Source: Planctomycetota bacterium (GTDB lineage Bacteria; Planctomycetota; Phycisphaerae; Sedimentisphaerales; Anaerobacaceae). Taken from it: DNA of 34,193 nt. Both the position numbers and the translations under genes were made by a program. Below, piece by piece: positions 1-34,193 of the stretch (positions are counted from its first letter, which is position 1; the number at the start of each line of letters is the position of its first letter). Under the pieces are notes generated by a model, which did no database searches, was not told where the DNA came from, and saw only the letters and a program-made list of their open reading frames with translations. Where the stretch lies: NCBI GenBank assembly GCA_023135935.1, contig JAGLSU010000067.1:1-34193 (forward strand), given 5' to 3'.

Positions 1-1018
1 GCATCCACGCCTCTATATCGAATTTCTTCGCCTGACCTCTTCCCAAATCTCCGCTGCATACAACCGCAACTCGGTAGGGCAGTTCCAGCGCCTTCATCAC
101 TGCCTCAGCATTACTCAAAATCTCTCCGTGATACTTTTCGCTCTTTTCAGCATCATTCTCACAAATAACCACCTGCTCGACCTTATCGAACTGATGAATC
201 CTATACAATCCGTATGTATCCTTACCCGCTGCACCTGCCTCTCGCCTGAAACAACTCGACATCGAAACATATTTTTTCGGCAGACTCTTAAAATTCAATA
301 TCTCACCCATATGATATGCTGTCAAAGGAACCTCCGCCGTCCCAACTAGACTCAATTCGTCCCTCTCCATCTGGTAAGTCTGTTCTTCAGAACCCGGAAA
401 ATATCCCGTCCCGCGCATCACCTCATCTTTAGCCAAAAGCGGAACAATCAGCGGCACATAATCTTTACCAACCATATAATCCATCGAAAACTGCAATATA
501 GCCCAGTGCAGCAATGCGCCGTCACCTTTAAGAAAATAATTCCGAGTACCAGCCAACTTCACACCACGCTCGATATCTATAATCCCCAAATCCAATCCCA
601 ACTGCAAATGGTCCTTCGGCTCAAAATCAAATTCCCGAATCTCTCCCTCTTTCCTTATCTCAACATTCTCACTATCATCCTTACCTACGGGAACATCCTC
701 ATCCGCCGGCTGTGGAACCTCCGACATCAACGCATCAAATTCCGGCTGCAGTTCCTTAACATCTTTGTCAATAACCGCCTCATCCTCTTTGAGTTTCGAC
801 AACTTCGCCAATGCCGCTTCTTTTTCATCACCTGACAACTTCGGTATCGATTTGCCGATTTGATTCTTCTCGGTAACAATATCCTGAAGCTGCTGTTTTC
901 CTTTTTTCAGCGCCTCGTCAATCTCGAGCAACCTGTCAATATTCACCTTGAAGTATTTATCCTTAGCCGCCTTTTCAAATCTCTCAGGATTTTCCCGTAT
1001 CTCTTTTATATCTATCAT
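1..1018 (-). CDS. serS: Seryl-tRNA synthetase (C-terminal end truncated by window edge)
   Basis: Reverse-strand translation from the ATG at 1018: MIDIKEIRENPERFEKAAKDKYFKVNIDRLLEIDEALKKGKQQLQDIVTEKNQIGKSIPKLSG..., later FRREAGAAGKDTYGLYRIHQFDKVEQ. These are class II SerRS coiled-coil arm and motif-2 signatures. The frame stays open to position 1, so it is absent from the ORF track. Confidence 0.95.
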   Translation of the reverse strand, partial: MIDIKEIRENPERFEKAAKDKYFKVNIDRLLEIDEALKKGKQQLQDIVTEKNQIGKSIPKLSGDEKEAALAKLSKLKEDEAVIDKDVKELQPEFDALMSEVPQPADEDVPVGKDDSENVEIRKEGEIREFDFEPKDHLQLGLDLGIIDIERGVKLAGTRNYFLKGDGALLHWAILQFSMDYMVGKDYVPLIVPLLAKDEVMRGTGYFPGSEEQTYQMERDELSLVGTAEVPLTAYHMGEILNFKSLPKKYVSMSSCFRREAGAAGKDTYGLYRIHQFDKVEQVVICENDAEKSEKYHGEILSNAEAVMKALELPYRVAVVCSGDLGRGQAKKFDIEAWM

Positions 1019-1020
1019 GA

Positions 1021-2343
1021 TTATTCCTGGTATCTTTTTATAATCACCACATTATTTTGTCCGCCGAACCCAAACGATTCATTCATCGCAACATCTATCT
1101 GCATCTTTCTCGGCTCATTCGGCACATAATCCAAATCCAGTTCCCCGTCCTTGTCATGCAGGTTCATCGTCGGAGGAGCCGTATTATCACGTATAGCCAA
1201 AACACATGTAATCAACTCCGCCGCTCCCGCCGCACCAATCAAATGTCCCAGCATACTCTTAACACTACTTACCGGCGTGTTCTTCGCCTCTTCCTTAAAC
1301 ACCGCCTTAATCGCCTTCGTCTCTATCGAATCATTCTCCGTCGTACTCGTCCCGTGCGCGTTCACATAATCAACATCCTTATAACTAATCCCCGCATCCG
1401 ACAATGCCGACCTTATAGCCTGCGCCGCTCCGCGCCCATCCTCATGCATGTCTGTCACACGAAACGCGTCCGAACTGCTCCCGTAACCGATAACCTCTGC
1501 GAAAATCTCGGCTCCTCTTTTCTCTGCCGAACTCAAACTCTCAAGAACCACCACAGCTGCTCCCTCACCCAAAACAAATCCGTCCCTGCTCGCGCTGAAC
1601 GGCCGCGATGCCGTCTCCGGACTGTCGTTCCTCGTCGATAACGCCGTCAACCGATTAAATCCCATCAAACCCAAAGGATGTATCATCGAATGCGCTCCGC
1701 CGGCTATCATCACGTCAGCGTCACCCCTGCGAATTATATTCGTTGCCTCACCAATCGCCTGAGTACTCGCCGCACATGCCGTAAGACAACTGCGCGTTGG
1801 CCCGCGAGCTCCCGTCACCATCGTCACATGAGCCACCGGCATATTCGATTCCTGCTCAAGCTCACACGTCGCGCTCATCTGCCCGAATGCTGTCTCCGCC
1901 CACTTCCCCCAATCCATTTCATTTTTCTCACCGTCCCAGCCGTTCGCAATCGAATTGAAAAACGCCTCATTATCTACGGAACCTTCGCCGGCACCAAGAT
2001 ATACCCCCAATCTGCTGCGCTCTATTCCATCGCTCGGCTCATCCGTCTCAATATCTATCCCCGCCTGCCCGCATGCCTGACTCACCGCACCAACTACAAA
2101 ACTCGAACCACGACTGCCACATTCGTGCAGCTGCGTTTTTCTAGTGTACTTACTCATATCGTAATTCTTAACTTCCGCGCTGAATGTTGTCGGACACGTC
2201 GATGCGTCAAAAATCGTCGTCTTACCCACCCCATTCTTGCCCGTCATCATACCTGACCACATCGTCTCAACGTCGTGACCCATCGGGCAGATAACTCCCA
2301 TCCCCGTTATTACAACTCGCTCTTTGTTACCCTTATCTAACAT
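1021..2343 (-). CDS. fabF: Beta-ketoacyl-ACP synthase II (KSα-like, catalytically complete)
   Basis: VVITGMGVICPMG start; active-site TACAAST (Cys codon 1774-1776); NAHGTST and KSMLGHLIGAAGAAE His motifs; C-terminal NESFGFGGQNNVVIIKR. Confidence 0.95.
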   Translation of the reverse strand: MLDKGNKERVVITGMGVICPMGHDVETMWSGMMTGKNGVGKTTIFDASTCPTTFSAEVKNYDMSKYTRKTQLHECGSRGSSFVVGAVSQACGQAGIDIETDEPSDGIERSRLGVYLGAGEGSVDNEAFFNSIANGWDGEKNEMDWGKWAETAFGQMSATCELEQESNMPVAHVTMVTGARGPTRSCLTACAASTQAIGEATNIIRRGDADVMIAGGAHSMIHPLGLMGFNRLTALSTRNDSPETASRPFSASRDGFVLGEGAAVVVLESLSSAEKRGAEIFAEVIGYGSSSDAFRVTDMHEDGRGAAQAIRSALSDAGISYKDVDYVNAHGTSTTENDSIETKAIKAVFKEEAKNTPVSSVKSMLGHLIGAAGAAELITCVLAIRDNTAPPTMNLHDKDGELDLDYVPNEPRKMQIDVAMNESFGFGGQNNVVIIKRYQE

Positions 2344-3660
2344 CTAATCCTCGAACCTCTTCAATACTATCGCAGCCGTCTGACCGCCATAAGTATAACT
2401 GCAGCACAGAACATAACGTATCTCTTTCTTTATCTCCTCTGTCACAATATTCAAATTGCAACCCTCCGCTTTCTTGTCGCAATTCTTCGCTGCCGGTATC
2501 TTCCCCTCAGTTATAGCGAAAACAGCCGCGACAACATCAATCGCACCGCATGCCGCTCCCGTATTACTCAACATACTCTTCGTCGGCCAAACAGCAACAT
2601 CACTCACTGCTCCGCCCAATGCCGCTTCTATACCTCGCGACTCCGCCAAATCGTCAGCTGCTATCCCCGTCCCATGCGGAATAATCAAATCCAAATCCGC
2701 CGCGACAATTTCCGCATCCGCCAATGCCTTCTCTATCGCTATCTGAACACCCTTACCATCCGCCTCCAAATGCTCATAAGCCGAATTTATACTATTGCTC
2801 TGTCCAATACCGGCAACCTCAGCATAAATCTTTGCTCCACGTTCCGTTGCCTTCTCCAGATTCTCCAGCACCACCACTCCGGCACCTTCACCGAAAACCG
2901 CTCCCTTGGCATCGGCATCGTAAGGCCGACACGCACTCTCCGGCTCTGCGTTATTTTCGCTCGTCGCTCTACCAAGCAAACACTGACGAATCATAATCAA
3001 AGGATTCACCTTCGCCTCCGCACCACCTGCTAAAGCAACGTCAGCGTCACCCCGCGCAATAATCTGAGATGCCTCACCTATTGCCAGCTGTGCCGCTGCC
3101 TCCGCACATGTAATCGTATTGCTCGGTCCCTCAATATCGTGAATTATTCCTACATGACACGCAAGCATGTTGGGCAGATACTTCAACAACCACAAAGGCG
3201 TCACTAACTCTACTCCCTCTTTGCCCCATTTGCGAACATCGAACTTCCCCTCGGAAACACTTGCCGCCACTGCCGGTGCCAACTCTTCCAAATCGCAGCT
3301 TATAAGTCCCGCCCCAAAATTAATCGCCATACGGCTCGGCTCTACATTAATATTCTCAGCGTCAATCCCTTTGGTAACTAATCCGCTGCTCCTCAACGCT
3401 TCATCCGCTGCCACAACCGAAAGCTTAATGTCCCTCGACATCATCTTCACTGCCTTACGCTCGCTCTTCGGTAGATACTTCTGCACCTTAAATTCATCAA
3501 CTTCACCGGCTATCTTGCAGCTAAAACCCGACGGGTCAAATGCCGTAATCTTATCTATCCCGCACTTACCCGCGCAAAGACTCTCCCACATCTCAACACT
3601 GGTATTTCCTACGGGACTTATCGAACCAAGGCCGGTTATCACTACGCGAGCAGAACTCAT
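2344..3660 (-). CDS. KSβ / chain-length-factor-like beta-ketoacyl synthase homologue with altered active site
   Basis: VVITGLGSISPVG, HGTGIAADDLAE and YTYGGQTAAIVLKRFED thiolase-fold motifs. Aligned to the neighbouring FabF, the catalytic Cys is Glu (GPSNTITCAEAAAQLAIGEA; Glu codon 3100-3102) and the second catalytic His is Asn (KSMLSNTGAACGA; Asn codon 2563-2565). Confidence 0.88.
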   Translation of the reverse strand: MSSARVVITGLGSISPVGNTSVEMWESLCAGKCGIDKITAFDPSGFSCKIAGEVDEFKVQKYLPKSERKAVKMMSRDIKLSVVAADEALRSSGLVTKGIDAENINVEPSRMAINFGAGLISCDLEELAPAVAASVSEGKFDVRKWGKEGVELVTPLWLLKYLPNMLACHVGIIHDIEGPSNTITCAEAAAQLAIGEASQIIARGDADVALAGGAEAKVNPLIMIRQCLLGRATSENNAEPESACRPYDADAKGAVFGEGAGVVVLENLEKATERGAKIYAEVAGIGQSNSINSAYEHLEADGKGVQIAIEKALADAEIVAADLDLIIPHGTGIAADDLAESRGIEAALGGAVSDVAVWPTKSMLSNTGAACGAIDVVAAVFAITEGKIPAAKNCDKKAEGCNLNIVTEEIKKEIRYVLCCSYTYGGQTAAIVLKRFED

Positions 3661-4136
3661 TACTCTGTCTCCGAAAAAACCGCACCCTGAAGAAGTGATT
3701 TGAACAAATCGGTAAACACGAAATTCTCCTCCGGAAAACTCTTACCCGCTAAGTTCTGGTCTATATGACTGAACATCAAATCTATCTCTGCTATCACTTT
3801 GCCCTCGACAGTAACCTTACCGCTCGTACTCGCCGCCTCATCAGCAATAGATTCTATCTTCGCCTCCAACCTCAAGGTATCTCCAGGCCGGGCACATTCG
3901 AAAAATACGCACTTCTTTATCTTGGCCAGAATAACCTTCTCTTGAAACTTCTTCGCCTCCCCAACGAGTATACCCGCCGTCTGCGCCATCGCTTCGATAA
4001 TCAAACATTCCGGCATAACGGGATAGCCCGGAAAATGGTCGTGCAAATGCTCCTCGGAAAGTGTCACATTCTTTATCGACACGGCACTTACACCGCGGCG
4101 GAACTCAACAAATTTATCTATCCATATCCAACGCAT
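3660..4136 (-). CDS. FabZ/FabA-like hotdog-fold (3R)-hydroxyacyl-ACP dehydratase
   Basis: HFPGYPVMPECLIIEAMAQTAG with catalytic His and Glu. Overlaps the KSβ gene start by 1 nt (TAATG). Confidence 0.85.
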   Translation of the reverse strand: MRWIWIDKFVEFRRGVSAVSIKNVTLSEEHLHDHFPGYPVMPECLIIEAMAQTAGILVGEAKKFQEKVILAKIKKCVFFECARPGDTLRLEAKIESIADEAASTSGKVTVEGKVIAEIDLMFSHIDQNLAGKSFPEENFVFTDLFKSLLQGAVFSETE

Positions 4137-4217
4137 CGCACATCCATATTAAAATTTTCGGCAGGATTGCACAAGGCCACTCCTGCCGATGATATTTCTT
4201 TGGTCAAGCTATACTTT

Positions 4218-4613
4218 TTAAGCCGCGTTCAGCTTGCCCTCAACGTAATTTACAATCGCGTCGACCGTAAACAAATTACCAAGCTTATTTATATCAGGGT
4301 CACCTTCGAACGTACTTATATCAGTATGCGGCATCTTTTCACGAAGTTCCTTAAGACCAACCTCTGTCAATTTACCGTTACTGATAAATTCAGGATTGCT
4401 CAGAAGACTCTCCGCTGGGAATAATTCCTCGCGTGCAATCTTTATCCCGAACGCCTTTTCCAATCGAAACACTATGTCCAAAAAGTCGATGCTCTCCGCA
4501 CCCAAATCTCCCATCAACGTTGCCGTTGCCGTAACCTCATCATCATCTACACCCAACGCCTCTACCATCACTTCGCTAACTTCTTGGAATATCTCGTCCC
4601 GACTCATTGCCAT
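4218..4613 (-). CDS. Acyl carrier protein, extended form (131 aa)
   Basis: Phosphopantetheine site LGAESIDFLDIVFRLEKAFGIKI (Ser codon 4491-4493) and terminal TVDAIVNYVEGKL. GGAGG Shine-Dalgarno just upstream of the ATG. Confidence 0.9.
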   Translation of the reverse strand: MAMSRDEIFQEVSEVMVEALGVDDDEVTATATLMGDLGAESIDFLDIVFRLEKAFGIKIAREELFPAESLLSNPEFISNGKLTEVGLKELREKMPHTDISTFEGDPDINKLGNLFTVDAIVNYVEGKLNAA

Positions 4614-4665
4614 AATTATTACCTCCGGTTGTAATTATTTTTCTCGCTCTTCTCTTGAGCTCCTT

Positions 4666-5145
4666 CTAATCCCTTAAAAGCTTCCAGCGATTCTTCATAT
4701 TCTCAACTACCTTGGCATCAACAGCCGCCAATGACGAATCATCATCTGAAAGGTTAAAATGTCTCAATCCGAATTTAGCTTCTATAATCAACTCGCCATT
4801 CGACAAGCCGACTCCGCTAAAACTGCTTACGCTATCTTCTATCGTTTTCACACTGACAGTATATTCTATCTGAGAACCCGGCGCAAGAAAACTCTTATAT
4901 TTTACATTTCTCGCCTCTCTAAGCAATATCATACTATGCGCAAAATTCTCTGCCTCACGAACCAGCCACGATGCCGACTCCACAAGACCCTCTAATAGCA
5001 GAACACCCGGCAAAACGGGAAAAGTAGGGAAGTGGTCCGCCAAATATTCCTCACTCAGAGAAACACTCTTGACAGCCTTAATCTCCTTGCCCGGCTCCAG
5101 CGACACTATCTTGTCTATCAGTACAAATTTCATAATCTCAAACAT
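4666..5145 (-). CDS. Second FabZ/FabA-like hotdog-fold protein
   Basis: DHFPTFPVLPGVLLLEGLVESASWLV (His and Glu positions of FabZ retained). First gene of the minus-strand operon. Confidence 0.8.
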   Translation of the reverse strand: MFEIMKFVLIDKIVSLEPGKEIKAVKSVSLSEEYLADHFPTFPVLPGVLLLEGLVESASWLVREAENFAHSMILLREARNVKYKSFLAPGSQIEYTVSVKTIEDSVSSFSGVGLSNGELIIEAKFGLRHFNLSDDDSSLAAVDAKVVENMKNRWKLLRD

Positions 5146-5254
5146 TGTAATGATATCGAACCGTTTTTCCAGTTTTTTTTCCTTTTTTGATTACACCCCA
5201 ACCCAATGGTTTGATATTGGCAAATCCCGCCTGATAGATTATACTTTGCTGATT

Positions 5255-5710
5255 ATGATTGTCAGAAAAGCCAAAATCGATGATGTAAAAGCCATTAACG
5301 CACTGATTAACTCTTATGCCGAACACGATAAGATGTTATTTCGCTCTATTGCCGATATTTACGAAAATCTGCAGACATTCTCCGTCGTCGAACTCGACGG
5401 CAAAATTATCGGCTGCTGCGCGCTCCAGATAATTTGGGAAGACTTAGCCGAAATAAAATCATTAGCAGTGGACAAACCCCACACCGGAAAAGGTGCCGGT
5501 AAAATTCTCATCGAAGCAGCTGTCGCCCAAGCCGAACAAATAAACCTGCCGAAAGTCTTCGCGCTAACCCTGACACCAGATTTCTTCGAAAAAGCCGGAT
5601 TTGAAATCGTCGAAAAAGACACACTCCCCATGAAAGTCTGGACCGACTGCGCAAAATGCCCCAAACAAAAAAACTGCGACGAAATCGCCGTTACAAAAGA
5701 TTTGAAATAA
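5255..5710 (+). CDS. GNAT N-acetyltransferase (ArgA-type stand-alone family)
   Basis: Likely start at 5255 (MIVRKAKIDDVKAINALINSYAE) rather than 5069. LAVDKPHTGKGAGKILIEAAVAQA acetyl-CoA loop, FFEKAGFEIVEKDTLPMKVWTDCAKCPKQKNCDEIAV tail. Confidence 0.82.
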   Translation: MIVRKAKIDDVKAINALINSYAEHDKMLFRSIADIYENLQTFSVVELDGKIIGCCALQIIWEDLAEIKSLAVDKPHTGKGAGKILIEAAVAQAEQINLPKVFALTLTPDFFEKAGFEIVEKDTLPMKVWTDCAKCPKQKNCDEIAVTKDLK

Positions 5711-5776
5711 TCAATAGTCATAAAAAATACAACTGCTAATAAATTGTTGCACGGTTCAGCTGTTTGAAGAAAAAAG

Positions 5777-6232
5777 ATGATGAAAAAGGAATTTTCCACA
5801 TGGGTGAGGTGGCTAAAACGGAATAGTCTCGATGGTATTGAGTTTCCGGGAGTCTATGCTATTGCCCGGTCCGACAAAAACATGGATGGCACGGCGTTTT
5901 CGTGGAGACGAGAGATTGTTTATGTGGGTATGACAAATGCCAAAGGCGGCCTGAAGTCTCGACTCCAGCAATTTGACAACACAATCAAAGGAAAGGACGG
6001 GCACGGTGGCGGCCAACGCGTCCATTTCAAGTATCCTAACTATGAGAATCTCACCCCTCAGCTATACGTCTCTGTCTGCCCTTACGAATGCGATGTGAAA
6101 TCTAACCGTCCTGACGACCTTCGCGTCATGGGGGAGGTTCTAAAGCAGGAATACGAGTGTTTTGCCATATTTGCCGAAACATTCAACCAATTGCCGGAGT
6201 TCAACGACAAGAAGCTATCACCGAAGAAATGA
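5777..6232 (+). CDS. GIY-YIG nuclease-like small protein
   Basis: PGVYAIAR ... EIVYVGMTNAKGGLKSRLQQF matches GIY, YIG and Arg elements of the GIY-YIG fold. Confidence 0.65.
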   Translation: MMKKEFSTWVRWLKRNSLDGIEFPGVYAIARSDKNMDGTAFSWRREIVYVGMTNAKGGLKSRLQQFDNTIKGKDGHGGGQRVHFKYPNYENLTPQLYVSVCPYECDVKSNRPDDLRVMGEVLKQEYECFAIFAETFNQLPEFNDKKLSPKK

Positions 6233-6253
6233 AAACTGCCAGTGAAAATTATT

Positions 6254-7222
6254 TCATCCCACTTGGCGCCGCTGGAAAAGGGCGATTGCCAGCGAAAGTA
6301 TCCCAACCGTATAACACAACGCATACGAAGCACTTATCAAAATATACCTCGCCGGAACAACGCTGCCCTCATAAATAGCGTCACTTATCCAGAAAATCTG
6401 CAAATTCGGCACCAAAATCCTACCTATTTTCGCCCACAAATGCACCTCAGCAAACCGCCCAAAAGCATAATCGCTGATAAGACCGAGCAAAAATATCCCC
6501 ACGCATGCCGACAATGTCACCACGACGTTAAATCTGCTCGAAAAAGCCACCGCCAAAGCCACAATAATAAGCGCAGCCAAAAACAGCAATATCGACCCAT
6601 AAACATCCAACGCGTTTATACCGTTATTTTGAGGGTTAAAACGCCAGTGACGGTCAATAAAACACAAAAATATTATGCCAAACGTCAAAAATATACTACC
6701 CAATACCACCGCCGTCGAAGAAAACTTCATGTCATAACTATAGCTCAAAAAAGCAGTTATCAAAAATGTCAACACCACAGCCATACCACCAGCAGCCAAT
6801 ACCGTCCAGTCGTACATACCATGCTCACCATCAACAACACCGTGCCTTATGCACATTAAAAGCACTATTGTGCATATATAATGAGCCAATCCAACCGCGC
6901 CCGCCACACCCAAAAACTTCGAAATTATAAATATCGGACGTCGAACCGGCTTGCTAAGCACCGTCATTATCGTTTTATTTTCAATTTCTTCGCCAACCGC
7001 ACCGGAAGATGAGAAGATTGATATGAACAAACTAGCCAAAAATAGCGTAGATAAGCCTAATTCGCGCAAGAGCTTGTTGTCGTCGCTCAGAGTGTACATC
7101 GCAACCGACGGACTCAGGAAAAGTAAAAGCAACGCGGCGACTATTATTATGGCATAGACTGGTTGCCGAAGTGTTTCGACGAATGTGTTTTTCGTCAGTG
7201 TAAAAAGGTTCAGTTTTCGCAT
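6254..7222 (-). CDS. ABC-2 type transporter permease
   Basis: Multiple hydrophobic helices; EEIENKTIMTVLSKPVRRPIFIISKFLGV typical of ABC-2 permeases. Confidence 0.82.
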   Translation of the reverse strand: MRKLNLFTLTKNTFVETLRQPVYAIIIVAALLLLFLSPSVAMYTLSDDNKLLRELGLSTLFLASLFISIFSSSGAVGEEIENKTIMTVLSKPVRRPIFIISKFLGVAGAVGLAHYICTIVLLMCIRHGVVDGEHGMYDWTVLAAGGMAVVLTFLITAFLSYSYDMKFSSTAVVLGSIFLTFGIIFLCFIDRHWRFNPQNNGINALDVYGSILLFLAALIIVALAVAFSSRFNVVVTLSACVGIFLLGLISDYAFGRFAEVHLWAKIGRILVPNLQIFWISDAIYEGSVVPARYILISASYALCYTVGILSLAIALFQRRQVG

Positions 7223-7388
7223 AACTGATTATCCGTTATCACTGGCCTGTGTTTAAGATTCAAAACATGATTTTTTGTTAATTGTTTCTATACTAAAATG
7301 ACGTTTATTGTTATATTACACAACTTGTAAATTGTAAAGGGCTTAGCACTAATACTTTATTTAAAGATTTTTGTTCAAAAGATAAAAA

Positions 7389-9437
7389 ATGGTTATCTCC
7401 TCCAAACGTGCTGAATATTTATCTCGCACCGCTTTAGCCATAAGCGTTGTGTTCTTTACCATCGTCTTACTCCTGGGTCAATGGAGTCAGTTCTTCGCCG
7501 TCTACGCTGTAAGCTATTTCATCTTAGCTACTGCCATGATTTGGGCTGTCTTATGTTTCCAGTTCCATCAAGCAGCTCTCGCCGAACAGGAAAAGCTCGA
7601 TATGTCACAGCTGACAAGTGACGAAAAAAATGCCGCTATCTTCAAAAACAAAGATGAGCACGCCTCTATGTTCGCAATGCAGCGGCGAAGACTCGAAATT
7701 TTCGAAAAATGGTTCCTCCCCGGTTTCTCCGCACTCATCGCTATATACCAATTAGCTATTGGCTACTATATTCTCAAAAAGCTCAATGCCGGACTCGAAT
7801 TATATCCAAGGCAACCACTCGTCTGTGCAATCTGCCTCACTGCCATCGCGTTCGTCAGTTTCCTTATCTCACGTTACGCTACCGGAATGTCCGCGCAAAA
7901 GCTCTGGAAACCTTTAAGAGCAGGGGGCAGTTTACTGCTCGGCACAGCATTCCTCTGTTTCGCCATAGCCATCGCTCTGGCACTGTCGCAATTCAAAATC
8001 TTCGCGGTAATAAATGTCATTAACTACGTTATACCAATCCTGCTCATCATCCTCGGCGCCGAAACCGCCTTAAACATCGTCATGGATATCTACCGCCCAA
8101 GGATAAAAGGATTCTATAGCAGAAGTGCTTTCGACAGCAGACTGCTCGGACTCATAAATGAACCAGGAGAAATATTCCGAACAGCCGCATCAACTATCGA
8201 TTACCAGTTCGGCTTCAAGGTCTCGCAGACGTGGTTCTATAAACTACTCGAAAAAGCTATCGTTCCTCTCGTACTATTCGCCGCCCTAAACCTCTATTTG
8301 CTAAGCTGCATTGTCATCGTAGCACCAAACGAACAGGCTATAATAGAGCACTTCGGCAATCCAATGAACGATGCCAAACAAGTCAGAATCATCGGACCGG
8401 GATTAGCTTTCAAATGGCCGTGGCCAATTGATATCGCGTACAAATATCCTACTAAAATGATTTCCGAAATTTATATCGGCTTCACACCAAAAGACGACGA
8501 GCACGCACATGATACCTCTTTACTCTGGGGAAAAGAACACCACGAACAAGAGGACATGCTGCTTATCGCCAGCGGACAAACAGATGAAAAAACCGGCACC
8601 GTACCCGTGAGCCTGCTCATCACCACCGTACCCATACAATACAGAGTAAAGGACTTATACTCTTATCTATACAATCATAACGAACCGAAAGAACTATTCA
8701 AATCCATCTGTTATCGCGAGCTCACAAGGCTCGCAGCAAGCACAAAAATAGAAGTCAACAATCAAGACGATATCGAAAAAAGCATACTCGGAGCTGGACG
8801 GGCACAGGCAAAAAAAATACTGACACAAAGAATACAAAATGCTGTGGACGAAGAAGGACTCGGAATAGAAATCGTCTTTTTAGGACTCCAGGGAATACAT
8901 CCGCCGCCTCAGGTTGCTGTCGATTATCAAAAAGTTGTCGGCGCCGTACAAAAAAAACAGGCACTTATACTGCGAGCCCATGCCAAGCGTAATGAAATTT
9001 TAAGCAGTCTCGCTGGCTCCGTCTCTGATGCTGAAAAACTCTATGAACTTGCTGCCAAATACCAAAACGCAAAAAACAAAAATGACACAAAACAACTCGA
9101 CATGCTTGAAAAACAATTAGATGAAGCATTCGCACAGGCAAGTGGCGAAATCTTCACAACACTAAGAGATGCACAAAGCTATTCATTCAAAAAAGCTACA
9201 CTCGCGAAAGCTACGGGACAAAGATTTGATAGCCAGCTAAAAGCATATAGAGCCGCAAAAAGTATCTATAAACGCCAGCAAAGATTGGCTGCCTTGGAAG
9301 AAACTCTCGAAAACATAAGAAAATTTGTCATCGTCACTGACGAAAACGACACACAGGTTTTTATTGTCGATGTAAAAGAAAAACTAACACCAAGTTTGTA
9401 TGAATTAGGTGGTTTTGAGGAGCAATCCGGAAAATGA
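7389..9437 (+). CDS. SPFH/Band 7 domain protein, HflK-like, with multi-TM N-terminal region
   Basis: About 290 N-terminal residues with several hydrophobic segments, then IVAPNEQAIIEHFGNP...GPGLAFKWPWPID...RELTRLAAS...LGLQGIHPP, HflK/SPFH-like. Confidence 0.8.
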   Translation: MVISSKRAEYLSRTALAISVVFFTIVLLLGQWSQFFAVYAVSYFILATAMIWAVLCFQFHQAALAEQEKLDMSQLTSDEKNAAIFKNKDEHASMFAMQRRRLEIFEKWFLPGFSALIAIYQLAIGYYILKKLNAGLELYPRQPLVCAICLTAIAFVSFLISRYATGMSAQKLWKPLRAGGSLLLGTAFLCFAIAIALALSQFKIFAVINVINYVIPILLIILGAETALNIVMDIYRPRIKGFYSRSAFDSRLLGLINEPGEIFRTAASTIDYQFGFKVSQTWFYKLLEKAIVPLVLFAALNLYLLSCIVIVAPNEQAIIEHFGNPMNDAKQVRIIGPGLAFKWPWPIDIAYKYPTKMISEIYIGFTPKDDEHAHDTSLLWGKEHHEQEDMLLIASGQTDEKTGTVPVSLLITTVPIQYRVKDLYSYLYNHNEPKELFKSICYRELTRLAASTKIEVNNQDDIEKSILGAGRAQAKKILTQRIQNAVDEEGLGIEIVFLGLQGIHPPPQVAVDYQKVVGAVQKKQALILRAHAKRNEILSSLAGSVSDAEKLYELAAKYQNAKNKNDTKQLDMLEKQLDEAFAQASGEIFTTLRDAQSYSFKKATLAKATGQRFDSQLKAYRAAKSIYKRQQRLAALEETLENIRKFVIVTDENDTQVFIVDVKEKLTPSLYELGGFEEQSGK

Positions 9438-10324
9438 AAAATTTAGCTATTACAATCTTTATCGTTTTACTAATCGCTATCATGGCACTGTGCCTCGTTT
9501 CTTTCCAGGTCAGACAGATTCAATCTGCTCTGGTTACAACCTTCGGAAAACCAACAAGGCAAATTACCGAACCGGGTTGGTATTTCAGATGGCCGGCACC
9601 AATACAAAGGGTTTACAAATTCGACTCAAGAATGAGAGTCTTTGAAACCAGCGTCGGTGAGACAACAACAAAAACTGCCGTACCAATAATTGTAAATTCC
9701 TATCTCGTTTGGAAAATTGCCCAGCCGCTTGAGTTCTTCAACTCCGTCGGAACCGTCAAAGAAGCTGAAAACAAACTAAGAAGTCAAATCAGCGATACGC
9801 AAAACAAGGTTATAGGCCAGCATTACTTCTCAGAATTCGTAAATAGTGACCAATCAAAAATCAAAATCCGGCAAATCCAGAGCGAAATGCTCACTGACCT
9901 GAAACAAGCTGTCTTGGACGATTACGGTATCGAAATCAAAACACTCGGAATAAAACAACTAAAAATCAGCGACGATGTCACAAAGGATGTCTTCGAACGC
10001 ATGAGAGCCGAAAGAAACAGAAAAACACATGCCACCATCGCTCAAGGCAAAGCACAGGCAACTAAAATCCAAACCGATGCTGATTCCAAAAAAACCGAAC
10101 TGTTAGCCGCCGCTCAGGCAAGAGCAAAAGCTATCAGAGGCCAGGGTGATGCCGAAGCTGCAAAATACTACAAAATGCTCGAAGAAGACCCCGAACTCGC
10201 CATGTTCCTCAGAGATATCGAAGCACTCAAAAAAATACTGCGGGAAAGGTCAACCATCGTCCTAAGTGCCGATACCGAACCTTTTAAACTGCTAAAACAA
10301 ATGCCGGATATAAAACCAAAATAA
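9434..10324 (+). CDS. hflC: SPFH protein, HflC-like
   Basis: SFQVRQIQSALVTTFGKPTRQITEPGWYFRWPAPIQRVYKFDSRMRVFE; GIEIKTLGIKQLKISDDVTKDVFERMRAERNRKT. Overlaps the preceding stop by 4 nt (ATGA). Confidence 0.88.
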   Translation: MKNLAITIFIVLLIAIMALCLVSFQVRQIQSALVTTFGKPTRQITEPGWYFRWPAPIQRVYKFDSRMRVFETSVGETTTKTAVPIIVNSYLVWKIAQPLEFFNSVGTVKEAENKLRSQISDTQNKVIGQHYFSEFVNSDQSKIKIRQIQSEMLTDLKQAVLDDYGIEIKTLGIKQLKISDDVTKDVFERMRAERNRKTHATIAQGKAQATKIQTDADSKKTELLAAAQARAKAIRGQGDAEAAKYYKMLEEDPELAMFLRDIEALKKILRERSTIVLSADTEPFKLLKQMPDIKPK

Positions 10325-10328
10325 TAAA

Positions 10329-11609
10329 ATGACTGAACATAACCACGACAACGAAATAGAAAACAGCTCTCAGTCGCTCCCGACCGAGCAAGCAGACACC
10401 GATCAGCTCGATGTTGCAGGGAAATCGCTCTACGATGCCCTGAAAATCAGCTTCTTCATCCTGAAGATAATTATGCTCGTACTGGTAGTACTCTTTTTTA
10501 TCTCAGGATTCAGAATGGTCGAACCGGACGAACAGGCACTCGTACTAAGATTCGGAAAAATCAGGGGCCTTGCCGAAGACAAACTTCTCAACCCGGGGCT
10601 GCACTGGATATTCCCTTATCCAATAGACGAAATCGTAAAAATCCCCGTCGCCAAAAAGATAAACCTTCCCATTAACTCTTTCTGGTACTATCAATCAAAA
10701 AAAGACATACTCGCCGGAAAGAGCTCTACCAGAGTACCAACATCACTAAATCCAATTAAAGACGGATACTGCATCATCGGCGGTGAAAAACAAACTCAAT
10801 CAATCACCGACTCCTCTGGTGACGATTACAGCATCGTACATTCAAAATGGCAACTAACTTACCAAATCGACGACCCGGAACGTTTCTATAATAATGTTTA
10901 CACAGATAGCACAAAACCGGGACAAAGCTACACCGAAGTCATCAAAAAAAGCGTAACCCCTTTACTCGAAAACATCGTCGCCGATGCCGTCGTCGATGCC
11001 ATGGTCTATTACTCAATCGACGAAGCTATTTCAAGCCAGGACAGAATCCCCAAACACGTCAAAAAACTCGTTCAGCAAAAACTCGACGATATTCAAAGCG
11101 GAATAACCGCCGTCTCACTGCAACTAACTGACATAACTTGGCCGCGACAGGTCGACAAAGTATTTATCGCTTCAATAAAAGCCAGCCAGATAAGCCAAAA
11201 GGAAATTAGCGAAGCCAAGGGATATGCGGAAAACACCCTGAACGAAACTGCCGGACCCATCGCCGCTCAACTCCTCACTGCCATTAAGGACCAAACCTCC
11301 ACACAACAGCAGTTGGACATCTTCTGGAATCAATTAGCCGGCTCCGCGCAGCAGACAATCGCCCAAGCCAGAGCTTATCGAGGAAAAATAGTCGAAGCCG
11401 CAAAAGCAAATGCTGACTACCTCAAACAAATACTGCCCCAATACCGAAAAAGACCTAAACTTGTAATTCAAAATATTTATCAGGATGCAATCGAACACGT
11501 CCTCGAAAATGCGGATGAAAAAATGGTCATTCAACCCACCATAAGTGGCAAAGGAAGGGAAATCCGGATACTACTCAATAGGGACCCCGCAATAAAGAAG
11601 GAAAAATAA
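10329..11609 (+). CDS. hflK: SPFH protein, HflK-like
   Basis: GFRMVEPDEQALVLRFGKIRGLAEDKLLNPGLHWIFPYPIDEIVKIPV, SPFH domain after a single TM. Confidence 0.82.
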   Translation: MTEHNHDNEIENSSQSLPTEQADTDQLDVAGKSLYDALKISFFILKIIMLVLVVLFFISGFRMVEPDEQALVLRFGKIRGLAEDKLLNPGLHWIFPYPIDEIVKIPVAKKINLPINSFWYYQSKKDILAGKSSTRVPTSLNPIKDGYCIIGGEKQTQSITDSSGDDYSIVHSKWQLTYQIDDPERFYNNVYTDSTKPGQSYTEVIKKSVTPLLENIVADAVVDAMVYYSIDEAISSQDRIPKHVKKLVQQKLDDIQSGITAVSLQLTDITWPRQVDKVFIASIKASQISQKEISEAKGYAENTLNETAGPIAAQLLTAIKDQTSTQQQLDIFWNQLAGSAQQTIAQARAYRGKIVEAAKANADYLKQILPQYRKRPKLVIQNIYQDAIEHVLENADEKMVIQPTISGKGREIRILLNRDPAIKKEK

Positions 11610-11623
11610 AAACAAACCAAACC

Positions 11624-13564
11624 ATGGCCCATAAACATTTACATTTTAAAGAAAACATCGACGCCGAACACACACACGGCAAGCAAATTCGCATAAGCAT
11701 CGCTCTGCTCGGAACCTTAGCCGGCGGAGTCCTCTTAATAAATAGCAGTATCGCAAGAATATTCTACGGCCGAACAAGTGACCAAGCCGAGTTTCTCGCG
11801 ATGGCCGCCGCAATATTACTCGGCGCACCAATCGTCCTGCACGCAATTAAAAGTCTCTTCAAAAAACAAATGCACATGGACGAACTCGTAGCACTCGCAA
11901 TAATCGCAGCCTTCGCAACTCAAAACTATGCTACCGCGGGAATCGTCGCGTTCTTCATGCTGCTAAGTGAACTCATGGAAAGTCGTACCGCACTCGGCGC
12001 TCGCGCCTCAATCGAATCTCTGATAAAACTCACTCCGACACAGGCAAATCTACTTGCCGAAGACGGTTCCGAAAAGGAAATAAAAGTCAGCTCACTAAAA
12101 ACCGGCGACTGTGTCCGCGTCCGACCGGGTGACAATATCCCAGCCGACGGAGAAATCGTCAACGGCCTAAGCTCCATAAACGAAGCAACAATAACTGGCG
12201 AATCTCTACCCGTCGACAAAGTACCCGGAATGCAGGTCTTCGCTGGAACAAACAATCTCACCGGTGTCCTCGATATCAAAGTAACAAAAGCCGGAAAAGA
12301 TACCACACTCGGAAAGGTTCAGTCACTAATCATACAAGCCGAGCACACAAAAATTCCCATCATGAGAATAATCGACCGCTACGTCAAATGGTACACACCA
12401 ACAATACTGATGGTCGCGGGAATCGTACTGTTCTTCACACATGATATCAACCGTGCCATCACCATCCTTGTCATCTCCTGTCCCTGTGCACTAATCCTCG
12501 CAACACCAACTGCCATGGTCGCAGCTATCTCCGCATCAGCCAGACTCGGCATACTCGTTAAAAATGTCGCCGACCTCGAAATAGCGGGAAAAATAACCGC
12601 CATAGTCTTCGACAAAACTGGAACCGTAACAACAGGCCAGCTATACGTCACAAAACTAACACCAGCCGAAGGTATCGAACCTTCCGAATTGCTCGCCACT
12701 GCCGCAGCCGCTGAACAAATGAGTAAACACCCAGCCGCAAGGGCACTGCACTTGGTCGCAAAAGAAGCTAACCTCTCATTGCCCACTGCCCAGAACTTCA
12801 AGGAAACTCCCGGAAAAGGTGTCGCCGCTCTCATCAACTCCGAAAAAATCATCGTCGGAAGAGACACCTTCCTAAAAGAAGAAAAAGTAAACATGAACAA
12901 TGTCACGGGCCCCGAACTGCACGAGGAGCAGGGCTTCAGCACACTCTACGTCGCGAAAAACTCGAAGTGTATCGGATGGATAGGCATGCAGGATAAAACA
13001 AGACCACAGGCACACCACGCAGTAAAAGAACTGCTCGACATCGGAATAAAAAGAGTTACCATGCTCACCGGTGACAGAACCGAAGTCGCAAACCGTGTCG
13101 CCGCAGAATTAGGATGCACCGATTTCAAGGCACATTGCCTGCCGCAGGACAAACTCGCTATAGTCGAACAAATCAAAGCAGATGGCCACGCAGTCGCTGT
13201 TGTCGGCGATGGTATAAACGACGCACCAGCTTTAGCTGCCGGCGACCTCGGTATCGCTATGGGTGCTGCAGGCAGTGACGTCGCTATAAATTCCGCTTCA
13301 ATCGCGCTAATGAGTAACGACCTCAAAAGACTGCCTTTCCTCATAAGACTCTCAAGAAAAACCAGGGGAATCATAAACGGAAATCTACTCTTCGGCATCA
13401 TCTTTATCATACTCGGAGTCACTGCGGCATCACTTGCTTGGCTGCCCGTTATCTATGCCGCGATGTTGCACTTCTTCGGCTCATTAGTTGTCGTCTTCAA
13501 TAGTGCTCGACTTGTCCGTTACGGAGAAGAACTCGACCACGAACCACATGTAACGTCATTATAA
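11624..13564 (+). CDS. Heavy-metal-translocating P1B-type ATPase
   Basis: SCPCALILATP (CPC motif), DKTGTVTTG phosphorylation site, TGES, MLTGDR, VGDGINDAPAL. Short His-containing N-terminus and no HMA domain. Confidence 0.95.
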   Translation: MAHKHLHFKENIDAEHTHGKQIRISIALLGTLAGGVLLINSSIARIFYGRTSDQAEFLAMAAAILLGAPIVLHAIKSLFKKQMHMDELVALAIIAAFATQNYATAGIVAFFMLLSELMESRTALGARASIESLIKLTPTQANLLAEDGSEKEIKVSSLKTGDCVRVRPGDNIPADGEIVNGLSSINEATITGESLPVDKVPGMQVFAGTNNLTGVLDIKVTKAGKDTTLGKVQSLIIQAEHTKIPIMRIIDRYVKWYTPTILMVAGIVLFFTHDINRAITILVISCPCALILATPTAMVAAISASARLGILVKNVADLEIAGKITAIVFDKTGTVTTGQLYVTKLTPAEGIEPSELLATAAAAEQMSKHPAARALHLVAKEANLSLPTAQNFKETPGKGVAALINSEKIIVGRDTFLKEEKVNMNNVTGPELHEEQGFSTLYVAKNSKCIGWIGMQDKTRPQAHHAVKELLDIGIKRVTMLTGDRTEVANRVAAELGCTDFKAHCLPQDKLAIVEQIKADGHAVAVVGDGINDAPALAAGDLGIAMGAAGSDVAINSASIALMSNDLKRLPFLIRLSRKTRGIINGNLLFGIIFIILGVTAASLAWLPVIYAAMLHFFGSLVVVFNSARLVRYGEELDHEPHVTSL

Positions 13565-13584
13565 ATCTTTGCTTGTGAAATACT

Positions 13585-14814
13585 ATGGAACATGCGATTG
13601 AAACTTTTTCTTTGACCAAAATCTTCACCGACTGGTGGGGACGTAATAGAGTCTATGCCGTCGAAGACCTCAACCTGAAAATCAAATACAATGAAGTTTT
13701 CGGCCTGCTCGGGCCAAACGGCTCAGGAAAAACCACAACTCTCAAAATGCTCCTCGGTCTGCTATACCCCACAAAGGGCAAAGCCGCCATATTTGGAGGC
13801 GACGGTACCGACCCGAAAATAAACGCACGCATCGGTTTTCTACCGGAAGAATCCTATCTATACAAATACCTGAACGCACGGGAAACGCTCGACTTTTACG
13901 GACGAATCTTCGGACTGCCTGCAAAAGTAAGAAAAATGAGAATCGAAACACTGCTCGATATGGTAGGACTAAAAACCGTCGCGAACAGACCCGTCGGAAC
14001 ATTCTCAAAAGGTATGGCCAGAAGAATCGGACTCGCTCAGGCACTCATCAACGACCCCGACCTTCTGATACTCGATGAACCCACCACCGGACTCGACCCC
14101 ATCGGCACGAGACAAATAAAGGACCTCGTAATTCAACTCGCAAAACGAGGAAAAACAATATTGCTTTGCAGCCACCTCCTCGCCGATGTCGAAGATGTCT
14201 GCGACAGAATTGCTATCCTCTATGGCGGAAAAATACAGACCGAAGGACAAGTTAAGGACCTCCTGCTGCAAACTGACAAAAAACAAATCAATATCAATAG
14301 CGGCTCCATCACTGATATCACTACCGAAAAAATTAAACGACTCATCAAAGCAGACAAAGCCGAGTGCGAAATCACTTCGCCGATGGAAAAACTCGAAACA
14401 TTCTTCATCAAAACCGTCGTCGCCGCTCAACAACAAGACAAGTCCACCAGCGGTGCCGTCAGCACTACACAAATTAGCGATTTCCTCGCCTCAAAATCCA
14501 TCGAAGAAAATATTCTCGATAAACTCGTATCAGCACCGGTATCCAAACCAACCGAATCAACAACAACTGAAAAAGTCGAACTGCTAAAAACCACCGAACC
14601 CCAACCGGACAAACAATTGCTCGAACAACTAACCAAACCCGCCGAACCCGTAAAAACCGTCTCTGCCGACGAAACAGAAACCACCGAACCACAAATTCCC
14701 GAACTGGAAAAAAACGAGAAAAATATCCTGGAACAACTCACTGACCGCTCGGCATCCAAAAACGATAACACTGAGCAAACTGATACTCAGACAGGAGAAT
14801 CAGGTGATGCATAG
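13585..14814 (+). CDS. ABC transporter ATP-binding protein with long C-terminal extension
   Basis: GPNGSGKTTTLKMLLGL Walker A, FSKGMARRIGLAQAL signature, LLILDEPTTGLDP Walker B, then about 150 residues of low-complexity tail. Confidence 0.92.
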   Translation: MEHAIETFSLTKIFTDWWGRNRVYAVEDLNLKIKYNEVFGLLGPNGSGKTTTLKMLLGLLYPTKGKAAIFGGDGTDPKINARIGFLPEESYLYKYLNARETLDFYGRIFGLPAKVRKMRIETLLDMVGLKTVANRPVGTFSKGMARRIGLAQALINDPDLLILDEPTTGLDPIGTRQIKDLVIQLAKRGKTILLCSHLLADVEDVCDRIAILYGGKIQTEGQVKDLLLQTDKKQININSGSITDITTEKIKRLIKADKAECEITSPMEKLETFFIKTVVAAQQQDKSTSGAVSTTQISDFLASKSIEENILDKLVSAPVSKPTESTTTEKVELLKTTEPQPDKQLLEQLTKPAEPVKTVSADETETTEPQIPELEKNEKNILEQLTDRSASKNDNTEQTDTQTGESGDA

Positions 14815-16168
14815 TATCTGGGCTGTCGCCAAAAACACTATAAGGCAGGCCTTGAGGATGAAAATTGCCGCCGTCTTTATTATCCTGCTGCTCGTCCTGC
14901 TGCCCGTCATGGGGCTCATAACAACCGGAGACGGAACACTAAAGGGCAGACTGCAGACATTCATAAGTTATAGCATGTCACTGACCTCGCTGCTGCTCTG
15001 CATGTTCACAATAATCGCGACAACTTTCTCGCTGACAAACGACATAAAACAAAAACAAATCTTCACCGTACTTACAAAACCAATACGACGCTCACAACTG
15101 CTGATAGGAAAATTACTCGGCGTAACAATATTAAGCTCAGCCCTCTTAGCCCTTTTCTCCGTTATAATATACACCATTGTTATTTACACACCTAAATTTT
15201 ACAACGCTTCACAAGACGAACTCAAACAAGTCAATAACGAATTCTTCACCGCCCGTGCCAGCCTGACTCCCACCGATATCGACGTCACTGACGAGGTCAA
15301 CAAACTTTACGAAAAACTCGAAAGAAACGGACAAATACCACCAAACACATCTCCGAGAGCTGTCAAAGCTCTCCTTACCATGCAGAAAAAACTCGAAAAA
15401 AGAGCTGCCGAAGTTGGCGGCGAACTGCTCTGGGAATTCAACAATGTAAAACCACTCGACCCAAATCAGTCAATCTTCGTAAAATTCAAATATGATGTCG
15501 CGGTAAACCCGCCAGACTTGCAAATCTACGGCAGATGGGTGATAGGGGACTATCGCCAGATTCAATCCGGAAAAATCGAAACACCTATCCGCTACTTCGA
15601 CCGAAAGGACCTCATCAGAACAGTCTACGAAGTCGAAGTACCAGCCGACGTCATTGCCGAAGACGGCTTCTTAGCTGTCGGATTCATAAATACCACTCTA
15701 AACGACACCGTCGTAATGTTTCCGCCTAAAGACGGACTGGAAGTACTATACAAAGCCGATACGTTCACCGCCAATTTCATCAGAGCTGCATTATTAATAT
15801 TACTCCGACTTGTCTTCCTTGCCTGCTTCGCGATACTCGCTTCGACTTTTCTCTCTTTCCCCGTAGCAATATTACTCTGCTTAACAATTTTCTCCACTGC
15901 GACCGTCAGCACGTTTATTGTCGAATCATTCGACTTCATGAGTGAAAACGTAAGCGCCGCCTATCGATATACACTAAAACCAATCATACAACTCCTCCCG
16001 CAATTTGACAAAATCAGCCCCTCAAAATTCCTGATACATGGACAACTTTTGAGCTGGTCCATGTTGGCAAAGGTCGCTGGAATTATGATTTGTATAAAAG
16101 CTGCCTTAGTCTTAATGCTTGCATTGCTAATCTTTACTTATAGGGAAATAGCCAAAGTTATAATCTAA
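14804..16168 (+). CDS. ABC-2 type permease with large extracytoplasmic insertion
   Basis: KQKQIFTVLTKPIRRSQLLIGKLLGV (paralogous to the permease at 6254-7222). About 180 polar residues between TM segments. Start overlaps the ATPase stop by 11 nt. Confidence 0.85.
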   Translation: MMHSIWAVAKNTIRQALRMKIAAVFIILLLVLLPVMGLITTGDGTLKGRLQTFISYSMSLTSLLLCMFTIIATTFSLTNDIKQKQIFTVLTKPIRRSQLLIGKLLGVTILSSALLALFSVIIYTIVIYTPKFYNASQDELKQVNNEFFTARASLTPTDIDVTDEVNKLYEKLERNGQIPPNTSPRAVKALLTMQKKLEKRAAEVGGELLWEFNNVKPLDPNQSIFVKFKYDVAVNPPDLQIYGRWVIGDYRQIQSGKIETPIRYFDRKDLIRTVYEVEVPADVIAEDGFLAVGFINTTLNDTVVMFPPKDGLEVLYKADTFTANFIRAALLILLRLVFLACFAILASTFLSFPVAILLCLTIFSTATVSTFIVESFDFMSENVSAAYRYTLKPIIQLLPQFDKISPSKFLIHGQLLSWSMLAKVAGIMICIKAALVLMLALLIFTYREIAKVII

Positions 16169-16182
16169 AACGAAAACCAATT

Positions 16183-17958
16183 ATGCGTACGCGTGACATA
16201 ATAACTTATTCTCTTTGCATTACCATCACTACCGGTCTACTCATCACTGCCGGCATGCAGCTCGATTTCATAAACTCGCAACGCAAGGAAATGAAACTCA
16301 TATCCAATGAACCGCTCGAAAATGCTCCGCCATCACTGGCCTTCGCCACCATCGCAATGGGAGCATTCAGAGGACTCGTCGTAGACGCATTGTGGCTAAG
16401 AGCCGACAGACTAAAGGACCAGGGCCAATTCTTCGATGCAAAGCAAATCGCCGAATGGATTACCACGCTCCAGCCACGCTTCGCCGCAGTATGGGAATTC
16501 CAGGCTTGGAATATGGCATACAACATCTCCGTCGCAATACCTGCCTCTCAACCGGACCAGCGATGGCAATGGGTAAAAAATGGCTACGAACTACTACGCG
16601 ACCAGGGAATACCTATGAACCCGAAAAGCCTCTTGCTATATCGCGAACTTGCCAGGATATTCCAGCACAAAATTGGTGATGTCTCCGACGATGCCCATAA
16701 ATACTATAAACTGCAGCTCGCCAGGTCTATGGAAGCATTAATCCCACCATCAGCCGGAAACGACTATTTCGAAGCACTAACCAAAGCACCAATCGATTGG
16801 CAGCAGTTTTCAAAGGACCCCGAGGTAACACCACTCATCACATCCTTAAAAACCGCCGACAAAACGTTCGATGATAACAGCCAGTTCCCCGACCACTATC
16901 TATCTTTAAGACAAAACCCAAACAGATTCACACCCGAAGCCCTCAGAGCAATAGACAATTTCAGAGGAACAAAAGCACTCAAAAAACTCGATATCTTCGC
17001 GAAAGCCTATCACCTCCGCAAAATCTGGAAACTCGACCCAATCTTAATGAACGAACTAAATAAACAATATGGCCCCGTCGCTAACTATGATGACCCAAAC
17101 CAGCAATTACCTCTGGACTGGAGGCATCCCGATACCCACGCAATTTATTGGGCCACCAAGGGACTACAAGTTGCCGCAAAAAATGATTACTCCGCTGACG
17201 CAACTAATATCACCCGCATCATAAACCATAGCTTGCAAAATCTCTTCAGAAACGGAAAAATATTCATTCACAAAATACCTGCCGCCCAAATCCCCGACGC
17301 ACCAGACAAAACTCCGGGTTTATATAAAATCGACATATTCTTGCGCCCGGACTTGAGAATGTTCGCCCCATACAACAAATCACTAATCGCCGTTATCGAA
17401 AAATTCAGTGCCGATGACCAGGCAACATACAATTCCATGCGCATCGGACACAGAAATATGCTCAAAAACGCCGCCTTCTCATTCTACCAGGCCGGACACA
17501 TGCAGCAGGCACGAAGAATCTACAACCAACTCAGAAAACTCTATCCCGAAGATGAATTTAAGGTCTCACTCGCAGTCTTTGCAAAGAATCGCCTGCGCGA
17601 AGAACTCAGCATCTTAGGCCTGAACAATGCCAAGGAAATCGTACAAATGATGCTGATAGAAAGCTATTTCAGATATGCCATACGCGACGATGACCAGGCT
17701 TTCGCAAGAGAAAAAATGGCAAAAGAAGTCTATGACTTCTATCAGGCCTCATACTCAGACGAAAACAGGGTCAATCTGCCCGAACTTAAAATGCTCAAAT
17801 ACTTCGCACTCCTTGATTTCTTTAACGACCCGCAGTACCCTTTCACCTTAAAACAAAGCCTGCTCGCAAGAATAAAACTCGAAAGACCTGACATAGCCGA
17901 ACAATTAAAACAACAGGAAGAAAAATTACTGAAACAAAATCAACCGCAGAACCAATAA
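16183..17958 (+). CDS. Uncharacterised protein, N-terminal TM followed by a helical, possibly TPR-like region
   Basis: 591 aa in-frame ORF closely following the ABC permease. N-terminal hydrophobic segment (ITYSLCITITTGLLITAGMQL) then helical sequence; FYQAGHMQQARRIYNQLRKLYPED resembles a TPR helix pair. Confidence 0.75.
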   Translation: MRTRDIITYSLCITITTGLLITAGMQLDFINSQRKEMKLISNEPLENAPPSLAFATIAMGAFRGLVVDALWLRADRLKDQGQFFDAKQIAEWITTLQPRFAAVWEFQAWNMAYNISVAIPASQPDQRWQWVKNGYELLRDQGIPMNPKSLLLYRELARIFQHKIGDVSDDAHKYYKLQLARSMEALIPPSAGNDYFEALTKAPIDWQQFSKDPEVTPLITSLKTADKTFDDNSQFPDHYLSLRQNPNRFTPEALRAIDNFRGTKALKKLDIFAKAYHLRKIWKLDPILMNELNKQYGPVANYDDPNQQLPLDWRHPDTHAIYWATKGLQVAAKNDYSADATNITRIINHSLQNLFRNGKIFIHKIPAAQIPDAPDKTPGLYKIDIFLRPDLRMFAPYNKSLIAVIEKFSADDQATYNSMRIGHRNMLKNAAFSFYQAGHMQQARRIYNQLRKLYPEDEFKVSLAVFAKNRLREELSILGLNNAKEIVQMMLIESYFRYAIRDDDQAFAREKMAKEVYDFYQASYSDENRVNLPELKMLKYFALLDFFNDPQYPFTLKQSLLARIKLERPDIAEQLKQQEEKLLKQNQPQNQ

Positions 17959-17972
17959 AAACTGTCTCCCTT

Positions 17973-20120
17973 ATGCAAAGCGAACAATACGACCGACAAC
18001 TGACACCTTCACAGAAAAAAGCCGTCTCACATATCGAAGGCCCATTACTCGTTATCGCCGGACCTGGCAGTGGAAAAACTCGCGTCATCACATACCGAAT
18101 CGCCGCCCTCATCGATTCCTCAGTACTACCGAAAAATATCTGCGCCATAACATTCACAAATAAAGCCGCGGAACAAATGAGACAAAGAACCGACGCACTC
18201 GGAACACCCACCGGCGCACACATCAGCACTTTCCACTCACTCTGCGTCAGAATCCTGCGCCAATACGCCGCCCAAGCCAACATAAAATCTAACTTCAGCA
18301 TCTACAACGATTCCGACCAGACCAGATGCATAAAACAAGCAACAAAAGATTGCGGCATTGACAAAAAAAACTTCCCGCCATCAAGATGCCTCAATACTAT
18401 ATCCTCTCTCAAAAATAGCCTCATCGACACCGAACCGTTCGAAGCCCAAGCCGACGACTTCTTTTCAAAAACACTTTCAAAAATATACAACCGATACCAG
18501 CAAATACTAACCGAAAACAACGCCCTCGACTTCGATGACCTGCTGACAAAAACCGCGATACTACTGCACAAAAACAAAACTGTATGCTCCCAGCTTTCAA
18601 ATCGTTTCAAATTCCTCCTCATCGACGAATATCAGGACACTAACCACGCCCAATACACAATCGCCAAAGAACTCGCCTCCGCCCACAACAATATCTGCGC
18701 AACCGGAGACCCTGACCAATCCATCTACCGCTGGCGCGGTGCCGATATCCGCAACATTCTCGATTTCGAAAACGATTGGCCGGATGCAGTCACCATAAAG
18801 CTCGAAGAAAATTTCCGCAGCACACCGAATATACTCGAAGCCGCTGACAAACTAATATCCAAAAACAAAAATCGAAAACAAAAAGTCCTCATACCAACAA
18901 AACCAAAAGGTCATGACATTTCCGTCACCAGCTTCGATGACGAACACGAAGAAGCTCTTGGAATCGCGGACCAAATCAAAAAACTAATAAAACAAAAGAC
19001 CACATTAAACGATATAGCCATCTTCTATCGCATAAACGCCCAAAGCCGTTCCCTAGAAGAAGCTTTCATAAAAAATAAAATCCCGTACCAAATCATCCGC
19101 GGCGTCGAATTCTATAACAGAAAAGAAATCCGCGACATGCTCGCCTACCTCAAGGTCCTCGCAAACCCCGCCGACCAAATCGCTCTGCTGAGAGTCATAA
19201 ACACACCTGCTCGAGGAATAGGTAAAACAACCATCACCAAAGTCCTAAACTTTGCTGCCTCGCACAAAATTTCACTTTTTGACGGCCTCAAAAAAGTAGA
19301 ACAAATCTCATCGCTCTCAAAAGCTCCAAAAACGAAAATCGCCGTCTTCGTCAATATGCTTGAACAATTCAAAGCCGACTCCTCTGGCAAAGTCGGACCA
19401 CTCACCGAACGTATCTTCATCGAATCCGGCCTGCAAAACTCATTCAAAGCAGCCGGCTCCGAAGGCAGTGACGCAATCGAAAATGTCAACGAACTCATAA
19501 ACGCTATCCACGCATACGACCAGCAAACCGAAGAACCTTCCCTCGTCGACTACTTACAGCAAATCTCTCTCTTCAGTGACACCGACACATACGACCCCTC
19601 CGGCCAACGAATCGCTCTGATGACACTGCACGCCGCAAAAGGTCTCGAATTCGAAAACGTCTTCATCATCGGCGTAGAAGAAGGTCTGCTCCCACATGAA
19701 AGAAGTGCCGACGACGATGACGAACTCGAAGAAGAACGTCGCCTCCTGTTCGTTGGAATAACACGCGCAAAAGCCAATCTGAATATCACCTATGCCAGAT
19801 ACCGAACTATTCGAGGCCAATTCCTCAGAACAATCCCCTCGCAGTTCCTCTTCGAACTTGGTATCGATATCACCCCCTCGGACTCCGAACTACCCGAGGA
19901 CCACCACGACGACGGCTACTACTACGACGAAAGCACCTCACAATTACCCCCTCAATTCAAAAAAAATCAACTCGTCCGCCACGAAGTCTTCGGACTCGGA
20001 AGAGTGCAAAAATATAACGACATGGGTGAAAATAGCACCGCCACCGTAAAATTTAATACGGGACACATCAAAACACTAATGTTAAAATACACAAAACTAG
20101 AGAAAATCAAAAATCTCTGA
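17973..20120 (+). CDS. pcrA: UvrD/PcrA-family SF1 DNA helicase
   Basis: LTPSQKKAVSHIEGPLLVIAGPGSGKTRVITYRIA; LLIDEYQDTNHAQ; DPDQSIYRWRGAD; LMTLHAAKGLEFENVFIIGVEEGLLPHERS. Confidence 0.95.
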   Translation: MQSEQYDRQLTPSQKKAVSHIEGPLLVIAGPGSGKTRVITYRIAALIDSSVLPKNICAITFTNKAAEQMRQRTDALGTPTGAHISTFHSLCVRILRQYAAQANIKSNFSIYNDSDQTRCIKQATKDCGIDKKNFPPSRCLNTISSLKNSLIDTEPFEAQADDFFSKTLSKIYNRYQQILTENNALDFDDLLTKTAILLHKNKTVCSQLSNRFKFLLIDEYQDTNHAQYTIAKELASAHNNICATGDPDQSIYRWRGADIRNILDFENDWPDAVTIKLEENFRSTPNILEAADKLISKNKNRKQKVLIPTKPKGHDISVTSFDDEHEEALGIADQIKKLIKQKTTLNDIAIFYRINAQSRSLEEAFIKNKIPYQIIRGVEFYNRKEIRDMLAYLKVLANPADQIALLRVINTPARGIGKTTITKVLNFAASHKISLFDGLKKVEQISSLSKAPKTKIAVFVNMLEQFKADSSGKVGPLTERIFIESGLQNSFKAAGSEGSDAIENVNELINAIHAYDQQTEEPSLVDYLQQISLFSDTDTYDPSGQRIALMTLHAAKGLEFENVFIIGVEEGLLPHERSADDDDELEEERRLLFVGITRAKANLNITYARYRTIRGQFLRTIPSQFLFELGIDITPSDSELPEDHHDDGYYYDESTSQLPPQFKKNQLVRHEVFGLGRVQKYNDMGENSTATVKFNTGHIKTLMLKYTKLEKIKNL

Positions 20121-20144
20121 CCGACAGCAATACGCGAAAGGAAA

Positions 20145-21560
20145 ATGCTGATGGCCGAATCAAAAATTAATCTATACTACAAAAACGTCACTGCCGAAAT
20201 CATAGGCACTGAACACGGTATCACCACCGAACAGCTGGACAACATCGCCGAAGAAACCACGCCTATAATCACCCAAATAAACACCGAAAGAAAAGACGGC
20301 AAAACTCCATACAGAGACCTCCCGTATAAAAAAGAAACCGTAGAACAGGTAAAAGAATTAGCCGAACAACTAAAAGACAAATGCGAAAACCTCGTCGTAC
20401 TCGGCATCGGCGGCTCCGCTCTCGGCAACATCGCGCTGCAAACCGCACTAAATCCTTTCATGCACAACCTTGACCAAAACCAACGCCCGGGCCCAAGACT
20501 GTTCGTCCTCGATAACGTTGACCCTGACCAACTGTCCTCTTTCCTCGACTGGGTCGTTGATAAACTCGACAAAACCATCTTCAACGTCATCAGCAAATCC
20601 GGACGCACAGCCGAAACCGCTTCACAGTTCCTAATCATACGAAAACTTCTAATCGACACCCTCGGACCGGAAAACCTCAAAAACCAAATCGTCGCTACCA
20701 CCGACCCGAAGCAGGGCACCCTCAGAAATATCGCCGACGACCTGAAACTCAAAACCCTCGAAGTACCCGACGGGGTCGGAGGAAGATTCTCCGTACTAAG
20801 CGCCGTCGGTCTCTTCAGTGCAGCCATGTGCGGAATCGATATCGACCAACTCTTAGCCGGTGCCGCCGATATGGATAAACGAGTTAGCTCTGAAGATTTC
20901 TTCAAAAACCCCGCCGCGATAAACGCTGCAATCAACTACCACTACTATAACCGAGACAAAAAAATCTCCGTCATGATGCCATATAGCTACGCTCTAAAGG
21001 ATCTCTCAGATTGGTACCGCCAACTCTGGGCTGAAAGTCTCGGAAAAACAAAGGACCTCTCCGGCAATGTTGTTAACGTCGGCCCGACACCGGTAAAAGC
21101 ACTCGGAACCACCGACCAGCACAGCCAGGTACAACTATATCGTGAAGGACCAAATGACAAACTATACACATTCCTGCAAGTCAAAAATCCCAATACAAAA
21201 CTCGAAATCGGCCCGGCACCCGAAAACGCTCCGGAACTCGCCTTCCTCGCTGGCTCCGAACTCGGAAACCTGCTCAACTCCGAAAAGACAGCCACGGAAT
21301 TCGCTCTGCTAAAAGACAAAAGACCGTGCCTTACCGTTCTTTTCGATAAAGTAAACCCATACACCATCGGCCAGTTCATCTATCTCTACGAAGTCACAAC
21401 TTCATTCGCCGGTGCCATGTTCAATATCAACACATACGACCAGCCGGCAGTCGAACTCGGAAAAGATGCAACCTTCGCGCTTATGGGAAAAGACGGATAC
21501 GAGCAATTAGCAAAACAAATTCAACCCGTAACAAAAATTGAGGATAAATTCCTGGTTTAA
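20145..21560 (+). CDS. pgi: Glucose-6-phosphate isomerase
   Basis: VVLGIGGSALGNIALQTAL; VISKSGRTAETASQFL; GVGGRFSVLSAVGLF; TTDQHSQVQLYREGPND. Confidence 0.93.
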   Translation: MLMAESKINLYYKNVTAEIIGTEHGITTEQLDNIAEETTPIITQINTERKDGKTPYRDLPYKKETVEQVKELAEQLKDKCENLVVLGIGGSALGNIALQTALNPFMHNLDQNQRPGPRLFVLDNVDPDQLSSFLDWVVDKLDKTIFNVISKSGRTAETASQFLIIRKLLIDTLGPENLKNQIVATTDPKQGTLRNIADDLKLKTLEVPDGVGGRFSVLSAVGLFSAAMCGIDIDQLLAGAADMDKRVSSEDFFKNPAAINAAINYHYYNRDKKISVMMPYSYALKDLSDWYRQLWAESLGKTKDLSGNVVNVGPTPVKALGTTDQHSQVQLYREGPNDKLYTFLQVKNPNTKLEIGPAPENAPELAFLAGSELGNLLNSEKTATEFALLKDKRPCLTVLFDKVNPYTIGQFIYLYEVTTSFAGAMFNINTYDQPAVELGKDATFALMGKDGYEQLAKQIQPVTKIEDKFLV

Positions 21561-22564
21561 TGTTTCCGACACTGCCCAACCTTTTGGCGGCATTATCCGC
21601 TCAAGACGTCACACGGTTCCGTTTCATCGCCATGCTCTCGATATTGGTCGGCGGCCTCACCTCCGGCTACCTCGCGAGCAATCGTTTCGGACTTTCCGAA
21701 AAATGGGCGAAAAAATTGATGACAATCGTCGTCGTCTCCTTCAATTGGCTCATCACGCTATTCATAATCTGGAAAATTCCGCTAAACATCTCACTCATCT
21801 GGCTGCCGACCGTAGCACTCGTCCTAATGGCCACCGTCACTGTTATCACCGCAATCATCTCCCACTTCCTAAAACTCGACCAAAGAAGTCAACTCACATT
21901 CATACTGGCAGGGGGGCTAAGCAACCACGCATATACCGGCGGTGCCTTCGTCTGCTACGCACTATTTGGAACAATCGGACTCGGACTCGCAAACATTTTT
22001 CTCGTATTCTGGTGGCCGGTAATTTACTTTGTCTTCTTCCCGCTGCTCAAAATCTACGAAATGCGCACCAGCGGACCCGATATCAAACTCGACCTGAAAC
22101 AAATTTTGGACCCTCGCTTCCTCGTAATACCAGCCGTCATAGTCGCGCTGATTCTAAATCTCACAAACGTAAAATACCCCCAACTCATAAACAAACTATA
22201 CCTCGTCGACATCTTCGTCTACATCGCTTCAAGTCTCTCATTCTTCTCTATTGGCCTGCGACTGAAAGTCTCTCGGCTAAAAAACTATATAAACTTGTAT
22301 TTTCCGCTCATCGCGGTAAAATTTGTCATAACTCCGGCACTGGCCTTTCTCCTTCTCTGGATTCTCGCAGCAACCGGACAAAACCTGGACCCACTGGCGC
22401 AAAAAGTGATTATCGTTCTCTCACTTACACCCAGTGCCGTACTGATGGTTACTATGAGCAATGTTTTTGATTTGGATGCCCCATTGGCTTCTGCACTATG
22501 GGTCGTCACCATGGCCATTTTCGCCATAATCATCGTACCGTTATTATTTATTATCTTAGCTTGA
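21560..22564 (+). CDS. AEC (auxin efflux carrier)-like membrane transporter
   Basis: About 10 hydrophobic segments; GGLSNHAYTGGAFVCYALFGTIGLGLANIF and late LTPSAVLMVTMSNVFDLDAPLASALWVVTM resemble AEC transporters. 1-nt overlap with pgi. Confidence 0.65.
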   Translation: MFPTLPNLLAALSAQDVTRFRFIAMLSILVGGLTSGYLASNRFGLSEKWAKKLMTIVVVSFNWLITLFIIWKIPLNISLIWLPTVALVLMATVTVITAIISHFLKLDQRSQLTFILAGGLSNHAYTGGAFVCYALFGTIGLGLANIFLVFWWPVIYFVFFPLLKIYEMRTSGPDIKLDLKQILDPRFLVIPAVIVALILNLTNVKYPQLINKLYLVDIFVYIASSLSFFSIGLRLKVSRLKNYINLYFPLIAVKFVITPALAFLLLWILAATGQNLDPLAQKVIIVLSLTPSAVLMVTMSNVFDLDAPLASALWVVTMAIFAIIIVPLLFIILA

Positions 22565-22574
22565 GGATTCAAAT

Positions 22575-23663
22575 ATGGATTACGCTGTTGTCATGGCAGG
22601 GGGGACCGGAAAAAGGCTCTGGCCCCTAAGCAGAAAAAAAAGACCGAAACAAGTCCTGAAATTACTCGACGGACAAACTCTGCTCAGACGCTGTTTCGAC
22701 CGGCTCTCACCCGTCTTCGACACGAAAAACATTATCGTCCTCACAAACGCTAACTACATCGACATCGTTCGCGAAAACCTCCCTGAACTTCCACCAGAAA
22801 ACGTAATCGCCGAACCTGCCGTACGTGACACTGCCTCCGCCATCGGACTCGCCGCGACAGTCTTAACAAAGCTCGACCCCGATGCCGCCATGGCCGTCGT
22901 CACCGCCGACCAGCTCATCCAACCCGCGGAAGTACTCCAGCAAGGCCTAAAGGATGCCTTCACCTTCGTAAACAACAACCCAGACTCACTCGTTACTTTC
23001 GGCATCCAGCCGACACACCCGAATACTCAACTCGGCTATCTGGAATGTCTCGACCCAAAACAATACCCCGACTGCGAAAACCAAATCTACTCCGTCGGCG
23101 ACTTCTGCGAAAAACCGGATGAAAAAACCGCGAAACAACACCTCGACTCCGGAAAATACTTCTGGAACTCCGGAATGTTCATCTGGAAAGCACAAACAAT
23201 ACTCGATAAACTCCACCAGTTCCTCCCCGAAGCCACCGACATCCTCAAAAAAATACAAGACGATTGGCAAACCCCGAACCAGCAGCAAACACTAAAGCAA
23301 TACTTCCCAAAACTGCCAAAAATCAGCATCGACTACGCCGTCATGGAAAAAACTGAAAAAGTCTATGCCATAAAACTCGATTGCCACTGGCTCGATATGG
23401 GCTCATTCGCCGCGCTCGCCGACTTCATCGATTCAGACGAAAACAACAACATCATTGTCGCCGGACGAAGCCAACTGCTCGATTGCAAAGACAGCATCGT
23501 CGTCACCGAAGACAATGGCCACCTCGTCGCCGCTATCGGACTCGAAAATATCATCATCGCTCACAGCCACGATGCAACCCTTATATGTCACGTCGACCAT
23601 GCACATCGAATAAAAGAACTGCTCGAACTCATAAAAAACCATGATGGCGACAAATCCCTCTAA
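22575..23663 (+). CDS. manC: Mannose-1-phosphate guanylyltransferase
   Basis: VVMAGGTGKRLWPLSRKKRPKQVLKLL; TADQLI; FCEKPDEKTAKQHLDSGKYFWNSGMFIWKA; SIDYAVMEKTEKV. Confidence 0.92.
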   Translation: MDYAVVMAGGTGKRLWPLSRKKRPKQVLKLLDGQTLLRRCFDRLSPVFDTKNIIVLTNANYIDIVRENLPELPPENVIAEPAVRDTASAIGLAATVLTKLDPDAAMAVVTADQLIQPAEVLQQGLKDAFTFVNNNPDSLVTFGIQPTHPNTQLGYLECLDPKQYPDCENQIYSVGDFCEKPDEKTAKQHLDSGKYFWNSGMFIWKAQTILDKLHQFLPEATDILKKIQDDWQTPNQQQTLKQYFPKLPKISIDYAVMEKTEKVYAIKLDCHWLDMGSFAALADFIDSDENNNIIVAGRSQLLDCKDSIVVTEDNGHLVAAIGLENIIIAHSHDATLICHVDHAHRIKELLELIKNHDGDKSL

Positions 23664-23669
23664 AAAAAT

Positions 23670-24077
23670 ATGAGATACTTAGCAATAGATTATGGAAACA
23701 AACGCATCGGCCTGGCAATCTGCGACCCCGATGAAACCATCGCCTCACCACTCACCGTAATCGAAAACAAAAAACCACTCGAACAAATCGCTCGCACCAT
23801 CGAATCCGAAGATGTCGATGCCATAGTCATCGGCCTCCCGCTCAACATGGACGACTCCACCGGCCCGCAGGCAAAACTCACACTTAAATTTGCCGAACAA
23901 CTCAGAAAAAATATTGACCTCCCAATCCACTTCCAGGACGAACGACTCACCAGCTTCGCAGCCGATGAAAAACTCGCCTCAGCCGAACTAACCACGAAAA
24001 AGAAGAAAAAACTCCGAGACGCCATCGCCGCTGCCGAAATCCTACAGGCATTCCTCGACCAAAAAAAACAAAATTAG
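23670..24077 (+). CDS. ruvX: Putative pre-16S rRNA nuclease / Holliday junction resolvase-like protein
   Basis: YLAIDYGNKRIGLAICDPDETIASPLTVIE; IVIGLPLNMDDSTGPQ; FQDERLTSFAADEKL; YqgF/RuvX family. Confidence 0.92.
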   Translation: MRYLAIDYGNKRIGLAICDPDETIASPLTVIENKKPLEQIARTIESEDVDAIVIGLPLNMDDSTGPQAKLTLKFAEQLRKNIDLPIHFQDERLTSFAADEKLASAELTTKKKKKLRDAIAAAEILQAFLDQKKQN

Positions 24078-24161
24078 CCACCTCCACCAGTAACCACACC
24101 CCAAAATCTGACGTATAGTATAGATAGAGAGACTATTAGTATTAGTAGGAGGGCTATGAAA

Positions 24162-24377
24162 ATGCATACCTTACACATGAAAAACCTGTTTCACCACATG
24201 CATATGCCGATAAGCCGAGAAACAACCCTGAAACTTCCACATCTGCTCAAGGACCAAAGATTCTGGACAGTTGTACTCGCCACCCTCGTCGCTGCATTCA
24301 TCGTTTTCATCATCTGGGCCGCAAAAACTTCGAACCCACAGCAGATGCCAGACCCGTTCTCACCGCTCGGCTTCTAA
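24162..24377 (+). CDS. Small His/Met-rich single-TM protein
   Basis: AGGAGGG Shine-Dalgarno at 24147-24153. The ATG at 24162 has better spacing than 24156. MHTLHMKNLFHHMHM... then TM WTVVLATLVAAFIVFIIWAA. Confidence 0.6.
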   Translation: MHTLHMKNLFHHMHMPISRETTLKLPHLLKDQRFWTVVLATLVAAFIVFIIWAAKTSNPQQMPDPFSPLGF

Positions 24378-24409
24378 AAAAATTGGTTTTCTTCATGTCG
24401 GAGCCAAAA

Positions 24410-24429
24410 AACCCGCGAGCAGCCGGGTT
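24410..24429. terminator. Possible short hairpin terminator
   Basis: AACCCG(24410-24415)-8 nt-CGGGTT(24424-24429), flanked by an A run upstream and an AT-rich tract downstream. Confidence 0.35.
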
Positions 24430-24451
24430 CTATAAATTTAACGCTATTAAC

Positions 24452-24480
24452 TTGCCCCGAAAAACTCTAACAGATATAAT
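24452..24480 (+). promoter_or_regulatory. Candidate sigma70-like promoter for the 24527 gene
   Basis: TTGCCC (24452-24457), 17-nt spacer, TATAAT (24475-24480). Confidence 0.55.
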
Positions 24481-24526
24481 CAAGCAATAAACCGTAGCGA
24501 AAAACGAACATTCGAAAGGCCAAAAA

Positions 24527-24922
24527 ATGAATATCGAAGCTTTCCTCTTATGCGATTGTGCCACCGACACCGTCGGAAAACTAAATATCCTCGGAGCATT
24601 CGACACCTTGTTCGCAAAAAAAATGCCCGCCACACATCCATCTTGCACCATCGCCACCAGAGTTAGATTCCAAAGAACCCAGCAGGGCACACACCAAATC
24701 AATATCAAAATTATCGACCAGGACGGTCAATCAATCGCGCCAAAACTCGAAGGCAGTATAAACGTAAAAGTCGCAGAAAATGCGGACTCCGCATCATATA
24801 ATATCATCCTAAACATACAAAGACTAAAACTCGAAAACTACGGAGAATACAGAATCGACCTCAACATCGACAACCAGCACCTCGCCTCGCTGCCTTTCTA
24901 CGTAAAGCAACCCCCAAACTAA
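24527..24922 (+). CDS. Conserved-looking hypothetical protein (beta-rich, DUF6941-like by memory)
   Basis: MNIEAFLLCDCATDTVGKLNILGAFDTLFAKKMPATHPSCTIATRVRF...YRIDLNIDNQHLASLPFYV. Has a promoter and clean ORF; family assignment is from recollection only. Confidence 0.65.
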   Translation: MNIEAFLLCDCATDTVGKLNILGAFDTLFAKKMPATHPSCTIATRVRFQRTQQGTHQINIKIIDQDGQSIAPKLEGSINVKVAENADSASYNIILNIQRLKLENYGEYRIDLNIDNQHLASLPFYVKQPPN

Positions 24923-25069
24923 AACTCCCTGACAAAAGCTCCCCTTTACTCCGTCACAACCACCTTTTTATAGGGCTGTTTTTTGTACTCAACTACCCCC
25001 GAATTTCTTCCGATATAATATTGCAGTAAACGAAACTATAACCGATTCGATACAAGGACCAAAAAAAAC

Positions 25070-25399
25070 ATGGCTATTCAAAACCTCACCGACGAACTTC
25101 TCTATCTCGAACTACCCAAGGGCTCATTCCACATCAGACAAGAACTCGAAGAACTCAACCAACGCGCAGGTGGCACTAACGACTGTGACGTAATAGTCGA
25201 CTTCGCAAACGTCGAGGTCCTCATCTCCGTCAATATCAGCAACTTGCTTATACTAAGAAAACAACTCGAAGAACAAACTCGAAAACTCATCCTCTGTAAC
25301 GTTTCCAGAATGACAAAAACAATCTTCGAAGTCTCCGGCCTCTCTGAAATGTTCAAATTCGCGGAAAATAAAGACTCTGCCATGCAAACCGTTTCATAA
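25070..25399 (+). CDS. STAS-domain protein (anti-sigma factor antagonist-like), copy 1
   Basis: IVDFANVEVLISVNISNLLILRKQLEEQTRKLILCNVSRMTKTIFEVSGLSEMFKF has STAS-like pattern; paralogous to the next gene. Confidence 0.75.
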   Translation: MAIQNLTDELLYLELPKGSFHIRQELEELNQRAGGTNDCDVIVDFANVEVLISVNISNLLILRKQLEEQTRKLILCNVSRMTKTIFEVSGLSEMFKFAENKDSAMQTVS

Positions 25400-25410
25400 G
25401 GAAACCAGAA

Positions 25411-25767
25411 ATGCCTATCGTAAAAATATCCGACAACCTCATATACGTCGACCTGCCAAGAGGTTCTTTCCACATTAGAAACGAATTCGAAGCACTAAAC
25501 CAAATCACAAGCGAAAAGGGCGACTGCGACATAATCCTCGACCTCGCAAAAGTCGAAATACTCAACTCAATCAACATCAGCAATCTGCTCATACTAAGAA
25601 AACTTATCGAGGACCACGACCGAAAACTAATACTCTGCAACGTCGCGTACCTCACAAAACAGATTTTCGAAATCTCCGGACTAACCGAGATGTTCAACTT
25701 CGCTAACAGCAAAGACGAAGCCCTAAAAACCGCCCGCAACTCGAAACCCGTAACTCGTAAATCGTAA
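25411..25767 (+). CDS. STAS-domain protein (anti-sigma factor antagonist-like), copy 2
   Basis: ILDLAKVEILNSINISNLLILRKLIEDHDRKLILCNVAYLTKQIFEISGLTEMFNF; tandem paralogue of copy 1. Confidence 0.75.
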   Translation: MPIVKISDNLIYVDLPRGSFHIRNEFEALNQITSEKGDCDIILDLAKVEILNSINISNLLILRKLIEDHDRKLILCNVAYLTKQIFEISGLTEMFNFANSKDEALKTARNSKPVTRKS

Positions 25768-25813
25768 TCCGCGATACCCTGTACCCTTTCGTGGTACACT
25801 TATAACTCAGAAC

Positions 25814-25841
25814 TTGACATACTCCCCAAAACCCCTACAAT
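25814..25841 (+). promoter_or_regulatory. Candidate sigma70-like promoter
   Basis: TTGACA (25814-25819), 16-nt spacer, TACAAT (25836-25841), upstream of the CDS at 25891. Confidence 0.6.
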
Positions 25842-25890
25842 TTCCATTACTTTCACCTAATCTCAACCTGACAAAAGGAAGGAAACTAAA

Positions 25891-26412
25891 ATGACAAAAC
25901 CCTACATTAAATTGCTTTGCCTTATCGCCATCTTAATCGCCGCAACCATCGTCATTGCTAATGCCCCTGACAAAACCGATACCGCCAAAATAACCGACCG
26001 CATCATAGCCATAGAGACCGAAGCCCTCAAAAGCTGGAACAATGGCGACCCTTCCGGCTATCTCAAAATCTATGCCGAAGAAATCACCTATTTTGATGTG
26101 GGAACAAACGCCCGCCTCGATGGTTATAGCGCTATGGAAAAATTATTTGACCCCGCAAGGGGCAAAATTTACGGCTCCCGTTTCAAAATGCTAAACCCAA
26201 AGGTCCAGCTGCATGGCAGCGTAGCCGTCTTAACATTCAACCTCGTTACATATTCGGATAAAGACAAAGTAATCTCTCCCTGGAATGCCACCGAAGTCTA
26301 TGCCAAAATTAACAACCAATGGAAAATCATCCACTCGCACTGGTCAAAAACTAAAGACATACCACAACTTAACCCGAAACCCCAAAAATCAAAAACCAAA
26401 GACTCTTCGTAG
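25891..26412 (+). CDS. Exported NTF2-like / DUF4440-like protein
   Basis: Signal peptide-like N-terminus (LLCLIAILIAATIVIANA). IETEALKSWNNGDPSGYLKIYAEEITYFD...AMEKLFDP...VAVLTFNLVTYSD...WKIIHSHWS is typical of SnoaL/DUF4440 proteins. Confidence 0.8.
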   Translation: MTKPYIKLLCLIAILIAATIVIANAPDKTDTAKITDRIIAIETEALKSWNNGDPSGYLKIYAEEITYFDVGTNARLDGYSAMEKLFDPARGKIYGSRFKMLNPKVQLHGSVAVLTFNLVTYSDKDKVISPWNATEVYAKINNQWKIIHSHWSKTKDIPQLNPKPQKSKTKDSS

Positions 26413-26431
26413 CTTTACGCGAACTAAGGCC
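26401..26431. repeat. Hairpin repeat family, copy A
   Basis: gactcttcgtagctttacgcgaactaaggcc, 27/31 identical to copy C at 27242-27272. Overlaps the last codons of the upstream CDS. Confidence 0.7.
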
Positions 26432-26621
26432 AACCACACCCGCGAAACAACTTAAAAACCATTCATAGGAAAAAAACATGGCCAAACAAAAGAAATTCGC
26501 CTATCTTATTTAATTATCTTCCATTGCATTGAAATAAATTAGTGTAGCTGTAGCCATATCTGACCGATTAACCAATGATTTAAAGTTATAGAATCTTGCA
26601 GTTTTTTGATGAGAGATTGTA

Positions 26622-27026
26622 ATGCAAAGCAAAAAGGGTTTCACGCTTATTGAACTAATGGTAGTGGTTCTTATCATTGGTATTTTAGCTGTAGTTGCGA
26701 TTACTACTATGCGAGGTCGTGTGGACGCAGCTAAATGGACGGAAGCAAAAGCAGGCATGAGCACCATCGCTACATCTCTCCGGGCTTATGCCGCCGAAAA
26801 AAATGTAGATGGAACATATCCTCCCTCGTTAGCCACCCTGGGCCTTATCGCCAGCGACCTTCACGGGACACATTTTGTTATCACTGATTATTCAATTGTC
26901 GCAGCCGCTTATACAATCGGTGCCGACCCGCAACTGACATACACCATTCGCTGTAACAAAGCTACCCTCGTACCAACCAGAATCGAACTCGACAACACCG
27001 GCACCTGGACTGAATCAAATCCATAA
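26622..27026 (+). CDS. Type IV pilin / type II secretion pseudopilin-like protein
   Basis: MQSKKGFTLIELMVVVLIIGILAVVAI: prepilin peptidase site G/FTLIE followed by a hydrophobic helix. Confidence 0.92.
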   Translation: MQSKKGFTLIELMVVVLIIGILAVVAITTMRGRVDAAKWTEAKAGMSTIATSLRAYAAEKNVDGTYPPSLATLGLIASDLHGTHFVITDYSIVAAAYTIGADPQLTYTIRCNKATLVPTRIELDNTGTWTESNP

Positions 27027-27044
27027 CCCACACCATCTTGCCTG

Positions 27045-27071
27045 CCCTCCGTAGCCTCGTGCGTAGGAGGG
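27045..27071. repeat. Hairpin repeat family, copy B
   Basis: CCCTCC-gtagcctcgtgcgta-GGAGGG: same 6-bp stem and 15-nt loop architecture as copy C with a compensatory base-pair change. Confidence 0.65.
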
Positions 27072-27111
27072 TCATTTCGACCGAAGCGTAGCGCAGCGGA
27101 GAAATCTGGCC
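27071..27111. repeat. GTCATTTCGA-type dispersed repeat, copy 1
   Basis: gtcatttcgaccgaagcgtagcgcagcggagaaatctggcc; 40/41 identical to the copy at 27136. Confidence 0.9.
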
Positions 27112-27135
27112 TTCAAGTAGTAATACCGTCCTATT

Positions 27136-27176
27136 GTCATTTCGACCGAAGCGTAGCGGAGCGGAGAAATCTGGCC
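27136..27176. repeat. GTCATTTCGA-type dispersed repeat, copy 2
   Basis: gtcatttcgaccgaagcgtagcggagcggagaaatctggcc. Confidence 0.9.
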
Positions 27177-27201
27177 AACGAATGGTGATACCCACCAAAA
27201 C

Positions 27202-27230
27202 TTGACACACTCCCTCATTTTCCCTATAAT
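27202..27230 (+). promoter_or_regulatory. Consensus sigma70 promoter
   Basis: TTGACA (27202-27207), 17-nt spacer, TATAAT (27225-27230): exact consensus hexamers at optimal spacing. Confidence 0.75.
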
Positions 27231-27241
27231 CCCAAATCGAA

Positions 27242-27272
27242 GACCCTACGTAGCTTTACGCGAAGTAGGGCC
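27242..27272. repeat. Hairpin repeat family, copy C
   Basis: gaCCCTACgtagctttacgcgaaGTAGGGcc: 6-bp perfect stem with 15-nt loop, immediately downstream of the consensus promoter. Confidence 0.7.
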
Positions 27273-27358
27273 AATTACCCATGAATCCACACCCGCGGGC
27301 AAAAATAAAAAAACATTCATAAGGGAAATGATAACTAAAGACAGAAAGGGTAAACTAA

Positions 27359-27625
27359 ATGAACACAGAAAAAATAGTCGCTCAATTGAAAGAATACGCT
27401 AATATTTTCGAGGTATACCAAAAAACCACTTTTACAGGTTATCGCGAGGACAAGAACGGCAATACCCAAGAAGTCGAAGTGGACATTCTTGATGCAGGGC
27501 CAAATAGATTGGAACACCGTTATCGCTGCATTGCGAAATCAGGAGACGACAAGATAGCTACCGGCAATCCTGAATCTACAATAGACATGGCGCTGCTCCA
27601 TGTTCATTGGAACAACCTTGATTAG
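27359..27625 (+). CDS. Small hypothetical protein (88 aa)
   Basis: ORF with AAAGGG-like Shine-Dalgarno and the upstream consensus promoter at 27202. No family recognised. Confidence 0.6.
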   Translation: MNTEKIVAQLKEYANIFEVYQKTTFTGYREDKNGNTQEVEVDILDAGPNRLEHRYRCIAKSGDDKIATGNPESTIDMALLHVHWNNLD

Positions 27626-27646
27626 TAGATAAGATAAAAATGTTAT

Positions 27647-27853
27647 TTACTCATTGCTATCGCCGGATTCTCCAAAACCGCCTTGATTAATCTTGTCCGG
27701 GTCAAGATTACCAATATCATTTAAACTTTTAGTTTCATCAGGTTCAAGCCCAGCAATCTCATTTAGGCTTTTGTTTATATTTACATCTGTCTTCAACTCT
27801 TTTTTGTCTTCCATCTGTAAATCTCCTGTTTTATCAAACTCATCAACACTCAT
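27647..27853 (-). CDS. Small acidic protein with internal duplicated motif
   Basis: KSLNEIAGLEPDET / KSLNDIGNLDPDKI tandem motif; overlaps the upstream membrane protein gene by 11 nt. Confidence 0.55.
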   Translation of the reverse strand: MSVDEFDKTGDLQMEDKKELKTDVNINKSLNEIAGLEPDETKSLNDIGNLDPDKINQGGFGESGDSNE

Positions 27854-28256
27854 TCAATTGCTTAACTGCCGTCACAACACCAATAAGCAACGAAAATATC
27901 ATCCCATGAATAAAAAACAAACGAGATACCCCATCCAGTCTGCTTAGTAAATAATCCTCAGTAGCTTTTTTAGCGAGCACATTTTCTATGTGTTTAGAAT
28001 TACGTTCCAATATAAATATACAGGCAACTATCGTTACCAAAAAACATAGAGCTGCCAATATGTATAAACCCAATTCCCAATACTGCTTCACCCCAACTGT
28101 ACTCAGAAGGGAAACAAGCAAAGCGATACCTCCAGCTGATAAGGTAATTAACACCTTGTCATGATCCATCTTTGTTTGTATCCAAGCATTAACAAGAGCA
28201 GCATAGTACTCTACTTTTTTTTGCTGCTCTACACTGTCCTTCTTTTCTTCTACCAT
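27843..28256 (-). CDS. Small membrane protein (about 3 predicted TM segments)
   Basis: Hydrophobic segments VLITLSAGGIALLVSLLSTVG, LGLYILAALCFLVTIVACIFIL and LFFIHGMIFSLLIGVVTAV. Confidence 0.7.
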   Translation of the reverse strand: MVEEKKDSVEQQKKVEYYAALVNAWIQTKMDHDKVLITLSAGGIALLVSLLSTVGVKQYWELGLYILAALCFLVTIVACIFILERNSKHIENVLAKKATEDYLLSRLDGVSRLFFIHGMIFSLLIGVVTAVKQLNEC

Positions 28257-28320
28257 ATTAGGGTATTCTATCCACTAAATCTATTAATTCAAAGTCTTTT
28301 ATAACTTTCCCTTTAAAATT

Positions 28321-28370
28321 GTCATTCCGCATTTATTGCGGAAACGCAGATCCTGCGCAAGCAGAATCTA
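28321..28370. repeat. GTCATTCC-type dispersed repeat
   Basis: gtcattCCGCAtttatTGCGGaaacgcagatcCTGCgcaaGCAGaatcta: two short hairpins, the second with a GCAA loop. Confidence 0.6.
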
Positions 28371-28377
28371 TTATCTT

Positions 28378-28415
28378 GTCATTGCGAGGAGGCCGAAGGC
28401 CGACGCGGCAATCTC
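28378..28415. repeat. GTCATTGCGA-type dispersed repeat
   Basis: gtcATTGCgaggaGGCCgaaGGCCgacgcgGCAATctc: nested dyad symmetry followed by a T run. Confidence 0.65.
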
Positions 28416-28679
28416 TTTTTTTGTTTGTAGTCTGTTTTGAATTTTGTGCTTTGGTAATTAGTATTTGTTTAGAATTTAGATATTAGTGCTTAGGATTTGC
28501 GAATCATGCGTTTCGAACATTTTGCGCAGGGGGGTGTCTTAAAACTACCCAAAAAGTACCGGAAGCGCCCGCATTTTGACCCTTTTTAACCGTAAAGCGC
28601 CCCAAAACGACCGCGTTTTGCCCCATTTTGACCGCACTTTTTCAAAAACTTGCGCAATTTGTTCGAAAACTGGAGTCTA

Positions 28680-28696
28680 TCCCGGCGAAGTCGGGA
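28680..28696. repeat. Short hairpin repeat-like element
   Basis: TCCCG-gcgaagt-CGGGA followed by a T-rich stretch. Confidence 0.45.
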
Positions 28697-28821
28697 CGTT
28701 TTGTCTTACCCACCTTAACATTTTTTGTTGATTAAAATCAACGCGCCCCTTGCGCGTTTTGTTCGATTTACTACCTAATTCTCTTGTCAATTTTCTCAAA
28801 TAAGCTAACATCTTTTCTCTT

Positions 28822-29958
28822 ATGGCCGACGAAAAAAAAACATATCGAATCTTCTTCAGCGCTGCCGAACCCTCCGCGGACTCCCACTGTGCCGAACTCA
28901 TAACCGCCTTTAAACAAACAAGTTACAACTTCGATTTCGTCGGCGTCGGCGGCCCCCAAATGGCCTCTGTCGGCTGCAAACTGCTCGAAACAACTACGCA
29001 AAAAGCTGCTATGCTCAACAATGCCTTCTCGCAAATTTTCCACTACATAAAACTTATAAAACGCATAACCCGTTACTTCAAAAGCAATAACGTCGATTTA
29101 GTAATCGTTTGCGATTCCCCAGCGTTCAATTTCCACATCGCCAAGGCAGCAAAAAAATCAAACATAAAAACCATCTTCTACGTCGCCCCCCAACTATGGG
29201 CATGGGCCGCTTGGCGTCTTAATAAACTGAAAAAATGCTGCGATAAGTTATGCTGTATACTACCTTTCGAGCAATCATGGTTTTCCGAAAAGGGCATCGA
29301 CACAACCTTCGTCGGCAACCCATTACTCGATAATTCACCCCCTGATATAAAACCAAAAAACTATTCCGATTTCGATTCCCAATCCGCTAAAATTGCGATT
29401 CTACCCGGCTCCAGACCAGCTGAAATAAATTCCCTCTGGCCCGCTATGCAAAAAATCGCACTCGAACTAAAACAAAATTTCCCAAACGTCACTTTCACTA
29501 CCGTAGCCGTCGATTCCGAAAAACAAAAAACACTCCAAGCCGCACAACTACCCGATTTCAAATGCACTTACACCACCGACTCCGTAATCGAAATAACACA
29601 ATCATCCGACTTCACAATCGTCGCCAGCGGCTCCGCAACTCTCCAGGTCGCAGCTGCCGGCTGTCCAATGGTCATTATGTACCAGTCCAGCCGCATCTTA
29701 TGGCACACAGTCGGCTGGTGGCTTATAAAGACAAAACTGCTCTCACTCGTTAACATCTTAGCCGAAAAACAACTCGTCCCCGAATTCATGCCGTACTTCA
29801 CATCAACAAAACCTATCACAAAAACCATCGCCGAACTTTTACAAAACAAAAACAAACTAAACCAAACCAGCACCGAGCTTATCGCCTTAACCGCAACTTT
29901 AAAGCAGGGCACTACTTGCGATAAAGTCGCGCAAATCGCAATCGATATACTTTCCTGA
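28822..29958 (+). CDS. lpxB: Lipid-A-disaccharide synthase-like glycosyltransferase (GT19)
   Basis: FFSAAEPSADSHCAELITAFK; DFVGVGGPQM; YVAPQLWAWAAWRLNKLKKCCDKLCCILPFEQSWF...FVGNPLLD; LPGSRPAEI; ASGSATLQVAAAGCPMVIMYQSS. Confidence 0.88.
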   Translation: MADEKKTYRIFFSAAEPSADSHCAELITAFKQTSYNFDFVGVGGPQMASVGCKLLETTTQKAAMLNNAFSQIFHYIKLIKRITRYFKSNNVDLVIVCDSPAFNFHIAKAAKKSNIKTIFYVAPQLWAWAAWRLNKLKKCCDKLCCILPFEQSWFSEKGIDTTFVGNPLLDNSPPDIKPKNYSDFDSQSAKIAILPGSRPAEINSLWPAMQKIALELKQNFPNVTFTTVAVDSEKQKTLQAAQLPDFKCTYTTDSVIEITQSSDFTIVASGSATLQVAAAGCPMVIMYQSSRILWHTVGWWLIKTKLLSLVNILAEKQLVPEFMPYFTSTKPITKTIAELLQNKNKLNQTSTELIALTATLKQGTTCDKVAQIAIDILS

Positions 29959-30008
29959 CTGTCACCACTTGAACTCGATTCATTTTTGTGGTATTAAACT
30001 ATTCAGCT

Positions 30009-31364
30009 ATGGAAAGCAAAACCAAAAAACTACTATTCGCTGTCTTAATCACTATCTGCATTTTCGGTTCGGCTAACGCTGATTTAACGAACCAAATTGA
30101 TTCCATCATTCGGCGCCCCTCACAAAAAAAAACTGAATTCTCCGTCCACGTCATCAATGCCGATTCCGGAAAAACCGTTTACAGCCGCAATGCGACAAAA
30201 CCATTCGTACCCGCCTCTAACATGAAAATAATCACCTCAGCCGCAGCCGTAAAATACCTCGGCGCCGATTTCAAATACGAAACCAAAATCGGCCTAATCA
30301 ACGACACTCTCGTCATAATCGGCTCCGGCGACCCATTATTCAACAATAAGCTCGACGATATCGCAGCCGCGTTAAAACAGCAAAATATCACAGCCATAAA
30401 GGATATCGTCATCGATACCAGCATTTTCGACGACCAGCGCATAAATCCATCTTGGCCAAAGAAAGAATTGAATCGTCACTACGCCTGCGAAGTCAGCGGT
30501 CTGAACTATAACAGTAATTGCGTTTCCGTCGCCGCCACAACCGTTAAAGGCAAAGTCCGCTTAGCCGTCGAACCGCAAACACAATACCTGAAAATTATCA
30601 ACAAATGCAAATCAACCTCCAAACCACCCAATACCGTTTGGTGCGCTCGTCCCCCAAATTCGAATACCATAACAGTATTTGGCAAATGCTACAAAAAGTG
30701 TAAGCCGATACAAGTCGCCATCAACAGACCCGCTGCCTTCTTTGCCTTCCTGTTAGCCGAGAAACTCGCCGCAGCTGGTATCACGGTAGAAGGCGACTTT
30801 ATCGAAAGAAAAATCGATAACAGAAAGAAAATAAAGGTGTTAAGAACCTATACGACAAATTTGAGTGACGTTTTGGCACGCTGCAATAAGAACAGTTTCG
30901 GCCTGGCAGCGGAAAGTTTGCTCAAAACCATCGCAGCCGAAGCAGGGCAGGGCAGCTGGGACAAAGCCCGCGACATCATCGGCAAATACCTCACCGAATT
31001 GGGAATCTCCGAAGACCAATTTTACATCGATGACGGCAGCGGCTTGAGTAAAACAAATAAACTAAGCACAACGGCCATAACTAAAGTCTTGCAAGATGTT
31101 TATAAAAGTAAAAATTGGCCGCTTTATAAAAATTCGTTAGCGATAGGGGGCATAGACGGAACGATTGGTAAATATTTCAAGGAACAAAAGTATAAGGGCA
31201 GGATTCTCGGAAAGACCGGCTACGTCAACAGCGTCAAATCATTTTCAGGCGTTTGCAGTACCAAAAACGGTGATTACATATTTTCAATCATAACTCACCG
31301 CACCAACGGCAAAACCCGCACAGCCATCAACGATATCGCCAAAGCAATCATCGATAGCCACTAA
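30009..31364 (+). CDS. dacB: D-alanyl-D-alanine carboxypeptidase / PBP4 family
   Basis: Signal peptide; SxxK in PASNMKIITSAAAVKYLG; SGLNYNSNCVSV; DDGSGLSKTNKLS; LGKTGYVNSVKSFSG. ATG at 30009 preferred over the GTG at 29988. Confidence 0.92.
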   Translation: MESKTKKLLFAVLITICIFGSANADLTNQIDSIIRRPSQKKTEFSVHVINADSGKTVYSRNATKPFVPASNMKIITSAAAVKYLGADFKYETKIGLINDTLVIIGSGDPLFNNKLDDIAAALKQQNITAIKDIVIDTSIFDDQRINPSWPKKELNRHYACEVSGLNYNSNCVSVAATTVKGKVRLAVEPQTQYLKIINKCKSTSKPPNTVWCARPPNSNTITVFGKCYKKCKPIQVAINRPAAFFAFLLAEKLAAAGITVEGDFIERKIDNRKKIKVLRTYTTNLSDVLARCNKNSFGLAAESLLKTIAAEAGQGSWDKARDIIGKYLTELGISEDQFYIDDGSGLSKTNKLSTTAITKVLQDVYKSKNWPLYKNSLAIGGIDGTIGKYFKEQKYKGRILGKTGYVNSVKSFSGVCSTKNGDYIFSIITHRTNGKTRTAINDIAKAIIDSH

Positions 31365-31366
31365 TA

Positions 31367-32392
31367 TTACCACTCGGCTAACTCACCAAGCAATTCTTCG
31401 ACCAAATCCTTCATAGTTATAATCCCAATCGGTCTTTGGCTGTCAGGCCGAACGCTTTTTGTTACCAGAACGATTTTCTCATTTTCGCTCTGCATAATAC
31501 TTATCGCATCGGTAACAATAACGTCGGATGGCATTTCCCGGATGGGCCTTAAAAACTTGCGCAAATTGGTTGACGGCTGGGATGAAGATAAGGTTTCATA
31601 GATATTTATAAACCCAATTATATTTCCTAAATGATTTTCATAAACGGGAAGACGAGTGAAGGGTGACTTTTCCAATACCCTCAAAAGGGCGGTTCTATCA
31701 GAATTTACATTAACTGATTTTATTTTGCTAAGAGGAGTCATTACGGCAGTGATATCGATTTTTGAAATGTTTGTGAGGCGATTTATAATATCGGTCTGGA
31801 TGGGGCTCAGGAAACCTTCTTCGCGAGTATCATGGACAATGGCTTTTATATGCGGTTGATGTACGGCAGTAACGATTTTAGATGGCTGGTATGAACCGCT
31901 AAGCCGAGCGAAGACATGACAGAAGCTTTTCAGCAAGGGGACCATGCCGCAGAAGGTAAAAAGTTTTTTAAATACGAGCAATACGGGCGCAACAGCAGGC
32001 ATAAGAGAATCAGCACGATAGAAGAAAATACTCTTTGGGATTAACTCGGCAAATATAAAAAGTATGGGGGCGATTATTAAGGTCGCGAAGAACTCGGCGG
32101 CATGGGCGAGTGAAGAATTTTTCAGCAAAAGATAAGTAACGATACCTGTAATGACGTAATGGGTAAGATTGTTTCCTATGAGAATTGAGATAAGCAAAGT
32201 ATGAGTGTCGTGCATGACTTTTCCGAGGACGATAAACGGCAGGCGTTTTTTCTCGATACCGAGGCGCAGCCGAAGCGGACTCAGCTGGTACATGCCCGTT
32301 TCTGCACCGGAGAAGAGGCCGCTAAGAAATACGAAAAATACAGCAACCAAAATTAATAATACGATATTAATCATCATTCGTAACCGGCTCAA
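31367..32392 (-). CDS. DUF21/CNNM-type transmembrane protein with CBS domains (lacks an obvious CorC_HlyC domain)
   Basis: FFVFLSGLFSGAETGMYQLSPLRLRLG; CBS-like VMTPLSKIKSVNVNSDRTALLRVLEKSPFTRLPVYENHLGNIIGFINI; terminates at IGIITMKDLVEELLGELAEW. Confidence 0.88.
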   Translation of the reverse strand: MSRLRMMINIVLLILVAVFFVFLSGLFSGAETGMYQLSPLRLRLGIEKKRLPFIVLGKVMHDTHTLLISILIGNNLTHYVITGIVTYLLLKNSSLAHAAEFFATLIIAPILFIFAELIPKSIFFYRADSLMPAVAPVLLVFKKLFTFCGMVPLLKSFCHVFARLSGSYQPSKIVTAVHQPHIKAIVHDTREEGFLSPIQTDIINRLTNISKIDITAVMTPLSKIKSVNVNSDRTALLRVLEKSPFTRLPVYENHLGNIIGFINIYETLSSSQPSTNLRKFLRPIREMPSDVIVTDAISIMQSENEKIVLVTKSVRPDSQRPIGIITMKDLVEELLGELAEW

Positions 32393-33629
32393 AGGTTAAT
32401 ATCAGGGTTTTAATTCGATGCTTTTGCACTTGTTCGACAGTGAATTTTAGATTTTTCAATCGAGCAACATCACCGGTTTTGGGTATTTTTCCCAAGATAG
32501 CGGTTACAAGACCGGCAATTGTATAGACTTTGGTCTCAGCGGGGTCGATTCCGAACATATCAGCCCAATTGCCAATAGCAAGGTCACCGGCTAAGCGATA
32601 TTCGAAAGGCCCCGTCTGTTCGATAGGTTCTATCTCGCCTGTTACTTCAATGGGCCCAAGTAATTCTTCCGCAATATCTTCGAGTCGGATGGAACCGGCG
32701 ATTCCTCCGTATTCGTCTACTACTATCGCGGTATCGGTATGGGTTTTGCGAAAAAACTCCAGCAGAGATTCGATGGTTTTTTGCTCGGGGACGAAATTGA
32801 CCTGCTGAACAAGTTTATCCAATGATATATCAGGGCGAAGCAATATCTGACGGAGAGGTACAAGACCAACGATATTGTCTATCGAACCAACATACACAGG
32901 CAGTTTAGTCAGATGGTTTTTTAACATCAACTGTCTGGCTGTCAGTATCGAGGTTGTGACATCGCAAGCAACCATATCAACTCGCGGCTGCAGACAATCG
33001 TAAACTTTTAAATGGGCGAGTTCAACAACTTCGGTCAGGAGTTTATTTTCATCAGCGGTGATTAGTCCGCGTTTTTGGCTTGCTTGAATGAGTAATTTGA
33101 ATTCGCTGCTGGTTATTGGTTTCGCAGGGTGCGGCGGCCCTAAAAGTAATCGGATGACAGGGTCCACTAAAAGAAAGCGAAAAACAGAGACAATGGGCGT
33201 GAAAATTCGCAGCAATAGGGCCATCGGCAGGGCGGCAGTGACGCTAAAAGGCCTCGAATTCGCATAGGCAATGGATTTGGGCAATATCTCACCGAAAAGC
33301 ACCAGCAGAACAAACGTGCCGGCAGCGGTGATAGCAGCTGTGGTCAGACCAACTTGTCGTTCAATTTTGACTATAAAGATGCTGGCGATGGCGTAGAAAA
33401 GAATGTTAACCATCATATTTCCGAACAGGATACAGCTGAGCAACTGTCGAGGTTTGCTTAATAGTTTCGCGACCAGAGTTTGGAGTTTGTGTCTGGATTT
33501 TCGGAACAGGTCAACTTGCCTGCGGGAGAGATTGAAAAAAGCTGTCTCTGAACCTGAGAAGAAAGCAGAGCAGCCAATCAGCAACAGCATTAAAATGATA
33601 TGACCTATATTTTGGTAAACCTGAACCAC
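32367..33629 (-). CDS. DUF21/CNNM-CBS-CorC_HlyC protein (GldE/hemolysin C-like)
   Basis: CSAFFSGSETAFFNLSRRQVDLFRKS; CBS pair; IVVDEYGGIAGSIRLEDIAEELLGPI; TYTIAGLV-type CorC_HlyC end. Confidence 0.92.
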   Translation of the reverse strand: MVQVYQNIGHIILMLLLIGCSAFFSGSETAFFNLSRRQVDLFRKSRHKLQTLVAKLLSKPRQLLSCILFGNMMVNILFYAIASIFIVKIERQVGLTTAAITAAGTFVLLVLFGEILPKSIAYANSRPFSVTAALPMALLLRIFTPIVSVFRFLLVDPVIRLLLGPPHPAKPITSSEFKLLIQASQKRGLITADENKLLTEVVELAHLKVYDCLQPRVDMVACDVTTSILTARQLMLKNHLTKLPVYVGSIDNIVGLVPLRQILLRPDISLDKLVQQVNFVPEQKTIESLLEFFRKTHTDTAIVVDEYGGIAGSIRLEDIAEELLGPIEVTGEIEPIEQTGPFEYRLAGDLAIGNWADMFGIDPAETKVYTIAGLVTAILGKIPKTGDVARLKNLKFTVEQVQKHRIKTLILTFEPVTNDD

Positions 33630-33647
33630 TGTCCGTAATTACCTAAA

Positions 33648-34193
33648 TTAGGGTTTGGGCAATGTTATTTTAAATTTTGCCCCCTCGGATGGTTTCGATT
33701 CAACTGAAATCGAACCGTCATGGGCATCTACGATTTTTTTACAAAAAGCCAAGCCGAAACCAGAGCCTGAATTTCCTAATGAAGATTCATCTTTTGTCTT
33801 CGTAGTAAAAAACGGCTCAAAGATATCTTTCAAATTAGCAGGTTCGATTCCACAGCCGGTATCAGTGACTTCTATTTGAACGGTGTTGGAGTTTTCATGT
33901 GCTTTGATATTCAATATGCCGCCATTAGGTAACATCGCGTCACGAGCGTTGAGAATGAGGTTCATTAGAACCTGTTGTATTTCGACGGGTATAACCCAGA
34001 CTGTTAGCTCTTGCGGTATTTGTAGATTAACGGTCATTCCATCTTTTGAAAAGTCACGGCAGAGACAGGTAAAAACTTCTTCGACCAAAGTAAGCAGCGG
34101 CGTGCTTTTCTTTTCCTGAGCTTCGCCATGTGTTAATGCGAGCATACTTTCCATGATTTTGGAGGCCTGCTCGGAACTTCGGATTATTTTTTT
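33648..34193 (-). CDS. Sensor histidine kinase, C-terminal ATPase domain (N-terminus beyond window)
   Basis: IQQVLMNLILNARDAM N-box, DTGCGIEPANLKDIFEPFFTTK, GSGFGLAFCKKIVDAHDGSISVES G-boxes. Frame open to the window end with KIIRSSEQASKIMESMLALT. Confidence 0.92.
   Translation of the reverse strand, partial: KKIIRSSEQASKIMESMLALTHGEAQEKKSTPLLTLVEEVFTCLCRDFSKDGMTVNLQIPQELTVWVIPVEIQQVLMNLILNARDAMLPNGGILNIKAHENSNTVQIEVTDTGCGIEPANLKDIFEPFFTTKTKDESSLGNSGSGFGLAFCKKIVDAHDGSISVESKPSEGAKFKITLPKP

Follow-up and report, generated by a model that had tools for sequence, protein, structure and literature searches.

The 34,193-nucleotide stretch of planctomycete DNA analysed here (the window) carries two adjacent ketosynthase genes, one of which, at positions 2344–3660 of the reverse strand, encodes a protein with Glu in place of the catalytic Cys. 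This raises the question of whether the altered protein is a decaying duplicate of FabF, an enzyme with another activity, or the inactive partner in an enzyme of two subunits.

Active-site residues and gene neighbourhood of KSβ

The product of the altered gene, a KSβ (chain-length factor, CLF)-like subunit of 438 amino acids, contains the domains PF00109 and PF02801. The preliminary description of this DNA had assigned Glu to the nucleophile position and Asn to the second His position and had found the first His motif (HGTG) retained; all three assignments held. On the reverse strand, the GAG codon at 3100–3102 specifies Glu187 and the AAT codon at 2563–2565 specifies Asn366, and both His329 (HGTG) and Lys361 are present. 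The active-site segments of KSβ and the adjacent KSα aligned without gaps (20 vs 20 letters, 10 identities), with E opposite C. In the HMMER alignments, Glu187 shares a column, with no gap there, with Cys163 in Y. pestis FabF (4r8e) and with Gln in the E. coli FabF entries 2gfv and 9lpl, which we took as C163Q mutants from their titles. The neighbouring Cys185 (TCAE), two residues upstream of Glu187, had been named as the residue that might occupy the nucleophile position instead. Of 103 relatives, 21 have Ser, Ala, Thr or Leu instead, and because of this weaker conservation and the gapless alignment we rejected it as a shifted nucleophile. KSβ thus presents Glu187, His329 and Asn366 where FabF has its Cys-His-His triad, and differs from a KSQ domain, with Gln at the Cys position and both His, in having Glu and in the Asn at the second His. 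Its score against the fabF model TIGR03150 (321.6 bits) is below the equivalog cut-off of 493.75.

The partner gene (1021–2343, reverse strand) encodes a KSα of 440 amino acids with intact Cys190, His330, Lys362 and His367. Its start codon follows the stop codon of KSβ immediately and in frame, so that a single TAG separates the two proteins. The locus therefore has the arrangement that marks type II polyketide synthases (PKSs), a Cys-less protein of KS fold beside a KSα with intact Cys-His-His. All further genes of the cassette lie on the same strand. The start of KSβ overlaps by 1 base with the gene for DH1, a FabZ-like dehydratase (3660–4136; PF07977), and a second FabZ-like dehydratase, DH2, is found at 4666–5145 (PF07977); both contain the catalytic His and Glu. 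Between them lies the gene for a dedicated acyl carrier protein (ACP; 4218–4613; PF00550) of 131 amino acids with a C-terminal extension. Its phosphopantetheine Ser, within GAESIDFLD, is Ser in 64 of 65 relatives, the remaining one having a gap. Transcription runs in the order DH2-ACP-DH1-KSβ-KSα and then into a gene that is, by its sequence, serS for seryl-tRNA synthetase (1–1018, reverse strand, cut by the window edge), which begins 2 bases past the KSα stop. A serS homologue is located downstream in 47 of the 80 loci of relatives described below, and serS is a conserved operon neighbour that is probably not part of the pathway. The operon in the window contains no ketoreductase; in other planctomycete lineages, a FabG-like SDR/ketoreductase gene is part of it (L121, L124 and L129).

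AlphaFold predicted KSβ alone with a pLDDT of 90.2 and a pTM of 0.90, and the closest folds in the PDB were FabF proteins. The stretch of lowest confidence, residues 155–163, lies within the family signature PLWLLKYLPNM. We also modelled KSβ and KSα as a fusion of 879 residues, read through the TAG, together with 16 similar loci. This model reached a pLDDT of 87.9 and a pTM of 0.91, although AlphaFold may impose the familiar dimer on any two ketosynthases. For the signature region (residues ~151–170), pLDDT was 50/72 in KSβ alone and 68/81 in the fused model, a gain that fits a predicted position at the dimer interface, with the reservation that AlphaFold knows KS dimers.

Conservation and origin of the acidic KSβ

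A single genome scan yielded 80 loci, with titles including Planctomycetota, Phycisphaerae and Sedimentisphaerales, and the full five-gene order was kept in most of them. The nucleophile position of KSβ was acidic in all 81 Phycisphaerae-type sequences (73 Glu, 8 Asp), which supports the earlier suggestion of a distinct acidic KSβ subclass. Of these 81 sequences, two rows of which were incomplete, 49 had the first His and 13 the second, and Asn (55) was the commonest residue at the second position. Lys361 was mostly conserved in KSβ relatives. KSα had Cys in 76 of 76 sequences, and its His, Lys and His were invariant wherever sequence was present. Among 103 KSβ homologues of a wider set, the first His was present in 66 and the second in 27. 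On a 103-row KSβ tree, built without the acid and His columns, the acid changed to a non-acid 3 times, and the two His columns changed 18 and 16 times. By entropy, the acid ranked approximately 81st among 434 columns and the His columns approximately 231st and 226th. Judged from these alignments, the retention of an acid at the nucleophile position of KSβ exceeds chance. Since the acid is kept while the His positions drift, selection maintains the acid and not the machinery for decarboxylation.

Two exceptions were found. At the acid position, one lineage (L020, L021 and L033) carries Asn or Ser, and the operon is still present in L021. In genome G167, which consists of one contig, the gene for a Glu-type KSβ (L114) lies ~1.5 Mb away from the DH-KR-ACP-DH-KSα genes (L129); thus, tight linkage is not universal. 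The neighbours of this separated gene are unrelated, encoding an AIR carboxylase and an IF-2B-like protein.

These data bear on three other explanations of KSβ. That it is a functionless FabF duplicate in decay might be read from its broken catalytic residues and from its lower conservation relative to KSα. The frames are, however, full-length in nearly all loci, the acid is retained, the operon position is fixed across the class, and the fold is predicted with high confidence; this explanation has next to no probability, and the class-wide conservation of KSβ led us to reject a pseudogene.

Decarboxylation is reported for actinobacterial KSβ and loading KSQ domains, which carry Gln at the position in question, as does our Streptomyces CLF reference. 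The preliminary description had accordingly raised the possibility that KSβ is a KSQ-like priming factor that converts malonyl-ACP to acetyl-ACP, with the acid replacing Gln. This proposal did not hold up well. Decarboxylation uses the His pair, both members of which are given as indispensable in PMC2649909, and in KSβ this pair is broken: the second His is Asn in the window and lost in most homologues, the first is lost in about a third, and only the acid stays. Priming is therefore very unlikely.

Alternatively, the acid could catalyse a new reaction, such as acyl-ACP hydrolysis, isomerisation or acyl transfer, which would make KSβ a second enzyme and not a scaffold. The persistence of Glu or Asp amid drifting catalytic residues fits selection on a carboxylate. 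The same drift, together with the interchange of Glu and Asp, nevertheless suggests a structural role. The lineage with Asn or Ser at this position, one member of which keeps the operon, also speaks against a catalytic acid, which we consider unlikely. The KSβ in the window, which keeps one His and the Lys, could conceivably have some residual activity.

In a maximum-likelihood tree, the KSα (99/94) and KSβ (97/84) sequences each formed a clade, and the two clades mirrored each other. Asp/Glu homologues from planctomycetes outside the class (L022–L029) fell into the same clade as the KSβ of the window. The preliminary description had proposed that the adjacent genes encode a KSα/KSβ heterodimer, and gene adjacency, the mirrored clades and, more tentatively, the fused model support such a pair; we rate a heterodimer role of KSβ as quite likely. 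Sister to each clade is a family with the same operon in which both ketosynthases have Cys-His-His (L013, L015, L016 and L017; also L120 and L125). The simplest reading of this unrooted tree would be that an ancestral pair of active ketosynthases lost the Cys in one line. Given these sister operons, the acidic KSβ probably evolved inside the Planctomycetota, separately from the chain-length factors of actinobacteria. An AU test rejected a joint clade of the acidic KSβ and one Streptomyces CLF (p = 0.0145, with a long-branch caveat), and an origin independent of actinobacterial CLFs is likely, if not proven.

Dehydratase pair and core status of the cassette

In FabZ dimers, each active site is composed of the His of one chain and the Glu of the other. 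Among relatives, DH1 had Glu in 71 of 71 sequences and His in 59 of 71; DH2 had His in 61 of 61, with Glu in 47 and Gln in 14. The same asymmetry was seen in the 67 loci with both genes (L034–L129), where DH1-Glu and DH2-His were each present in 67 of 67, DH1-His was kept in 56 and lost in 11, and DH2-Glu was kept in 51 and lost in 16, counts that are inflated by shared ancestry. Loss of DH1-His and of DH2-Glu within one locus was not significantly associated (Fisher p = 0.115). The lineage with Cys in both ketosynthases likewise lacks DH1-His (L120 and L125). In view of the composite sites of FabZ, the invariant DH1-Glu and DH2-His suggest that DH1 and DH2 form a heterodimer in which one composite site is guarded.

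The preliminary description had proposed a search for another canonical FabF in the genome. The source assembly (1.93 Mb, 158 contigs, 84% complete) contains one further ketosynthase, a canonical FabF with Cys-His-His on a separate contig (C107), and FabZ-like genes outside the cassette are present as well. Exactly three KS C-terminal domains were found in 47 of 59 genomes of the order, typically FabF, KSα and KSβ. Exactly four FabA-like domains were found in 49 of the 59: two belong to the cassette dehydratases, one to a frame of ~440 residues, which would match the size of an LpxC-FabZ fusion, and one to a stand-alone protein of ~160 residues. Even assemblies as small as 1.7 Mb keep the set. 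The pair is thus a core feature separate from FabF, and we conclude that nearly every member of the order carries one copy of the operon, which belongs to core metabolism. Neither aryl starter nor ligase genes were found at the locus, whose flanks are housekeeping genes; flanking genes that recur were read as serS, ComEC-like, GNAT and ABC permease genes. With one copy per genome and housekeeping-like flanks, we rejected an accessory biosynthetic gene cluster. A tblastn search of plasmids gave no match above 60% identity. The proposal that the pair makes a dedicated acyl or polyene chain apart from housekeeping fatty acid synthesis therefore stands in part: the separate FabF and FabZ-like genes support separate chain making, and the locus is not an accessory polyene cluster.

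Other parts of the window were noted by eye. Three consecutive frames at 7389–11609 (forward strand) resemble HflK/HflC (SPFH); the first, of 682 amino acids, has extra membrane segments, and a homologue occurs near the cassette in 15 loci of relatives. A frame of 151 amino acids at 5777–6232 (forward strand) has a GIY-YIG-like start (GVYAIA...YVGMT) and no Pfam match, and the frame at 26622–27026 (forward strand) has a type IV pilin-like prepilin sequence (KKGFTLIELMVVVLIIGILA).

Comparison with known systems and candidate products

Such a substitution has been seen before. Rattray et al. (2009; PMC2649909, Table 2) tabulated two FabF paralogues of Rhodopirellula baltica, RB3714 with Asp163 and RB4527 with Glu163. 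Both, like KSβ, are FabF homologues from a planctomycete in which an acid takes the place of Cys163, and the second His is altered in one of the two, as in KSβ (Asn366). The likeness is drawn from this published table, which gives no account of a KSα partner, a subunit role, an operon or conservation across a class. The anammox ladderane FabFs in the same source were rejected as a match, as their residue 163 is Val, Phe or Ser (PMC2649909).

With type II PKSs such as the actinorhodin KS-CLF (1tqy), the cassette shares an adjacent KS pair of the same fold with one Cys-less member. It differs in the rejected common clade, in its lack of cyclases and aromatases, and in the residue itself, which is Gln in the Streptomyces reference, Glu in the window and either Glu or Asp among relatives. 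KSβ scored ~336 bits to FabF, compared with 211 bits to actinorhodin KS 2/CLF. In the cispentacin pathway, AmcF and its "cyclization factor" AmcG likewise pair an active with a degenerate ketosynthase and combine a cassette ACP with borrowed fatty acid synthesis enzymes (PMC10698177). In AmcG, however, functional motifs and part of the secondary structure are missing, whereas KSβ has the full KS fold and its best scores to FabF models.

The cassette also resembles the highly reducing type II PKSs of aryl polyene type (ApeO-ApeC, dehydratases ApeH-ApeP and ketoreductase ApeQ; PMC8358021). Both systems unite a KS pair, paired dehydratases and an ACP in one operon, the ketoreductase is encoded in relatives of the cassette, and the operon lacks an enoyl reductase. 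The cassette differs in having no aryl starter or ligase genes and in consisting of core genes rather than an accessory cluster. By analogy, an unsaturated or polyene chain is a candidate product.

A second candidate, concerning the product and not the role of KSβ, is a very long chain (hydroxy) fatty acid of lipid A, made as in rhizobia by an acpXL-type system. The organisation resembles acpXL-fabZXL-fabF2XL-fabF1XL (PMC11901934), with a dedicated ACP, a dehydratase and two adjacent ketosynthases. One FabZ domain of the genome sits in a frame of 438 residues, a length that an LpxC-FabZ fusion would have; this makes lipid A plausible, and the core conservation agrees with an envelope lipid. 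Against this, the operon has neither an lpxXL acyltransferase nor an alcohol dehydrogenase gene and contains two dehydratases instead of one. Moreover, the scores against NCBIfam models that we take to represent the XL families remained far under their cut-offs (ACP, NF005079, 46.3 vs 83; KSβ, NF005084, 72.9 vs 320; KSα, NF005076, 298.6 vs 629). We regard an acpXL-type system as rather unlikely, and any specific product class can be named only tentatively; the literature on Phycisphaerae lipids offered nothing usable to name the product.

Planctomycetes were listed among the phyla with KS-CLF-like pairs by McBride et al. (2023), who classed more than half of the non-actinobacterial pairs as FAS-FAS (PMC10132072). 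In three Phycisphaerae type strains, antiSMASH found no type II PKS and one aryl polyene hit (PMC8882080); if these strains carry the cassette, genome mining seems to miss it. New, as far as we found, are the operon, its core status, the near-perfect conservation of the acid, the sister operons with both Cys and the asymmetry of the dehydratases.

Proposed function and significance

Because relatives keep the acid and almost always pair KSβ with a working partner, KSβ probably serves as the inactive member of a two-subunit enzyme that makes a special lipid chain. More specifically, we find it likely that KSβ is a non-catalytic, chain-length-factor-like subunit of a KSα/KSβ heterodimer that makes a dedicated acyl chain. 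The best reading of the cassette would be two heterodimers, KSα/KSβ and DH1/DH2, acting on a dedicated ACP. Beyond gene content and residue conservation, the following steps are inferred. Cys190 of KSα would accept an acyl group from the ACP, and the two His of KSα would decarboxylate malonyl-ACP before condensation. KSβ would shape a tunnel at the interface of the two subunits, and the growing chain would extend into it. A FabG would reduce the ketone, acting in trans here and encoded by the operon in other planctomycete lineages, and DH1:DH2 would dehydrate the product with DH2-His and DH1-Glu. The acid of KSβ would occupy the inactive site where the buried helix begins, possibly paired with Lys361, and is most likely structural rather than a catalyst. 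The product is probably a dedicated acyl chain for a core envelope or membrane lipid.

A broader proposal, to which we give somewhat less than an even chance, is that Planctomycetota evolved, independently of actinobacterial PKSs, a chain-length factor of the acid type together with an asymmetric dehydratase heterodimer to match. A core pathway for an undescribed lipid would then contain two consecutive chain-building steps, each with one working and one dead or decaying site. If so, the trick of silencing one half of a KS dimer arose more than once and serves, in this case, a core lipid pathway and not a natural-product cluster. The sister operons with both Cys would provide a natural before-and-after pair for the effect of Cys loss, and an undescribed acyl product common to a whole planctomycete class would be worth finding.
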